Positions 1-64,000 of a DNA stretch of 64,000 bases are shown here, one piece after another (the first letter of the stretch is position 1; the number at the start of each line of letters is the position of its first letter). Under the pieces are notes generated by a model, which saw only the letters and a program-made list of their open reading frames with translations, was not told where the DNA came from and did not search any database. A program made the translations under genes and the position numbers. This stretch comes from Cyanobacteriota bacterium (GTDB lineage Bacteria > Cyanobacteriota > Cyanobacteriia > CACIAM-69d), in the NCBI GenBank assembly GCA_022402445.1, contig JAKRSF010000004.1, forward strand, positions 63,858 to 127,857, written 5' to 3'.

Positions 1-1122
1 CCCCTTGATTTAGATGATCTTCCCCCCCTCGATCTGGGTGGTGACCCGCTGGATGAGCCCGCCGCCGAGCCCTTCGAGGAGCCCTTGCCGGACCTCAGTG
101 ATTTGGCCGATCTCACCTTGCCCGACCTCGCCCCAGAGGCCGATCCGGCCCCAGAACCCGCAGCGGATCCGGCACCGGCCCCCGTGGCCCCAGAGGCTCC
201 CGAGGAGACCCAAGAACTGGCCCTAGACCTAGATCCCGTGGATTTGACGGACGGGGTTGAGACAGCAGCGGAGGCCGATCGCGCGCCCGTTGCAGACCCG
301 GACCCGGCAGCGATCGCGCCCCCGCCCGACCCCTTGGCGGATCTAGACGACGAGGATCCAGAAGAAGATTCCCTCCTGGACCTGAGTGATCTGGCCGACG
401 CCCTCGATGACCTCCCCGGCCTCACCCCGGCCACGAATGGGGCAAAGGCTCCGACGGAAGCGATCGCTCCCCCGCCGCCCCCCGCCCCCGCGCCCATGCC
501 AGAGCCAACCCCACCCCCAAGCCCCGTCGCGATCGCCCCGCCGGAACCCCCCGCCCCCCGCGACCCCCTCGATCTTTGGTTCGAGCAGGGGAACAGCCTC
601 GCCCCCGAACCCCAGGAGGAACGTCCCGCCAGCGCCGCGATCGCGATCGCCCAGGGCCAACGATTCCTGCGGTTCCATCTCGGCTTTGAAGATTCCGCCC
701 TGCTGCCCGTCGATCGCGTGCGGGAAGTATTGCGGGTCCATGGGCCGGACATCCTCCCCGTGCCCCATATGCCAGAATCAGTATTGGGCGTCTACAACTG
801 GCGCGGCGACATGCTCTGGATGGTGGATCTGAACCATCTCGTAGGCTTCCCGCCGATCGCGCCGGATCTGCACTCCGATACCGTCCGCACCGCCGTCGCG
901 ATCGTTCTGGAATGCGATCGCCAACACCTCGGGCTGGTGGTTCCCCAAATTGACGACATTGAATGGCACGAGGCACCGAACCTACAGTCCCCCAGCGCCG
1001 GTCTTTTTCCCGATCGCCTGCTGCCCTTTGTCAGTGGCTATCTCACGGAAGCTAGCAGCATGGTCCTGAGCGCCGAGGCGATCGCCCGGTCCCCCATCCT
1101 CCAGGGCCATCGAGGGCGTTAG
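1..1122 (+). CDS. pilI: CheW-domain chemotaxis adaptor (PilI/HmpC type), 5' end outside window
   Basis: The frame is open from base 1 to a TAG at 1120-1122, so the true start lies to the left. The visible 373 residues have two parts. Residues 1 to about 205 are an acidic, proline- and alanine-rich low-complexity region with two copies of the motif DLSDLAD (about residues 31 and 127) and AIAPPP-type repeats encoded by in-frame HIP1 sites. From about residue 213 to the end there is a CheW fold (QRFLRFHLG, VLGVYNWRGDMLWMVDL). CheW proteins couple a chemoreceptor to CheA. The next two genes are a receptor and a CheA, giving the order of cyanobacterial pil/tax3/hmp clusters that control type IV pili. 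Typical CheW proteins are about 170 residues, so the long acidic extension is unusual. Function by context is an inference. Confidence 0.85.
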   Translation, partial: PLDLDDLPPLDLGGDPLDEPAAEPFEEPLPDLSDLADLTLPDLAPEADPAPEPAADPAPAPVAPEAPEETQELALDLDPVDLTDGVETAAEADRAPVADPDPAAIAPPPDPLADLDDEDPEEDSLLDLSDLADALDDLPGLTPATNGAKAPTEAIAPPPPPAPAPMPEPTPPPSPVAIAPPEPPAPRDPLDLWFEQGNSLAPEPQEERPASAAIAIAQGQRFLRFHLGFEDSALLPVDRVREVLRVHGPDILPVPHMPESVLGVYNWRGDMLWMVDLNHLVGFPPIAPDLHSDTVRTAVAIVLECDRQHLGLVVPQIDDIEWHEAPNLQSPSAGLFPDRLLPFVSGYLTEASSMVLSAEAIARSPILQGHRGR

Positions 1123-1394
1123 TCCCATGGGGGGGTAACGAAACCTTAAGGATTCTTACGGATCAACAGCAGGTGATCCACAAGGTCGCCGCGATCGGCA
1201 CCTTAGGAAGTAGCAGCCCTTGCAGCCCTTGCAGCCCCCGACCCCTAGAAACGACTGCTGCCCCTGTCGCCGCCCCTGCCGCCGGTCGCTGGGTTTTGCT
1301 GCCCCCGCCGTGCCGTTGCCCTTGGGGGACGCGGCCCTTTCCCCAGTCCCCGTAACCTCACCACGTTCTGAAATTCCCTACGGTCACGATTCCT
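1123..1394. other. Gap between CheW and receptor genes
   Basis: About 270 bases with no supportable gene. It contains HIP1 sites and a C-rich stretch before the receptor start. I see no clear terminator or -10/-35 pair, so co-transcription with the upstream gene is possible but not shown. Confidence 0.4.
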
Positions 1395-4300
1395 ATGACT
1401 GCCTACTACGAGCCCTCCAACCGTCAGCGCCTCGATGGCCGTTCCGCCGAGAGCCGTTCCGCCGAGAGTCGTGCCGGTGAAGGCCGGGGCTCCGGCGGTG
1501 CCCCCACTGCTCCCAATGCCAGTAATGGGAATGGCCATGGCAATGGGGCCGATCGCGGCGATCGCGCCATGCCTGCGGATTTAGATCGATTTCAGGCGGC
1601 GATCGAAGCCCTCAAGGCGGAACTGGAACGGTCGGGGCGGCCCGATCGCTTCCTGCTGGAGAAGATGGAGGAAATTGAGCAGTTTGCTGCCACGGTGGGC
1701 CATGGGGATTTGATCCTGAGCCAGGGGGGTGAGGACTGGGGCGGGGGCGATCGCGGTTTGGCCGTTGCCCAGCACATCCGCCGCGCCATGAATCTGGAGG
1801 CGGCCCTGGAGGCGGGGGTTCAGGAGGTGCAGCAGGTGTTGCAGTGCGATCGCGTGGCCATTGTGCGGCTCGACGGCGATCGCCAGGGCACCATTGATGC
1901 CGAAGCCACCACCTACGGCTGGCGACCCACGAGGGGCATGGGCGTTCCCCTGGCGGTGTTTGGGGGCGATCGCGCGGAGGATTATCTGGATCGCCCCAGC
2001 TTCATGCTCACCACCCCCGCCGATGCGAGCAACTACCAGCGGCAACTGCTCGATCGCCATCAGATCCAAGCCTTTGTGGCCATGCCCATCCTGGCGGGTC
2101 CGCAGCTTTGGGGGCTGCTCGTTGCCCAGCAATGCACCGCCCCGCGCCAATGGACCGCTGGCGATCGCGCCCTGCTCGACCGCACCGCCACGGAACTGGC
2201 CCTGGCGATCGCCACCCACGGCACCGGCAGCACCCACTCCAGCGGCGATCGCACCCTAGAGCGCATCACCGACAGCCTCCGCCACGCCGATCGCGTCGCC
2301 ACCCTCGTCGATCGCGCCTGCGCCGAACTGCGCCAAGTCCTCAACAGCGATCGCGTCACCGTCTACCGCTTCAACAACGACTGGAGCGGCGAATTCATCG
2401 CCGAAGCCACCGGCCCCGGCCGCTGGAAACCCCTGTTGGGCACCACCAGCCGCGACACCTACTTCGACGCCATCAAAGGCACCCTCAACGGCCGCCGCGA
2501 TCCCTACGTCGCCGACGACATCTACCAGAGCCGCCTGGGCAACTGCTTCGTCCAGTCCATGGAAGCCTACGACTGCCGCGCCTACCTGGTCATCCCCCTC
2601 TACGTCCAAAACAACCTCTGGGGCCTCCTGGCCGCCTACCAAAACACCGAACCGCGCGCTTGGAGCGACCCGGAAATCTCCCTCGCCGCCCAGGTGGCCG
2701 ACCAACTGGGCCAATCCATCCAGCAGGTGGGCTCCATCGAAAAACTGCAACAGCAGGTGGCCCGCCAAAAATCCCTCGCCACCATCGTCGATAAGGTCCA
2801 CCAATTCCTGGACCTGAACACGATCATGCAGACCACCAACGACGAGTTGCGGATTCTGCTGACGGTCGATCGCGCGGCGGTCTACAAATTCAACGACGAT
2901 TGGAGCGGCGATTTCGTCTCGGAATCCGTCGAGCGCCCCTGGACCCCGCTGCTCAATAAAAGTTTCCGGGATACCTATTTTGAACGCACCCAGGGGGGCC
3001 GCTACGTCAAGGGCGAAACCCTCGCGGTGGAAGATATTTTCACCCAGGATTATGACCCCTGCCACCTGAAACTCCTGGAAAAATTTGAGTGCCGCGCCTA
3101 CATCATCGCCCCGGTCATTGCGAACGATAAACTCTGGGGTTTGTTGGCGGTCTATCAAAACGATCGCGTGCGCTATTGGGAACAGGAGGAGGTGGAACTG
3201 GTCACCCAAATGGGCCTACAGATGGGCGTCGCGGTGCAGCAGGCGGAATATCTGCGGCAGCTAGAAACCCAGAAACGGCAGCTAGAAAAAGCCAGCCAAC
3301 AGGAGCGGGCCATCACCACGATCGTGAACCAAATCCGCCAAACCCTGGATTTGACGACGATCTTTGAAACCACCACCCGGGAGTTGCGGAAATTGATGCG
3401 GGTCGATCGCGCGGCCATTTTCCGCTATCACCCGGACTGGAGCGGTGAATTTTTGGCGGAATCCGTCGGCCCCGCATGGCAAAAGCTCGTGGGCACCGAT
3501 ACCGGCTTTGTGCAGGATTCCTACATCCAAAAGAACAGCGGCGGCGATCAGCGTCAGGGCAAAACCGCGATCGTAAATGACATCTATAAAGGGGGCCTGT
3601 CCGCCTGCTTCATTGAACTGGTGGAAAGTTTCCAGGCAAAAGCCTATATCGTTGCGCCCATCTTCAAAGGGTCTGACCTGTGGGGTTTGCTGGCGGTCTA
3701 TCAAAACGATCGCCCTCGGGAGTGGGAAGAGCTCGATGGGCAAATCGTCACGCGCCTCGGCACCCAATTGGGGGTGGCCCTGGAGCAGGCGGAATTTGTG
3801 CAACAGTTACAATCTCAGGCGTCGCGGCTGCAAAAGGCGGCGGAACAGGACAAGGCGATCGCGGCCACCATCGACAAAATCCGCGCCTCCCTAGATATCG
3901 CCACCATTTTCCGCACCACCACCACGGAACTGCGGCAATTGCTGGAGGTCGATCGCGTCGGAATTTATCGCTTCAATCAAGACTGGAGCGGTGAATTTAT
4001 CGCCGAATCCGTCGGCACCGGCTGGACCAAACTCCTCGAAGAACAGGAGATGAACCAGCGGCTGCGGGACAACATCAGCAACTGCGATCGCATGGCCCAA
4101 CTCCGGGGCAGCGGCCAAAGCCAGGTGGACGATACCTACCTCATGAAAGCGCAAGGGGGCCGCTACCGCGAGGGCAAGAGTTTCTCCGTTAATGACATCT
4201 ATCAGGCCAATTTCACCCCCTGCTATTTGAGTGTTCTGGAGCGGTTCCAGGCCAAAGCCTATACGATCGCGCCGATCTTCAAGGGCGATCGCCTCTGGGG

Positions 4301-5471
4301 CCTGTTGGCGGTGTATCAAAATAGCCAGCCCCGCCATTGGGAAGACTCGGAAATTAACTTTGTTGTGCAGGTGGGTGCCCAGCTCGGCATCGCCCTCCAG
4401 CAGGCGGAAACCCTGGAGGAATTGCGCCAGAAATCCCAACAGCTAGAGGAAGCCGCCAACCGCGACAAGGCCGCCAAGGAGGATCTCCAGCGCAAGGCCC
4501 TGAATCTGCTGATGGCCGTGCGGCCCGCCCTCGAAGGGGATTTGACCGTGCGCGCGCCCATCACCGAGGACGAGGTGGGCACGATCGCGGACGCCTACAA
4601 CAACACCCTGCAAAGCCTGCGGCAAATCGTGTTGCAGCTCCAGCGCACCGCCGCCAAGGTATCGGCCACCTCACAACTGAGCTCCAGCTCGATCGCGGAC
4701 CTGTCCGGCAAGGCCCAAACCCAATACCAGGAACTGACCCGCGCCGTCAGCCAGATCGAAACCATGGTCAGCGCCGCCGAAGCCGTGCGCGAAAACGCGG
4801 AACAGGTGAACGTCGCCGTGCGGCAGGCCAATGAAACCGTGCGATCGGGCGACGCGGCCATGAACCAAACGGTGGACGCGATCCTAGCGATCCGGGAAAC
4901 GGTGGCGGAAACGGGGCGCAAAATCCGCAGCCTGAGCGAATCGTCCCAAAAGATTTCCAAGATCGTGAGCCTAATCGGTAACTTCACGACCCAAACCCAA
5001 CTGCTGGCCCTCAACGCCGCGATCGAGGCCACCCGCGCCGGGGAATATGGTCGAGGCTTCACGGTGGTGGCGGACGAGGTGCGATCGCTCGCGCGCCAGT
5101 CGGCGGACGCCACGACGGAAATCGAAGCGCTGGTGGAGGAAATCCAAACGGAAACCAGCGAGGTGGCCGCCGCCATGGAGGCTGGGATTCAGCAGGTGGC
5201 CGAGGGCACCAACCTGGTGAGCGACACCCGCCAAAGCCTGAGCAATATCGTGCAGGTGACGGAGCAGATCGGCCACCTGGTGGAAGGCATCGCCGAGGCG
5301 GCCCTGTCTCAGGCCCAGCAGTCCCAGTCCGTCACCCAAACCATGACCGATGTGGCGCAGGTGGCGAACCGCACGTCGGCGGATTCCGTTGCCCTCACGG
5401 CGTCGTTCCAGGAGTTGCTGGCGATCGCGGAGGAGTTGCAGGCCAGCGTCGGCCAGTTCAAGGTGAATTAA
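1395..5471 (+). CDS. pilJ: Soluble methyl-accepting chemoreceptor with five GAF domains (PilJ/HmpD type)
   Basis: 1358 residues, ATG start. No transmembrane segment is visible. Order: Ser/Gly/Arg-rich N-terminus; GAF1 about 132-275 (divergent); GAF2 about 305-443; GAF3 about 464-616; GAF4 about 642-799; GAF5 about 825-1005; a HAMP-like segment about 1034-1085; and an MCP signalling coiled coil to the end, with the hairpin tip near residues 1208-1230 ([14 protein letters not shown]). GAF2-5 each have a DWSGEF-type strand and end in LWGLLAxYQN, the layout of cyanobacteriochrome GAF domains. At the bilin-Cys position they have CF (Cys384), CH (Cys556-His557), CF (Cys738) and CY (Cys943), so only GAF3 has the usual Cys-His. 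It lies between CheW and CheA genes and is probably their receptor. Light sensing is an inference; the GAFs may bind another ligand or nothing. Confidence 0.9.
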
Positions 5472-5483
5472 TGGCCCAGGATT

Positions 5484-5511
5484 GGAGGGGCGATCGCGCG
5501 ATCGCTCCTCC
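5484..5511 (+). terminator. HIP1-based palindrome after the receptor gene
   Basis: A 28-base near-perfect inverted repeat begins 12 bases after the receptor stop codon. It has two back-to-back HIP1 octamers at the centre, flanked by GGAGGG on one side and CTCCTCC on the other, with one G-T wobble. It is followed by a pyrimidine-rich stretch but no uninterrupted T run. It is probably a transcript 3' hairpin. Confidence 0.5.
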
Positions 5512-5701
5512 GATCTGTTCACCTTTTCTTCCCTTGCCCAAGCCTCCATTTCTAAGTATTTTCTTTCCTGCGTTCTAACTTCTTTTTTCTAATCACGCAT
5601 TTTTTCGATTGTTCGTATTCCTACATCAATCGCCCCGATCCGCCGCCCGCTCTTTTCTCCGCTTTTGAGTCCCCCGTCGCGTTCCGTCCCGAGCCACCGC
5701 C

Positions 5702-8700
5702 ATGGTTGTTGACGCCGAAATCCGCGAACAGGCGTATGCCTACTTCGTCACCGAATCCCAGGATCTACTCCGCTCCATCGAAGACGAGCTATTTCTGCTG
5801 CGGGAAGCGCCAGAACCCGCCCGAATCCATGCCCTCATGCGCGCCACCCACACCCTCAAGGGGGCGTCCGCCAATGTGGGCCTAGAAAATATCAAAATTA
5901 TTTCCCACCACATGGAGGATGTGTTTCGCACCCTCTTTGATCCGGAAGCGTCGGTGGATATTGAGTTAGAAAGTTTGCTCTTTCAACTCTATGAATGTTT
6001 GCGCACGTCCCTGATGTCGGAGTTGGAAAATAACCATGATCGCGATCGCGAGCTGCTGGATACGGCGGTGGATATTTTCGCCAAAATCCAAACGAAATTA
6101 GGGGACTGCTTTGGCCGCGAAACCGCCCTGCCCACGTCGGCGGAATTGGGGTTTGATCTGGTCAAATCCATCTTTGAATCCGGCGTGCAGGAGCGTTTAG
6201 AAAACCTTGAAGCCCTCCTGAAGGCGGGGGATGGGGACGCGATCGCGGCGGACCTGGCCACCCAGTCGGAAATTTTTGTGGGCTTGGCGGAATCCTTGGG
6301 CCTGACGGGCTTTGGCGAAATTTCCCAGGCGGTGGCCCGCGCGATCGCCCAACCGACTGCGGACCCGTTGGCGGTGGGGCAGGCGGCCTTTGAGAACTGG
6401 AAAGCGGCCCAGACGGCGGTGTTTGACGGCGATCGCCAGTGCGGCGGCACCCTTTCCGAAACCCTGGCATCCCTGGCGGGCATGGCCTCAGCCTCGGCGA
6501 CCTCCCCCAGCGGCCTGCCGGACGGGGAATTGACCTTCAGTGACGACTGGGGCGACGGGGATGACGACATCCTCGACCTGAGCGATTTAACCAGCGACCT
6601 GCACTTCGATGGGGAGGAGGTGATGGATTTGGGGGGAATGACGCCGCCCCCCGCGATCGCCCCGGCCCCCGCCGCCCCCCTCCAGCCCACCGCCACAACC
6701 GTCATCAGCCCCGCAGCGCCCCCAGCCGCCCCCAACCGCCCCTCCCTCGCGCCGCCCCCCAGTTCCATCCGCGTCGAACTCGATCGCCTCCAGGAACTGC
6801 AACATCTGGTCGGGGAACTGCTGATCGGCCAAAACCGCCAAAGCCTCCAGGATGAACAGTTGCAACAGGCCCTGGGCAACTTCCGCAGCGGCCTCCGTCA
6901 GCACAAGCGCGTCCTGGCCCAACTGCGCGATCGCCTCGAACAATTTGACAGCCGTGCGATCGCCACCGGCACCCCCGCCGCCCTCAGCAACGGATCCAGC
7001 CACCATCGACCCCTCAGCCACAGCCCCTACGGTTCGCTGCGATCGCCCCTCGTGCGCCCCAGCGACGCCCAGCGCCCCCTGCCGGAACTGGTGCAGCTAG
7101 CCCTCGGGGAAGCGGAACAGCTTGAACTGACCCTCGAAGCCGTCGAACGCTACACCCAACAAACCCGCCAGGTGGCCGACAACCAGCGGCGACTGTTAGG
7201 CAGCGCCCGCGACAGCCTCATGGAAGCGCGGATGCAGCCGGTTTCCGCCGTCTTCAGCCGCTTCCCGCCCCTGATGCACCAGCTTTCGAGCCGCTATGGC
7301 AAACCCGTGGAACTGCGCATCGTCGGCGATCGCGTCAATATCGACAAGGTGGCGATCGAACAGCTTTACGATCCGCTCCTGCACCTGGTGCGCAACGCCT
7401 TTGACCACGGCATCGAAGATCCAGACCACCGGGAGGCGATCGGCAAACCCCGGGAGGGGATCGTCCAATTGCAAGCGCTCCAACAGGGCAACCAGGTCCT
7501 GATCATCGTCAGCGACGACGGCGGCGGCATCGATCCGGCCAAAATCCGCACCAAGGCCAGCGAACGGAATTTAATGGCCGATGCCCGCCTCGCCACCCTG
7601 ACGGATAACGAACTGTTCGATCTGCTCTTTGAACCGGGTTTTTCCACCGCCGCCCAGGTCACGGATCTGTCGGGCCGGGGCGTGGGCCTCGATGTGGTCA
7701 AATCCCAAATGCGCGCCCTCAAGGGCACCGTGAATGTGCAGTCGGTCCTCGGGCGCGGCACCGCGTTCATTCTGCGGATTCCCTTGAGTTTGATGACCGC
7801 GCGCCTGCTGATCTGCAACGCCGATCGCGCCATCTACGCCCTGCTATCCGACAGCATTTCCCAAATCCTGATTCCCCAGCCGGAGCAGACCAAAATCCTG
7901 GGCGGTCAGCGGGTGCTGCGCTGGCAGCAGGGGGACGCGCCCGAGGTGACCCTACCCGTGCGCAAACTCTCGGATCTGGTGAACTATCGATCGCTCCAAC
8001 CGGGCAAACTGCTGCCGGAGGGGCCGTCCATGAAGCCGATCCTGAGCAATCGCCTCGCGCCGCTGCTGCTGCTCCAGGGGGAAGGGGGCATGGTGGCGAT
8101 CGAGGTCGATGGGGTGGTGGGGGAACAGGAACTGGTGCTGCGCCAGTTGTCGGAATTGATCCCGGCTCCGCCTTACCTTTATGGCTGCACGATTTTGGGG
8201 GACGGGCGCATGGTGCTGGTGCTCGATGGCACGGCCCTGCTGGAGTCGTCCGATGTGGCCCAGGTGGCCCTGCCGATGCCGACGGCGCAGCCCGCCGCGA
8301 TCGCGCCCCCCGACTCCCCCGTGATCGCCCCTAGCCCAGAGATTGCCCCCGAAGCTGCCGAAACCTTGCCCGAGGAGAGCCCCACCGCGATCGCCCCACC
8401 CCCCGCCGCGATCGCCCCGGAACCGCGCGATCGGCCCCCCTGTCTGCTGGTGGTCGAAGACTCGGAAACCGAGCGGCACATCCTCGCCCTCACCCTCGAA
8501 AAGGCAGGCTATCGCGTTGTGCAGGCCGCCAACGGCGTCGAAGCCCTCGACCAGTTGCAAAACACCCCCGACGTGCGGCTCATCGTCAGCGATCTAGAAA
8601 TGCCCCGCATGAACGGCCTCGAATTCCTCAGCACCCGCCGCCAAAATCCCAAAATCGCCACGATCCCCGTCCTCATGCTCACCTCCTGCAGCGGCCAGCA

Positions 8701-8800
8701 GTACTACCAGGTGGTCATGGGCCTCGGGGCGGCAGGCTACATGACCAAGCCCCACATCCGCCAGGAACTCCTCGACACGATCGCCGCCCTCCTGCCCTAA
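5702..8800 (+). CDS. pilL: CheA-CheY hybrid histidine kinase (PilL/HmpE type)
   Basis: 1032 residues. Domains: HPt with phospho-acceptor His50 in THTLKGAS; a second HPt-like helical region without a histidine (about 145-245); an acidic/Pro linker carrying LDLSDL at 291-296; dimerisation helices from about 352; HATPase with N-box LVRNAFDHG (about 565), G1 DDGGG and G2 SGRGVGLDVV; CheW-like domain about 698-850; a second AIAPP-rich linker; and a C-terminal receiver with phospho-acceptor Asp964 (SDLEMPRMNG) and TKP lysine. All catalytic motifs are present, so it should be an active kinase that takes input from the upstream receptor through CheW and signals to type IV pili. About 230 bases separate it from the receptor gene, so it may have its own promoter. 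Start is ATG at 5702 without a strong Shine-Dalgarno. Confidence 0.92.
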   Translation: MVVDAEIREQAYAYFVTESQDLLRSIEDELFLLREAPEPARIHALMRATHTLKGASANVGLENIKIISHHMEDVFRTLFDPEASVDIELESLLFQLYECLRTSLMSELENNHDRDRELLDTAVDIFAKIQTKLGDCFGRETALPTSAELGFDLVKSIFESGVQERLENLEALLKAGDGDAIAADLATQSEIFVGLAESLGLTGFGEISQAVARAIAQPTADPLAVGQAAFENWKAAQTAVFDGDRQCGGTLSETLASLAGMASASATSPSGLPDGELTFSDDWGDGDDDILDLSDLTSDLHFDGEEVMDLGGMTPPPAIAPAPAAPLQPTATTVISPAAPPAAPNRPSLAPPPSSIRVELDRLQELQHLVGELLIGQNRQSLQDEQLQQALGNFRSGLRQHKRVLAQLRDRLEQFDSRAIATGTPAALSNGSSHHRPLSHSPYGSLRSPLVRPSDAQRPLPELVQLALGEAEQLELTLEAVERYTQQTRQVADNQRRLLGSARDSLMEARMQPVSAVFSRFPPLMHQLSSRYGKPVELRIVGDRVNIDKVAIEQLYDPLLHLVRNAFDHGIEDPDHREAIGKPREGIVQLQALQQGNQVLIIVSDDGGGIDPAKIRTKASERNLMADARLATLTDNELFDLLFEPGFSTAAQVTDLSGRGVGLDVVKSQMRALKGTVNVQSVLGRGTAFILRIPLSLMTARLLICNADRAIYALLSDSISQILIPQPEQTKILGGQRVLRWQQGDAPEVTLPVRKLSDLVNYRSLQPGKLLPEGPSMKPILSNRLAPLLLLQGEGGMVAIEVDGVVGEQELVLRQLSELIPAPPYLYGCTILGDGRMVLVLDGTALLESSDVAQVALPMPTAQPAAIAPPDSPVIAPSPEIAPEAAETLPEESPTAIAPPPAAIAPEPRDRPPCLLVVEDSETERHILALTLEKAGYRVVQAANGVEALDQLQNTPDVRLIVSDLEMPRMNGLEFLSTRRQNPKIATIPVLMLTSCSGQQYYQVVMGLGAAGYMTKPHIRQELLDTIAALLP

Positions 8801-8959
8801 CCCTCTGGCCCTTTCCTGATCAAACGTGTGAGCAAACCCTGATAATTGCCCCCGCGCGATCGCGATCGCCCCCCCGCCGTCCCCATCCCTTGAGACCATG
8901 GGGAATGTATCCGATCAACCTTCCCAAGTCCATTCCAATTCCATAGGGCGACCCATACC

Positions 8960-9871
8960 GTGACCGTTCCGACTGTTCCCCTGCCCCAGGGCGATCGCCT
9001 CACCCCCTGGACCTTTGGCGATGCCGTGTTTGAATGGGGCCGCCGCACCCACCTCATGGGCATCCTCAACATCACCCCCGACAGCTTCAGCGACGGCGGC
9101 GACTACAACACCCTCGGGGCCGCCCTCGATCGCGCCCACCGGTTCGTCGAAGCCGGAGCCGACATCCTCGACATCGGCGGCCAGTCCACCCGCCCCAACG
9201 CCGACATGATTTCCCCCGACGAGGAAATGGAGCGGGTCGTGCCGGTGATTTTGGCCCTGCGGCAGGGCACCCTGGGGTTTGGACCCCTCTCGACCCCCAT
9301 CTCCATTGACACCACCCACGCCACCGTGGCCCGCGAAGCCCTCAATGCGGGGGCGGACATCATCAATGACGTGTCCGGCGGCACCTACGATGGGCGGATG
9401 TTTTCCGTGGCGCTCCAGTTGGGGGCACCGGTGATTTTGATGCACCTGCGGGGCACGCCGAAGACGATGCAGACCCTCACCACCTATGACGATGTGGTGA
9501 CCGATATCTGTGATGCGCTCCAGGAACGGGCCGCCGCCGCTGAGGCCGCTGGCATTCCCCCCAGTGCGATCGCCCTGGATCCGGGCCTGGGGTTTGCGAA
9601 AACGGGGCCGCAAAACCTAGAGATTCTGCGCCGCCTGCCGGAAGTTCGCGCCCTGGGCTATCCCCTGCTGGTGGGGCCGTCGCGCAAGCGATTCATTGGC
9701 GATATTCTCCAGGAACCGGATCCGAAGGAGCGCATCTGGGGGACCGCTGCCACCTGCGCCGCCGCGATCGCGGGGGGAGCCGACATTCTCCGGGTCCATG
9801 ATGTGGCGGAAATGGCGGACGTTTGCCAGGTGAGCGATCGCATTTGGCGCGTGGCCCCCGACGAACCCTAG
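8960..9871 (+). CDS. folP: Dihydropteroate synthase
   Basis: 303 residues with a GTG start, AGGGCG lying ten bases upstream. It condenses 6-hydroxymethyl-dihydropterin diphosphate with p-aminobenzoate in folate synthesis. The TIM-barrel motifs are complete and in order: LNITPDSFSDGG, DIGGQSTRP, ISIDTTHA, INDVSGG, LMHLRG, DPGLGFAKT and GPSRKRFIG. Length is normal for the family. It stands alone between the chemotaxis kinase and a convergent Tab2-like gene. Confidence 0.96.
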   Translation: MTVPTVPLPQGDRLTPWTFGDAVFEWGRRTHLMGILNITPDSFSDGGDYNTLGAALDRAHRFVEAGADILDIGGQSTRPNADMISPDEEMERVVPVILALRQGTLGFGPLSTPISIDTTHATVAREALNAGADIINDVSGGTYDGRMFSVALQLGAPVILMHLRGTPKTMQTLTTYDDVVTDICDALQERAAAAEAAGIPPSAIALDPGLGFAKTGPQNLEILRRLPEVRALGYPLLVGPSRKRFIGDILQEPDPKERIWGTAATCAAAIAGGADILRVHDVAEMADVCQVSDRIWRVAPDEP

Positions 9872-9934
9872 CGCCTCTGGGGCAGGGGCGATCGCGGCGG
9901 CCACGGACCCTCGCTGGGGGGGAACTCTGCGGCC

Positions 9935-10861
9935 CTATTCCGCGCGATCGCTCGCCGCCCGCAGGGCCTTGAGATCCACCATCAGCCAAAAGCCCGCAAA
10001 GCGCTCCTCCTCCGGCTTCTGCTGCACGGCAATGAAATGGAGCCCCTTGGCCTGATCCTTGGCCGCCATGAACCGCGCCCCCTCCGCCTTTAGGGACGCC
10101 TCCGGCAGGTTAGCAAAGACCCAGCGATCGCCCACCCCCGTTTCCAGGATGATTTGATCGGGAAATTCCACGCGATCGCTCGATAGGCTCGACGGTTTGA
10201 TCTGCTGCTCGATGGTCAAAAACCCCATCTCCAGCCCCGACATCCAGGCCGCGATCGCCTTCGCGCGCGGGGAAAACACCAAAATTCCCGGCACCGCCGT
10301 CTCCGGCGCAAGGTCCAACCCCGCCAGGGGCACCCCCTCGCCGAAATCCATCTCCCACTCCTGCCAATCCCCAAAGGCCCCCAAGGGCAGGTTCACAAAG
10401 GCCCACTTCTGGCCCAGGAGCGCATCGGGCAGGGGCTGGGCCACCGGGGGCGGCAAAAATACCGAACCCGCCGCCGCCGCCGCCTGATAGCCCGGTTCCT
10501 GGGGATAGACCGTCGCCTCGCGATCGCGCAGCCATTCCGCCAGGGTCAGGGCACGGTAGCTCGCGATCGCCGTCAGCCCCGCATCCTCACAGCCCTTCGT
10601 AATGGCATTCTTCATGGACTGGCGGAAAAAGCGCACCTTTTGGGGCACCTGTCCCGACTGGGCCATCGCCTCCTGGAGCGCCGATCGCACCGCGAGGGAA
10701 TTGACCTCCGTATTGGCGAAATAGCGCGCATAGCGAAACCCCGCCTCGGGGGCACCGTCCAGGTCCATTTGCCCCTCGCAGATCAAAATTTCCCAGCGTT
10801 TTTTGCCATTCTCATCCAGGATCGGACGGGAGTAAAAATCGAGTTCCCAAATGACCGCCAT
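9935..10861 (-). CDS. Tab2/Atab2-like RNA-binding protein (DUF1092)
   Basis: 308 residues from the ATG at 10861; the frame is open further upstream, but family proteins begin with the MAVIWELDFYSRP-type start seen here. Plastid relatives (Tab2 of Chlamydomonas, ATAB2 of Arabidopsis) bind psaB mRNA and promote translation of photosystem I/II proteins. Conserved blocks visible are WELDFYSRP, WEILICEG, FRYARYFANTEVNS, VRFFRQSM and YRALTLAEWLRDRE. Its cyanobacterial role is inferred to be in photosystem protein synthesis. It converges on folP with a 63-base gap. Confidence 0.88.
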   Translation of the reverse strand: MAVIWELDFYSRPILDENGKKRWEILICEGQMDLDGAPEAGFRYARYFANTEVNSLAVRSALQEAMAQSGQVPQKVRFFRQSMKNAITKGCEDAGLTAIASYRALTLAEWLRDREATVYPQEPGYQAAAAAGSVFLPPPVAQPLPDALLGQKWAFVNLPLGAFGDWQEWEMDFGEGVPLAGLDLAPETAVPGILVFSPRAKAIAAWMSGLEMGFLTIEQQIKPSSLSSDRVEFPDQIILETGVGDRWVFANLPEASLKAEGARFMAAKDQAKGLHFIAVQQKPEEERFAGFWLMVDLKALRAASDRAE

Positions 10862-11064
10862 TAACTGCTGACGTGCCCTCGCGCGACGGGTGAATCGGAG
10901 TCTGAAACCGTTGATCTTAAAAGACCTTAAAACGTTGTTCGATGGTAACAGGACTTGGCCCCGCGATCGCCCCCATGGCCCCAACCGCGCGACCACCGCC
11001 CAAAAAACCAGCCGCCCCCCATCTGGGAAAGCGGCTAGCGAAATTAATCAAACTCTCGAAAAAG

Positions 11065-11137
11065 TGGCTCAGGCGAGATTTGAACTTGCGACCTTGGGCT
11101 TATGAGTCCCCTGCTCTAACCACTGAGCTACTGAGCC
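11065..11137 (-). tRNA. tRNA with CAU anticodon (probably elongator Met)
   Basis: 73 nt. Acceptor arms GGCTCAG/CTGAGCC pair fully, with discriminator A. The D stem GCTC/GAGC is perfect, the anticodon loop is CTCATAA, and the T loop is TTCAAAT. The central anticodon-stem pairs (GGG/CCC) hold, but positions 27-43 and 31-39 are purine mismatches and one T-stem pair is A-C. CCA is not encoded. CAU could also be the lysidine-modified Ile tRNA, but the general form fits elongator Met better. A consensus promoter lies upstream. Confidence 0.85.
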
Positions 11138-11186
11138 ATGCTTGGGCACAAAACCCTTTCAGGTTGTTTACCCTTCGCGGGTATTG

Positions 11187-11214
11187 ATTATAGCGCAACC
11201 AAAATGCCTGTCAA
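11187..11214 (-). promoter_or_regulatory. Consensus sigma-70 promoter for the tRNA
   Basis: On the minus strand TTGACA (11214-11209) and TATAAT (11192-11187) are both perfect and separated by 16 bases. The predicted start lies about 40 bases before the mature tRNA 5' end. Confidence 0.8.
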
Positions 11215-11321
11215 GGGAATCGGGGAAGAAAGTTGATCGAAGCTAACCCCGTGGCTAGCCGCGATCGCCTCACCCCCCCGATCCTTCAATCCATTAGGGC
11301 ACCGGACAGCAGGGTTAGACC

Positions 11322-13517
11322 CTAGCGAGCCGCCCGCAGACCCCCCTGGGGCAAGAAACCAATGGGGTTGAGCGCCCCTTGGCCCCGGCGGTGGATTTCA
11401 AAGTGCAGGTGAGGCCCCGTGCTGCGGCCCGTGCTGCCCATCTCCGCAATCAACTGCCCCTGCTGCACCGACTGGCCCCGGCGGACCATGATGCGGCTGT
11501 TGTGGGCATAGCGCGTCAGGCTGCCATCCGGATGGCGCACATCCACCAGGTTGCCGAAGCCGCCGCTATTCCAACCGGCAAACTCGACCACCCCATCTGC
11601 CGCCGCCATGATGGGCGTTCCCGTCGGCGCGGCAATGTCAATGCCCCGGTGCATCCGCCCCCAGCGCCAGCCGTAGCCGGAGGTCAAGACCCCCCGGGCT
11701 GGCCAAGCATACTCACCGCTGAACCGCGAAGCCCCTGGAATGTAGGCTTCCGCACCGGACAGCCCCGGCAGACCCGGACTGACCACGCGCCCGAGGAGGG
11801 GTTGCACCCGAGGATCCTGGGGATCCGACAGGGAGGGCGATGCCAGGGCCAACTGGGTGGAGCCGCTCGACTCCCCGAGGGGAGCCCCCTGGAGGGGAGT
11901 GGCGCTGTAGGACGGGCTGGGGGGCTCCTGGGTAATGGCCGCCGCCTCGCCGCGTAGGTTGGTCACAGGGGCCGCCACCGCCGCCGAGGGGGCCACCGGA
12001 GCCGGTTCCGTAGCCTGGGGAATTCGGGGGGTCGATGCGGCCATGGGTTGCGCCGTCGGCTGCGCGGATGCCATGCCCTGGTAGCGATCGCGCAGGGAGT
12101 TCACTTCCGCCTTCAGGCTCGCCAGGTAGGGATTGGTGCTCAGGGACGCCGCCGCCGCCTGGGGCCGCACCACCGCCGCCGCCTGCCCCGCCCCCGCACT
12201 CCGGGAGGAGGCGATCGCCGCGCCCGCCGTGGCAGACATCGACGCGTCAGGGGTGGCTGCCGCCGTTGCGGTGCTAGCCGTCGGTGCCGGAGCGGCCGTC
12301 GCCACCACCGCCGCCGCCCCATCGGTCAGGGCGATCGCCCTAACGGAGTCCACGGAATCCGCCGTTACGGTCGCCGGAATCTGCAACTCACGGCCAATGG
12401 CCAGGGTGCGCGGATTATTAACCCCATTGGCCTGGGCCAACACCTGGGCGGATACCCCGTACTGTTCCGCAATGGCGCTCAGGGTTTCCCCCGGACGGAC
12501 CACGTGGCGATCGCTCTCGCGCACCACCTGGGGGCCTTCCGCCAAATCCGTTTCGCCGTTCTGGATCCGCAGGAGGGTTTCACGCCAGGCGCGATCACCC
12601 CCCGCCGCCACCTGCCCCAGGGTCGAGGTCAAGGACGGCAACTGGGCGCGCAATGGCGTCGCCGCCGCCACCGGAGCCGTTGCGGGGGCCACCGACGGCA
12701 CCCGAGCCACCTCCGTCCGATTGCTTTGCTCCTCGTCCGCGATCGCATCCGGCACCGCCGCCGCCGCCGCTGCCACGGGAGCCTGGGCCGCCGCGATCGC
12801 CGCCGCCGCTCCCGCCGGTTGCTTCATGGCATCCGGAGCCGCCACCAGCCTGTCCGAGGCACGAACCGCCATGGGTCTCGGGGCCGCCGTCAGACTCGCC
12901 CGCGCCTCTAGGGCACTGGCCACCGTCTGGCGCTCCGCCGCCGCCAAATTCCTCAACTCCGCCGCGAGGCCCGCCATGGCCACCCGTTCCTGGGCGGGCA
13001 GGGTGCTGACCTTCTCCGGCAGGGAGGCCACCGCCTCATCCGCCGCCTCAACGGCCACCGGGGCCATCCCAGGGGGCTCCTCCGGCATCTCCATCGCCGC
13101 CATCGGCTCCGGCAGCGTGGGGGGAGTCAAGGAGGCCATGCTCGGGCTCGGGGCCACCGGGGGCGCCACGGCCACTGAATTGTCTGAAAACTCGGGAAGG
13201 CGCAGCACTTGACCCGATTGAAGCGTTGCGCCTTCGACTAGATTGTTTGCCCGTGCTAGGGCCGCGAGCGTGAGGTGATGCTGGCGCGCCACTTGGGCGA
13301 GGGTTTCTCCCGCTTGAACCACGTGGAGCCGGGTTGAACCCGCCGTTGGAAGAGACGTTGATGCGGACGATGGGGGTTCGGCTGCCCGAACTTCGTCCCC
13401 TTGCCGAGGCAACAACAGACTCGTTGCGCCCATCGAAAGCGCTAGTCCGAGGGTTGCGGCCGAGAGGCGCGCCTTACGGCTAGAGTCCGTGGGAGGCAGT
13501 TGATACTCTTCTGTCAT
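11322..13517 (-). CDS. LysM-LysM-M23 peptidoglycan peptidase
   Basis: 731 residues from the ATG at 13517; the frame extends 29 codons further up. An N-terminal hydrophobic segment (about 20-38) suggests export or an inner-membrane anchor. Two LysM domains (HVVQAGETLAQVA and HVVRPGETLSAIA) are separated by a long Ala-rich linker, and another Ala/Pro linker leads to a C-terminal M23 domain with zinc ligands HRGIDIAAP (HxxxD) and HLHFE. LysM binds peptidoglycan and M23 enzymes cut peptide cross-links or, when degenerate, activate amidases; here both ligand motifs are intact. The Ala-rich linkers are much longer than in NlpD-type proteins. It probably acts in cell separation or wall remodelling. 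Confidence 0.9.
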   Translation of the reverse strand: MTEEYQLPPTDSSRKARLSAATLGLALSMGATSLLLPRQGDEVRAAEPPSSASTSLPTAGSTRLHVVQAGETLAQVARQHHLTLAALARANNLVEGATLQSGQVLRLPEFSDNSVAVAPPVAPSPSMASLTPPTLPEPMAAMEMPEEPPGMAPVAVEAADEAVASLPEKVSTLPAQERVAMAGLAAELRNLAAAERQTVASALEARASLTAAPRPMAVRASDRLVAAPDAMKQPAGAAAAIAAAQAPVAAAAAAVPDAIADEEQSNRTEVARVPSVAPATAPVAAATPLRAQLPSLTSTLGQVAAGGDRAWRETLLRIQNGETDLAEGPQVVRESDRHVVRPGETLSAIAEQYGVSAQVLAQANGVNNPRTLAIGRELQIPATVTADSVDSVRAIALTDGAAAVVATAAPAPTASTATAAATPDASMSATAGAAIASSRSAGAGQAAAVVRPQAAAASLSTNPYLASLKAEVNSLRDRYQGMASAQPTAQPMAASTPRIPQATEPAPVAPSAAVAAPVTNLRGEAAAITQEPPSPSYSATPLQGAPLGESSGSTQLALASPSLSDPQDPRVQPLLGRVVSPGLPGLSGAEAYIPGASRFSGEYAWPARGVLTSGYGWRWGRMHRGIDIAAPTGTPIMAAADGVVEFAGWNSGGFGNLVDVRHPDGSLTRYAHNSRIMVRRGQSVQQGQLIAEMGSTGRSTGPHLHFEIHRRGQGALNPIGFLPQGGLRAAR

Positions 13518-14194
13518 CGCACGATTTTGGGTTGAGAGGAGGGAGTGAAGCCCCCGAATGACCTCAAGGGACGGCTCTTGGGGAGCGCGGTTGAGGCTTC
13601 GCACGGTCGGGAGTGATTGGTGTCAGGCGACGAGTTGGACGGCCTTGGCCACTTCACTGGGTGATGAATTCTGTTCCCCTAAGCATTATGGGCCATTGGG
13701 CTTGGTGACAAGCGGGCTGGTCCCGATAGGGTGGCGAGCGATCGCCGTTAGGGGGCAGAAAACTTACGCAAGGTTACCCTGCTTTTCCAAGTTTAGGCAA
13801 GTGACGGGCATCAAACGCTTGCTATACAGTCATTTTGGCCCCTGAAGAGATCGCTGATGATGATCTTGCTGGCCCGGATCGCGATCGCGTTGGGGGGGGC
13901 TTCTCGGTGTTAGCGATCGCGAGATTCATCGGGGACCAATTCAATTTTTTGCTTTGACAAGATCGTTGCTGTGCAAGGGTTGTGGGGCTTTTAAGGTCAT
14001 AGGTTTCCTTTGGAAAATTTTCGGGCTCCGGTGGGCTTCTCTGGGCCAAAAGTTGTTCATCTTGGGCCTCGGCAGATGGGACTAGAAACCCCGCGATCGC
14101 CCCGTCCAACCCCGCCGTTTTCCCGAATTTTCCAAAGGATCAGAAATAGAAATTTCTTATCTTATGCTTCACCCAATCCAGGGGCTTGCGGGGG
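13518..14194. other. Long gap upstream of the M23 peptidase
   Basis: About 680 bases without a supportable gene. Composition is less GC-rich near 13,930-14,160, with short A/T runs. It presumably holds the promoter of the minus-strand M23 gene. I found no convincing small reading frame or RNA. Confidence 0.4.
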
Positions 14195-14719
14195 TTATGG
14201 GGCGGGAACTTCAGCCTCCCCTTCGTGCCCATCCCCGTCGAGGGCCCCCAGTTGGCGGCGTGCCTCGAACAGGCCGATCGCGGCGCTGACGGATAGGTTC
14301 AAACTGCGCACGCCCCCCTCGGCCATGGGGATGGAGGCGATGAGGTCGCAGGCATCGAGGGCTTCTGCGGGCAGGCCCTGGGTTTCACTGCCGAAGAGCA
14401 GCCAATCATCGGGGCGGTAGGCGATGCGATGGTAGGGACTTGTGCCCCGCACGGAGAAGCCAATCTGACGGCCACCGACGCGATCGCGCACCGCCCAGAA
14501 TGCCTCTAGGGACTCGTGGTAGTGGAGTTTCACGAAGGGCCAATAGTCCAGCCCCGCCCGCTTGAGGTAGCGATCGGAGAGTTCAAACCCCAGCGGCCCC
14601 ACCAGGTGCAGCTCCGTGGCCGTGGCGGCGCAGGTGCGGGCCACATTGCCCGTATTGGGGGGAATTTGCGGGTGAATCAGGGCCACGCGGAGGGTCAAAG
14701 GGGCAGGATTTAGGGTCAC
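14195..14719 (-). CDS. trmL: tRNA (cytidine/uridine-34 2'-O)-methyltransferase
   Basis: About 174 residues from a GTG at 14719; the frame continues upstream to a TTG at 14767. A TATACT-like -10 at about 14785-14780 would put the transcript start near 14772, which favours the inner start. This SPOUT-fold enzyme methylates the wobble nucleotide of tRNA-Leu species using SAM. Family motifs seen: IPPNTGNVARTCAA, LLFGSETQGLP and IPMAEGGVRSLNLSVSAAIGLFEARRQ, which form the trefoil-knot SAM site. Length matches the TrmL subgroup rather than longer SpoU proteins. Confidence 0.92.
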   Translation of the reverse strand: MTLNPAPLTLRVALIHPQIPPNTGNVARTCAATATELHLVGPLGFELSDRYLKRAGLDYWPFVKLHYHESLEAFWAVRDRVGGRQIGFSVRGTSPYHRIAYRPDDWLLFGSETQGLPAEALDACDLIASIPMAEGGVRSLNLSVSAAIGLFEARRQLGALDGDGHEGEAEVPAP

Positions 14720-14995
14720 GATGGGGGGTGGATCAACGGGGAATGGGACCAGTTGCACGACTGTCAACTAAAACAGGCACAGTATAGTTATTTTTAATAA
14801 TTCCGGAAAAACCCCAGGGCGCGTTTTAGGGGGCATTTCCAAGCGGATAGGTTTGTCGCCTTTGGATTGGCTTTAGGTTGGCTTTGGATTGGCAGTGGGC
14901 GCGCAAGGTTCCTAAGCTCCCCTGGGGGTCAAGGGCTGGGGGAAACTGGCCCAGGGGACGCGGGGAATCGCAGGAAATCCGGAGGCCGAAGCCGC

Positions 14996-16147
14996 CTAGG
15001 ACACGAGGGACTGGCAGATCTGGAGCGCCAATTCCCGTTCCCGGCGGGCGAGGGCCTTGATGGCGTCCACCATGATCGCTTCGCAGGAGGCTCCCCGCTC
15101 GTGTTCCCGGAGCCACTGCTGGGCGAGGTTGCCGTTTTTCAAAATGCCGGCGATGGGCAGCAGGAAGCAGCCAAACCCTTTGCTGTGGGCCACGGGCAGC
15201 AGTTCTTCATAGAGTTGGCCGATCCAGTCCCGGGCCGTGAGGGAACGGCCATCGCGCCAGTGCCGCAGTTGGGCATCGAGGCTGTGGTGGGCGGCGGCCA
15301 TTTCATTGGACTGGGTGAGGGCTTGCAGGTCGGCGGCGCGGCTGGAGCTGGGCAGATCGCTGGCGATGAGGGGGTCTAGGTCGGGGTTGGCGATCAGTTG
15401 CCACAGGCGCGCCTCGAGGAAGGCCGCGATCGCGAGGAGGTCAATGGGATCCGTCACCAGGTCGCAAATGCGCAGTTCCACCCGGTTGAGGTTGTAGGGG
15501 CGGCGATCGCCATTGGGCCGCACGGAACTCCAGAGGTGGCGAACGCTTTGCATCGTCCCCGCCGCTAGCTGGGCCTCGGTCCAGGTGATGAAATGGTCGT
15601 GGCTTTCAAAGAGGGGCACATCCGTCGGGGTTTGGGGGAACAGGCTCCAGCGGGTGGAATGGTGGCCCGTGGCGCGGCCATCGAGGAACGGCGACGAGGC
15701 GCTCAGGGCCAGCAGCAGCGGCGCTTCGACCCGCACCAGGCGGCAGGCGCGCATCAGCAGTTCCGGATCGTCAATGCCCACATTGATATGGACGCTGGCG
15801 GTGACGACGCGGGTGCCGTAGGTCTGTTCGATGTAGTCGTGGTAGGGATTGCCCGGATCGGAGCGGAAGAAGCGATCGCTCTGGCCCAACGAGAGGGTGC
15901 TGCCGGGGATGAGGGTGTAGCGGCCCAGGCGGCTGAGGTAGCGGCGCAACCGTTGGCGGGGCACGATCAGTTCGCACAGGAGGCGATCGTAGCCACAGAT
16001 CGGCGCGGTGGTGTATTCCACATTGCGGCTATCGGGCTCCCGCACAAACCCGGCCAGGTTCGCGGCGATGCGATCGGAAAGGCCAACGATTTGGCCGTCC
16101 GGCGTCCCCGTATAGATTTCGACTTCAAACCCTTTCGATAGCAGCAT
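14996..16147 (-). CDS. gshA: Glutamate-cysteine ligase, cyanobacterial type
   Basis: 383 residues from the ATG at 16147; the open frame upstream of it is proline-rich and not family-like. It catalyses the first step of glutathione synthesis. The sequence begins MLLSKGFEVEIYTG and contains NVEYTTAPICGYDRLL, LSLGQSDRFFRSDPGNPYHDYIE, VHINVGIDD and PYNLNRVELRICD, as in the cyanobacterial gshA subgroup. It lies downstream of the HDAC-like gene on the same strand with a 193-base gap. Confidence 0.92.
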   Translation of the reverse strand: MLLSKGFEVEIYTGTPDGQIVGLSDRIAANLAGFVREPDSRNVEYTTAPICGYDRLLCELIVPRQRLRRYLSRLGRYTLIPGSTLSLGQSDRFFRSDPGNPYHDYIEQTYGTRVVTASVHINVGIDDPELLMRACRLVRVEAPLLLALSASSPFLDGRATGHHSTRWSLFPQTPTDVPLFESHDHFITWTEAQLAAGTMQSVRHLWSSVRPNGDRRPYNLNRVELRICDLVTDPIDLLAIAAFLEARLWQLIANPDLDPLIASDLPSSSRAADLQALTQSNEMAAAHHSLDAQLRHWRDGRSLTARDWIGQLYEELLPVAHSKGFGCFLLPIAGILKNGNLAQQWLREHERGASCEAIMVDAIKALARRERELALQICQSLVS

Positions 16148-16340
16148 GGTGTCAAATAAAGGCCCCAACGGGCGGGGCAGTGGTTCGGGGGGGAGATGAC
16201 CGGCGGGAGGCCCGATCTGCCTTAAGCTTAGCGGCGATTGGTCTGCGCTTTGGGGGATGCGTTGCGGGGGACGCTGTGGGAGTTGAGCTTTTATTAAGTC
16301 CGTTGGGGGCTGGGGTTTGGGCTGGCGAGGGGGCGATCGC

Positions 16341-17258
16341 TCAAAGCTTGGCCCAATGCCAGACCTGGGCGGCGGCCCGATGGACGAGGGCGTGGCGCTG
16401 GGCGAGGGTGTGCAAATCCGGGCAGTAGCCGCCGCCGATGACGCAGGCGACGGGATAGCCTGCACCGATGCAGGTGGTGAGGACCTGCATTTCCCGCCGA
16501 AATAGGCCCGTATCCGTCAGGGCAAGTTTGCCGAGGCGATCGTCCCCGTGGACATCCACGCCCGCATCGTAGAGCACCAAATCCGGTTTCACGTGGCTGA
16601 GCAGGTCGTCTAGGTGGCGATCGAGGCATTGCAAATAGGCGTCGTCCTCTAGGCCCACCGGCAGGGGCACGTCCAGGTCGCTGGCCTGTTTCCGCAGGGG
16701 GAAGTTGTCTTCGCAGTGCATCGAAAAGGTAAAAACCCGTGGATCGCTGCGGAAGATCCAGGCGGTGCCGTCCCCCTGATGGACGTCTAGATCAATGATC
16801 AAGACCTTTTGAATTTGGCCCTCTTCGAGGAGGACTTTGGCCGCGATCGCGAGGTCATTAAAAATGCAAAAGCCGGAACCATAGTCCGGGAAGGCATGGT
16901 GGGTGCCCCCCGCGAGGTTGCAGGCGAGGCCGTGCTGGAGGGCTAGGCGGGCGGTGAGGACCGTGCCCCCGACGGCCAACTGGGTGCGGCGCACCACGGC
17001 GGGGTTCCAGGGCAGGCCGATGCGCCGCTGGGCTTTTGCATCGAGGGTGCCGGTGCAGTATTGGTCGATGTAGGTGCGATCGTGGACCAGTTCAATCCAG
17101 CTTCGGGGGGGGAGCTCGGGCCGGTGGATGCGATCGGGGTGGGCGGTGCCGTTTTCTAGGAGCAGGCCATAGAGCAGGCTGAATTTCTCCATGGGGAAGC
17201 GGTGGTCCTCGGGAATCGGGGCCACATAGTCGGGATGGTAAACTAACGGCAGATTCAT
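16341..17258 (-). CDS. Histone-deacetylase-family amidohydrolase
   Basis: 305 residues from the ATG at 17258 (MNLPLVYHPDYVAPIPEDHRFPM). Zinc-enzyme motifs of the arginase/deacetylase fold are present: GGTHHA, DLDVHQGDGTA, the catalytic FSMHCEDNFP segment and DAGVDVHGDDRLG. Bacterial members deacetylate small molecules such as acetylpolyamines or acetoin-related substrates, and possibly proteins. The substrate here cannot be read from the sequence. It is divergent from the gene at 17301 and lies upstream of gshA. Confidence 0.9.
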   Translation of the reverse strand: MNLPLVYHPDYVAPIPEDHRFPMEKFSLLYGLLLENGTAHPDRIHRPELPPRSWIELVHDRTYIDQYCTGTLDAKAQRRIGLPWNPAVVRRTQLAVGGTVLTARLALQHGLACNLAGGTHHAFPDYGSGFCIFNDLAIAAKVLLEEGQIQKVLIIDLDVHQGDGTAWIFRSDPRVFTFSMHCEDNFPLRKQASDLDVPLPVGLEDDAYLQCLDRHLDDLLSHVKPDLVLYDAGVDVHGDDRLGKLALTDTGLFRREMQVLTTCIGAGYPVACVIGGGYCPDLHTLAQRHALVHRAAAQVWHWAKL

Positions 17259-17300
17259 CGCGATCGCCACCCTTTGGCCCCAGTGAGCCACGGATCAACC

Positions 17301-17819
17301 ATGCAGCCCCTCAACGTCGTTTGGATTTACGGGAGCAGCAGCCCGGAGAACCCTCAGCATTTTGACACGATCGCCCAGTGGTGGGGGGGCTTGGCGGGGC
17401 AGCGGATCACCTGGCGGCAGCGGCTGGCGGATCGGACGGCGGACCCCCGGCAGTTGGACTGGGAGGTGGAGCGGTTCGATGAGGAATTTTTGGTCGATCG
17501 CCCGACGGTGCGCGGCATTTCGCTCTATTGGTATAAGGACGGGGCAGAGCCGGAGCGCAGCACCACGCCCCAGCGCCTGGTCTTTGACCGAATCCATCAA
17601 TACCTCTACATTTCGCCCCAATCCCAGCCGGATTTGGTGATCCGGGTGGGGCGGCCCGAGGCCATCTACCAAACCCTGGAGTTGAATAATCCAGACACGG
17701 CGGTGGCGATCGCCCAGGGGGCCTGTGTGGTGACCCTGACGGATCCCGTGCAGGAGCTAACCGTGAAGGTGTCCCTGAATGCGGAAAGTCTTTATCAACT
17801 TAAGCAGCAGCTTCCCTAG
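17301..17819 (+). CDS. Conserved-looking hypothetical protein
   Basis: 172 residues from the ATG at 17301; an earlier start at 17274 is possible. I do not recognise a named family. The sequence is soluble, without a signal peptide or membrane segment, rich in Trp and Gln near the N-terminus (VVWIYGSSSPENPQHF) and mixed alpha/beta after that. Codon use and HIP1 content match the neighbours, so it is probably a real gene. Its 3' end overlaps the next gene by 41 bases in another frame, which suggests translational coupling with the lipoprotein that follows. Confidence 0.65.
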   Translation: MQPLNVVWIYGSSSPENPQHFDTIAQWWGGLAGQRITWRQRLADRTADPRQLDWEVERFDEEFLVDRPTVRGISLYWYKDGAEPERSTTPQRLVFDRIHQYLYISPQSQPDLVIRVGRPEAIYQTLELNNPDTAVAIAQGACVVTLTDPVQELTVKVSLNAESLYQLKQQLP

Positions 17820-18351
17820 CTTGCTGAAACGTTTTGCCCTGGGCCGTGGGGTGTGGCTGGGGCTGGGGGCGATCGCCCTGGGGGGATGTGCGCCCGGTCG
17901 GCTGTTGCAGTTGCCCATGGATCCGGCGGGCTTGAATCCGTCGGCCCTCAACAGCACATCGGCGGAAACGGAGCCCCGCATGGCTGGCCCCTATGTGGTG
18001 TTCGTGTCCGATCGCCGGGGCAGCCAAGATGTGTATCTATATGATGTGCGATCGCGGCGGATGATCGACCTGCCCGGTTTGAATGCCCTCGACGCGATCG
18101 CGGAGCGGCCCGCCGTTTCCGAAGATGGCAACTGGATCGTCCTGGCCAACCGCCGCCAGGGCCGCACGGAAATTTTGCTGTATAACCGCGAAACCCGCCA
18201 AATTCGCCCGATCGCGCCGAACCTGGGCACCGATGTCCGCAACCCCACCATCAGCGCCGACGGCCGCCGCATCGCCTTTGAAATCAACCGCAACGGCCAG
18301 TGGGACATCGCCCTGTTCAGCCGCGACGGCCAAAGCATCGCCCTGCCCTAG
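17779..18351 (+). CDS. TolB-like beta-propeller lipoprotein
   Basis: 190 residues. An N-terminal basic stretch is followed by a hydrophobic core and the lipobox LGGC, so the mature protein would be lipid-anchored. After a short linker come three PD40/TolB-type blades (VVFVSDRRGSQDVYLYD, WIVLANRRQGRTEILLYN, IAFEINRNGQWDIALFS). This is half or less of a full TolB propeller, so it may oligomerise or be a short family member. It starts inside the upstream gene. Confidence 0.75.
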   Translation: MRKVFINLSSSFPSLLKRFALGRGVWLGLGAIALGGCAPGRLLQLPMDPAGLNPSALNSTSAETEPRMAGPYVVFVSDRRGSQDVYLYDVRSRRMIDLPGLNALDAIAERPAVSEDGNWIVLANRRQGRTEILLYNRETRQIRPIAPNLGTDVRNPTISADGRRIAFEINRNGQWDIALFSRDGQSIALP

Positions 18352-18361
18352 ACTCCCTCGC

Positions 18362-18404
18362 GATCGCCTACCCCTTCAACCTTGCCTGATCGCCTACCCC
18401 TTCA
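18362..18404. repeat. 17-base direct repeat at the 3' end of nadB
   Basis: GATCGCCTACCCCTTCA occurs at 18362 and again at 18388. The second copy contains the nadB stop codon. It lies between convergent genes and probably records a small local duplication. Confidence 0.6.
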
Positions 18405-20133
18405 CCGACGGCGTTTCCGGCACTTCCGACTCAACCGGCGCAATGCCCGCCCCATCGGTCCACCAGCGATCGCCCTGCACCAGGGTATGCACCGTCCAGG
18501 TCGGATCCGTGGTCGGAAAATCGCGCCGGAAATGGCCCCCCCGGCTCTCGGTGCGATAGCGGGCGCTGCGCAGGATCAAATGGGCCACATCCAATAAATT
18601 GCGCGTTTCCGACCATTGCCGCAGGGTCGCCACCTCGATCGCCGTCAAATCCCCATGGTTCGTCCCCGGCTCCAGGGCCGCCACCGCACGGCTCAGGGGC
18701 AAATTTTCATAGAGCGATCGCCACCCCTCCACCTGGGCGATCGCGCGATCGAGCTCCGGCCCATCCCGACAAATCCCCGCCCCGTGCCACACCAGCGGCG
18801 GCAGCGCCTGACGGATCTCCTCCGCGATCGCCCGGGACTTGCCCCCATCCGTCGGCATCCCCCAACGGCCCACCCCGGTTCCCTTATCCGCATCCCGACC
18901 GGTTTCCCACCCCTCCGGCAGGCGCAACCGCCGAAACTGCCGCCCAAACACAATGCACTCCAGCAGGGAATTGCTCGCCAGCCGGTTCGCCCCATGGACC
19001 CCCGTACTCGCCGTCTCCCCCACCCCATAGAGCCCCGGCACCGACGTTTCATTGCCCAAATCCGTCTGCACCCCCCCCATCCAATAGTGGGCCGCTGGCG
19101 ACACCGGAATCGGCTCCGTCAGCGGATCGACCCCCCAATGGCGACAGGTTTGCACAATGTTTGGAAATCGCCGCCAAATGCGCTCCGGCTCAATCTCCCG
19201 CAGATCTAGCCACACCTGGCGCGGAGCATGGGGATCCACCGCCGCCTGGGCCTCCAAATGGTCAAAAATCGCCCGACTCACCGCATCCCTGGGGGCCAAC
19301 TCCCCCGCCGGGTGGTAGTCCAGGGCAAAGCGCCGCCCCGCCCCGTCAATCAGCCGCGCCCCCTCCCCCCGCACCGCCTCACTGATCAAAAAGCGTGGAG
19401 CCCCCGGCACCGTCAGGGCCGTCGGGTGAAATTGCACAAACTCCAAATCCCGCAGCCGCGCCCCCGCCCGAAAGGCGATCGCCACCCCGTCCCCCGTACT
19501 CACCTGGGGATTAGTGGTCTGGGAAAACACCTGGCCGCCGCCCCCCGTCGCCAAAATCGTTGCCCCCGCCCGCAGCCACACTAGGCGATCGCCCACCAAA
19601 CAGCACGCCCCCCCACAGGCCCCCGATCGCGATCGCCACAGATCCAGCACCAGCGCCTGCTGCAACACCGTAATATTGGGCCGCTCCAGCACCCGATTCA
19701 CCAGGGCACTCACCACCGCCCGCCCCGTCGCATCCGCCGCATGGAGCACCCGCCGCCGGGAATGGGCCGCCTCTAGGGTCACCGCCAGATCTGCCCCGTG
19801 GCGATCGAACCCAACCCCCAGCTCCACCAGGGACGCCACACAGGCCGGAGCCTCCTCCACCAAAAACTTCACCGCCGCCCCATCGCACAGGCCCGCCCCC
19901 GCCCGCAGGGTATCGACATAGTGCAACCCCGTCGAATCATCCGGAGCCACCGTCGCCGCCATGCCCCCCTGTGCCCAATCACTCGCCGATCGCGACAGGG
20001 TTTCCTTCGTCAGCAGCCCCACCCGCAGTTCCTCGGGCAAACACAGGGCCGAATAGAGCCCCGCCGCACCACAGCCCACCACCAGCACATCAAACTCCGT
20101 TGGGATTGCGCCCTGCGGTGCCGCCTTCTCCAT
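18394..20133 (-). CDS. nadB: L-aspartate oxidase
   Basis: 579 residues from the ATG at 20133. A flavoenzyme that oxidises L-aspartate to iminoaspartate, the first step of de novo NAD synthesis, working with NadA. Motifs: FAD-binding VVGCGAAGLYSAL, LSRSASDWAQGGMAA, the HxRRRV-type region (AAHSRRRVLHAADATGRAV), LEFVQFHPTAL, and HYWMGGVQTDLGNETSVPGLYGVGE with GVHGANRLASNSLLE. Length and motif order are normal. Upstream on the same strand is psbU, across a gap holding an HIP1 dyad. Confidence 0.96.
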   Translation of the reverse strand: MEKAAPQGAIPTEFDVLVVGCGAAGLYSALCLPEELRVGLLTKETLSRSASDWAQGGMAATVAPDDSTGLHYVDTLRAGAGLCDGAAVKFLVEEAPACVASLVELGVGFDRHGADLAVTLEAAHSRRRVLHAADATGRAVVSALVNRVLERPNITVLQQALVLDLWRSRSGACGGACCLVGDRLVWLRAGATILATGGGGQVFSQTTNPQVSTGDGVAIAFRAGARLRDLEFVQFHPTALTVPGAPRFLISEAVRGEGARLIDGAGRRFALDYHPAGELAPRDAVSRAIFDHLEAQAAVDPHAPRQVWLDLREIEPERIWRRFPNIVQTCRHWGVDPLTEPIPVSPAAHYWMGGVQTDLGNETSVPGLYGVGETASTGVHGANRLASNSLLECIVFGRQFRRLRLPEGWETGRDADKGTGVGRWGMPTDGGKSRAIAEEIRQALPPLVWHGAGICRDGPELDRAIAQVEGWRSLYENLPLSRAVAALEPGTNHGDLTAIEVATLRQWSETRNLLDVAHLILRSARYRTESRGGHFRRDFPTTDPTWTVHTLVQGDRWWTDGAGIAPVESEVPETPSVKG

Positions 20134-20316
20134 CGCCCAAACCCTCCCATTTATGCGTTCTATGCACCATAGCGCCAATCCCCCAATTCCCGGCGAGTTT
20201 GGCAAACCGCGTGGGAATCAGGGGATTGGATAGGGGCCTGCGGCTAAGGGGAAAGCCTGGGGGGGACGCACCCCGAAGCGTAACCTCATGCGGTGCCCGA
20301 TCATGGGCCGGACCAG

Positions 20317-20344
20317 CGGGGCGATCGCGCGATCGCGCCCCCCA
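20317..20344 (-). terminator. HIP1-based dyad between psbU and nadB
   Basis: GGGGC, two fused HIP1 cores and GCGCCCC form an inverted repeat with a small bulge just downstream of the psbU stop. No T run follows. Its place after the psbU gene suggests a 3' hairpin. Confidence 0.4.
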
Positions 20345-20357
20345 GCGCCGCCCTCAC

Positions 20358-20792
20358 CTACTTATAGGAACCGTCATTGATGCGATCGTCCCCATCAATA
20401 AAGACCGGATCCACCTCCGTCACCGTAAAAATCCCTTGGTCGATGTAGTCCTTGAGGCGGGCCTTTTGGGTCTCGCTCAGACCGGGCAACGACAGAATCT
20501 CATCAACGGACCCGTAGGGCGCATTGGCGATGAGTTTTTGGGCCAAAGTGGGATATAGACCTTTGTATTCCTTATAAGAACTGATATTCGTGTTGTTGAG
20601 ATCGATTTTCTTACCGTATTCGGTCGTCAGCTTCGCATCGGCGCTATTGAGCTGCGCCGCGATCGTCATCGAAGCACCGGGCACACCCAACGAAAAATCA
20701 TTGGCGGCGGCTGTCAAGGGGGCCAATCCAAAGCCCGTCCAGCCGGCCACGCACAGCCCAACCACCGCCAGAAGGCGCGCAAACCATTTCAT
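20358..20792 (-). CDS. psbU: Photosystem II 12 kDa extrinsic protein
   Basis: 144 residues from the ATG at 20792, preceded by GGAGG ten bases upstream. A Sec signal peptide (about 1-30, ending near TAAA) sends it to the thylakoid lumen, where PsbU stabilises the oxygen-evolving complex together with PsbO and PsbV. The mature part has the family helix-hairpin-helix features, including KKIDLNNTNISSYKEYKGLYPTLA and GSVDEILSLPGLSETQK. It stands alone on the minus strand. Confidence 0.97.
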   Translation of the reverse strand: MKWFARLLAVVGLCVAGWTGFGLAPLTAAANDFSLGVPGASMTIAAQLNSADAKLTTEYGKKIDLNNTNISSYKEYKGLYPTLAQKLIANAPYGSVDEILSLPGLSETQKARLKDYIDQGIFTVTEVDPVFIDGDDRINDGSYK

Positions 20793-20925
20793 AGTGACTG
20801 ATTCCTCCAGCAAACACACAGCATTCTACCCCCTATTATTCCAGGGACGGTGCGATCGCGGCCTTCCCAAGGGGTCAATCCCTGGCCTAGGGATAGGAAA
20901 TTCGACGGCAATCGGCGATCGCCCC

Positions 20926-21912
20926 TCAGGATTCAGCATCTTGGGCCGCAATAAACCCCGCCAAGGCCCCATAGGTGCTGGCATAGGTTAAGGTCTTGCC
21001 CTCATAGCCCTTCAGATGCACCAACGATTCCTCAAAAATGTCCTGGGCCGCAGGCTTGAGGGCACAGAGATATTGATAGGTGGTCTGGCCGATCGCCACA
21101 TCGCAGCCCAACTCCTTCGTGGCGGACTCCAGCCGAAAGGCCGCATTGACCGTATCCCCCAACGCCGTATAGTCCGGGCGATCGCTACTGCCCGTATTGC
21201 CCACCATGGCGTAGCCCGTATTCACCCCCGTCCCAATCCGCAAAGGGAACGGCAGCGGATATTGGCGATACAGCTCCTGGGTCATGGCCTGAAGCTCATG
21301 GATCGCCTGGAAAATATGGGCCATCTCCTCCGGGCTCACCTCCTGCTCCCCATGGATCCACACGGCCATCACCGCATCACCGATATACTTATCCACCCAG
21401 CTACCGTGCTGGCGCAGAATCATGCCCACCCGCCGGAACCAGGTGCCAATGGTTTCCGACAGCACCTGCTCATCCGTTTGGCGCGTCAGGCCCGTGAAGT
21501 CGCGGATATCCGTCACCAGCACCGAAATGAGACGGCGCACATGGAGCGTCACGGTGACCGAGGCGGCGGCGGGGGTGGGGGTGCTGTCCCCGGTGTTGGC
21601 GCTGGGGGAATAGAAATCCAGTTCCGTCTGGCCAAAGGTGAGGCTATCGCCGCTCTTGAGGGTGACGGGGATACTGACGCGGCGGCCGTTGACGAAGGAG
21701 CCATTGCGGCTCCCTAGATCGATCAGGAAAAAACCGCCGTCCTCCATCTGTTGGAGCATGGCGTGGTTGCGTGAGATCCAGGGATCGGTGAGAACGAAGT
21801 CACAGTCTGGGCTGCGGCCTACGGTCCAGCAAGTTCCCATCACGAGGGGCAGGTAGCGGTTCCCTGAGTTGGTATGTAAGACCAGGTGAGGACAGGGTTG
21901 TAGGGTTACCAC
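20926..21912 (-). CDS. FHA-domain adenylate cyclase
   Basis: 328 residues with a GTG start. N-terminal FHA domain (about 25-95: VGRSPDCDF, ISRNHA, DLGSRNGSFVNG), a short Ser/Thr/Pro linker, and a class III cyclase domain from about 127. The metal-binding Asp135 and Asp179, the transition-state Asn256/Arg260 pair, and the base-selecting Lys175 and Asp247 are present, which predicts ATP rather than GTP as substrate. FHA domains bind phosphothreonine, so cAMP production may be tied to Ser/Thr kinases. In cyanobacteria cAMP acts in motility and light responses. Confidence 0.92.
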   Translation of the reverse strand: MVTLQPCPHLVLHTNSGNRYLPLVMGTCWTVGRSPDCDFVLTDPWISRNHAMLQQMEDGGFFLIDLGSRNGSFVNGRRVSIPVTLKSGDSLTFGQTELDFYSPSANTGDSTPTPAAASVTVTLHVRRLISVLVTDIRDFTGLTRQTDEQVLSETIGTWFRRVGMILRQHGSWVDKYIGDAVMAVWIHGEQEVSPEEMAHIFQAIHELQAMTQELYRQYPLPFPLRIGTGVNTGYAMVGNTGSSDRPDYTALGDTVNAAFRLESATKELGCDVAIGQTTYQYLCALKPAAQDIFEESLVHLKGYEGKTLTYASTYGALAGFIAAQDAES

Positions 21913-22014
21913 GGGGGTTGCTTAGGCCGGATGGGTCGAGCTTGCGGCCATTCTAGTCTCCCACTGGGGGGTACGACACCCCGGAACAATTCTGCGGCGG
22001 GGTGGATGAGGGGC

Positions 22015-22869
22015 CTAGGCGATCGCGGCGGCGAGCCAAAAGAGCCCATCGACGAGGAGGGTATTGAGGACGGCTCCGGCGAAGGCGCGGTGCATGGGGC
22101 TGCGATCGCCCAGGGCCAACAGACCGATCGCGGCGAGGCTGCTGGCCAGGAGAATGGCCCAGAGGATGCCGGGGGTGGCGTTCATTTTGGCGATCGCCCC
22201 ATGGAGAATCGGCGCGATCGCGCTGGGGTCGGCGGCCATGGCGGCGCGCCAGTCGGGCAGCAGATCCACGGCGTAGCAGTAGGCATCGGTGATGGCGGTG
22301 CCCAGGAGGGAGCCCAGGTAAAACCCTGCGCCAATGCGGCCTTTCCCGAGGGCTAGGGATCCCAGGGCGATGGGCAAACCGATCGCCTCAATGGGCAAAT
22401 GCAGGGCGGGCTCCTGGCGAAACCAGCCCCAGTAGATGGCCCCGGCAAGCCAGCTCCAGCAGAAGCCGAATAGGAGATCCCCCCACGGACGGGTGCGATC
22501 GCGGCGACCGAGGCCCCAGGCGATCGCGGCCCAGAGTCCCGTTGCCGCCACGGCGATGGTGGGATAGGCCCGCACCAGGGGCGCTTCAATAAAAACCGGG
22601 CCGCAAACTAGGAAGGCTGCCACCCAAAAGAAGGACCAGTGGGGGCGATCGCCGTGATCCCCCCGGGGGGCATCGGATGGAGAAAAATCAGGGGTTGTGG
22701 TCCCCAGGGAGGTCACCTCCAGGGCCGGGGCATCCGGGGGCGATCGCTGCACCCAACCCGGTGCAAGGTCCGGGGCCGTAGGGAGGGAGACACGCTGATC
22801 GCGCCACCCGGAACGGGGCGAGGTCAGGGGAGTTGGGGACGTGCCTGAGGGGGAGCGGTAGGCAGCCAA
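22015..22869 (-). CDS. DUF3120 membrane protein
   Basis: 284 residues. The first 75 are Pro/Ser-rich and soluble; the rest has several hydrophobic segments (FFWVAAFLVCGPVFIE, TIAVAATGLWAAIAWGLG, LLFGFCWSWLAGAIYWGW, LWAILLASSLAAIGLLAL, AVLNTLLVDGLFWLAAA) that match the cyanobacterial DUF3120 family as I recall it. The function is not known. The true start could be later, close to the first membrane segment. It is divergent from uppP. Confidence 0.8.
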   Translation of the reverse strand: MAAYRSPSGTSPTPLTSPRSGWRDQRVSLPTAPDLAPGWVQRSPPDAPALEVTSLGTTTPDFSPSDAPRGDHGDRPHWSFFWVAAFLVCGPVFIEAPLVRAYPTIAVAATGLWAAIAWGLGRRDRTRPWGDLLFGFCWSWLAGAIYWGWFRQEPALHLPIEAIGLPIALGSLALGKGRIGAGFYLGSLLGTAITDAYCYAVDLLPDWRAAMAADPSAIAPILHGAIAKMNATPGILWAILLASSLAAIGLLALGDRSPMHRAFAGAVLNTLLVDGLFWLAAAIA

Positions 22870-23221
22870 AACAAAGGCCCTTTAGCGTGATTAATGGAAG
22901 ACTTTAGTTTTCTTAACATAACACGCCTAATCTGAGGAAAGGGATTCGATAGGCTGAGAATCCGCGAAAAAATCCTGCAAAAAACCTTAAGGGGGCTAGG
23001 CGCGGTTGTCCTAATCTTAAGTCCGGGTGATGGGGGGCGATCGGCGTTGGACGTAGGGGTGTGCTGGGAACCCTGGGGGATCGGGGGGCTGGGGGGGGCG
23101 ATCGCGCGGTAACCATGGACTAGGGCTAGAGGGCTAGGGGAGGGTCGCCAAAGGCTTTTCGCCCATGGCCCATGGCAGGGCAGATGTAACTGATTGGACT
23201 GATGTGACGGAGGAGAGGGCA
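22870..23221. other. Divergent promoter region, DUF3120 / uppP
   Basis: About 350 bases with an AT-rich core at 22,890-23,020 against a GC-rich background. No gene is visible. It should hold promoters for both flanking genes, but I cannot assign -10/-35 boxes with confidence. Confidence 0.4.
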
Positions 23222-24241
23222 ATGGCGAAGGGTTGGCAGGGTTGGCGTCTGGGGCGATCGCGCGGGATGCGTCCCTTGGGCTGGGGATGGCTGCCGTGGC
23301 TGGGGGCGCTGGGGGTTGTGGCGGGGGCGCTGGCCTGGGGGGCGATGGACGCCGCGATCGCGGTTCCGGAGGCCGTCGCTGCGGGGGCGGCGGAAACCCT
23401 GGTCACCCCGTGGCGGGCGGTGGTCCTGGGGCTGGTGCAGGGCCTGACGGAATTTTTGCCCATCAGCAGCACGGCCCATCTCAAGGTGGTGCCGGTCCTG
23501 TTGGGCTGGGGGGATCCGGGGTCGTCCTTTACGGCGGCGATCCAGTTGGGCAGCATTGTGGCGGTCCTGGGCTATTTCCGGGAGGATTTGCTGCTGCTGG
23601 GGCGCGGCTCGATCGCGGCGATCGCGGGGCGGCGGTGGCGCGATCGCGATTTGCAAATCTCCCTGGGCATTCTGGCCGGGACCGTGCCGATCGTCGTGGG
23701 CGGCCTGTTGATCAAGGCGCTGGTGGCGGATTTTGACCAATCCCCCCTGCGGAGTTTGGCGGCGATCGCGGCGGCCTCCATCGGCATGGCGCTGCTGCTG
23801 GGCGCGGCGGAAATCGTGGGGCGACGCGATCGCCACGAAGCGGACCTGACCCTCGCCGATGGCCTCTGGATTGGCCTCGCGCAAATGCTGGCCCTGGTGC
23901 CGGGGGTTTCGCGATCGGGCTCCACCCTCACGGCGGGGCTGCTGCTGGGCATTGATCGCGCCAGTGCCGCCCGGTTCTCCTTCCTGCTAGGCATCCCCGC
24001 CATCACCCTTGCGGGCCTCGTGGAACTGCCCGCCGTCTTTCAAGCCGGTGACCACGTCAGCATCAGCGGCGCAGCCCTCGGGGCCGGATTGGTGAGCGCC
24101 CTGATCTCCTCCTATGCCACCATTGCCCTGCTCCTCAAATTCCTCAAAACCCAAAGCACCTGGGTCTTTGTGGGCTATCGCCTCTTCTTTGGGGCGGGGC
24201 TGCTGCTGCTGCTGGCCCAGGGCACCTTGGCGGATTTCTAG
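23222..24241 (+). CDS. uppP: Undecaprenyl-diphosphatase
   Basis: 339 residues from the ATG at 23222, which has GGAGGAGAGG just upstream; an ATG at 23165 is less likely. It recycles undecaprenyl diphosphate to the monophosphate lipid carrier for peptidoglycan and other envelope polymers. Multi-pass membrane protein with the family motifs LVQGLTEFLPISSTAHL (catalytic Glu-rich element) and PGVSRSGSTLTAGLLLG. The first 55 residues, before VVLGLVQG, form an extra hydrophobic segment not in the shortest family members, perhaps a signal or additional helix. Confidence 0.95.
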   Translation: MAKGWQGWRLGRSRGMRPLGWGWLPWLGALGVVAGALAWGAMDAAIAVPEAVAAGAAETLVTPWRAVVLGLVQGLTEFLPISSTAHLKVVPVLLGWGDPGSSFTAAIQLGSIVAVLGYFREDLLLLGRGSIAAIAGRRWRDRDLQISLGILAGTVPIVVGGLLIKALVADFDQSPLRSLAAIAAASIGMALLLGAAEIVGRRDRHEADLTLADGLWIGLAQMLALVPGVSRSGSTLTAGLLLGIDRASAARFSFLLGIPAITLAGLVELPAVFQAGDHVSISGAALGAGLVSALISSYATIALLLKFLKTQSTWVFVGYRLFFGAGLLLLLAQGTLADF

Positions 24242-24349
24242 GCCAGGGCTTCTCCCCTTTTCTCCACAACCACCGAGGACATTTGCAGGGGCATCCTGGG
24301 CGATCGCCCCCTTGTCCACCGTCCCTGCGCCGCCAGAGGTGCCCCCGCC

Positions 24350-24571
24350 ATGGATCCCCAAACCCATGTGATTACCCAACTGCCGCTGACCCCCCAGACT
24401 CCGGAGAACCAAGTGCTGATGCTTTGCTATGAACCGGACAGCGGCTGCGGCACGTTTTCCTATGGCGATCGCCCCCTCTCCCTGGCCTGCACCTATCAGG
24501 AAACGATGGTTAGCAACACCCACCCCACGGGCCTCACCCAAACCCGAACGAGCCCCCAGCCCTCCGCGTGA
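24350..24571 (+). CDS. Small hypothetical protein
   Basis: 73 residues, ATG start with GAGG about 10 bases upstream. There is no recognised domain: Thr/Pro-rich with three Cys residues. One HIP1 site is in frame (YGDRPLS). It overlaps the next small frame at GTGA. It could be a real small protein or the 5' part of a decayed gene. Confidence 0.35.
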   Translation: MDPQTHVITQLPLTPQTPENQVLMLCYEPDSGCGTFSYGDRPLSLACTYQETMVSNTHPTGLTQTRTSPQPSA

Positions 24572-24864
24572 ATTGCGCTCGATGGGTGAATGAGTTCGGG
24601 AACTGGCCCATTGACGAAGACAAAAAATATGCCGGTCAGGCCATTCAAGATGTGGCAACGGAAACGGAGCGGGAGGCTCGATATTTTTCTGGCTTTGCCT
24701 TTGATCTAGCCCTGCGGGTCTGGAAAGCAACCTGGGAAAAACGCGATCTCCAACAGGTTTTTAATTCCACCTTTGACGATTCAACGACCGTAGAACTTAG
24801 GTTGAATTTGGTGGAAGGAACGGGGATCTATCGTGAGCATAGACTCGTCGATACGGCAACGTAA
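24568..24864 (+). CDS. Small hypothetical protein, possibly a gene remnant
   Basis: 98 residues from a GTG with no Shine-Dalgarno. The sequence looks protein-like, with Asp/Glu/Lys balance and an amphipathic helix around TETEREARYFSGFAFDLALRVW, but starts abruptly. The frame is open upstream only to 24514, so it may be the 3' part of a longer gene that lost its start. GC content is below the neighbours and it has no HIP1 site, consistent with transfer or decay. I do not recognise a family. Confidence 0.35.
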   Translation: MNCARWVNEFGNWPIDEDKKYAGQAIQDVATETEREARYFSGFAFDLALRVWKATWEKRDLQQVFNSTFDDSTTVELRLNLVEGTGIYREHRLVDTAT

Positions 24865-25101
24865 CTGGGCCACCTGGGGCAATGGCTCTCCCTCGATTTA
24901 GCCGCTGTCAGCCGCGCGATCGCCCGGCCCAGCCTAGGTGAAGGGAGCCTATCCTAAGCCCTCCATGGCAGACCTCCCCTAGGCCGAGCCGCATTATTGA
25001 GCTATCATCGAGCCTGTGCAATGGGAGAGAATTAATCGATTTTTTCTCAGATCAAACCATTGATCTAGAAATATCTGAGAGCCATTTCAGCAGGTTCCCT
25101 C

Positions 25102-26262
25102 ATGCCGCCCATACTCTCCTGCATCATTAGGGGACTATGGGCCTTCACGATCACCTCAAATATGGGACCTTGGCAACAGATTATGAACACCACCCTCAAG
25201 AAGTCGGACTTTATTCTCACGCCCTACATGAAGAGCAGTGACCTACGGGCCACTTACCAGATCCTCAACACTGTACTTCCCTACATCGGGCTATGGATTT
25301 TAGCCGTCAAGGTCGCCCCAATTTATCCTTGGCTCCTGCCGCCCCTTGTCCTCCTGATGGTGCTGTTCCTATTGCGCTGCTTTTCGTTAATGCACGACTG
25401 CGGCCACTACTCCCTCTTTCGCTCCAAGCGCATCAATCGCATGGTGGGATTTGTCCTGGGTGTCATCAATGCGATTCCCCAATATGCCTGGTCTCGGGAT
25501 CATGCCTACCACCACAAAACCAATGGGGATTGGGAGCGATATCGCGGCATTGCCGATTTCCTGTCCACCGAAGAGTTTGCTCAGTTGAGTGACGCGGACC
25601 AAAAACTATACAGCCTACTGCGGCGGCCAATCATGACCCTGCCGGGGGGATTTTTCTACCTTGCGATTCAACCGAGAGTGACGTTGATTCTGGGAATTTA
25701 TGAATTTTTGGCGTATAGCCTGACTCGCCTCAAGCAAGATGGCTTCAAAGCATTTGGCACCCTCATTGCTTCCCATCACTCTAAGCGCTGGCCCACTAGG
25801 GGGGAGTTTTGGGATGTGCTGTTGAATAACATTTTTGTGGTGACGGGCTGGTGCATTTTCTGTAATCTGGTCGGGCCGGGGTTGTTTTGGGGGCTGTATT
25901 CAACGGTTCTAACCCTGGCCGGCGCAATTTTCATCTGTGTGTTCTTCATTCAGCATAATTTTGAAGGATCCTATGCCCATCGCACTGAAGATTGGGACTA
26001 CCTGAGGGGGGCAATTGAGGGTAGTAGCTATCTGGATTTGCCTGCGGTGCTGCGGTGGTTTACGGCGGACATTAGCTACCACAGTATCCACCACCTCTCC
26101 GAGAGAATTCCGAACTATAACTTGGCTGCTTGCTATCGAGCTAATGCCCACTTGTTGTCCCAGGTTAAATCCTTACGGATGAGTGATTTGCTGCACTGCT
26201 CCCAATTTATTTTGTGGGATTCGGAGGCGAACCAGCTGGTGCCGGTTCCGCTGAAGAAATAG
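25102..26262 (+). CDS. Membrane fatty-acid desaturase
   Basis: Up to 386 residues from 25102; the ATG codons at 25162 and 25183 are alternative starts, and the one at 25183 fits family N-termini well. Three histidine boxes bind the di-iron centre: HDCGH, HAYHH and HSIHH. Hydrophobic segments lie between them, as in acyl-lipid desaturases of the DesA/PF00487 class. It should introduce a double bond into a membrane lipid acyl chain, but the position cannot be told. There is no HIP1 site across about 1.9 kb here and GC is lower than in flanking genes, which suggests horizontal acquisition. Confidence 0.88.
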   Translation: MPPILSCIIRGLWAFTITSNMGPWQQIMNTTLKKSDFILTPYMKSSDLRATYQILNTVLPYIGLWILAVKVAPIYPWLLPPLVLLMVLFLLRCFSLMHDCGHYSLFRSKRINRMVGFVLGVINAIPQYAWSRDHAYHHKTNGDWERYRGIADFLSTEEFAQLSDADQKLYSLLRRPIMTLPGGFFYLAIQPRVTLILGIYEFLAYSLTRLKQDGFKAFGTLIASHHSKRWPTRGEFWDVLLNNIFVVTGWCIFCNLVGPGLFWGLYSTVLTLAGAIFICVFFIQHNFEGSYAHRTEDWDYLRGAIEGSSYLDLPAVLRWFTADISYHSIHHLSERIPNYNLAACYRANAHLLSQVKSLRMSDLLHCSQFILWDSEANQLVPVPLKK

Positions 26263-26366
26263 AGGCTTGTGGATGCGTTGGCGATGGTTTAACGGTTTAA
26301 CGGCTTAATGGGTTCTGAAGGGGAAGACGGTTAATTGGATGGTGCTTTAGGCCCTGTGGCCGCCTG

Positions 26367-27173
26367 ATGCGGGCTGGTTTTTTTGATTCAGTTTCGTTGG
26401 CAATTGAGGCGACTGAAATTATGGATGCTCAGGCGGACTACATGGCGGCCCTGGTGGATTTGCACCGGGGGTTGGACCATAAGGGGCCAGGGGATGCGGC
26501 CGTTTCGCGAATGATTTTGCGCGATCTGGCCGTGCCGCTTCGGCCGCGCATTGCGGATCTCGGCTGCGGCAGTGGTGCCAGTGCGGTGCTCCTGGCCCAG
26601 TATTACCAAAGTTCTGTTTTGGCGGTGGATGCTTCGGCGGTGTTTATTGATGAACTCCAAGGGCGAATTAAGGGGCTCAAGCTTGAGTCGCTGATTACGC
26701 CAATTTGTGGAGATATGGGGCAGCTTGATTGGCCGCCCGGTTCGATTGATTTGCTGTGGTCCGAGGGGGCGGCCTATAACCTTGGCTTTGGTCGGGCTTT
26801 GGAGCGGTGGCGATCGCACCTGGCCGACGGGGGCTTTGCGGTCATTTCCGAACTGAGTTGGTTCACGGCGGATCCGCCGGAGGCCGCCAAGTCCTTCTGG
26901 CAGACGGCCTATCCCGCCATGGGTACGGAAGCGGACAATGTAAAACAGGCCCAGGCCGCAGGGTTCAAGGTTGTGGCAACCCATCGCTTACCGAGCCAAG
27001 CCTGGTGGACGAGCTATTACGGACCGCTGCGATCGCGGCTTCGCCAGTGGGATGCGGAGGCGATCGCTGGAGGTGGGGCCGTGGTCCGGGAGACGGAGGC
27101 GGAAATGCAGCTTTTTGAGGAATGTAGTGAGGCCTATGGCTATACGTTTTATGTGCTGCAACGGACGGACTAA
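26367..27173 (+). CDS. Class I SAM-dependent methyltransferase
   Basis: 268 residues from 26367, or 250 from the ATG at 26421. The Rossmann motif I is IADLGCGSGASAVLLAQ, followed by acidic motif II (VLAVDAS), CGDMGQLDWPPGSIDLLWSEGAAYNLGF (motifs III-IV) and a variable C-terminal half. The substrate is unknown. It follows the desaturase on the same strand with about a 100-base gap, so a lipid substrate is conceivable but unproven. Its stop overlaps the convergent PHP gene stop within CTAA. Confidence 0.85.
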   Translation: MRAGFFDSVSLAIEATEIMDAQADYMAALVDLHRGLDHKGPGDAAVSRMILRDLAVPLRPRIADLGCGSGASAVLLAQYYQSSVLAVDASAVFIDELQGRIKGLKLESLITPICGDMGQLDWPPGSIDLLWSEGAAYNLGFGRALERWRSHLADGGFAVISELSWFTADPPEAAKSFWQTAYPAMGTEADNVKQAQAAGFKVVATHRLPSQAWWTSYYGPLRSRLRQWDAEAIAGGGAVVRETEAEMQLFEECSEAYGYTFYVLQRTD

Positions 27174-28027
27174 ACGGGGCCTGCGTCGCCCGAAGTGATG
27201 GAGTGGAGCTGGGCGGCGGCCCGTTTGATCGGCTCCAGGAGGCTGAGGGGCAGTTGGAATTGGTTGAGGCCGTTGCGATCGCTGCCCGTGGTCATGGAGT
27301 TGGGGCCATGGAAATCGCTGCCGCCGGTGGGGATGAGATCGTGCCGCTCCGCCAGGGCTTGGAGTTTGCGGCGATCGCTCGGGCCGTGGTTCGGGTGATG
27401 CACCTCAATGCCCATCAGGCCCGCCGCCATCAGTTCCTCCAGGACCACCTCGACCCGCCCCCCGCGAAACAGACAGGGGTGCGCCCACACCGGCACCGCC
27501 CCCGCCGATCGCAGCAGGGCAATGCCGTCCTGGATCGACAGGGGGTCATACTGCACATGGGCCGGTTTGCCATCGGCCAAAAAGCGATCAAATGCCTCCT
27601 CGATCGAGCGCACATGGCCCGCCGCCCGCAGCGCCGCCGCCACATGGGGCCGCCCCGGTGCCAGACCATCGGGCAGGGTCGGCAGGGTCACCGGATAGCC
27701 CAAGTCCCCGAGCCGTTCCGCCATGGCGATCGCCCGTCGATGTCGCCCCTGAAGCCGTTCCGCCAGGGCCGGATCGATCCGCCCGCGATCGGGATAAAAC
27801 CCCAAAATATGCAGCGATCGCCCATTGTGGACCGTACTCAGCTCCAGACCGGGCACAATTTCAATGTCTGCCCCATCCGCCGCCGCGATCGCCTCCGCCC
27901 ACCCCGCGCAAGTATCGTGATCCGTAATGGCGATCGCCCGGACCCCCTTCTCCCGCGCCAGCGCCACCAACTCAGCCGGACTCAAGGTGCCATCGGAATA
28001 GGTCGTGTGGCAGTGCAATTCCAACAT
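27170..28027 (-). CDS. PHP-domain phosphoesterase (RNase AM / YciV type)
   Basis: 285 residues. Starts with the PHP metal motif LHCHTTYSDG, then ITDHDT, VPGLELS, VWAHPC and GGSDFHG near the end, supplying the His/Asp ligands of the trinuclear site. Relatives hydrolyse nucleoside 3',5'-bisphosphates or trim RNA 5'-3'. The exact substrate is not readable here. It is divergent from apcD. Confidence 0.9.
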   Translation of the reverse strand: MLELHCHTTYSDGTLSPAELVALAREKGVRAIAITDHDTCAGWAEAIAAADGADIEIVPGLELSTVHNGRSLHILGFYPDRGRIDPALAERLQGRHRRAIAMAERLGDLGYPVTLPTLPDGLAPGRPHVAAALRAAGHVRSIEEAFDRFLADGKPAHVQYDPLSIQDGIALLRSAGAVPVWAHPCLFRGGRVEVVLEELMAAGLMGIEVHHPNHGPSDRRKLQALAERHDLIPTGGSDFHGPNSMTTGSDRNGLNQFQLPLSLLEPIKRAAAQLHSITSGDAGPV

Positions 28028-28169
28028 GGCGGTGACTCCCCCGCGATCGCCCCGTTCCCCAAATTCCCCAGACCCCGAACCATCCCCGATCCTTAAAGCA
28101 TTCCCAGCGAGGGATCGCGGTCAGTAAAACTTGGTAGAGTGTAAACGATATCCTAAATCCCTCGATATT

Positions 28170-28655
28170 ATGAGTGTAGTTAGCCAAGTCATCCTGAAGG
28201 CAGACGACGAGCTGCGCTACCCCACCAGTGGCGAACTCCAAAGCGTTTCTAGTTTTTTAAAAACCGGCGCACAGCGCATTCGCATTGCCAGCACCCTGGC
28301 AGAAAACGATAAGAAAATCGTCCAAGAAGCCAGCCGTAACCTGTGGCAAAAACGCCCCGACTTCATCGCGCCCGGCGGCAACGCCTACGGTCAGCGGGAG
28401 CGGAACCAGTGCCTGCGGGACTATAGCTGGTACCTGCGTTTAGCCACCTACGGCATCCTGGCGGGCAACATCGAGCCGATCGAAAGCATCGGCCTGGTGG
28501 GCGTCCGCGAAATGTACAACTCCCTCGGGGTGCCGGTGCCCGGTATGGTGGAAGCCATCCGTTGCCTCAAGACGGCGGCCCTGGAACTGTTGAGCGCCGA
28601 TGATGCCAGCGAGGCGGCCCCCTACTTCGATTTCATGATCCAAGCCATGTCCTAG
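28170..28655 (+). CDS. apcD: Allophycocyanin alpha-B subunit
   Basis: 161 residues from the ATG at 28170 ([18 protein letters not shown]), the ApcD-type N-terminus rather than ApcA or ApcF. Phycocyanobilin attaches to Cys81 in [13 protein letters not shown]. ApcD is a terminal emitter in the phycobilisome core and favours energy transfer to photosystem I. The C-terminus ([12 protein letters not shown]) and length are normal. It is monocistronic, with a hairpin about 90 bases after the stop. Confidence 0.96.
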
Positions 28656-28747
28656 GGGGTGTGGACTGGCGATCCCTTGGCCCTCCGTTGGGGCCGCTGG
28701 GGGTAGACGGTCTAAATCTCTAGATTTCGAGGGCCTTGGGCCGGTTG

Positions 28748-28775
28748 AGAGACGTTCGTTCCGTCGGGCGTCTCT
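28748..28775 (+). terminator. Hairpin after apcD
   Basis: AGAGACG and CGTCTCT form a 7-bp stem around a 14-base loop, followed by TTG. It is intrinsic-terminator-like with a short T tract. Confidence 0.55.
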
Positions 28776-28820
28776 TTGCTATGGGAATTTGGTGCGGGAA
28801 TTGGCTGTGGGATGGGGTGA

Positions 28821-29837
28821 ATGCTGGGGTTTTTGAATTTGCATAAGCCGGCGGGGATGACGTCCCATGACTGTGTGGCGATCGCGCGGCGGCATCTGCG
28901 GCTGAAGCGGGTGGGCCATGGGGGCACGCTGGATCCGGCGGCGACGGGGGTGTTGCCGATCGCGTTGGGGGCGGCGACGCGGCTGCTGCGGTTTTTGCCC
29001 ACGGCTAAGGGTTATCGGGCGATCGTGCGGTTCGGCCAGGTGACGGAAACGGATGATTTAGAAGGGAAAATCCTGCGCCAGGAATCGGCGGCCCATCTGA
29101 CGGCGGCGGCGGTCCAGGCGATTTTGCCGAAGTTTCTGGGGGAAATTGAGCAGATTCCGCCCCAATACAGCGCCATTCAGGTACAGGGCCAGCGGCTCTA
29201 CGATTTGGCCCGCCGGGGGGAGGTGGTGGCGGTGCCGTCGCGGGTGGTGACGGTGAGTGCCATCCGCTGGCTCTCCTGGCAACCGGGGGAGTTTCCCGAG
29301 GCGACGCTAGAAATTGACTGCGGGCCGGGGACCTATATCCGGGCGATCGCGCGGGATCTGGGCCATGGGCTGGGGACGGGGGCGACGTTAGCGCGTCTGG
29401 AGCGGACCCATAGTTGCGGCCTGTCCCTGGAGGATGCCTGGGAGTTGGAAGCGTTCAAGGCGGCGGCGTTGGATCAAAGCTTCCGGGCGATCGCGCCGAC
29501 GGCCCCCCTGAAGCATTTACCCTGGCTGATCCTATCGCCCGAGGAGCAACTCCACTGGTCCCATGGCCGCCGGTTTGAGGTGCCGCGCGATCGCCTCATG
29601 GCCCCCCAACGGCCCGACGCGATCACCGATCCCGACCAGGAAAACGCCGTTTGCATCCTCGCCCCCGATCAGGCCATGAATCCTGATCCAGACGCACCCT
29701 CCCCGGTCCTCCTCGGCATCGGTCGCTATCAGAACGCCGAAAAGCCGGACGATGGCCTGGATAACTCAGAATCCATCGACCGGCTCCAGATTGCCCCCCA
29801 GGTGGTCCTGCCCGCGATCGCGCCAACCCAAAGCTGA
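28821..29837 (+). CDS. truB: tRNA pseudouridine-55 synthase
   Basis: 338 residues, ATG start after GGGGTGA. It forms pseudouridine 55 in the T loop of tRNAs. Motifs: [32 protein letters not shown] with the catalytic Asp of [37 protein letters not shown] and [18 protein letters not shown]-terminal extension beyond the core carries an HIP1-rich low-complexity part. Confidence 0.96.
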
Positions 29838-29880
29838 CACCACCGCATCCTTAACCCGTAGGTCTGAGGCACCCGTGGGG

Positions 29881-29900
29881 CAAGGGGTTTAAACCCCTTG
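29881..29900. terminator. Perfect 20-base palindrome between truB and metK
   Basis: CAAGGGGTTTAAACCCCTTG is a perfect inverted repeat in the 83-base gap between convergent genes. It can fold on either strand and is a good candidate for a bidirectional terminator. Confidence 0.65.
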
Positions 29901-29920
29901 TCTACGTTAGGTCTAGACGT

Positions 29921-31180
29921 TTAGGCGACCCCCGCCAGCAGCGCCTCCGCCCCGGACTTCAGGGCCTCCACGCGATCGAGCCGCTCCCAGGGCAGATCCA
30001 GATCCGTGCGCCCGAAATGCCCATAGGCCGCCACATCCTGATAGAACCGCCCACCGCGCTGACCGGGCAAATGGCGCAGATCGTAGGCTTCAATGATGCC
30101 CGCCGGCCGCAGTTCAAAATTCGCCTCCACCAGCTTCAGCAGCAGCGCCTCATCCAGCGTCCCCGTCCCGAAGGTCTCCACCGTGATACTCGTGGGACGC
30201 GCCACGCCAATGGCATAGCTCACCTGGATTTCGCACTTTTTCGCCAGCCCCGCCGCGACGATATTCTTCGCCACGTGGCGGCAGGCATAGGCCGCACTGC
30301 GGTCCACCTTCGTGGGATCCTTGCCCGAAAAGGCACCGCCCCCGTGGCGCGCATAGCCGCCGTAAGTGTCCACAATAATCTTGCGGCCCGTCAGGCCCGA
30401 GTCCCCTTGGGGACCGCCGACGACGAATTTACCCGTCGGGTTCACCAGAAAGCGGGTGTGATCGTCCGGCTTAACGGCACAGTCCGCAAAGACGGGCGTG
30501 ACCACATGGGCCCATAGATCCTCGCGGATTTTGGCCTGAATCGCTGCGTCTTCGGTCAAATCCGCGATCGCGGGATCATGCTGGGTCGAGATCAAAATCG
30601 TATCGATCCCCACCGGCTGCCCATCTTCGTAGATTGCCGTCACCTGGGTTTTGCCATCGGGCCGCAGGTAGGCCAGCTCGCCGGTTTTCCGCACCGCCGC
30701 CAGCCGTCGGGCCAGCCGATGGGCCAAGCTCGCCGCCAGGGGCATCAGTTCCGGCGTTTCATCGCAGGCAAAGCCAAACATCAGGCCCTGATCCCCGGCC
30801 CCGATCGCATCGAGCTGTTCCTCGCTGCTGCCCTCGCGACTTTCGTGGGCCACATTGACCCCCTGGGCGATATCCGGCGATTGCTCATCGAGGGCCACCA
30901 TCACCGCGCAGCTATTGGCCGAAAAGCCGTTATCCGCGTCCGTATAGCCAATTTCCGCAATTTTCCGGCGGGCTAGCTCCACAAAATTGAGCTGGGTCTG
31001 GGAAGAAATCTCGCCCGTGATCAACACCAAACCCGTGTTGACCACCACTTCCGCCGCGACCCGAGAGGCGGGATCAGCGGCCAGAAGGGCATCAAGGATC
31101 GTGTCGGAAATCTGGTCGCAGATCTTATCTGGGTGCCCTTCCGTGACGGATTCCGAAGTAAAAAGATAGCGGCGAGCCAA
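29921..31180 (-). CDS. metK: S-adenosylmethionine synthase
   Basis: 419 residues from a TTG at 31180. The frame is open to an ATG at 31228, but GGAGGA sits nine bases before the TTG and would lie inside a longer protein, and orthologues start with a short residue pair before [17 protein letters not shown]. It makes SAM from methionine and ATP. Motifs: [71 protein letters not shown] and [19 protein letters not shown]. It is downstream of the HAD gene on the same strand. Confidence 0.95.
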
Positions 31181-31257
31181 GGGTTCTAGTCCTCCAACGG
31201 CAGGTTGCGTGAATGGGGCGACCGGCAACTGGCGCAGCGGTGCAGTTGATCAAGCCA

Positions 31258-32133
31258 TTAATTGTAAAACGATAGCCGATCGCGGACGGGATCAATTGCA
31301 CTTATGGCCTCAGGGCCGATCTCTGCCCCATGGGGAGACGATCGCACGGCCAATTCATCCAAACTCGCCACCACCACATCGGCCCCCGCCACGGCGGATC
31401 GACCGACAGGTGAGCGCGCCAAACCAATCACCCCCGCCGCCCCCGCCGATCGCGCCAACTGCACATCCAGCGCCGAATCCCCCACCACCACCACCTGCTC
31501 CGGCACCACCCCCAGTTCCCGACAGCCGCGCCGCAACAGGTCCGGGTCCGGCTTCGCCAACTGCGCCGACGATCCCCACGCCGCCGTGATGCGATCGCCC
31601 AACCCATAGCGCACGACAAAATCCGCCGTCAGATCCGGTCGATCCGCCGACACGATACCCAGCTTCAGCCCCGCCCCGTGCAGCCGCGCCACGCAGTCCA
31701 CCACATCCGCAAACGGCGGCGTCCGATCCGCCTTGCGCCCAAGCCCCCCATCGGCCCTTTGAAAAGCTGCCGCCGCGATCGCCCGAGCCTCCGGCCCCCC
31801 CAGCCCCCACTCGATCAAAACCTCCGCCACCACCCGCTCATTCTCAAGCCGGGGAGACACCGCCAGCGGACCCGACGGATCTAGATCGACATGGCCACTG
31901 TCTAAATGCTCAAAGCGATCGCCCCGCAGCCCCAAGGCCAACAGCAGGCGATCGCCCATCCCCTCAAGGGATCCCTGGGGAAGCATCGCTGGGTCCACCT
32001 GGGCCATCACCGCCCGAACCCGCGCCATCCCCAAATCAACCAGGAACCCCGACACCTCCGCCAGGGTTCCATCCTTATCAAACCAGACCGCCGCGATCGG
32101 CCCAAACGCCACACCACCGCAGTCTAGCCACAC
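31258..32133 (-). CDS. HAD-family phosphatase (Gph-like)
   Basis: 291 residues from the GTG at 32133 or 284 from the GTG at 32112; both follow the rpsA stop (32144) by a few bases, so translation is probably coupled. HAD motifs: VWFDKDGTL (nucleophile and acid Asp), VSADRPD (motif II), KPDPDLL (motif III Lys) and VGDSALDVQLARSAG (motif IV). The substrate is not evident; phosphoglycolate or another small phosphate ester are typical. Longer reading frames upstream are antisense noise over the acidic tail of rpsA. Confidence 0.85.
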   Translation of the reverse strand: MWLDCGGVAFGPIAAVWFDKDGTLAEVSGFLVDLGMARVRAVMAQVDPAMLPQGSLEGMGDRLLLALGLRGDRFEHLDSGHVDLDPSGPLAVSPRLENERVVAEVLIEWGLGGPEARAIAAAAFQRADGGLGRKADRTPPFADVVDCVARLHGAGLKLGIVSADRPDLTADFVVRYGLGDRITAAWGSSAQLAKPDPDLLRRGCRELGVVPEQVVVVGDSALDVQLARSAGAAGVIGLARSPVGRSAVAGADVVVASLDELAVRSSPHGAEIGPEAISAIDPVRDRLSFYN

Positions 32134-32143
32134 CGCCGGAGCC

Positions 32144-33238
32144 CTAGACGCTCTCGACAACCTCTTCTTCCTCAGCCGCCTCAGCGTCCGTCTCCTCAGC
32201 CTCAGCCTCAGGCTCAGCTTCAACCTCAGCCGCCTCGACCTCAGTCGCCTCAGCCACCGGCTCCACCTCCGGCTCCTCCGCCGCATCCGGCACCTCATCC
32301 GCGTAATCCTCAGGCTCCGCCTCCAGCGGCGCACCACCCTGTTGGATTCGCATCTGCTCGCGGTACTTCGCCGCCATCTCCTCCGCCTTCTCGTAGACGA
32401 TGTTCGGATCCCGCAGCATGTCACCCGGTTCCGGCTCCAACTGCTTCGTCGAAAGGGAGATCCGACCGCGCTCCGCATCCAGATCGATAATCATCACCTT
32501 CACCTCGTCATTGACGTTGAAGATGCTGTGGGGCGTATCGATATGGTCGTGGGAAATTTCCGAAATGTGCAGCAGGCCGCTGACCCCGCCGATGTCGATA
32601 AACGCACCGTAGGGCTTGATGCCGCGCACCGTCCCGATCACCACCTCGCCCACTTCCAGGCGGTTCATCTTCCGCTCCACCAGGGCGCGGCGGTGGCTCA
32701 GCACCAGGCGGTTGCGATCCTCGTCCACCTCCAGGAACTTGAGGGGCAGATCCTCGCCCACCAATTCTTCCTTCGGCTTGCGGGTGCTGATGTGGGAACC
32801 GGGAATGAAGCCCCGAAGGCCCTCAATCCGCACCAGGGCACCACCCCGGTTCGTGGCGAACACGCTGGAGCGCACCGTGGCGTCTTCCGCCTGGAGCTGG
32901 CGCACCCGTTCCCAGGCCCGCATGTATTCGATCCGACGGATCGACAGGGTTAGCTGGCCGTCCTCGTTCTCATCCGCCAGAATGAAAAACTCGCGCGTCT
33001 CGTTCGGCTGGAGCACCTCATCCGGGCTTTCAATCCGGTTGATCGACATTTCCTGGATGGGAATGTAGGCCGAAGTTTTGGCACCGATGTCAATCAGCGC
33101 GCCGCGCGGCTCGATGCTGAATACCGTACCTGCCACCGTGTCGCCAGGGCTAAAGTGGTAGTCATACTTGTCGAGCAGGGCGGCAAATTCTTCGTGGGTA
33201 AAGCCAACGTCAATGGCTGAGGTGTCTTGGATGGGCAT
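32144..33238 (-). CDS. rpsA: 30S ribosomal protein S1
   Basis: 364 residues from the ATG at 33238 (MPIQDTSAIDVGFTHEEF). Three S1 RNA-binding domains (PGDTVAGTVFSIEPRGALIDIG, RNRLVLSHR with its preceding repeat, and VGEVVIGTVRGIKPYGAFIDIGG) are followed by a strongly acidic C-terminal tail of about 50 residues rich in Glu and Ala. Cyanobacterial and plastid S1 proteins have three domains rather than six, as here. It helps mRNA binding to the 30S subunit. The HAD gene follows without a gap. Confidence 0.95.
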   Translation of the reverse strand: MPIQDTSAIDVGFTHEEFAALLDKYDYHFSPGDTVAGTVFSIEPRGALIDIGAKTSAYIPIQEMSINRIESPDEVLQPNETREFFILADENEDGQLTLSIRRIEYMRAWERVRQLQAEDATVRSSVFATNRGGALVRIEGLRGFIPGSHISTRKPKEELVGEDLPLKFLEVDEDRNRLVLSHRRALVERKMNRLEVGEVVIGTVRGIKPYGAFIDIGGVSGLLHISEISHDHIDTPHSIFNVNDEVKVMIIDLDAERGRISLSTKQLEPEPGDMLRDPNIVYEKAEEMAAKYREQMRIQQGGAPLEAEPEDYADEVPDAAEEPEVEPVAEATEVEAAEVEAEPEAEAEETDAEAAEEEEVVESV

Positions 33239-34143
33239 GCTAACGTTTACAGTATCTCCGCACGGCAATGGCCTTCGGAGGTTGGACGGTGGGACTAGCA
33301 GTTGCGATGTGGCCAAAGGGTGCCGCTCCAACCGCTGGGCTGTGGCTGGAAGAGGCTGCGCCTTGGGTCCTCGCGATCGCGCCGGGGACAGTTCTCACCC
33401 CTCGGTGTAAGCTGCTCAGGCCATCGCAAGCACAACCGCTATGCATTGATGCAGAACCCCTATGGTACCACGGGAATTCCGGGTTAGGCCAAGGCGACTC
33501 GCCAGAGTGGCGGGGATAGCCGGTACGGGGATGCCTATCCCTTGCGCCGATGTTGCCGGCTCAAAATTGCGCTAAAACCGTTCTAAGGGCTCAGCGGCAC
33601 TGGGGCCACGGGATCTAGATCTATGGCGGTGGAGATTTGCCCCGCGCCCTAGCTTGCCCAAGCTGCTCAACCTAGACCACAGGCACGGAAGGTTTCATGC
33701 TAGACTTGCAGTACCGATGCCCGCCACAGGTGCGGTAGACATCCGCTTCAGCGCATTTCGGTCATTTATTTCCCACGTTTGTACCGTCTGGATATTTGCC
33801 GACGGCATCAGCCTCTAAATCAAACCCGACCCCTTTGGCCCTATGGGTTGTGGCCGATGCGTGTGAATACGACCTTGAAGCTGAAATCATCGCTGGCTGA
33901 CCGGCTGTGGTTCAGCAGCGCAGTTCGTCAAAGCCCAGTTTGAGGGGCGAGTTTCACAGCATTCAGTATTCCCAGCTATAGCTATCTGGATCGATCTTCC
34001 TAGATCAATGTTGCGGCGTTGGGGTCTGGTCGTTTCTGGCGATCGCCACCCGCGATCGCGCCCGAGAGGCGTCCACCGATCCCCCGACTGCCCAGATCCA
34101 GCCCTTAATGTTTTTGATTGTCAATCAATCAGGAGAGAACCGT
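33239..34143. other. Long non-coding region upstream of rpsA
   Basis: About 900 bases without a supportable protein. There is no HIP1 site from roughly 33,390 to 34,035, unlike most of the window. An imperfect hairpin at 33,891-33,920 (CGCTG...CAGCG arms with two bulges) and several smaller dyads are present. It should contain the rpsA promoter and 5' leader. It could also hold an unrecognised small RNA, which I cannot show. Confidence 0.4.
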
Positions 34144-34365
34144 ATGGCTCAAGTAGTCGCACACCCCATGGAAAAATTGCAGCGCAAGGTTCGCCAATTG
34201 GTGGGGTCTGGGTTACTGGCTCCGACGGATGGGATTTGGAAAATTGCGTTTCTCTACGGCACGGAGTGGCCCCACTGGAAGGCGGAGCTTCTAGATTTTG
34301 GCTTTGAGATGCAGGATCCCGTTTCCGAACTGCTCCTGGTGGAGGCGTGGGAAGAGGAAGATTAG
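34144..34365 (+). CDS. Small DUF4327-like protein
   Basis: 73 residues, ATG start with AGGAGAG seven bases upstream. The pattern KVRQLVGSGLL, then a middle Trp-containing stretch (IWKIAFLYGTEWPHWKAELLDFGF) and an acidic end (EAWEEED) resembles the small cyanobacterial DUF4327 proteins as I remember them. No membrane segment or signal. Function unknown. Confidence 0.65.
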   Translation: MAQVVAHPMEKLQRKVRQLVGSGLLAPTDGIWKIAFLYGTEWPHWKAELLDFGFEMQDPVSELLLVEAWEEED

Positions 34366-34694
34366 GGGAATCAGAGAATAGGAAAATTCGGTGAATTCCA
34401 GCGGTTCCCTATGCGTAAGGGGACTGAGGACGCTGCTTTTGAATCGTTCAATCCAGTGGCCTCACCCCCCTGATGCCATCGCCTCCTAAGGGGAATGGGC
34501 AAAAGGGATCCAGCCCTTTGGTCGAAGGGAGCCATTAGGGAATCTGGGGGGACTCAATGGTACGCCGTCGGCCCCTAGGATAGATTCTGCGGAAGTTCCG
34601 TGGGCTGCCCCCGCGATCGCGCCGCCGTGGCATCACACGATCAGGGGGCTGAAAGTAGGTAGATCCCCAAGATCCTCAGCCCCAGCCGCTTCCG
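34366..34694. other. Gap between DUF4327-like gene and PP2C gene
   Basis: About 330 bases between convergent genes. No gene, no clear hairpin with a T tract and no repeat was seen. Confidence 0.35.
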
Positions 34695-36635
34695 CTAGCG
34701 CAGGAAATTCATATTGGGCTGCACCTTGGCCCGCACCAGGATCGCTGAGATATTGTCGTGGCCGTTGTACTGGTTACTCAACTCGATCAGTTGCGAGAGC
34801 CCTTGATCGAGGTTGGCGCGGGAACTGAGCAGGGGCGCGAGGTGGGTTTGCCAGTGGGTTTCGATTAGGTCATTGTCGCTCATGCCGTCCGAGCAGAGCA
34901 GCAGCAGCGTATCCTCGTCGAAGTCGAGCACCTGAATGTCCGGATCAATGAAATCGCTGTCCCGAGGGCCAAGGGCCTGGGTGAGTTGATAGGCATCCGG
35001 GCGGCTGTAGGCGGCGCTCGGATCAACGCCCCGCTGGATCTCCCGCTGGCCCACTTCGTGATCGACGGTGATCTGTTCGAGGCCCCGGCGGCGGCTCAGG
35101 CGATAGAGGCGGCTATCCCCCACATGGGCGATCGCAACCTTGGAATTATGCACCAGGGCCAAGACCAGCGTGGTCCCCATGCGGCCACTGCCTGATCGCA
35201 AATCCCGCTGGTTCGTTTCAAAAATGACCCGATTGGCCTCTAGGATGCCCTGGCGAATGGCATCGGCGGACGGTAGGCGATCCTCAGTCCAATGCTCATC
35301 AAAATACGTCTGTAGGGTTTTGACCGCTAGGCTGCTGGCCACCTCGCCACTGGCATGGCCCCCCATCCCGTCACAGAGGATGTAGAGACTGCGGGCGCAG
35401 ATGCTCTTGCCCATGGGCGTCTCGCGCCGCTGAACATTGGTATAGATGCCAAAGCAGTCTTCGTTGTGGTCCCGCTGGCGGCCGATATCGCTGCGGCCCG
35501 CTTCGTCGAGGCTGGCGAGCTGCATGGGCAACACGACGGTGGGGGCGTCATCGACGTTCGTGTCCTCCTCATCGTCATCGTCGAGGTCGGACGAGTCCAT
35601 GGCCCCGAGGCTGTCGATCGCATCCCGCAGGGACATGGCCCCCTGGGGTTCCGCCCTAGGGGATCCAAAGGCCATGGAGGATCCGGCCCCCACAATGCGC
35701 AGGGGCTGCCCGTTCGAGATGGCCTCCAGGTGGGTGCGCACTTCGCCCACCACCAACAGTTCACAGGCGGCAAGGCTCTCCGCTAGGGTGCGCAGGGGCT
35801 CTAGATCGTCGCGATCGCAGCGGCCCAGCATCTCCACCCAGGTCTGCCCCAAATCCCGCAGCAGGGCCGAATGCTCCAGACTCGGGGAATAGTGCAAATA
35901 GGCCAGACAGGGCACCCGATCCTCATCCACCTTCAGATTGTCCAGATCCAGCAGACTCGATGCGCAGCTCAGGGGCAGCAGACTCTCCCACAGATCCAGC
36001 AGCAGTTCCAGACCATAGACAATTTCCGGCAGGGGCGTTTCCGGGTCGCCCCACAGGTCCACCAACCCCGGCCAGCCCGTCCGATCCTCCAGGATCGTCA
36101 CCTGCTGATGGGTATCCTCCCAGGCATCCACCAGCACGGGCAAATGTTGCTCAAATTCCGCCTCAAGGGCCAAATAGGGACGAGCCACCGCTGGCACCAC
36201 GGTCTCCAGGGACGCCTCTAGGGCCGCTTCCCCCTCAGGATCCTCTGTCGCCGCCCGGGCCAGGTTCGCCTCCGCCTGGGCCACCGCCGCATCCAAACTT
36301 CGCACCCGATAGGGGTCGCGATCGCACACCCGCAGCCGCGCCGCCGTCGGCACCACCGTACTCATCTCCAGATCCGACAAAGCCCCATAGCGCCAGTAGG
36401 GCGTCCCCGCCGCCGCCACATCCGGGGCAGGCCAGCCATAGGCCTTGCGCGGCGAATCCACAATCGCCAGCAGCGGCTCCGCCAATGCCACCCCACAACT
36501 CGGACAAGCTAAGGATCCCACCGGCACCTCCGCCGAGCAGTCCGGGCAAGTCTCGTGGGTCAGGGACGTCCCGCACCGCTGACAAAACTTATGCCCATCG
36601 GGATTTTCAAATTGGCACTGGGGACAAATCAGCAT
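34695..36635 (-). CDS. Zinc-ribbon PP2C serine/threonine phosphatase
   Basis: 646 residues from the ATG at 36635 (MLICPQCQFENPDGHKFCQRCG). The N-terminus has paired zinc-ribbon CxxC motifs (CPQC, CQRC, CPDC, CPSC). A long middle region of about 330 residues resembles nothing I can name. An acidic Asp-rich stretch precedes a C-terminal PP2C domain with HNEDCFG, CDGMGGHASGE, GTTLVLAL, VGDSRLYRL, CSDGMSDN and GHDNIS, so the metal-binding Asp residues are intact. It should dephosphorylate Ser/Thr proteins. It is followed upstream by the VKOR gene, same strand, 111 bases away. Confidence 0.9.
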   Translation of the reverse strand: MLICPQCQFENPDGHKFCQRCGTSLTHETCPDCSAEVPVGSLACPSCGVALAEPLLAIVDSPRKAYGWPAPDVAAAGTPYWRYGALSDLEMSTVVPTAARLRVCDRDPYRVRSLDAAVAQAEANLARAATEDPEGEAALEASLETVVPAVARPYLALEAEFEQHLPVLVDAWEDTHQQVTILEDRTGWPGLVDLWGDPETPLPEIVYGLELLLDLWESLLPLSCASSLLDLDNLKVDEDRVPCLAYLHYSPSLEHSALLRDLGQTWVEMLGRCDRDDLEPLRTLAESLAACELLVVGEVRTHLEAISNGQPLRIVGAGSSMAFGSPRAEPQGAMSLRDAIDSLGAMDSSDLDDDDEEDTNVDDAPTVVLPMQLASLDEAGRSDIGRQRDHNEDCFGIYTNVQRRETPMGKSICARSLYILCDGMGGHASGEVASSLAVKTLQTYFDEHWTEDRLPSADAIRQGILEANRVIFETNQRDLRSGSGRMGTTLVLALVHNSKVAIAHVGDSRLYRLSRRRGLEQITVDHEVGQREIQRGVDPSAAYSRPDAYQLTQALGPRDSDFIDPDIQVLDFDEDTLLLLCSDGMSDNDLIETHWQTHLAPLLSSRANLDQGLSQLIELSNQYNGHDNISAILVRAKVQPNMNFLR

Positions 36636-36746
36636 AAATCGGCTTCCTCGGCTCTCCTCAGATCGTAATGTCGCCGCATGGGCCAGCGGGTAGCGGTGCC
36701 AGATGGAAAGCGGATCCCCAACGGTCACCGAGGCGGTTTGCCCGAC

Positions 36747-37673
36747 CTAGGGCGCACTGACCTGGAAATTCCGTGACCCGCCGTAGTCCGACAGATCGGC
36801 CAACTGGTCTAGGGGTTGAACGCCGGGGTACAGTTTTCGATCAATTTCCCAGGTGGGGAAGCTGGTGATGCCCACCTGGCGACACAGGTCCGTTTGGGAA
36901 TTGGCCCCGGCGGGATCGCACTCGATGTAGTTCAGCTTGGCGGCGGCGCTTTGGCCGAACAGTTGCTTTTGATCGTGGCAGTGGGGGCACCAGAACGCGC
37001 CGTATTCCTTGGCCCCCGTGGCGGTTAGGTGGGTGGCGAGGGCTTCGGCGTCGGCGGTGGAAACGGTGGTGACGGGGGGGGGCTGTTGGCCATTGCCGGT
37101 GTCGGCGCGGGGGCCGGTGTTGCCATTGGTGGCGGCGTAGAGCCCCAGGACGCCAACGCCGACGATCGCGGCGACGATGAAACTATTAAAGGCCGCCTGC
37201 CCCGGATCTTCCCAGTCCCGCCCGAGGGCGCTCAGGGCCAAGAAACTGGCGGAAAAGGCGGCGGAGGTGAAGCAGTAGACGCAGGCTTCTTGGATTTCAA
37301 AGGCCAGCAGATACATGAGATAGCTGCTGAAGACCGCCATGGCGGTGCCGCCCAACAGCAGCAGGGTGCCGGTCCACCGCTCTAGATCCAGGCGCAGTTG
37401 CTTGCGATCGCTACCCACCAGCAGGGGAGCCACGGCAAAACTGCCCATGGCCAAATAGGCCAGCAGCCCAAACACCGTTAGGGGAATGCCGAAAACATAG
37501 GCATAGGGGCTATTGAGCACCGTATCGCACCCTTCAGTGGGACAGGCGGTGCTCCCTAGGACCAGCTTAGAAAAGGTCAGGTAGCCCGTCAGCAGGGCTC
37601 CAACAATCGCGATACCCGCGATCGCGGGCCGTGACCAGCGTTGTATCCAGGGGGTCTGACGACGTCGTCTCAT
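36747..37673 (-). CDS. VKOR-thioredoxin fusion (disulfide bond formation)
   Basis: 308 residues from the ATG at 37673. The N-terminal half is a four-to-five-helix VKOR domain with loop cysteines (ACPTEGC), the conserved Ser-rich region and the quinone-reactive CVYC. The C-terminal half is a DsbA/Trx-like domain with FWCPHCH. Such fusions oxidise cysteines of lumenal and periplasmic proteins and pass electrons to quinone; plant LTO1 is the homologue needed for photosystem II assembly. All redox cysteines are present. It lies on the same strand as the PP2C and BtpA genes. Confidence 0.93.
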   Translation of the reverse strand: MRRRRQTPWIQRWSRPAIAGIAIVGALLTGYLTFSKLVLGSTACPTEGCDTVLNSPYAYVFGIPLTVFGLLAYLAMGSFAVAPLLVGSDRKQLRLDLERWTGTLLLLGGTAMAVFSSYLMYLLAFEIQEACVYCFTSAAFSASFLALSALGRDWEDPGQAAFNSFIVAAIVGVGVLGLYAATNGNTGPRADTGNGQQPPPVTTVSTADAEALATHLTATGAKEYGAFWCPHCHDQKQLFGQSAAAKLNYIECDPAGANSQTDLCRQVGITSFPTWEIDRKLYPGVQPLDQLADLSDYGGSRNFQVSAP

Positions 37674-37827
37674 GGTTAACGAAGGGGCCCTAGTGCAGCG
37701 CGATTCTTGAGGCAATGACCCCCACCCTAATTCCCCGGCGGAATGGTGGAGGAGCCACGCCATCCCTAGGGTAACGGACTGGCCTGTCCCCGTCCACTAA
37801 CCCAGACAGGCCGCGCGATCGCGCCCC

Positions 37828-38688
37828 CTACGGGGTATGGGAAACCGGCGCGGAAGGCCGCAGGGTCGCAGGCAACTCCGCCACCCGCGATCGCCCCGAT
37901 CTCGCCGCATCCACCAACTGCCGCACCCGATTCGGATCAATAGGATTTTCCCGCCGACCGCGCCGCTTCAGGGAACTCGCCACAATCACCCCATCCGCCA
38001 CCGCCAGCAGACCGGCCACATTATTACAATCCGCCCCGCTGCCCACCAGCACCGGCGTCTCCCCAGCGGCCGACTTCGCCAACTCCAAATCCTCCACATT
38101 CGGCGGCGATCCCGTGGCCCAGCCGGACAAAATCACCGCATCCGCCAGCCCCCGCTCGATCGTATCCTGGACCGCCACCGTCAAATTGGGCGTCCCAATG
38201 GGTCGGGCATGTTTCACCAGCACATCCGCCAGGATCTTCACATCCGCCCCCAGCTCCCGGCGATAGCGCAGCAGTTGATGGGCCTGCCCCTCAATCAACC
38301 CCTGATCCGTCGCCATCACCCCACTGAGCACATTGACCCGAATAAACGACGCCCCCGTACAGGCCGCGATCGCCAGGGCACTGCGGGCATCATTGCGCAG
38401 CACATTAATCCCCAACGGCAACGCCACCAACGTCTGCAAATGCTGCACCACCGTCGTCATGGCGCTAATCACCGCCGGATCCGCCGCCTCCTTCGGGAAG
38501 GGCGCATCAAAAAAATTCTCGATCAGGATCGCATCAGCCCCCCCAGCCGCCAGGGCAACGGCCTCCTGTTCTGCGCGATCAATGACCGCCTTCAAACTTC
38601 CCCCCCAACGGGGAGCCGTAGGCAGGGGCAAGAGATGGACGACGCCAATAATCGGCTGAGCGTTGTTGAAAGTTCGAATTAAATCCAC
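37828..38688 (-). CDS. btpA: Photosystem I biogenesis protein BtpA
   Basis: 286 residues, TIM-barrel-like. Sequence features of the BtpA family: IIGVVHLLPLPTAPRWGG, GGADAILIENFFDAPF, GINVLRNDARSALAIA, FIRVNVLSGVMATDQG, ILADVLVKHARP and VLVGSGADCNNVAGLL. BtpA of Synechocystis stabilises the photosystem I reaction-centre proteins PsaA/PsaB at the thylakoid surface. Non-photosynthetic members also exist, so the role is inferred from the cyanobacterial context. Confidence 0.92.
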   Translation of the reverse strand: MDLIRTFNNAQPIIGVVHLLPLPTAPRWGGSLKAVIDRAEQEAVALAAGGADAILIENFFDAPFPKEAADPAVISAMTTVVQHLQTLVALPLGINVLRNDARSALAIAACTGASFIRVNVLSGVMATDQGLIEGQAHQLLRYRRELGADVKILADVLVKHARPIGTPNLTVAVQDTIERGLADAVILSGWATGSPPNVEDLELAKSAAGETPVLVGSGADCNNVAGLLAVADGVIVASSLKRRGRRENPIDPNRVRQLVDAARSGRSRVAELPATLRPSAPVSHTP

Positions 38689-39049
38689 GCAGACCTAACT
38701 CAGGAAGTGACGGAACTCGATATACGCGCAGCACCCATTGTATCGAGATTTAGATCGACCTATCCCATCAACCTTCCCCATCCGATCACTTCCCCTGTCG
38801 CCACATCCCTGACCGGGTAAGGTCGCCCCGGCGATGGCTACCCCGCCCCACCCCCCAAAGCCCCCCAGGGCCAGGGCGATCGCTTGTCCAATCCACCCCC
38901 TAATCAGCCCCTTCCCCTAATGAATTGCCCTAACAGTCGGTTAGGTCACAATACGGACAGCCTGTGTTAGAGAACTTTCAATAATCCCAAAGGGGCGATA
39001 GGATATATACACGACGACCGGTGTACTGCAGCTAAGGGAGACAACCCAA
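38689..39049. other. Divergent promoter region, btpA / NB-ARC gene
   Basis: About 360 bases, no gene. The 100 bases before the NB-ARC gene are AT-rich, with a TATATA tract near 39,004 and a short dyad at 38,929-38,945 listed separately. Confidence 0.45.
38929..38945. promoter_or_regulatory. Inverted repeat upstream of the NB-ARC gene
   Basis: CCTAAC-N5-GTTAGG, a perfect 6-bp dyad about 105 bases before the start codon. Its size suits a dimeric regulator's operator, possibly autoregulatory because the gene product has an HTH. This is inference from shape only. Confidence 0.3.
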
Positions 39050-40678
39050 TTGATACCTGAGGATTTCTTAATCTTTATTGCCAAAGAGCACAGTGTTTCT
39101 AATACCGAACTTGAGGTGCTCTCCGCTGCCCTGAAAGGGGAGCCGATGAATGGAATTTCTAAGCGCCTAGGCATTCGCCCAGAGGCGGCCAGAAAGCGGC
39201 TCGGTGAGGTGTACAAAAAGTTTCACATCGGCGGGGCTGGTCCCGGTAAGCTGGCGAAACTCCAGCAGATCCTGGTGTCCCAGTACCAAACCCACCAGGC
39301 CCAGGCCAGCACGGCGACGCCGACGGTGATGGAGGTGGACGAGACCCTGCCGCCGTTTGACTGGGGTGAAGCGCCGGATGCGACGGTGTTCTTTGGCCGC
39401 ACCCGGGAGCTGGCGGAACTGAAGGGATGGGCGGTGGATGATAATTGCCGCCTGATTTCGATCCAGGGCATTGGCGGGGTGGGTAAAACGGCCCTGGCGG
39501 TGAAGGCGGCCCAGGAACTGGAGGCGTCGGAGCATTTCGAGTTTGTGGTGTGGCGATCGCTGCGCCACAGCATTTCGGTGCGGGAACTGACGGGGCGTCT
39601 GACCCAGTTCATCCTGCGATCGCGGCGGGGCTACATGCCTGAGAGTACCCACGATCGCATCTCATCCCTCATCGAGTGCCTGCGTCAGCACCGCTGCCTG
39701 CTGGTGTTTGATCGGGTGGAGTCCATCCTGCGGGAAGGGGACGTGGCGGGCCAATACCGGGACGGCTTCGAGGACTATGGCGAACTGTTCCGGCGCTTGG
39801 GCGAAGAAAATCACCAAAGTTGCGTCATTCTCACCAGTTCCGAGAAGCCGCGTGAAATTGCGCTGCTTGAGGGCAATGCCCTGCCGGTGCGGGGGATGCA
39901 GTTGGGGGCGCTGTCGGTGGACGAAGCCTGCGAACTGTTCCGGGCCAAGGGACTCCAGGAGGAAAAATCCTGGGGGGATTTGGTGGAGGTCTATCGGGGC
40001 AATCCGCTGGCCCTGAAGATTGCGGCGACGACGATTCAGGAACTGTTTGGCGGCAAGGTGTCGGAGTTCCTCAAGCAGTCCACGCTGGTGTTTGGTGAAA
40101 TCAAGGAGCTGGTGCAGCGCCAGTTTGATCGCCTTTCGGAACTGGAGAAGAGCATTCTCTACTGGTTGGCGATTGAGCAGCAGCCGATTTCCCTGGAGCA
40201 GTTGCGTGAGGACATTTTCGTGCCCTGTCCGCAGCCGGAGTTGCTGGAGGCGTTGGCGTCCCTGGGGCGGCGATCGCTCATCGAGCGCAGTGCTAGCAGT
40301 GCCCTGTTTACGCTGCAACCGGTGGTGATGGAGTTTGTGTCCCAGGAGTTTGTGGAGCGCATGGGGGCTGAACTCCATGACCTGACGCGATCGCAGAAGG
40401 TGGAGCGCCTAGATGTGTTCCGCAGCCACGCCCTGGTGGCCCCGTCCCAGAGCCGCAAGCGGGGTAAGGCCACGCCGGCGAGCCTGAAGCTGATGGAAGC
40501 GGTCAAAAACAGCGTCCGCAAGACGGTGCGCAACGAAAAGCAGATCGAAACCCAGTTTGAAAAGGTGCTTGAGGTGCTTGAGGCGAAGTTCCCCCTAGAG
40601 GTGGGCTACGCGACCCAGAATGTGAGGCATCTGCTGGAAAGCCTCCAGGCTGATATGAGTGACTATGGTAAGGGCTAG
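39050..40678 (+). CDS. HTH plus NB-ARC STAND ATPase lacking WD40 repeats
   Basis: 542 residues, TTG start with AAGGGAG nine bases upstream. Residues 1-75 form an HTH of the kind found at the N-terminus of many cyanobacterial STAND proteins (VSNTELEVLSAALKGEPMNGI). NB-ARC follows: FFGRTRELAEL, P-loop GIGGVGKT at 140-147, LLVFDRVES (Walker B-like), GNPLALKIAA, then a winged-helix region. Relatives continue after a GYxxxNxxxLL...LSGYDFS junction into WD40 or pentapeptide sensor repeats. Here GYATQNVRHLLESLQADMSDY is followed by KG and a stop. So the sensor is missing, encoded elsewhere, or lost. STAND proteins act in signalling, cell death or phage defence. Confidence 0.9.
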   Translation: MIPEDFLIFIAKEHSVSNTELEVLSAALKGEPMNGISKRLGIRPEAARKRLGEVYKKFHIGGAGPGKLAKLQQILVSQYQTHQAQASTATPTVMEVDETLPPFDWGEAPDATVFFGRTRELAELKGWAVDDNCRLISIQGIGGVGKTALAVKAAQELEASEHFEFVVWRSLRHSISVRELTGRLTQFILRSRRGYMPESTHDRISSLIECLRQHRCLLVFDRVESILREGDVAGQYRDGFEDYGELFRRLGEENHQSCVILTSSEKPREIALLEGNALPVRGMQLGALSVDEACELFRAKGLQEEKSWGDLVEVYRGNPLALKIAATTIQELFGGKVSEFLKQSTLVFGEIKELVQRQFDRLSELEKSILYWLAIEQQPISLEQLREDIFVPCPQPELLEALASLGRRSLIERSASSALFTLQPVVMEFVSQEFVERMGAELHDLTRSQKVERLDVFRSHALVAPSQSRKRGKATPASLKLMEAVKNSVRKTVRNEKQIETQFEKVLEVLEAKFPLEVGYATQNVRHLLESLQADMSDYGKG

Positions 40679-40708
40679 GGATTGGCGAAGGTCATCCATT
40701 ACCCGTTG

Positions 40709-40730
40709 ATCAATTAATCACCTAATTGAT
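40709..40730. terminator. AT-rich hairpin after the NB-ARC gene
   Basis: ATCAATTA and TAATTGAT pair perfectly around a 6-base loop, 31 bases past the stop codon, between convergent genes. No T run follows. Confidence 0.35.
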
Positions 40731-40909
40731 TGGGGGCCACTGGCTTGGACGCGATCGGGGGGAGCGGATGATTAGGCTTCCCTCGATTTTTTCTGGGATT
40801 TTTTTGGCGTGTTGTCCAATCCTGCCCTAGGCGATCGCCCCAGACCCGGTTCAGCCTTGGTCCAGCTTTTGTGGGCATGGCCGCGATCGCGGCGGCGTGT
40901 CAGAGAGAT

Positions 40910-41248
40910 TCAGGCGGGAAGATCCGGGGGAGAAGCCGGTTGCGGTGGCATCGAAAATGAGAAATGGAAGCGGGGATTGAGCCGGTGGGTGAGGGGGTGG
41001 CCATCCCGCAGGTGGTTTTCGATGAGGGGGGTGATGTCATCGAGGGTGAGGCGGCAATACCAGGTTTCGTCGGGGGTGACTCGGGCGCTGGGGCCGGTGC
41101 TGCATTGGCCGAGGCAGCCACTGGCGGCGACGGCGGTGCCATCCGGGAGGGCCGATGCCTGGAGGGCGGCCAGGAGGGCGGCGGATCCGCGCAGTTGGCA
41201 GGTTTCCGCTTGGCAGATCCAGAGGCAACGGGGGGGCGGCTGGCTCAT
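40910..41248 (-). CDS. Thioredoxin-like [2Fe-2S] ferredoxin
   Basis: 112 residues. Cluster ligands are Cys12, Cys17, Cys45 and Cys49 (Cx4C...Cx3C), the spacing of thioredoxin-fold ferredoxins and NuoE-type subunits. The partner and pathway are not evident; single-domain cyanobacterial members have been linked to hydrogenase and redox signalling. The last 25 residues are Pro-rich. It is divergent from ftsX. Confidence 0.85.
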   Translation of the reverse strand: MSQPPPRCLWICQAETCQLRGSAALLAALQASALPDGTAVAASGCLGQCSTGPSARVTPDETWYCRLTLDDITPLIENHLRDGHPLTHRLNPRFHFSFSMPPQPASPPDLPA

Positions 41249-41342
41249 GGGGCGTTTGGATCGAGGGGGTGGGTATAACGGTTCAGGGGGTATTGGTTAA
41301 GCTAGCGTTTTTTGGACGGTGAGGGGAAAGGGGAGGGGCTGG

Positions 41343-42275
41343 ATGGAGGGGTTGCTGACGCGGTGGGTGTATCTGTGGCAGGAAACGTGGCGCGGCCTCC
41401 AGCGGGGGGGCTGGATGAATTGGGCGGCGGTGGGGACGGTGGCGGTGTCGTTGTTTTTGTTTGGGTTGAGTTTGCAGGCGTCGTGGCAGGTGGAGCGGCT
41501 GCTGGAGCAGTTTGGCAGTCAGCTTGAGATTTCGGTGTATCTGACGCCGGGGACGGATGCGATCGCGCTGGCGCAGCAGTTGAAAACCTGGCCGGAGGCG
41601 ACGGCGGTGGAGGTGATTCCGCGCGATCGCGCCTGGGCGAATTTGGTGCAGGAGTTAGGAATTTCTGACATTGAGCAGGCGACGCAGCAGTTGGCGGGTA
41701 ATCCGCTGCTGGATGAGTTGAAGGTGCGATCGCGCAGTTCTGAGGTGACGGCGACCTTGGCGGCCCGCATCGAGGCGATCAAGGGGGTGGAGGCGGCCCA
41801 GTATGTGGCGGAGGCGGTGCAACGGCTGCGGGAGGTGGATCGGGCGTTGCAGACCATTGGCCTGGGGGTGGTGGGGCTGCTGGTGTCCGCCGCGATCGCG
41901 ACGATCGTGACGACGATCCGGCTGGTGGTGGCGGCGCGGCAGCGGGAGATTGAGATTATGCGGCTGGTGGGGGCCACCCGGGATTGGATCTATTTGCCCT
42001 TTGTCCTGCAAGGGTTGCTGTTCGGCCTCCAGGGCAGCGCCCTCGCCTGGGGCAGTTTGTTGGCCCTGCAACAGACCCTGCGATCGCTGGTGGCGCGGCA
42101 GGCAACCCTTTTGCAATGGCTGGTGGGGGATTTGGCGGTGCGGCCCGTCGATGCCCTGATCCTGGGGGGAATTTTGGTGGGCTTTGGGTGCGCCGTTGGT
42201 CTGGCGGGCAGCTTTTTGGCGGTGCTGCGGACGGCCCAGCCCACGGATGAAACGCCCCAAACCCTAACGTCCTAA
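41343..42275 (+). CDS. ftsX: Cell division ABC permease FtsX
   Basis: 310 residues from the ATG at 41343 (an ATG at 41319 is possible). One N-terminal helix, a periplasmic domain of about 130 residues beginning QLEISVYLTPG, then three helices, with the family segment EIEIMRLVGATRDWIYLPF before the second. FtsX with the ATPase FtsE transmits division signals to peptidoglycan hydrolases. No ftsE is adjacent, so its partner must be elsewhere. Confidence 0.93.
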   Translation: MEGLLTRWVYLWQETWRGLQRGGWMNWAAVGTVAVSLFLFGLSLQASWQVERLLEQFGSQLEISVYLTPGTDAIALAQQLKTWPEATAVEVIPRDRAWANLVQELGISDIEQATQQLAGNPLLDELKVRSRSSEVTATLAARIEAIKGVEAAQYVAEAVQRLREVDRALQTIGLGVVGLLVSAAIATIVTTIRLVVAARQREIEIMRLVGATRDWIYLPFVLQGLLFGLQGSALAWGSLLALQQTLRSLVARQATLLQWLVGDLAVRPVDALILGGILVGFGCAVGLAGSFLAVLRTAQPTDETPQTLTS

Positions 42276-42350
42276 CTATCCTGGCCCGATCCCACGCCCG
42301 CGCGGATCATTACCATAGTCCTTGAGTCCCTCTTCTTCCAAAATTCCAGG

Positions 42351-42989
42351 ATGGCTATGCTGCCGCGCGTTCCGTTCCTTCATTCATTTCGTTCTTTCTT
42401 TCCAAACATTGCCCCTGGGGTGCGGGGGGCCGCAATCGCGGTATTTCTGACCCTCGCCCTCACCCTGGGCCAATGTTTCGTAAACAGTTCACCCGCCCAC
42501 GCCCTCGGCGGCCCGCAACCGCCCCTCGATCAACCGGCCCCGACCTTCACCCTGCCCAGCAGCCTCGACGGCGCAGCGGTATCCCTCGATGACTATCGGG
42601 GCCAGTGGGTCGTGGTCTATTTCTATCCCCAGGACTTCACTCCGGGCTGCACCCTTGAAGCGCGGCGATTTCAGCAGGATTTACCCAAATATCAGGCGAT
42701 CAATACCCAAATCCTAGGCATCAGCGCCGATGACACGGAATCCCACACGGAATTTTGTGATTCTGAGGGGCTACGCTTCCCGCTCCTGTCCGATCGCGCG
42801 GGGGAAGTCAGCCAAGCCTACGGAGCCTGGATGGGCCGCGCCTCCCTGCGCCACACCCACATCATCGATCCCGACGGCGTCCTGCGGGCCACCTTCCTGG
42901 GGGTGCGTCCCGCCATCCACAGCGCCGAAGTCCTGGCCCGCCTCGATGAGTTGCAACATCCCGAGTCGGCCCCGCGCCTCACGAGCTGA
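42351..42989 (+). CDS. Secreted BCP/PrxQ-type peroxiredoxin
   Basis: 212 residues. An N-terminal hydrophobic segment ending PAHA-LGG is a signal peptide, so the enzyme should work in the thylakoid lumen or periplasm. The peroxidatic Cys is in FTPGCTLEARRF. In PrxQ proteins the resolving Cys is usually five residues later, but here an Arg stands there. Another Cys lies in TEFCDSEG and might resolve, or the enzyme may be 1-Cys. Other family motifs (YFYPQDFTPGC, LGISADD, FPLLSDRAGEVSQAYG) are normal. Confidence 0.92.
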   Translation: MAMLPRVPFLHSFRSFFPNIAPGVRGAAIAVFLTLALTLGQCFVNSSPAHALGGPQPPLDQPAPTFTLPSSLDGAAVSLDDYRGQWVVVYFYPQDFTPGCTLEARRFQQDLPKYQAINTQILGISADDTESHTEFCDSEGLRFPLLSDRAGEVSQAYGAWMGRASLRHTHIIDPDGVLRATFLGVRPAIHSAEVLARLDELQHPESAPRLTS

Positions 42990-42990
42990 T

Positions 42991-43016
42991 CGGGCGCACC
43001 ACTGGCAAAACGCCCG
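42991..43016 (+). terminator. Hairpin directly after the peroxiredoxin gene
   Basis: CGGGCG and CGCCCG pair around a 14-base loop beginning two bases past the stop; GAAAATTTCC follows. Terminator-like without a strong T tract. Confidence 0.45.
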
Positions 43017-43148
43017 GAAAATTTCCCAACCTGCTAAATCTAAAGATTTGTGAAAAGTGGGCGATCGCCCCCAAACCCGCGATCGCCTCCACGCCTCAAA
43101 CCCTTGCTTAATAAGGTGTTGGGGCATTTTTTATGGGCCAAATCAAAA

Positions 43149-43167
43149 CCCGACTGTTTTAGTCGGG
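43149..43167 (+). terminator. Hairpin upstream of thrC
   Basis: CCCGACT-GTTTT-AGTCGGG, a perfect 7-bp stem with a 5-base loop, with ATTATTTG after it and a T7 run further on. It may end upstream transcription or fold in the thrC leader. Confidence 0.45.
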
Positions 43168-43281
43168 ATTATTTGACGGCATTTTTTTCGGCGTGATAGG
43201 TTGCTGACATCGCTGGAAAACGCGCCACCGCGATCGCCCAGCCCCATCGGGATCACGTTCAACGCATTCGGATCAGGCCCC

Positions 43282-44622
43282 ATGACCCAGGCAACCCTCG
43301 CCCCCAGCCACAGCCACCACAGCCACGATGATCATCAGCATCATCACCACGAAGGCGGGCATTTCACCCATTTGCAGTGCAAGGAATGCGGCGCGGAATA
43401 TGAAGCCAAGGCCATCCACGTTTGCGAACTGTGCTTTGGTCCCCTCGAAGTCAAGTACGACTACGACGCCATCCGCGCCAACGTCAGCCGCGAAAAAATT
43501 GCCGCCGGTCCCCACTCCATCTGGCGCTACCGCGACTTTTTGCCGGTGACCTCCGCTGACCCGATCGACGTGGGCACGGGCATGACGCCGCTGATCCGCG
43601 CCAACCGGTTGGGCCGTCGCCTGGGCCTCAAAAATCTCTACATCAAGAACGACGCGGTGAACATGCCCACCTTGAGCTTCAAGGATCGGGTGGTCTCCGT
43701 TGCCCTGACCCGCGCTCGGGAGTTGGGCTTTGATACGGTCTCCTGCGCCAGCACGGGCAATTTGGCGAACTCCACCGCCGCGATCGCCGCCCACGCCAAC
43801 CTGGACTGCTGCGTCTTCATCCCCTCCGATCTGGAAGCGGGCAAAGTCCTGGGCACCTTGATCTATGGCCCCACCGTGATGGCCGTCAAGGGCAACTACG
43901 ACCAGGTGAACCGCCTCTGCTCCGAGGTCGCCAACAGCCACGGCTGGGGTTTTGTCAACATCAACCTGCGCCCCTACTACTCCGAAGGCTCCAAAACCCT
44001 CGGCTTCGAGGTGGCGGAACAGTTGGGCTGGAAGCTGCCGGATCACATCGTTGCGCCGTTGGCCTCCGGGTCCCTGTTCACCAAAATCTATAAGGGTTTC
44101 CAGGAACTGATCGCCACGGGCCTGGTGGATGCCAAGGACGTGCGGTGCAGCGGTGCCCAGGCCGAGGGCTGCTCGCCGATCGCGGAAGCCTTCCGTCAGA
44201 ATCGCGACTTTATTACCCCCGTCAAACCCAGCACGATCGCCAAATCGATCGCCATTGGCAACCCCGCCGATGGGGTCTACGCCGTCGAGCAGGCCCAGAA
44301 GACCAACGGCCACATTGAAACCGCCACGGATGCGGAAATCATCGAGGCGATGAAACTGCTGGCGGAAACCGAAGGCATCTTCACCGAAACCGCTGGGGGC
44401 ACCACCGTAGCCGTCCTCAAGAAGCTGGCGGAGGCGGGCAAGATTGACCCGGATGAGGTGACGGTGGTTTACATCACCGGCAATGGCCTCAAAACCCAGG
44501 AGGCGGTCCAGAGCCACGCGGGTGAGCCCTTGACGATCGAACCGAAGCTGGATTGCTTTGAGGCGGCCCTGGAGCGGTCCCGCACCCTCGATCGCCTGGA
44601 GTGGCAGCAGGTGTTGGTGTAA
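43282..44622 (+). CDS. thrC: Threonine synthase with a histidine-rich N-terminus
   Basis: 446 residues from the ATG at 43282; the frame is open to a TTG at 43201. PLP enzyme converting O-phosphohomoserine to threonine. After MTQATLAPSH comes a stretch of about 20 residues that is mostly His, Ser and Asp, then a CxxC...CxxC knuckle (CKECG, CELCFG), then the PLP core: SFKDRVVSVAL with the Schiff-base Lys, CASTGNLANSTAA and AGGTTVAVL. The His-rich tail plus Cys pairs look like a metal-binding module; this is inference. A strong terminator follows, then moaD. Confidence 0.95.
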   Translation: MTQATLAPSHSHHSHDDHQHHHHEGGHFTHLQCKECGAEYEAKAIHVCELCFGPLEVKYDYDAIRANVSREKIAAGPHSIWRYRDFLPVTSADPIDVGTGMTPLIRANRLGRRLGLKNLYIKNDAVNMPTLSFKDRVVSVALTRARELGFDTVSCASTGNLANSTAAIAAHANLDCCVFIPSDLEAGKVLGTLIYGPTVMAVKGNYDQVNRLCSEVANSHGWGFVNINLRPYYSEGSKTLGFEVAEQLGWKLPDHIVAPLASGSLFTKIYKGFQELIATGLVDAKDVRCSGAQAEGCSPIAEAFRQNRDFITPVKPSTIAKSIAIGNPADGVYAVEQAQKTNGHIETATDAEIIEAMKLLAETEGIFTETAGGTTVAVLKKLAEAGKIDPDEVTVVYITGNGLKTQEAVQSHAGEPLTIEPKLDCFEAALERSRTLDRLEWQQVLV

Positions 44623-44664
44623 GCCGCGATCGCGCCGTCCCTTGAACAATTTAATCCCGAAGAT

Positions 44665-44700
44665 GGGGGCGACGGCCACGGTAGGCGCTGCCCCCTTTTT
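44665..44700 (+). terminator. Intrinsic terminator of thrC
   Basis: GGGGGC and GCCCCC form the outer stem, with G/C-rich internal sequence, directly followed by TTTTT. It lies 43 bases after the thrC stop. Confidence 0.75.
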
Positions 44701-44810
44701 GTACCGGCCTTGCCGGGTTGGCCCTTTGGGATTGTCGGGATCGGTCCAGTCCTGTTTTCGTTTATTCTCAGTTTTTGCGTCCGTTCAACGATTTAGCTCA
44801 ATCCTTCACC

Positions 44811-45086
44811 ATGGCTATTAAGGTTCTCATCCCCACCCCCCTGCAAAAATTCACGGGCGATCGCGCGGAAATCGAATGCGGCGGCGGCTCCATTGGCGAG
44901 TTGATCGACTCCCTAGAGGCATCCTGCCCCGGCATCAAGGCGCGCCTGTGCGATGAGGCGGGCAAACCGCGCCGCTTCCTGAATTTTTACGTCAATAGCG
45001 AAGATATCCGCTTCCTCGATGGGGTTGAAACGCCCCTCAAGGATGGCGACGAGGTGAGCATCGTTCCGGCGGTGGCGGGGGGCTGA
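44811..45086 (+). CDS. MoaD/ThiS-family sulfur-carrier protein
   Basis: 91 residues from the ATG at 44811 ([14 protein letters not shown]). Ubiquitin-like fold ending in Gly-Gly, the C-terminus that carries thiocarboxylate sulfur. Motifs: [33 protein letters not shown] and [16 protein letters not shown]. Such proteins donate sulfur for molybdopterin, thiamin or amino-acid synthesis. Placement next to thrC hints at sulfur or amino-acid metabolism, but an intervening terminator suggests separate control. Confidence 0.88.
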
Positions 45087-45101
45087 GGCTGATCGGATCC
45101 G

Positions 45102-45147
45102 GGGGGTGGCGATCGCGCGATCGCGGATTGGTCGATCCATCACCCCC
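45102..45147 (+). terminator. Dyad containing a double HIP1 after the MoaD-like gene
   Basis: GGGGGTG and CACCCCC pair as outer arms; between them sits a GCGATCGC-GCGATCGC palindrome that can form an inner hairpin. It begins 16 bases after the stop codon. Confidence 0.5.
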
Positions 45148-45272
45148 TCCCCGGCGCGATCGGGGTCAAGTCCCTTGCCCAAGGGCCAGGGTTCCCTAGA
45201 ATAATCCCTAGGATCAATGGGACAACGGCAGCCCAGATTCCATCTCAAGTCCAATAGGGAGACGTGATCAGC

Positions 45273-45737
45273 ATGGCGGAAGAACAGGCGAAAAAGCCCG
45301 CAGGGGCCACTGGGGCGGCCAAGGCCGATGCGAAACCGGCGGCGAAGAAGGAAAAACCGCCGGCCCTGGAAGATAAGCCGTTTCGGGAATTTATGGAGCA
45401 GCATTACCTGCCGGCTCTGAAGGCGGATTTGGGCGATCGCGGCGTGGATGATCTGGAACTGGCCCTGACCTGTGAACCCATGCCGATCGCGGGTATGGCC
45501 GATGCGGGTGAAGTGTGGCAGGCCATTGGCCGCTGGAATGGGGGCGATCGCGAATTTCGGATCTATTTCCCCAAGGAAGATATCAACGGCAGCAAGGGCT
45601 TTTCCTGTACGGAAAAAGGGGCCGCCACCAGCACCCTGGAATCGTTCATGATCGATGAGCGCAAGGCGAGCCTGGATCTGATGGTGGTGTGTTTAGTGAA
45701 GCGCCTGCGCGCCCAGAAGTGGATCGAGCGTAACTAG
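45273..45737 (+). CDS. DUF2996 protein
   Basis: 154 residues from the ATG at 45273; AGGGAGA at 45256-45262 has good spacing for it, but not for the GTG at 45264. The first 30 residues are Lys/Ala/Pro-rich. The body (FREFMEQHYLPALKADLG, FRIYFPKEDINGSKGFSC, ERKASLDLMVVCLVKRL) matches the cyanobacterial/plastid DUF2996 family as I recall it. No membrane segment. Function unknown. Confidence 0.82.
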   Translation: MAEEQAKKPAGATGAAKADAKPAAKKEKPPALEDKPFREFMEQHYLPALKADLGDRGVDDLELALTCEPMPIAGMADAGEVWQAIGRWNGGDREFRIYFPKEDINGSKGFSCTEKGAATSTLESFMIDERKASLDLMVVCLVKRLRAQKWIERN

Positions 45738-45838
45738 GGTCTTCTCAGGGTTGCTTTGGGGTGTTTCTGGCGTGGACGGAAGCACCCGCGACCCAATCTA
45801 TGCTCAAATGCCCTGGCTAGGTACTCTCCGCCGTCATT

Positions 45839-46246
45839 ATGCAGCCCTTTGAATTCCTGATCCCGAGACGTCCGGTCTCGCTACAGGCCAGGAGTCGGGC
45901 AAACCTTCAAGCCTGGAAGAATTTTGTCCGCGAAGAGGCTAAGAAGGTATGGGATGTCAACCTTCCCCCAGTGTCATTCCCGCCGCTTCGGTTCTCGATT
46001 GTCTATCTGTGCGACAGTTCACCGGCGGATATCGATAACATCATCAAACCCATCCAAGATGCCCTGGTCGGTCTGGTGTTTGAGGATGATTTTTTGATCT
46101 CGGATGTTGATAGCCATCGCCGATTCTTAGCAGAGCCAATTGACATTACTAATCTTCCCCCCTTGCTCCAGGTTGCCATTGAGATGGGCCGTGAGTGTGT
46201 CTATGTCAGGGTCAGTGATGCAGAAGATCTTGGGAGTTACCTATGA
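45839..46246 (+). CDS. RusA-like endonuclease
   Basis: 135 residues. The acidic motif PADIDNIIKPIQDAL, followed by FEDDFLISDV, matches the RusA Holliday-junction resolvase pattern (D-x-D-N...DAL...DD). The N-terminal SLQARSRANLQAWK segment also fits. RusA enzymes cut four-way DNA junctions and are often of phage origin. The gene has no HIP1 site and lower GC than its flanks. Its stop overlaps the start of the next gene in ATGA, so the two are translationally coupled. Confidence 0.75.
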   Translation: MQPFEFLIPRRPVSLQARSRANLQAWKNFVREEAKKVWDVNLPPVSFPPLRFSIVYLCDSSPADIDNIIKPIQDALVGLVFEDDFLISDVDSHRRFLAEPIDITNLPPLLQVAIEMGRECVYVRVSDAEDLGSYL

Positions 46247-46917
46247 ATAGCCCCATAAAAACGGCTCATGACGAGAAGATTGACTCATTAGTCGCTACCT
46301 ACGAGCAACAGGGATTTACCGTTCTGCGGGAACCGTCCAGTGGGCAGTTGCCCTTTGATTTAGGGGGCTATCGGCCAGACTTGATCGCCACGCGGGGAGA
46401 GACGGGCTTAATTGTTGAGGTGAAGACCACCACATCTCGCATTTCCGTTGATCGGTTTCAGGCCCTGGCCCAGGAAATTTCCCAGCATCCGGGTTGGCGT
46501 TTTCTATTGGTGACCCTGGAGGATGTGGATTCGTTTGGGGTGCCAACGACCGATCATGAATTACCGGCGTGGCCGCAATTGGCGGTAAAACTGCGGCAAG
46601 CGCAAGCCCTCATGGCGGAAGGGACACTTGAACCGGCGCTTCTGTATCTATGGAGCATTTTTGAGGCGGCGCTTCGTCGGCAGGCCATTGAGCAAAATAT
46701 CCCCGTTGAGCGGTTCCCGGCCCCGAGACTTTTGAATCATCTGTACTCCCAAGGTGAAATTTCCGTTGAGGAGATTGATCTTTTCCAGGAATTTAGGCGT
46801 AGGCGCGATCGCGTTGCCTATGGTGCTAATGAATCGATTGATTTGCCTTGGATGGAGTTGGTGTTTGAAGCGGTTAATCGCCTGGTGGACGATTGGAAAG
46901 GTCAGGATTCTGCTTAG
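46243..46917 (+). CDS. AHJR-like nuclease-fold protein
   Basis: 224 residues. The N-terminal third looks like an archaeal-Holliday-junction-resolvase-type (REase) fold: a first helix with GFTVLREPSSGQLPFDLGGYRPDLIA, then IVEVKTTTSR, giving the D...E-x-K catalytic pattern. The C-terminal part is helical (EPALLYLWSIFEAALRRQAIE, RRRDRVAYGANE). It may cut DNA, but could be a regulatory or defence protein. It overlaps the RusA-like gene by four bases. One HIP1 site occurs near its 3' end. Confidence 0.75.
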   Translation: MNSPIKTAHDEKIDSLVATYEQQGFTVLREPSSGQLPFDLGGYRPDLIATRGETGLIVEVKTTTSRISVDRFQALAQEISQHPGWRFLLVTLEDVDSFGVPTTDHELPAWPQLAVKLRQAQALMAEGTLEPALLYLWSIFEAALRRQAIEQNIPVERFPAPRLLNHLYSQGEISVEEIDLFQEFRRRRDRVAYGANESIDLPWMELVFEAVNRLVDDWKGQDSA

Positions 46918-46947
46918 TTTGGACTGGATTTTGAATACGTGTTGAAG

Positions 46948-48516
46948 TTAGAAATCAAATAGCTCGAAGCCGCCGCGATCGCGGTTACTGCCCTCCTCGT
47001 CCTCCTGCGGTGCGGGGAGGGTTTCGCCGTCTGGGGTTGGGCTGGTCGGTGCGGGAGCTTGATCGAGGCTTTGGAGCCGCCGCTCGAAGTGGCTGACCCG
47101 GTGCTGGAGCTGCTGGGCCACCAAAAGTCCCTGCTCGAAGGAGGTGCGGGCGCGATCGCGTTCCTGCCGCTCCACAAAAAATTCCCCGAGGCGATCATAG
47201 GTGTCCATCATGGCGTAGCCGTCCCCGGCCTCCCGCGCCAGGGTGAGCATGGACACGTAAAATCCGGCCACCTCATCCCGGCGATCGCCATAGGCCGGAT
47301 GGGTGCGGTAGAGTTCCGCGATCGCGCTGACGGCTTCGCGGGCCACGTCAAATTGGCGCAACTGCTGGGCCAGGAGCGAGCCGCGCCGGTAGAGACTTTC
47401 CGCCTCCGCTGGGCGATCAAGTTTGAGGTAGTCCGCCGCGATCGCCGTTTGCAGGGTCGGCAAGAGGCGCACGGCCCCCACTTCCCGGTAGAGGTTCGCC
47501 AAATCCTGCCGCGCCGGGAGGGAAATGTCGGGCTTTTGCGATCGCTCCGCCAGGGTAATGATGTGTTGTAGGTAAGTCACCTGCCAGAGGCGATCGCGCG
47601 GAATGATCGGCGGTTGCCGGAGCGTCAGGCCGTTGCCGCCGCCCGCTGGGTCAAGTTCGCGCTCGGGGGGGATGGGGCTGGGCTGCTCCCGTTCGAGGCG
47701 CAACAGGTCTTGATAGGCCGCGATCGCCCGTTCGTAGTCAAAGCTTTGGGCCGCCAGGGGGGCCACCGCTTCTAATAAAGTCCGCAGTCGCCCGCGATCG
47801 CCCCCCGCCCGCGCCGCCGCCACCAGCGGATCATAGAGTCGCAGGGCCGCCTTCGGTTGCCCCACCTGGCCGTAGGCGATCGCGATCGCCTCGCGCTGGT
47901 CCGGGGTGTCCTGGGGGGGGACCGCCGCCGGATCCGGTTTTGGCAGCGCCGGTCGCCGCTCCAGCAGGGCCACATTCCCCGTCATGGCCGCCTCCAACTC
48001 CTTCAGCCGCTCTAGGATGAACCGCGCCTGGGGAATTTCATCGCTGCGCCACGCGATCGCCCCAACCCGCCCCAGCGATCGCGCCTCGTCGATTGGCCCC
48101 ACATAGCGCATCAGCCGCAGGTAGCGATTCCATTGACTAAAGGCTTCTACCCGACGGCCCGCCCGGAAATCCGCCACCGCCGCCCGATCAAGATTGGCCA
48201 ACTCAGGACGCAAGGCCGCAATCTGCGCCGCCGTCAACGGTTGCGTCAGGGGGAACGCGGGCAGCAGGGGATCCGCCGCCTGAAGCTCCAGGGGACTTGG
48301 TTCAAACTCGTCCGGCGGCAGGGGCGTCAGAAAATCAAAGGGGGAAAATTGGGCCAGGGCCGACGGCGACGGCACCAACGCCCCCAGGGATCCCAGCAAC
48401 ATCAGCAGGGTAAAAAGACGCCAGGGTTGCGATCGCGGCGGACGGCCAACGGCATTAGACCAGGGCGCGATCGCAGCGCGGACAACCAACAAAGGGGCAA
48501 TCAAGGGGGCAGCCAT
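46948..48516 (-). CDS. Secreted TPR-like protein
   Basis: 522 residues from the ATG at 48516. A signal peptide or membrane anchor is visible (LFTLLMLLGSLGALVPSPSALA). The remainder is almost wholly helical with weak TPR-like repeats (AFSQWNRYLRLMRYVGP, AIAIAYGQVGQPKAALRLYDPL, ANLYREVGAVRLLPTLQTAI, YAMMDTYDRLGEFFVERQERDRARTSFEQGL). Such proteins often serve as assembly scaffolds at the cell surface or lumen. No enzyme domain is seen. Its 5' end faces the argZ 3' end. Confidence 0.75.
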   Translation of the reverse strand: MAAPLIAPLLVVRAAIAPWSNAVGRPPRSQPWRLFTLLMLLGSLGALVPSPSALAQFSPFDFLTPLPPDEFEPSPLELQAADPLLPAFPLTQPLTAAQIAALRPELANLDRAAVADFRAGRRVEAFSQWNRYLRLMRYVGPIDEARSLGRVGAIAWRSDEIPQARFILERLKELEAAMTGNVALLERRPALPKPDPAAVPPQDTPDQREAIAIAYGQVGQPKAALRLYDPLVAAARAGGDRGRLRTLLEAVAPLAAQSFDYERAIAAYQDLLRLEREQPSPIPPERELDPAGGGNGLTLRQPPIIPRDRLWQVTYLQHIITLAERSQKPDISLPARQDLANLYREVGAVRLLPTLQTAIAADYLKLDRPAEAESLYRRGSLLAQQLRQFDVAREAVSAIAELYRTHPAYGDRRDEVAGFYVSMLTLAREAGDGYAMMDTYDRLGEFFVERQERDRARTSFEQGLLVAQQLQHRVSHFERRLQSLDQAPAPTSPTPDGETLPAPQEDEEGSNRDRGGFELFDF

Positions 48517-48608
48517 GGGGCAACGGCATCCGTTAACAGAACTGGGCAACAGCAGTCAAATCCACCGCTGCTACTGTAGCCCAACGGCCCACCCCCTAAA
48601 CCCCAACC

Positions 48609-50729
48609 CTAGGCCGAGACCTGATAGCGGCTCGTCAGGCGATCCAACTGCTGCACCAGCAGACTCAGGAACAGGCCCACATCCGTCACGATGCCCACCG
48701 ACTCCAGGGAGCCGCGATCGGTCAGCTTCGTCACCACCGCCGGGTTGATGTCCACACACACCAGCTTCACCCCCGAAGGCGTCATATTGCCCACGCCGAT
48801 CGAGTGCAGCATCGACGACAGCATCAGCACCACATCCGCCCCCTGAATCAGGCGCGCGTAGTCCTGCTGGGCCGCCACCATGTCCGTGATCGTGTCCGGC
48901 AGGGGGCCATCATCGCGAATCGACCCGGCCAAAGAAAAGGGCACGTTATTTTTGACACATTCGTACATCACGCCGCTGGTCAAAATTCCGGCCTCCACCG
49001 CCTGGGTGATGCTGCCGTGGCGACGGATGGTGTTGATGGTCTTGAGGTGGTGGCGGTGGCCCCCCCGCACGGAGGTGCCCTGCTTCATGTCCACCCCCAG
49101 GGAGGTGCCCATCATCGCCTGTTCCATGTCGTGGACGGCGATCGCGTTGCCCCCCAACAGGGCCTGCACATAGCCTTCGCGGATCAGGTGGGCCAAATGC
49201 TCACCGCCCCCCGTGTGGATGGTCACCGGCCCCGCCGCCACCACGGTCTTGCCGCCGCGATCGCGCACTTGCCGCAGTTCCCAGGCGATTTGCTCCACCA
49301 TCAGTTCCACCCGGCGCTCGCTAGACACCCCCGAGCCCATGAACGTGAACTCCTGGGAACCCGCCGGTTTGCCATCGCGGGCCTCCACCTTCCGCACCGT
49401 GCGGATGCCTTCGACCCCCGTCACCACTGACTCGCCTAACTCCAGATCCCGCAGCAGCTTGCACCGGGCGATCGGCGCACCGGATCCGAGGCCCGAAATG
49501 GCGATCGCCCCATCCATCCGCTGATTTTCCACCCGGAGCCACTGGCCCGCCAAGCGCACCTCCGTCGGGTAGATCGTCGTCACATAAAAATCATCCGGCG
49601 CAACCCCGGCCATCTCCACCGGCTCCAACTGCGCATCCGCGATCGCCGACTCCTCCGGATTCACCGCCCCGAAGTTGATCAACTGGCTCATCAACTCCTC
49701 CATCACCTCATGGGAAGGAGCCGTCACCTTGATCTTGGCCGACGACGTACTTTGGCGCTGTTCCCCCAGTTGGAAATTCAGCACCTGAAAACTACCGCCC
49801 CCCTCCACGATCGTATCGAGCGCCCGGTTAATCAACCCCGAATCCAACAGGTGCCCCTGCAACAGAATCGTCCGGCTCTCCAGACCCGCCTTCGCCTGAC
49901 GATCTTCGAGAATCGGCTCATTCACCCGCAGGGTCAGGCATTTTGAAGCGCCCCCCGCCTTCAGGAACTCCGTCAGGGGCGTTTCCACCACCTCAAACCC
50001 CGCCGCCGCCAGCTTGCCTCGCAGCTCTTCGCTGGCCTTATTCATAATCACCACATCGCGGATATTCACCGCATTGCAGGAGAAATTGACCGCATCGGCC
50101 TCCCCCATGGTGATCCGCTTCTCGACCGGCACCCGCCGCTCGATCAACTGGTTCGAGTAGGAATCAAACGCCTCGGGGTAGTAGAGCAAATAGCCCCCCT
50201 CCAGGGGACAGAAGCACGTATCCAGGTGATAGAACCGCTCATCCACCAAATGCAGGGACAGCACCTCAATATCGAGCCATTCCGCCAGGTAGCCATGGGA
50301 ATCGAGCTCTGACCGGAACCCGTAGCCCGCCCACAGCCAGCGCCCCTCGCGATCAAGCAGGGCATCGCCCGCCCCCTCGAAGGGCAATTCCTTGGGCAGT
50401 TCCTTAACCGTGAAGCCGTTTTCCTCAAACCACGCCTTAAAGTAGGGCTCTTCCCCCTGCCGTTCCTTATGGAAAAAGCGACTGAGGACGACGGTTTTAT
50501 CGAGCACTAATCCGGCGTTGGCCGTGAAAACCATATCGGGCCAGCCCTTGGCCGGGGTCACCAGATCCACCCGGGCGCGGCTTTTGATAATTCCGTAGAG
50601 ACTTTGCCATTGCTCGATCGCGCGTTCCTGGGAGGATTTGTGGATATTGCCCTCCATCCAGGGATTAATCACGTAGTCCACGTCGTAGTGGTCGGGCGGA
50701 CACATGAGAAAGCGAAGTTCGGAATTCAT
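48609..50729 (-). CDS. argZ: Bifunctional arginine dihydrolase / ornithine cyclodeaminase-like protein
   Basis: 706 residues, about the same as the Synechocystis ArgZ and Anabaena AgrE proteins. The N-terminal guanidino-group hydrolase domain carries His in YHLDTCF and catalytic Cys264 in GGASKCLTLR; it turns arginine into ornithine, CO2 and two ammonia. The C-terminal half (from about 290) is the LOR/SDH bifunctional conserved region and ornithine cyclodeaminase-like domain (TIGR00300), which in Anabaena forms proline. The enzyme feeds an ornithine-ammonia cycle and mobilises cyanophycin nitrogen. No NtcA box was recognised upstream. Confidence 0.94.
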   Translation of the reverse strand: MNSELRFLMCPPDHYDVDYVINPWMEGNIHKSSQERAIEQWQSLYGIIKSRARVDLVTPAKGWPDMVFTANAGLVLDKTVVLSRFFHKERQGEEPYFKAWFEENGFTVKELPKELPFEGAGDALLDREGRWLWAGYGFRSELDSHGYLAEWLDIEVLSLHLVDERFYHLDTCFCPLEGGYLLYYPEAFDSYSNQLIERRVPVEKRITMGEADAVNFSCNAVNIRDVVIMNKASEELRGKLAAAGFEVVETPLTEFLKAGGASKCLTLRVNEPILEDRQAKAGLESRTILLQGHLLDSGLINRALDTIVEGGGSFQVLNFQLGEQRQSTSSAKIKVTAPSHEVMEELMSQLINFGAVNPEESAIADAQLEPVEMAGVAPDDFYVTTIYPTEVRLAGQWLRVENQRMDGAIAISGLGSGAPIARCKLLRDLELGESVVTGVEGIRTVRKVEARDGKPAGSQEFTFMGSGVSSERRVELMVEQIAWELRQVRDRGGKTVVAAGPVTIHTGGGEHLAHLIREGYVQALLGGNAIAVHDMEQAMMGTSLGVDMKQGTSVRGGHRHHLKTINTIRRHGSITQAVEAGILTSGVMYECVKNNVPFSLAGSIRDDGPLPDTITDMVAAQQDYARLIQGADVVLMLSSMLHSIGVGNMTPSGVKLVCVDINPAVVTKLTDRGSLESVGIVTDVGLFLSLLVQQLDRLTSRYQVSA

Positions 50730-51390
50730 AGGTGACCTGCTGTTTGGCGTGGGATGCTGTGGAACTGCGCCCCGGCGGGGATTGATCGGTGGGGGTGCAG
50801 GGGTTTGGGAAACTCCGATCTTTAATCGTAGGGGATGATTGATGGGTAGTCGCGGCTACAAAATTTTGCGATCGCCTGGATTTGGGGGGCAATGATCGGC
50901 GTTAATGGGAGGTTGAAGGTAGAGCTTGCGGTGATCTGGCCGGTCCTGGGAAAGGGCGCTGGTCCGGCTGGCTTGTCAAAGGGTGATAACTTTAGCGGTC
51001 CCGGAGGGCAAGTTGAAAGGATGGGGGCGGCCCTGGGACCCTGGGGGAGGGGGCTGACCTGGGAGGGTTGATTTGGGGCTGCTTCGGGGCTAAGTCGGTG
51101 CTGGGGGGCGCGATCGCCGACGAAGGTACGGAAGCGATTTTTGGTATCCAGGTTTACCTCATAAACCGAGAAAACTCGCGGTTCGTTGAGATATACCAGG
51201 ATCTCAAGGGCGCAGATTTTTGCTATCAAAGTTGTAGGCGAAGTTATCGGCAAATTCTAAGAATTTCGCGGGGGCGGTTCACTTTGGCCATGGGCTGAGG
51301 GTGGATGGGGCGATCGGCTGCGGGGAAAGCCCATCACCATCCGTCGCCCCCCGGATGTGGGTCTACTAGGGATTCAGGAGGCGGTCAGTG
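50730..51390. other. Long divergent gap upstream of argZ
   Basis: About 660 bases. Two open frames on opposite strands here are unlike proteins (proline/arginine noise) and are not called. A region around 51,140-51,260 is AT-richer than the rest. A small dyad (CATCCG/CGGATG, about 51,337-51,358) precedes the small gene at 51391. Confidence 0.4.
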
Positions 51391-51660
51391 ATGTTGTCGA
51401 TGCAGTGGGATGAAGTGGTCAATCCGTTCCCGATCAATAGCGTGGTTCGCCACCAAAAGCATCCAGATGCCCTATTCCGCGTGATTGGTCAGCTAGGACC
51501 GGACATGTGTAAGGTGACCTGGATTAATCGCCCAGGGCGCTTCGCGGAGATGGTCAATGTGCGGGACTTGACCCTGGTGGAGGTATTGCCGCCAGCGGAA
51601 CCGGTGACCCCGGCGGACTATCAGCCGAAGACGATGATCCGCAATGTGCCAGTGCGCTAG
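51391..51660 (+). CDS. Small conserved-looking hypothetical protein
   Basis: 89 residues from the ATG at 51391 (or 90 from the GTG at 51388), with AGGAGG at 51376-51381. The body (NSVVRHQKHPDALFRVIGQLGPDMCKVTWINRPGRFAEMVNVRDLTLVEV) is beta-rich, like an SH3-type barrel. No named family recognised. The good ribosome site and protein-like composition support a real gene. Confidence 0.65.
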   Translation: MLSMQWDEVVNPFPINSVVRHQKHPDALFRVIGQLGPDMCKVTWINRPGRFAEMVNVRDLTLVEVLPPAEPVTPADYQPKTMIRNVPVR

Positions 51661-51726
51661 GGGCGGCCGTGGGGGGCGTCGTTCCGGTGGCTGGGTTCAC
51701 CGGCGGGGCGAGGGATCCTAGGCTAG

Positions 51727-51743
51727 AGGGGCTGCGAGCCCCT
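51727..51743 (+). terminator. Hairpin between the small gene and pdxJ
   Basis: AGGGGCT-GCG-AGCCCCT, a perfect 7-bp stem with a 3-base loop, 66 bases past the preceding stop. No T run. Confidence 0.45.
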
Positions 51744-51792
51744 AGAATGGTCCTTTGCAATTGGTACTGCGAAAGGTAGGTGTAGCGTCATC

Positions 51793-52524
51793 GTGCCGAC
51801 CCTGGGTGTGAATATTGATCATGTGGCGACCATTCGTCAGGCGCGCCGTACGGTGGAGCCGGATCCGGTGGCGGCGGCGGTGCTGGCGGAGTTGGGGGGG
51901 GCGGATGGCATTACGGTGCATCTGCGCGAGGATCGTCGCCATATTCAGGATCGCGATGTGCGCTTGCTGCGGCAGACGGTGCGCACTCACCTGAATTTGG
52001 AGATGGCGGCGACGGATGAGATGGTGGCGATCGCCCTGGATATTCGCCCGGATTATGTGACGCTGGTGCCGGAGCGGCGTGAGGAGGTGACCACGGAGGG
52101 GGGGCTGGATGTGGCGGCTGCGCGCGATCGCCTGACGGCGGTGGTGGCGGCGTTGCAGGGGGCGGGGATCCCGGTGAGTTTGTTTGTGGACCCGGATGCG
52201 GCGCAGCTTGAGGCGTCGGCGGCGACGGGGGCCAAGTTTGTGGAATTGCACACGGGCACCTACGCGGAGGCGAAGGGGGAGGCGGCCCAGGGGCGGGAGC
52301 TGGCGGTGCTGGCGGAGGGCTGTCGGCGATCGCTGGATCTGGGGCTACGGGTGAATGCGGGCCATGGGTTGACCTATTGGAACACCCGGGCGATCGCGGC
52401 CCTGCCGGGGATGGAGGAGTTGAATATTGGCCATACGATCATCAGTCGGGCGGTGCTGGTGGGCCTAGAGCGGGCGGTGCGGGAGATGAAGGCCCTGATC
52501 GAGGGGGTGGCGATCGCCCCCTAG
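51793..52524 (+). CDS. pdxJ: Pyridoxine 5'-phosphate synthase
   Basis: 243 residues with a GTG start. TIM-barrel enzyme closing the pyridoxine ring from deoxyxylulose phosphate and aminoacetone phosphate derivatives. Motifs: [84 protein letters not shown] and [17 protein letters not shown]. Complete and normal in length. ycf54 follows about 100 bases downstream. Confidence 0.97.
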
Positions 52525-52620
52525 GGTCTGGGGCGGGCCGCTGAATTTGGGCCTGGGGTTTATTCGGTGCTTTATTAGATCCTTGGACCTTGGTGCGATC
52601 GCGGGCGCGATCGAGAGCAG

Positions 52621-52950
52621 ATGACGACCTATTACTACTGCGTGGCGAGCCGTAAATTTCTCCTGGAGGATGAACCGATCCATGAGGTGTTTAAGGAACG
52701 CACCCGCCACTACCACGAGGAAGAGAAGGAAATTGACTTCTGGCTGGTGGAGCAACCGGCCTTTTTGAATGCGCCGGAGTTCGCCCAGATCAAGGCCCAG
52801 TGCCCGCAACCGGCGGCGGCGATCGTGTCCACCAATGCCACGTTCATTAACTGGATGAAGCTTCGGCTGGAGTATGTGCTGTCGGGCGAGTTTGAAGCGC
52901 CGTCGGCGACGATCCCCGATCCCTTGGCGAGTTTGGCCCCCGTGTCCTAG
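52621..52950 (+). CDS. ycf54: Ycf54, subunit of the Mg-protoporphyrin ester cyclase
   Basis: 109 residues, close to Synechocystis Slr1780: MTTYYYCVASRKFLLEDEP, EIDFWLVEQPAFLNAPEFA, VSTNATFINWMKLRLEYVL and SGEFEAPSATIPDPLASL. It assists AcsF (CycI) in making the fifth ring of chlorophyll. The gene follows pdxJ on the same strand; the role is from established work on the family. Confidence 0.95.
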   Translation: MTTYYYCVASRKFLLEDEPIHEVFKERTRHYHEEEKEIDFWLVEQPAFLNAPEFAQIKAQCPQPAAAIVSTNATFINWMKLRLEYVLSGEFEAPSATIPDPLASLAPVS

Positions 52951-53032
52951 GTCGAGTCCTAGGGGCGGCTCAAGCGGGGCTCAAGCTGGGCTAAAACCGG
53001 GGAAGATCGCGCGGAGAGGCCGAGGAGCAACG

Positions 53033-53701
53033 GTGGGTAAGGTCAAGCTGAACTGGGGGCGATCGCGCCGTCTAATCGGAGATGGATTCGCCAATCTATC
53101 CATTAGGCGTTGGCGTTGGGTGGTGGCGATCGCGGCCCTGTTGCCCCTGCCCTTGACCATTGCTCCGGCGGCGGTGGCCCAGGTGGCCTGTGCGCCCCCG
53201 GCGGCGGGGGAATTTTTGCTGCTGGTGCGGCGGGGCGATCGCACCCAGGAAGCACGGCTCTATGATGCGTTGCCCACGGGGGTGTCCCTCGAAGCTTGCG
53301 ACTATGTGGGCGAGGCCGTGTGGCGGCTGTCGGGGTTTCCCTCTAAGGCGATCGCCGATGCCTGGATTGACTATCTGCGCGATCGCGCGGGCCTCGAAGC
53401 CTACCCCATCGAAGCCGGGAGCGCCGCACCACCCTTTGATCCCCAAGCCTACCGGGAGCCCTACGCGGTGCTGGTGGACTATGGCGATGATCCGACCGTT
53501 GCGATCGCGATCGGCCAATTCCTCCAGCGCCCCCTGGATCTGGCGAGCTTCGGCCAGCGGCCCTATCTCCTGGTCGGCGGTGGCCGCGATGCCCGTCAGG
53601 CCGCCGAACTGATTCAGCAACTGAGCGATCGCGGATTCGCCGCCATCCTGGCCGATGGGCGACAGGTGGTGGTGCTGCGATCGCCGGTGCCCCTGCCCTA
53701 G
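53033..53701 (+). CDS. Secreted hypothetical protein with SPOR-like repeats
   Basis: 222 residues from a GTG at 53033 that has GAGGAG five bases upstream. A signal peptide (WVVAIAALLPLPLTIAPAAVA) is followed by a mature domain with two similar halves (YDYVGEAVWRLSGFPSKAIADAWIDYLR-like and YLLVGGGRDARQAAELIQQL-like) reminiscent of SPOR or sugar-binding alpha/beta repeats. I do not recognise a named family. Probably periplasmic. Confidence 0.6.
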   Translation: MGKVKLNWGRSRRLIGDGFANLSIRRWRWVVAIAALLPLPLTIAPAAVAQVACAPPAAGEFLLLVRRGDRTQEARLYDALPTGVSLEACDYVGEAVWRLSGFPSKAIADAWIDYLRDRAGLEAYPIEAGSAAPPFDPQAYREPYAVLVDYGDDPTVAIAIGQFLQRPLDLASFGQRPYLLVGGGRDARQAAELIQQLSDRGFAAILADGRQVVVLRSPVPLP

Positions 53702-53738
53702 GACCGCCTGCCGCACCCTTGCAATAGCCCCCAACGCA

Positions 53739-53768
53739 AAGGGGCGTCGCTCCATAGCCACGCCCCTT
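53739..53768. terminator. Strong hairpin between convergent genes
   Basis: AAGGGGCGT and ACGCCCCTT form a perfect 9-bp stem with a 12-base loop. It lies between the secreted protein gene and petG, and reads the same on both strands. Confidence 0.6.
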
Positions 53769-53833
53769 CCTAAGTTCGAGTTTTGCTGGGGTGAAGGGGG
53801 AAGTTTTGAAGGATTCCCGCCCGCCACCGATCC

Positions 53834-53947
53834 CTAGAGGTCGAACTGGTTACCGCGCCGATACTGTAGGTAAGCGGCGGCAAACAGGCCCGCAAGGGTC
53901 ACGGGGATCAGCCCCAAAACAATACCTAGCAAAAGCGGCTCGATCAC
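53834..53947 (-). CDS. petG: Cytochrome b6f complex subunit V
   Basis: 37 residues: [20 protein letters not shown], then [17 protein letters not shown]. It is a single transmembrane helix with the family's EPLL...[11 protein letters not shown]...[10 protein letters not shown] pattern. PetG is needed for assembly of the cytochrome b6f dimer. Start is GTG at 53947, with GGAGGA eight bases upstream. Too short for usual gene-length cut-offs. Confidence 0.95.
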
Positions 53948-54197
53948 GGTCCTTGTCCTCCGTTGGTTAATCCGTTATCAAAATGGGCGCGTGGGCGACT
54001 CTGTGACGAATCTTAAGTCTAAATTAAGCGTGGAACCATTGCGTTCTCAGCAACATGGCCATGCCTTGGGGGCTAGCCGGTGTGGCGCTGTCCCCTGATT
54101 CTACCGAGTTCGTGGCCAAAAGGGGAGCGCAACGCCCCTGGGGATGACTCGCGGGCGATCGCCGTGGAGGGCGGGGGCTTTTGAGCTATGTTATTAA

Positions 54198-54641
54198 TTG
54201 AAAGATTTCTTAATCAACCAGCGGCTGAGCGGTCCGTTCGTTTTGGATACCCAAGCGCCTCAAATTCGATCCAATTCGTCCCCCGCCCCGGCGATCGCGG
54301 GACTGCGGGCCATTGCCTTGGCGGTGGTGGTGCTGGTGGCGGTGGTGGGGTCTCTGCTGGCGGTGCGCTGGCTGGAGCCGATGGATCCCTACGCGGCCAG
54401 TGTGCTGGAGTTGGCGGGGAATCGCGATCGCGGTCAGGCCATCTTTCTCGAAAATTGTGCCGGTTGCCATGGGGCCGAAGCCCTTGGGGCCGTGGGGCCG
54501 CGTCTGGTGGGGGTGTCGGAGCGGCGATCGTCGGAGCAGATCATTGAGCAGGTGGTCAGCGGCCGCACGCCGCCGATGCCCCAGTTCCAACCGGCTCCCC
54601 AGGATATGGCGGATCTGTTGACCTATCTCAAACAACTGTAG
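54198..54641 (+). CDS. cytM: Cytochrome cM
   Basis: 147 residues from a TTG at 54198; a TTG at 54243 is an alternative, so the start is unsure. A membrane segment (about residues 35-60) is followed by one class I cytochrome c domain: heme site CAGCH, then RGQAIF, VGPRLVGVS and axial-Met loop PPMPQF. This is the CytM pattern (SVLELAGNxxxGQAIFxxNCAGCHG). CytM affects respiratory electron flow and dark or stress metabolism. Immediately followed by a GC-rich hairpin. Confidence 0.9.
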   Translation: MKDFLINQRLSGPFVLDTQAPQIRSNSSPAPAIAGLRAIALAVVVLVAVVGSLLAVRWLEPMDPYAASVLELAGNRDRGQAIFLENCAGCHGAEALGAVGPRLVGVSERRSSEQIIEQVVSGRTPPMPQFQPAPQDMADLLTYLKQL

Positions 54642-54660
54642 GGGCGGGGTTTTCCCGCCC
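54642..54660 (+). terminator. Hairpin directly after cytM
   Basis: GGGCGGG-GTTTT-CCCGCCC, a perfect 7-bp stem starting at the base after the stop codon. Confidence 0.55.
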
Positions 54661-54706
54661 AGTCCCCAGGATCAATCCCCAACCAGCGCCCCACCGACCC
54701 AGTTGC

Positions 54707-54746
54707 CCCGTTCCCCTGATCCCCGATATTGCCAAGGTGGAACGGG
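54707..54746. terminator. Second dyad between cytM and the ABC exporter
   Basis: CCCGTTCC and GGAACGGG (8 bp) enclose a 24-base loop between convergent genes. Confidence 0.35.
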
Positions 54747-54824
54747 TTTGGGGCGATCGCGGGGGGCCGGGTTGGGAGATCCAACCCCTACGACGGGATT
54801 GATAGGCCACGCCCCAGAACGGTC

Positions 54825-56597
54825 CTAGCGGAATTGGCGGGCGTAATAGTCGGCGTAGCGGCCCCCCTGGGCAATGAGCTGATCGTGGGTGCCGGATTCG
54901 AGGATGCGGCCCCCTTCGAGGACCAAGATGCGGTCGGCGCGGCGGACGGTGGCGAGGCGGTGGGCGATCGCGAGGGTGGTGCGCCCGCCCATGAGTTTGT
55001 CGAGGGCGTCCTGTACTAAAGCTTCCGATTCCGCATCGAGGGCGGAGGTGGCCTCATCCAGGATCAGGATTTGGGGATCGAGCAGGACGGCCCGGGCGAT
55101 CGCGATGCGCTGCCGCTGCCCCCCCGACAGGCTCGCCCCCCGTTCCCCCACCCAGGTGTCGTAGCCCTGGGGCAATTGACTGATGAACTCGTGGGCGTTG
55201 GCGATGCGGGCCGCCCGTTCAATGGCCGCGCGATCGCCCTGGGACCGTCCGAAGGCGATATTTTCCGCGATCGTCCCCGACAGTAGGACCGTATCCTGGG
55301 GCACGAGGCCGATCTGACGGCGCAGGCTGGCGATCGTCACCGTTTGCAGATCAATGCCATCGACGCAGATGCGGCCCGTCTGGGGATCATAAAACCGCAG
55401 CAGCAGATTGACGATCGTGCTTTTGCCCGCCCCGGATGGCCCCACCAGGGCAACGGTTTCCCCCGGAGCAATGGTTAAGTTCAACGCCTCCAGCACCGGG
55501 CGATCGCCCTGGGGATAGGTAAACGTCAGGTTCTCGTAGGTAATTTGGCCGGTGACGGGGGGCAAAGGCTGGGCATCGGGGCGATCAACCACCGCCGGGG
55601 ACGCCTGGAGCAGGGCAAAGAGGCGATCGACCGAGGCTTCGCTTTCCTTGAATTCGTTGTAGTTGCTGGTGGTGATGGCAATCGGATCGATCAGCAGGGC
55701 CACCGCCGCCACGTAGCTAATGAAGCCGCCGCCCGTCAGGTGCCCTTTGGAAATCTGCCAGCCCCCGAGCCAGAAGAGAAATAGGACGCTGGCGGCCTGC
55801 AAAAAGCCGACGACGACGAACTGGACGGCCTTGATCTGCTGGGCGCGGTATTTGGCCCGACGGCTGCCGTCCGCCGCGATCGCGAACCGTTCAGTTTCGT
55901 AGGCTTCGGCCCCAAAGGCTTGGATCGGCCGCATTCCCCCCACCGCCTCCGCCACCAGGGCCGCGAGACCGGCGACGCGATCTTGACTGCGGCGGGAAAA
56001 TCCCAGCAGGCGATCGCCAAACCACGCAATCAGCACCGCCATCAGGGGCGCAATGATCAGCGAAGCCACGGTCAGTTGCCAGTTGAGGTAGATCATGTAG
56101 CCCAGCACCACGATCAGTTGCAGGATGCAGGGCACGAATTGGTGGAAGAGTTTGGCGATCGCGTCGCCGATGCGGTCAATGTCCCCCGTGAGGCGATAGG
56201 CCATCTCGCCACTGGCCGCGGTTTCAAAATAGTCCAGCCCCAGGCCCAGCAGATGCCGATAGGCCCGCACGCGCAAATCCTTGGCAATTTGCAGGGACGC
56301 CGCCGCCATCAGGGAATCCTGGCCATACTGGAACGCCCCCCGCACGATGAAGGCCGCCGCCGCGATCGCCGCGAGGCGCGCAATTTCCGGCAAATTCCCC
56401 TGGCCGATCGGATCCGCCAACTGGCCCGGTAGCCACGCCAGCACGGGCCAAAAGGCCGTAAACCCCAGCGTGCAGCCCAACGCCCGCGCGATCGTACCCA
56501 TCTGACGGCGCACATAGGGCCGCAGCCGCCAATAGTTCGAGGAGCCCTTGGGGGCACGGGGGGGCGCAGGGTGGGGTGCGGCGGGGGAAGGGTCCAT
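54825..56597 (-). CDS. ABC exporter, permease-ATPase fusion (MsbA/MDR type)
   Basis: 590 residues. A six-helix membrane domain (about 30-330) is fused to a nucleotide-binding domain with Walker [15 protein letters not shown]-loop, signature [19 protein letters not shown], Walker [13 protein letters not shown] and H-loop IAHRLATV. Homodimers of this kind export lipids, lipid-linked intermediates or drugs. The substrate is not readable. It is convergent with cytM and divergent from tsaC. Confidence 0.94.
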
Positions 56598-56779
56598 GGG
56601 GGGAAAATGGGGGAGACTCAGGAAAACCCAGGGGATCCCTAGGGCATCGTTAGCCTATCAGCAATGGCTACAACCGGGGCGTAACCCCGATAGACTCAAG
56701 GGCACGGGTTTTTGGCCCGGTTCAGCGGCCCCATCGCGATTTTGTTCCGATTCCCATTCCAATTCCCGTCCCATTCCCT

Positions 56780-57385
56780 ATGCCACAAGTCTCGTTTGCT
56801 GACCTGACGGCGGCGGCCCGCGCGGGGGAGGCGATCGCCTTTCCGACGGATACGGTGCCAGCGTTGGCGGTGCGTCCCGATCGCGCGGCGGTGATTTTTG
56901 AGGTGAAGCAGCGCAGCCACGATAAGCCCCTGATCCTGATGGGGGCATCGGCGGCGGATCTGTGGCCCTATGTGCGCGGTTCGGCGGCGGCGTTGGCCCA
57001 GTGGCAAGCTTTGGCCGATCGCCACTGGCCCGGTGCCCTGACCCTGGTGCTGCCCAGCAGCGATCGCACCCCTGCGGCCATCAATCCCCTCGAATCCGGC
57101 AGTGTGGGCATTCGGGTGCCCGATAGCGCGATCGCCCGGCGGATTTTGCAAGAAGCGGGGGTACTCGCCACCACCAGCGCCAACCGCTCCGGTGAGCCGC
57201 CCCTACGGACCATGGACGCGATCGCGGCGGCCTTCCCGACGGTGACCGTCCCGAACGAAGAATGGCTCACGGCGACCCTAGGGGCGGGGGAAGGGATCGA
57301 AGGGAGCGGCCAACCTTCGACCGTGGTGCAGTGGATCGGCCAAGGCTGGGAAGTTTTACGGCAGGGGGCGATCGCCGTAGGCTAG
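56780..57385 (+). CDS. tsaC: L-threonylcarbamoyladenylate synthase (Sua5/YrdC type)
   Basis: 201 residues. Makes threonylcarbamoyl-AMP for the t6A modification of ANN-decoding tRNAs. Motifs: GEAIAFPTDTVPALAV, KQRSHDKPLILMG, HWPGALTLVLP, VGIRVPDS and LATTSANRSGEPP. It has the YrdC domain without the C-terminal Sua5 domain. The histidine kinase-like gene follows after 60 bases. Confidence 0.94.
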   Translation: MPQVSFADLTAAARAGEAIAFPTDTVPALAVRPDRAAVIFEVKQRSHDKPLILMGASAADLWPYVRGSAAALAQWQALADRHWPGALTLVLPSSDRTPAAINPLESGSVGIRVPDSAIARRILQEAGVLATTSANRSGEPPLRTMDAIAAAFPTVTVPNEEWLTATLGAGEGIEGSGQPSTVVQWIGQGWEVLRQGAIAVG

Positions 57386-57445
57386 ACACGAGGGACGCCG
57401 CCAGCACCAAAACCTATCCGTTTCAACCTTCGCGATCGCCGGTCC

Positions 57446-58534
57446 ATGCAAGAAGTTATTGTTGCCGCCATTTTTGGATTATTGATTGGGTGGTTCGCCA
57501 GCCGCATCGCCGCCGATCGCTACCAACGGATCCCGGCACCGCCCCCGGAACCAATGCCCGCACCCCCGAGCCCAGAACCAAGCCTGGACAGTATCCCCAA
57601 AGCGATGCCCATGGCCCCGCCCGTGGTGGAGCGCCCCATGGCAGAGGTGGGGGATCAAGGGGATCAAAAGAATCCAGTCAATTCAACGGAGCCGGTGGCG
57701 CAGCCGATCGCCGCGATCGCCAGTTCACCCAACACCCTCACGGCCCTGACGGCCTACCACAGCGCCGTATACATGGCCCATTTCTACAGCGGCTTTCTGG
57801 CCCGCACCGCCCACGAACTGCGATCGCCCCTCAGTAGCGCCATCGGCCTGCACCAAATCATCCTGTCGGACCTGTGCGAAGACCCGGAAGAAGAGCGGGA
57901 ATTCGTCGGGCAGGCCAACCGGGCCGTCAGTAACCTGGTGGATCTGCTGGACCGGGCGATCGAAGTCTCCAAGGTGCAGATCGGCACCATCGAACTGGAC
58001 CGCAACCCCATCGCGATCGCGGACCTATTGATGGACGTGCAGCGCCTCACGGGCCTGCAAGCCGCCAACCGCAACATCCGCTACGAGGCGATCGCCCCCG
58101 ACACAGACCTGCGCGCCCTCGGCGATCCCAAGCGATTGCGCCAAGCCCTCCTCAGCCTCGTGGAAGCCAACATCACCCACCTGGTGGAACTGGGGGAAGG
58201 GGGCAACCTGCGCCTGAGCGCCGCCGCCGATGACGCCACCGCCACCGTCCTGATCCGCCTCGACAGCACCGCCCCCAACGACAGTTGGCAAGACACGGTG
58301 GACCAGCTCGACGGCACCAGCGCCGCGCCCCCGGCGGACTTGCTCAGCCTCAAACGCCTCAGCCCCGAAGCCTGCATCCCCAGCTACTCCCCCTCCCTGT
58401 GCCTTTGGCTCACCCAAAGTATTTTGGTGGCCCTGGGGGGCAGCCTGCGATCGGTGGAGCTCGACGGCACCAGCCGCGCCGCCACCGGAGGACCGCTCAT
58501 CAGCCGCTTTGAATGCCGCCTGCCGATGGCCTAG
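57446..58534 (+). CDS. Histidine kinase with a degenerate ATPase domain
   Basis: 362 residues. An N-terminal transmembrane helix (about 4-22), a Pro-rich linker, and a HisKA segment with H-box ARTAHELRSPLSSAIGLH (normal His-Glu/Asp context). The HATPase-like part (from about 215) lacks a clear N-box Asn and the DxGxG and GxGxG glycine motifs; the regions equivalent to them read SLVEANITHL and SLCLWLTQSILVALGG. It is probably not a conventional ATP-dependent kinase and may act as a phosphoacceptor or scaffold. This is read directly from the sequence; function is inferred. Confidence 0.8.
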   Translation: MQEVIVAAIFGLLIGWFASRIAADRYQRIPAPPPEPMPAPPSPEPSLDSIPKAMPMAPPVVERPMAEVGDQGDQKNPVNSTEPVAQPIAAIASSPNTLTALTAYHSAVYMAHFYSGFLARTAHELRSPLSSAIGLHQIILSDLCEDPEEEREFVGQANRAVSNLVDLLDRAIEVSKVQIGTIELDRNPIAIADLLMDVQRLTGLQAANRNIRYEAIAPDTDLRALGDPKRLRQALLSLVEANITHLVELGEGGNLRLSAAADDATATVLIRLDSTAPNDSWQDTVDQLDGTSAAPPADLLSLKRLSPEACIPSYSPSLCLWLTQSILVALGGSLRSVELDGTSRAATGGPLISRFECRLPMA

Positions 58535-58572
58535 GGGGCGATTGATCGCAACCACACCGGATCGCGGGTTCC

Positions 58573-59079
58573 CTACTCCGGCTGGGCAAACACGATCGTC
58601 CGCTGGGGCGATCGCGGGGTCACCGTCGCCAGGGCCTCGCCGATCCCCTCCGTATTGAACTCCTGGGAATTGAACAGCACCATGGTCGTACTGGTGTTTT
58701 GCTCGAACCCAATGCGCTCGTAAAACTTTTGTTGATTGGTCGTCATCAGATAAACCCGCTCCACCTGGGCCAGCATCGGATGGCTCAGGACCGTATGGAC
58801 CAGCTTGCGCCCCAGGCCCGCCCCCTGATAGGCCGGGTGGATCGCCACATCCCAGATGGCCGCGCGATAGATCCCGTCGGAGGTGGCCCGCGCAAAGCCG
58901 ATCAGGCGATCGCCATCCCAGGCGGTGACCACGGGGCGACTGTTGGCCAGGGCCACGGCCAGATCCGCTTCACTGCGATCGCGCGCCCAAAAGGCCGTCT
59001 CGTCAAGCAGTGCCCGAAGTTGGGTGAGATCAATGGGGGTCTGATCGCTGAACTGCACGTGGCTACAATCCATGGACAT
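58573..59079 (-). CDS. GNAT N-acetyltransferase (NSI/SNAT-like)
   Basis: 168 residues. Acetyl-CoA binding motif A is IWDVAIHPAYQGAGLGRKLVHTVL, followed by VERVYLMTTNQQKFYERIGF. The form resembles cyanobacterial/plastid NSI-type acetyltransferases, whose plastid members acetylate proteins and serotonin. The acceptor here is unknown. A 23-base gap might allow it to share the DUF-like upstream transcript, but it seems to be monocistronic. Confidence 0.88.
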   Translation of the reverse strand: MSMDCSHVQFSDQTPIDLTQLRALLDETAFWARDRSEADLAVALANSRPVVTAWDGDRLIGFARATSDGIYRAAIWDVAIHPAYQGAGLGRKLVHTVLSHPMLAQVERVYLMTTNQQKFYERIGFEQNTSTTMVLFNSQEFNTEGIGEALATVTPRSPQRTIVFAQPE

Positions 59080-59401
59080 GGGCTTTCTGTCGCGGGTTGA
59101 AGGGACTAGGACGAGGGCAAAAGGGGCTGGAATTGAAGCGATCGCATCAATGGCGGCATCACCCCAGGGCAGGGCCGCCTAAGGCCGGGGATCGGTGGGC
59201 CAATGCAATTTACCTAACTTGATGAAGTTTCACTGAACTTAATCTAATCCGATCAATTGCGGGGTTGCCTATGGGGTCGCCCCCCATTCAAGCGAAGGTT
59301 TGCCCTTAGAAACAGTCGCACCTGATGCAGTTTCCTGAGGCCGTTTTCGGGTGGGGTTGGCCGTCGCTGGGGCTGGTGGCGGGGTGGCGTTGCCCCTGGG
59401 G
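59080..59401. other. Gap upstream of the GNAT gene
   Basis: About 320 bases with no gene. An AT-richer stretch at 59,205-59,265 probably contains the promoter of the minus-strand GNAT gene. Confidence 0.4.
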
Positions 59402-59884
59402 TCAGGTGGGGGGATCCACGGGCTGGCCCCGGTAGCGCAGTTGGGGCCGCTGGGTCGGGGGGGCGTTGGCGATCGCGCGATCGCGATCAGCCCGTTCCGT
59501 GGGCGTGGGGGGCTGCACTTCAATGCCGCGATAGATGGACTTGGGCCGTGGGGAAGGGGCGATCGCCTCGTCCGGTTGGTGCTCTGGGGGGCGGGCACCG
59601 GGGGCGGTTTCTGCGGGTGTTTCCGCGATCGCGTCCGTCGCCGCCGCCACCGCCGTTTCCGGTTCCACCGGCGGGAGCGATCGCTGTTGCAGTAGATAGC
59701 GCGCCAGCCCCACCGCCAACAGCAGCAGCAGCGCCTGCACCTGCCAGGGGGCCAGCACCAGGGCCGTCAGCAGGCCAATCAGGGCCGCCAATCCAAAAAT
59801 GGGGGCTCCCTCGTCCATCCAGCGCAGATAAATCGACAAAGCCCCCAGACCAACCGTCAGGGGAATCAGAAAAGAAAGCGACAT
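59402..59884 (-). CDS. Small membrane protein with YRG motifs (DUF4278-like tail)
   Basis: 160 residues from the ATG at 59884. Two or three N-terminal hydrophobic segments (LSFLIPLTVGLGALSIYL, IFGLAALIGLLTALVLAP, VQALLLLLAVGLARYLL), then a hydrophilic Pro/Ala/Glu-rich tail with two motifs, SIYRGIE and LRYRG, like those of DUF4278 proteins. No function is known. A longer reading frame upstream is low-complexity noise. Confidence 0.65.
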   Translation of the reverse strand: MSLSFLIPLTVGLGALSIYLRWMDEGAPIFGLAALIGLLTALVLAPWQVQALLLLLAVGLARYLLQQRSLPPVEPETAVAAATDAIAETPAETAPGARPPEHQPDEAIAPSPRPKSIYRGIEVQPPTPTERADRDRAIANAPPTQRPQLRYRGQPVDPPT

Positions 59885-60242
59885 GGCTTTGGCCTCAGCA
59901 GGGTTCAAAGCGCCCGACCGATCGAGGCGGCGGCGGGTTGACGGGGGGGTCCCTTGGGCCGGGGCGATCGCGCTCAGCAGGGGCGATCGGCCGGTGAACT
60001 CGATGGAGAACGCTACAGTTAGGCAGGGCATGGGGCACGGCGGATGGGGTAGCTTCTCCCCTGGGCCAGCATCGGGGATCGCGATCCGGGGTCGCGGGGA
60101 TCTCCCCAGGGGGCCAATCCACCGCCTAGGCCAACCCGAGGGGCGATCGCGATCGCGGGATCCGGACCCATCCAGCACCCACGTCAAGATTAGTGTGTCC
60201 CTTGGGGTTTGCCCAGAATCCCTTCCCCCCACCCCCTCCCCT
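59885..60242. other. Divergent gap upstream of the glycosyltransferase
   Basis: About 360 bases, GC-rich with several HIP1 sites. No gene, repeat or clear promoter boxes seen. Confidence 0.35.
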
Positions 60243-61442
60243 ATGCGCGTTCTCCACATCGTCCCGTCGATCGCGGCCATCTACGGCGGCCCGAGCCAAA
60301 TGGTCAAAGGGCTCAGCGCTGCCCAGGGGGCCGCCGGGGCTCAGGTGACGATTTTGACCACCAATGCCAATGGGGATTTTGGCCAAGCGCCCCTGGCGGT
60401 GCCCCTCGATCGCCCGGTGCCGGAGGATGGGTTCGAGGTGCGCTATTTCCCCTGCGCTCCCTTCCGCCGCTACAAGTTTTCATGGCCCCTGCTGCGCTGG
60501 CTCTGGACCCACGGCGATCGCTACGACATCGCCCATATCCACGCCCTGTTTGCCCCGGTGAGTACGGCGGCGGCGATGGTCTGCCGGTGGCGAGGGTTGC
60601 CCTATGTGCTGCGGCCCCTGGGCACCCTTGATCCCCTCGATCTCCAGAAAAAGCGCCGAATCAAGCAACTCTACGGGCGGCTGCTGGAGGGGCCAAACCT
60701 GGCGGGGGCGGCGGCGGTCCATTTCACCAGCGCCCAGGAGGCGAAAATTTCCGAGCGGTTTGGGGCGCGCACCCAGGATTTGATTATTCCCCTGGGGGTG
60801 CCGGATGGGCGTGGGGGGGCGAATCCTCGATCCGTGGGGGAGGGGGAACCGCTGCCGCCGTTGCCGAGGACGGGGGGGCCGTCGATCCTATTCCTGTCGC
60901 GGCTGGATCCGAAAAAGGGGCTAGATTTGCTCTTTCCGGCCCTGGAAATTTTGGCGGGGGAGGGGGTGCCCTTTGGCCTGTGGCTGGCGGGGGGCAATCC
61001 CCAGGATCCGGCCTATGAGCGGGCCTGCTGCGATCGCGCTCGACAGATCCTGGGCGATCGCGTGGCGGTTTTGGGCTTTGTGCAGGGGGCGCGCAAGCGG
61101 CAACTGCTGGCGGCGGCGGATGTATTTGTCCTGCCATCCCACTACGAAAATTTTGGCATTGCCGTGGCCGAGGCGATGGCCGCCGGTCGTCCGGTGGTGG
61201 TGGCCGATGGGGTGCATATCTGGCCTGCGGTCCAGGAGGCGGAGGCGGGCTGGGTGTGTGGGCGATCGGTGCCTGCGCTGGTGGCGGCCCTGCGGCTGGC
61301 CCTGGCGGATGGATCCGAGCGCGATCGCCGGGGACGCAATGGCCAACGCTACGCCGCTGAGCACTATAGCTGGCCCGCGATCGCCCGACAAACCCTCGAT
61401 GCCTACGGTGAACTGCTCAATTCCCCCGGCAACCGTCCCTAG
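60243..61442 (+). CDS. GT4-family glycosyltransferase
   Basis: 399 residues from the ATG at 60243 (MRVLHIVPSIAAIYGGPSQMV). GT-B fold with the N-terminal glycine loop, IAHIHALFAP, LFLSRLDPKKGLDLL, LAGGNPQD and the donor-site EX7E-type motif SHYENFGIAVAEAMAAGRPVVV. It transfers a sugar from a nucleotide donor, probably to an exopolysaccharide, lipid or glycan precursor. No other sugar genes lie beside it, so the product is unknown. Its stop shares CTAG with the convergent gene. Confidence 0.92.
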   Translation: MRVLHIVPSIAAIYGGPSQMVKGLSAAQGAAGAQVTILTTNANGDFGQAPLAVPLDRPVPEDGFEVRYFPCAPFRRYKFSWPLLRWLWTHGDRYDIAHIHALFAPVSTAAAMVCRWRGLPYVLRPLGTLDPLDLQKKRRIKQLYGRLLEGPNLAGAAAVHFTSAQEAKISERFGARTQDLIIPLGVPDGRGGANPRSVGEGEPLPPLPRTGGPSILFLSRLDPKKGLDLLFPALEILAGEGVPFGLWLAGGNPQDPAYERACCDRARQILGDRVAVLGFVQGARKRQLLAAADVFVLPSHYENFGIAVAEAMAAGRPVVVADGVHIWPAVQEAEAGWVCGRSVPALVAALRLALADGSERDRRGRNGQRYAAEHYSWPAIARQTLDAYGELLNSPGNRP

Positions 61443-61915
61443 AGCACCTGATGGGTGTAGGCATGTTGCTTGACGTTATCTTCCGCCTTCACGAGGCGAT
61501 CGCCATTGAGCAACCGTTTGCGCTCCGTGGAGTAATTAAAATCCGCCCGGGTCGTCCCCAGGGGCACCGATTCCTTGACCGATCCCGCGCGATCGCGGTA
61601 GGTGCGCACCGCCGCCACCAGCCGTTCATCAAACGCTTCACAGAAGGACGCCGTTTCCGGGAAATCCGCCGGCCGCACCGGCCGCCCCTGATCCCAGAGT
61701 TCCGCCACCGTCGCTGATCGCACCATCCGATAGGACGTGGGGATCCCCTTGAGAATTGCCTCTAGGGCCGCCGAGGGCACCGGCTCAATGATGTCCACCG
61801 CCTCGAGTTCCCCCTCCTGCCGCAAAAAGCACGTCGCCAATCCCACCACGCCATAGTCCTGGGGCTGTAAATCCGCCGCCAGCGCCGCCGCGATCGCGTC
61901 CGAAACCTGATTCAT
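61439..61915 (-). CDS. Conserved-looking hypothetical protein
   Basis: 158 residues, ATG start. Soluble, no signal or membrane helix, with two Cys and a charged C-terminus (TERKRLLNGDRLVKAEDNVKQHAYTHQVL). Codon use matches neighbours and the length is compact. I believe similar cyanobacterial proteins exist but cannot name the family. It overlaps the glycosyltransferase by four bases. Confidence 0.7.
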   Translation of the reverse strand: MNQVSDAIAAALAADLQPQDYGVVGLATCFLRQEGELEAVDIIEPVPSAALEAILKGIPTSYRMVRSATVAELWDQGRPVRPADFPETASFCEAFDERLVAAVRTYRDRAGSVKESVPLGTTRADFNYSTERKRLLNGDRLVKAEDNVKQHAYTHQVL

Positions 61916-62327
61916 CGCACCATCCCTAAATAAGGGTTAGAGAAAATTTTTAGAAGGACTCAACGAAATTGACGGCATGGGTGGGGGATCTCGATCCGTC
62001 CCGAAGGGCCACAGATCCCGATCCGCCAACAGTCCGCCAACCGTCCCCAAACGCCTAAAAAATTCAGTTACGCCCGATCCTATCGTGTCCCCCCCGCTTC
62101 CCCCAGTTGCCGCCGCGATCGCGCCCCCACCAGCAATTGCAACCCCAGTCAGCGCGGGAAAGACAGACTGTGTTAATTTACTTGCCAAGGTTTTGGATGC
62201 GATCGCGCATTCCTGGCCCGCCCTTGGCCCCCCCTGATGGTGCATCCCCCGTCCCAGCGCTCCGCATCCCAGCCCCGATCGCTGACCCCCATCAGTCCAT
62301 GCCCCCAGTGCCCCACGAGGAACGATC
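61916..62327. other. Gap upstream of the penicillin-binding protein
   Basis: About 410 bases; reading frames here lack protein character. It includes a small CCCT...AGGG dyad near 61,923. It probably holds the promoters of both flanking genes. Confidence 0.4.
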
Positions 62328-64000
62328 GTGACCAAGTTTGATCCCGGGTTGACGGATGTGCCGCCCGAACCCAATTCGGTCAATCCCCCCGCCCAAACCT
62401 TGGCGGATGGCCAGGGTCCCGGCATGGATGGGCCTGAAGGTCGCGATCGCCTCGATATCCCCCCCCTAGAGCAGCCGACCCGTCGCCCCAGCCCCCTCGG
62501 TAAGATCCTGCGATCGCGCCGCCAACCCCAGGAAGCCACCCCCCCCGGCACCCAACCATCCCCCAAACAATTTCCCCGCCTGCGCCTCGGTTACGGCTTC
62601 TGGCTAGGCATCCTCTTCCTGAGCGGCACCAACATCTTCGCCTGGGCAAGCTGGAGAACCCTTCAGGGCGTCGTTGATCGCCTCCCCGACCCCAACGAAA
62701 TCCCCACCTTCTCCAGGGACGGCACCATCACCATCCGCGCCGCCGACGGCACCATCCTCCAGCAGCGCGGCCCCGCCAGCCGCCAGCGCCTTTCCCTGGA
62801 GGCCATGCCCGAAAACCTGCCCCAAGCCTTCATCGCCTCCGAGGATCGACGCTTCTACGACCATAACGGCATCGACTTCCAGGGCATCCTGCGGGCCAGC
62901 ACCGTCAACCTCATGGCTGGCGGCGTGGTGGAAGGGGGCAGCACCATCACCCAGCAGCTCGCCCGCATCGTCTTCCTCAACCAGGAGCGCAGCGCCAGCC
63001 GCAAATTCCGCGAAGCCCTCATGTCCCTCAAGATCGAGAAAAATCTTGAAAAGGACAAAATCCTCGAACACTATCTCAACTACGTTTACCTGGGGTCCGG
63101 GGCCTACGGCGTCGCCGACGCGGCCTGGGTCTATTTCAGCAAACGCCCCAGCCAGTTAACCCTCGGGGAAATGGCCCTGCTGGCGAGCTTGGCCCCGGCC
63201 CCCAGCCAGTATTCCCCCCTGATCAATCCCGATCTGGCCATCACCCGCCGGAATCAGGTGCTCGATCGCCTCCTGCGGGATGGGGTGGCCTCCGACGGTG
63301 CGATCGCGATCGCCAAGGCCGCCCCCCTCAACCTCAAACCCCAGCAGCCCCCCCGGCTCCTGGTGCGCGCCCCCTATTTCACTTCCTTCATCCTCCAGGA
63401 ATTGCCCAAGTATGTGCCCGCCGACGCGATCGAAGCGGGGGGCCTCACCGTCGAAACCACCCTCCGGGCCGACTGGCAAGACTACGCCGACGCCGCCGTC
63501 CGGGAAGCCCTAGATACCTACGGCAAGTGGCAAAACTTCCGCCAAGCCTCCCTCGTGGCCATCGATCCGCGCAACGGCGAAATCCGCGCCATGGTCGGGG
63601 GCCTGGGGTTCCTAGAAAACCAGTTCAACCGCGTCACCCAAGCCAAGCGCCAACCGGGCTCCACCTTCAAGAGCATCGTCTACGCGGCGGCGGTGCAGGC
63701 GGGCCTCAACCCCAACGCCACCTATGTGGATGCGCCCTACAAGGTGGGGGGCTACGAGCCGAAGAACTATGGGCGCACCTACTCCGGCACCCAGACCGTG
63801 GTGGCGGCCCTGACCAAATCGATTAATGTGATCGCCCTCAAGATCCTGCTGGATACGGGTATCGAGCCGACGATTGAACTGGCCCGCAAGATGGGGGTCA
63901 CCTCCCGCCTAGAGCCCACCTATGCCCTTGCCCTGGGGGCCTATGAAATGACGCTGCTGGAGCTGGTGTCCGCCTATGGCACCTTTGCGGCGAAGGGGCA
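62328..64000 (+). CDS. Class A penicillin-binding protein (PBP1a type), 3' end outside window
   Basis: Open from a GTG at 62328 (GAGG just upstream) to the right edge, 557 residues visible. A cytoplasmic Pro-rich stretch, one membrane anchor (YGFWLGILFLSGTNIFAWAS), a GT51 transglycosylase domain with the catalytic Glu in ASEDRRFYDHNGID and GGSTITQQLARIVFL, and the start of the transpeptidase domain with QPGSTFKS (SxxK, catalytic Ser) and KSINVI (SxN). The KTG motif would lie beyond the edge. It polymerises and cross-links peptidoglycan. Confidence 0.95.
   Translation, partial: MTKFDPGLTDVPPEPNSVNPPAQTLADGQGPGMDGPEGRDRLDIPPLEQPTRRPSPLGKILRSRRQPQEATPPGTQPSPKQFPRLRLGYGFWLGILFLSGTNIFAWASWRTLQGVVDRLPDPNEIPTFSRDGTITIRAADGTILQQRGPASRQRLSLEAMPENLPQAFIASEDRRFYDHNGIDFQGILRASTVNLMAGGVVEGGSTITQQLARIVFLNQERSASRKFREALMSLKIEKNLEKDKILEHYLNYVYLGSGAYGVADAAWVYFSKRPSQLTLGEMALLASLAPAPSQYSPLINPDLAITRRNQVLDRLLRDGVASDGAIAIAKAAPLNLKPQQPPRLLVRAPYFTSFILQELPKYVPADAIEAGGLTVETTLRADWQDYADAAVREALDTYGKWQNFRQASLVAIDPRNGEIRAMVGGLGFLENQFNRVTQAKRQPGSTFKSIVYAAAVQAGLNPNATYVDAPYKVGGYEPKNYGRTYSGTQTVVAALTKSINVIALKILLDTGIEPTIELARKMGVTSRLEPTYALALGAYEMTLLELVSAYGTFAAKG

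Follow-up and report, generated by a model that had tools for sequence, protein, structure and literature searches.

In the stretch of cyanobacterial DNA analysed here (64,000 nucleotides, hereafter the window), the gene at 39050-40678 on the forward strand is probably, at a rough probability of 0.58, complete and inherited vertically, encoding a STAND-type switch without repeats that is built from a LuxR/sigma-region-4-like HTH, an intact NB-ARC ATPase with its winged-helix part, and a helical domain capped by a GYxxxN motif. The most likely role of its product is that of a repeat-less STAND-type regulator. As judged from comparison with its relatives, the gene is intact, its end point is conserved, its ATPase motifs are invariant and the selection acting on it is purifying, and the repeat-less HTH-NB-ARC protein is a stable cyanobacterial architecture, not annotation debris. 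The gene and its parts are as follows.

39050-40678, + strand: gene for an HTH-NB-ARC protein of 542 aa that lacks C-terminal repeats, starting with TTG and ending with TAG
39034-39040, + strand: possible ribosome-binding site AAGGGAG, just 5' of the TTG start, found by eye
39050-39304, + strand: N-terminal HTH module, residues 1-85, GerE / sigma region 4-like, up to the GxGPGKLAKLQ segment
39410-40306, + strand: NB-ARC ATPase core and winged-helix part, residues ~121-419 (Pfam match at 121-328, AlphaFold2 model, fold matches across 98-485)
39467-39493, + strand: Walker A, residues 140-148, GIGGVGKTA, from the alignment of 28 short forms
39695-39724, + strand: Walker B region, residues 216-225, CLLVFDRVES, from the same alignment
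40307-40675, + strand: C-terminal all-helical domain, residues 420-542, from AlphaFold2 models
40604-40621, + strand: GYxxxN motif, residues 519-524, GYATQN, from the alignment of 28 short forms

The Pfam NB-ARC match to residues 121-328 scores 55 bits against a cut-off of 23.5, and the residues of the ATPase motifs are kept almost without exception in the 28 aligned short forms. Each of the Walker A residues G140, G143, G145, K146 and T147 is found in 28/28, as is D221 of Walker B, with E224 present in 26/28; Walker A and Walker B are both intact, as in NB-ARC (AP-ATPase) NTPases. The GYxxxN motif near the C-terminus is kept to a similar degree (N524 in 28/28, Y520 in 27/28 and G519 in 26/28).

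Matches to the window protein were found in 43 of 59 related genomes. The five genomes of the same family, from two other genera, all have a full-length best match (535-554 residues, 57-66% identity to the window protein) whose open reading frame ends at the same point, a coincidence that lies beyond chance because it holds in 5/5. The called frame starts with TTG in the window gene and in all five orthologues (6/6), at a position eight codons further upstream in the two g2 genomes. An apparent internal TAG in the G001 orthologue was rejected, being that gene's own stop, since the alignment ran two codons beyond its end. Within genera, dN/dS (Nei-Gojobori) is 0.028 (G004/G002), 0.033 (G001/G003) and 0.077 (G004/G005), and for the C-terminal part of the same pairs it is 0.10, 0.09 and 0.17, respectively, so that this part is also constrained, even if it evolves faster than the remainder (0.09-0.28 across the pairs tested). 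Ratios between genera, 0.14-0.23 overall, are only rough, as synonymous sites are saturated (pS > 0.6), and for this reason only the within-genus ratios are used as evidence. Purifying selection, which the preliminary description of this locus had proposed to look for, is evident from these within-genus values of 0.03-0.08.

The protein ends in ...LEVGYATQNVRHLLESLQADMSDYGKG directly before the stop or, over a longer stretch, in GYATQNVRHLLESLQADMSDYGKG and the stop. An abrupt end after DMSDY had been described previously, and the 542-residue reading frame bears this out, although three residues (GKG), and not two, lie between DMSDY and the stop. The reported likeness of this tail to the junction of repeat-bearing proteins is real, given that the fused relative L108 reads GYATGNILNLFWQLGIDVSDYDFSQL ahead of its WD40 repeats. 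Such a likeness is what would be expected if the gene had arisen from a fused WD40 receptor by truncation or decay, and losses of this kind do occur, as seen from four truly broken loci (L153, L154, L155 and L158) and from a short protein, L017, that lies within the fused group in the tree. For the window gene, this origin is nevertheless highly improbable, considering that the stop is common to 5/5 same-family orthologues and to short forms of many genera, that the tail is conserved under purifying selection, and that the region 3' of the gene holds no WD40 remnant. The preliminary description had entertained a truncated gene and had named close relatives in the fused form, with this stop as a recent mutation, as what would refute its observation; the five orthologues instead end where the window gene does, and on all these grounds recent truncation was ruled out.

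The lack of remnants was seen in two ways. In three-frame translations of 900 nt 3' of the gene, for the window and the five orthologues, no repeat-like sequence was seen, in agreement with the earlier description, and a tblastn search with the C-terminal 600 residues of eight fused relatives (E 1e-3, 3/3 positive controls matched) found no WD40 in the whole 64-kb window. The window protein has no WD40 within its own chain, which sets it outside the WD40-bearing NB-ARC receptors.

The distribution of the short form was followed by scanning the genome collection with two HTH peptides, which yielded 85 relatives, the best 80 of which were retained; this choice selects for the same HTH. Classified by ORF structure, 50 of these 80 loci are short, 8 are of fused length (1177-1385 aa) and 10 encode proteins of 640-691 aa, and the other 12 comprise 3 running off a contig end, 4 with several stops and 5 of other kinds. 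The statement that relatives usually continue into WD40 repeats fits the wider NB-ARC set, but of the loci chosen here for this exact HTH the majority, 50/80, are short. The short group includes members from Limnothrix, Oscillatoria, Planktothricoides, Laspinema, Spirulina, Hydrococcus, Hormoscilla, Microcoleus, Kamptonema, Lyngbya, Microseira and Tychonema, among other genera. Their stop lies 7-27 residues past the motif N, with a median of 10, in the 49 of 50 loci where the pattern matched, the exception being L091, which reads GFGAFN. Pfam detects 14 WD40 stretches in the fused-length L108 and, in L147 and L163 from the 640-691-aa group, TPRs after the HTH-NB-ARC core; four other loci (L136, L137, L142 and L145) encode proteins of 641-677 aa, similar in length to these TPR-bearing ones. 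The several in-frame stops of the broken loci (4/80) point to real decay elsewhere in this family.

A separate set of 338 genomes from the class gave at least 34 matches covering the whole profile (from position <=5 to >=530), with at least 10 short, at least 22 of fused length and at least 2 of other length, these being lower bounds counted by eye with up to four candidates scored per genome. The short ones belong to four families, with at least 6 in the window's family, at least 2 in f34, and at least 1 each in f26 and f13. One genome of this set, G316, encodes a short and a fused-length protein (G316:C79:4704-6335 and G316:C110:58410-59972; frames of 553 and 1246 aa), both of which match the short-form profile from the HTH through to its end. 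Close relatives with and without WD40, once within a single genome, provide a natural comparison for what the repeats add to a STAND switch.

In a tree of 73 sequences, from which 25 named loci (near-copies and off-target matches) and 4 broken, too-short loci were omitted, all 25 fused-length proteins fall on one side of a branch together with the short L017, which has a different N-terminus; the support of this branch, 80/82, is not strong. The clade of the window protein and L089-L092 (100/100) lies outside the fused group, and in this tree, with its insecure root, the window lineage is not a twig inside that group. A single clade of the 36 same-HTH short proteins is not rejected (p-AU 0.261). 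With this value, and with an uncertain root that was set on a pair of 465-aa NB-ARC proteins, either the fused or the short form may be the older, and the short protein may descend from an ancient loss of the repeats followed by stable existence.

Structure prediction places the end of the protein within a domain of its own. The AlphaFold2 model built from the 28-row alignment has a mean pLDDT of 83.8 and a pTM of 0.54, the latter leaving the arrangement of the domains unsure. The model contains an HTH within residues 4-57, a long helix at 67-87, the NB-ARC core with its winged-helix part, and C-terminal helices at 424-448, 476-492, 496-512 and 521-541, and the C-terminal part folded alone gives the same helices (pLDDT 77). 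As GYxxxN is kept where nothing follows it, what had been taken for a junction is, according to these models, the last element of a conserved C-terminal helical domain and not merely a linker. For this domain alone, structural searches returned nothing convincing (best Foldseek E 0.58, best Z 4.6), a result that is not evidence of a new fold. The closest fold matches of the core (Foldseek and VIA-align) are STAND proteins, namely PH0952 at Z 16.6, plant resistosomes, CED-4, and chain 8bob_C of a maltose-system structure, which we take to be MalT.

Since the same core carries WD40 or TPR in relatives, the repeats look like optional sensor add-ons, and the core looks able to work without them. 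A more far-reaching version of this idea, which we offer tentatively, is that the helical domain ending in GYxxxN forms a minimal sensor or partner-binding unit, that the short form is the older one, and that the WD40 array was joined just past the motif. The two forms would then be a bacterial equivalent of CED-4 and Apaf-1 and could share a genome, as in G316.

The preliminary description had coupled the idea of a minimal STAND ATPase, which is supported by the evidence above, with that of a separate sensor, as in split defence systems, for which no support was found. A split receptor, in which the ATPase would be joined in trans by sensor repeats made from a separate gene, would be in keeping with the several WD40 ORFs and the very many pentapeptide ORFs of the window genome, and also with CED-4, a repeat-less relative by fold that is restrained by another protein. 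Six ORFs of this genome have WD40 matches. From a reading of their sequences, three are large or kinase-like proteins with N-terminal parts of their own and a fourth, L088, is J-domain-like; the other two, L085 (638 aa) and L086 (476 aa), are seemingly free-standing. These two do not follow the NB-ARC gene, which is present in 5/5 relatives, against matches in 1/5 for L085 (E 1e-30) and in 0/5 for L086 (E 1e-20, in a search without positive control), and none of the WD40 ORFs of the genome carries the junction sequence in its first 60 residues. Pentapeptide-repeat matches number 138 in the window genome (E <= 0.01), spread over many contigs and often in ORFs of 180-540 aa.

The surroundings of the short genes do not supply a candidate sensor either. 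Clustering of the neighbours of 51 short loci (518 kb of flanks, with L113, cut by a contig end, counted in), 8 complete fused-length loci, L149, L151 and the window returned lineage-specific neighbours only, the commonest family occurring at 17/51 short loci. WD40 genes flank just two of the 51: at L092 (identical in place to L035), a WD40 protein of 744 aa that, from a reading of its sequence, has a hydrophobic stretch close to the N-terminus and is possibly membrane-anchored, and at L104, a kinase-like protein with WD40. A split STAND receptor would have a WD40 protein adjoining or co-occurring with the ATPase; with WD40 genes at 2/51 short loci and the free-standing candidates in 1/5 and 0/5 relatives, a sensor acting in trans is unlikely.

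The order of the genes around the HTH-NB-ARC gene is largely kept among relatives, as seen for two neighbours.

37828-38688, - strand: BtpA-family gene, divergent neighbour, in the same position in 4/4 relatives with enough flank
41319-42275, + strand: FtsX-like gene, downstream, with the order kept in 3/4 relatives (L032, L033 and L034, not L035)

These counts refer to L032-L035, L036 being left out as a 5-kb contig. The BtpA and HTH-NB-ARC genes diverge across a gap of 361 bp (38689-39049), the divergent order is retained in the 4/4 relatives with enough flank, and a regulatory link between the two is possible. On the other side, in 3/4 relatives, the orthologues are followed by a small convergent ORF without Pfam match and then by FtsX-like and AhpC/TSA genes. 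The gene at 34695-36728, adjoining VKOR and BtpA genes, encodes a protein that combines a double zinc ribbon with a PP2C phosphatase domain. A search for an operator in the five-genome alignment of the upstream region returned no clear shared block (26/612 columns invariant), and a promoter scan gave no hit.

The HTH bears on the possible output of the switch. In the window protein, the GerE-like match at residues 15-58 is weak (E 0.0026, 17.8 bits, below the Pfam cut-off of 23.5), and across the 28 members GerE is matched in 27 and Sigma70_r4_2 in 14 at E 0.1. Control of transcription is preferred as the output on two grounds, the likeness of the HTH to LuxR/GerE and sigma region 4 in most members and the fact that MalT and AfsR, both HTH-bearing STAND proteins, are regulators. 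According to the proposed mechanism, bound ADP would hold the protein closed until a partner or ligand binds, for which the C-terminal helical domain is the likeliest site; this binding would permit exchange for ATP and oligomerisation. The oligomer would gather several HTH modules, which could then act at promoters, as in MalT and AfsR, or dock another protein. Docking is the main alternative because the same HTH occurs on proteins without detected NB-ARC, among them the TPR-only L164, L166, which has a weak TIR_2 match (E 0.0083, under the cut-off), and the unassigned L167 and L168; the HTH could thus be a docking module in place of the predicted DNA-binding module.

Carried further, docking leads to an anti-phage or cell-death NLR-like effector, not a gene regulator, in which the HTH docks other conflict proteins. 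The HTH-bearing proteins without NB-ARC, L166 with its TIR_2 match in particular, and the resemblance of the NB-ARC core to resistosomes agree with such a role, and AP-ATPase-linked conflict systems of multicellular bacteria are outlined in PMC7159879. Several observations make it doubtful nonetheless. The HTH profile occurs only once in the window genome, and therefore no second protein with a matching module is available as a partner; the gene keeps a stable chromosomal position amid housekeeping-type genes within the family; and PADLOC gives weak and partial matches only, none of its models covering most of the window protein (IetA over 30 residues, E 0.0014; PtuA over 45 residues, E 0.0054).

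Among known systems, several combine similar parts in different ways. In MalT the HTH is C-terminal and the sensor TPR-like, and AfsR has TPRs. Both share with the window protein the combination of HTH and STAND ATPase; the fold match to 8bob_C, taken as MalT, reaches Z 14.0 (rmsd 3.1, 222 residues), and the sequence match to AfsR has an E of 6.7e-5. CED-4 of Caenorhabditis has a CARD where the window protein has its HTH, is held by a separate protein, and matches by fold at Z 15.2-15.3 over 304-308 residues, with an rmsd of 7.9-8.6. The likeness is that CED-4, too, is an NB-ARC protein without repeats whose relative, Apaf-1, bears WD40, and an apoptosis-like function is without support here.

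Closer to the window protein stand the other cyanobacterial architectures. A survey of NACHT and NB-ARC proteins is available (PMC4773052). According to PMC11119718, sigma70 homologues have NB-ARC and WD40 among their commonest accessory domains, and cyanobacteria have NB-ARC linked to sigma region-4 domains, one such protein being SigR (r4_2*NB-ARC*TPR_MalT). In titles and the opening parts of abstracts of the open-access literature, no description of a short HTH-NB-ARC subfamily was found. The HTH-NB-ARC-TPR proteins L147 and L163, comparable to SigR by the architecture outlined there, have HTH and NB-ARC in the same order as the window protein but, unlike it, continue into TPR repeats. The HTH-NB-ARC-WD40 proteins (L108, L109, L130 and L135) share with it the HTH, the NB-ARC core and the helical GYxxxN domain, L108 being 47% identical to the window protein over residues 1-539, and they run on through a DFS...QAYL stretch into a long C-terminus, with WD40 demonstrated in L108, where the window protein stops. 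Set beside these relatives, the window protein belongs to the NB-ARC family as an unremarkable but stable member.
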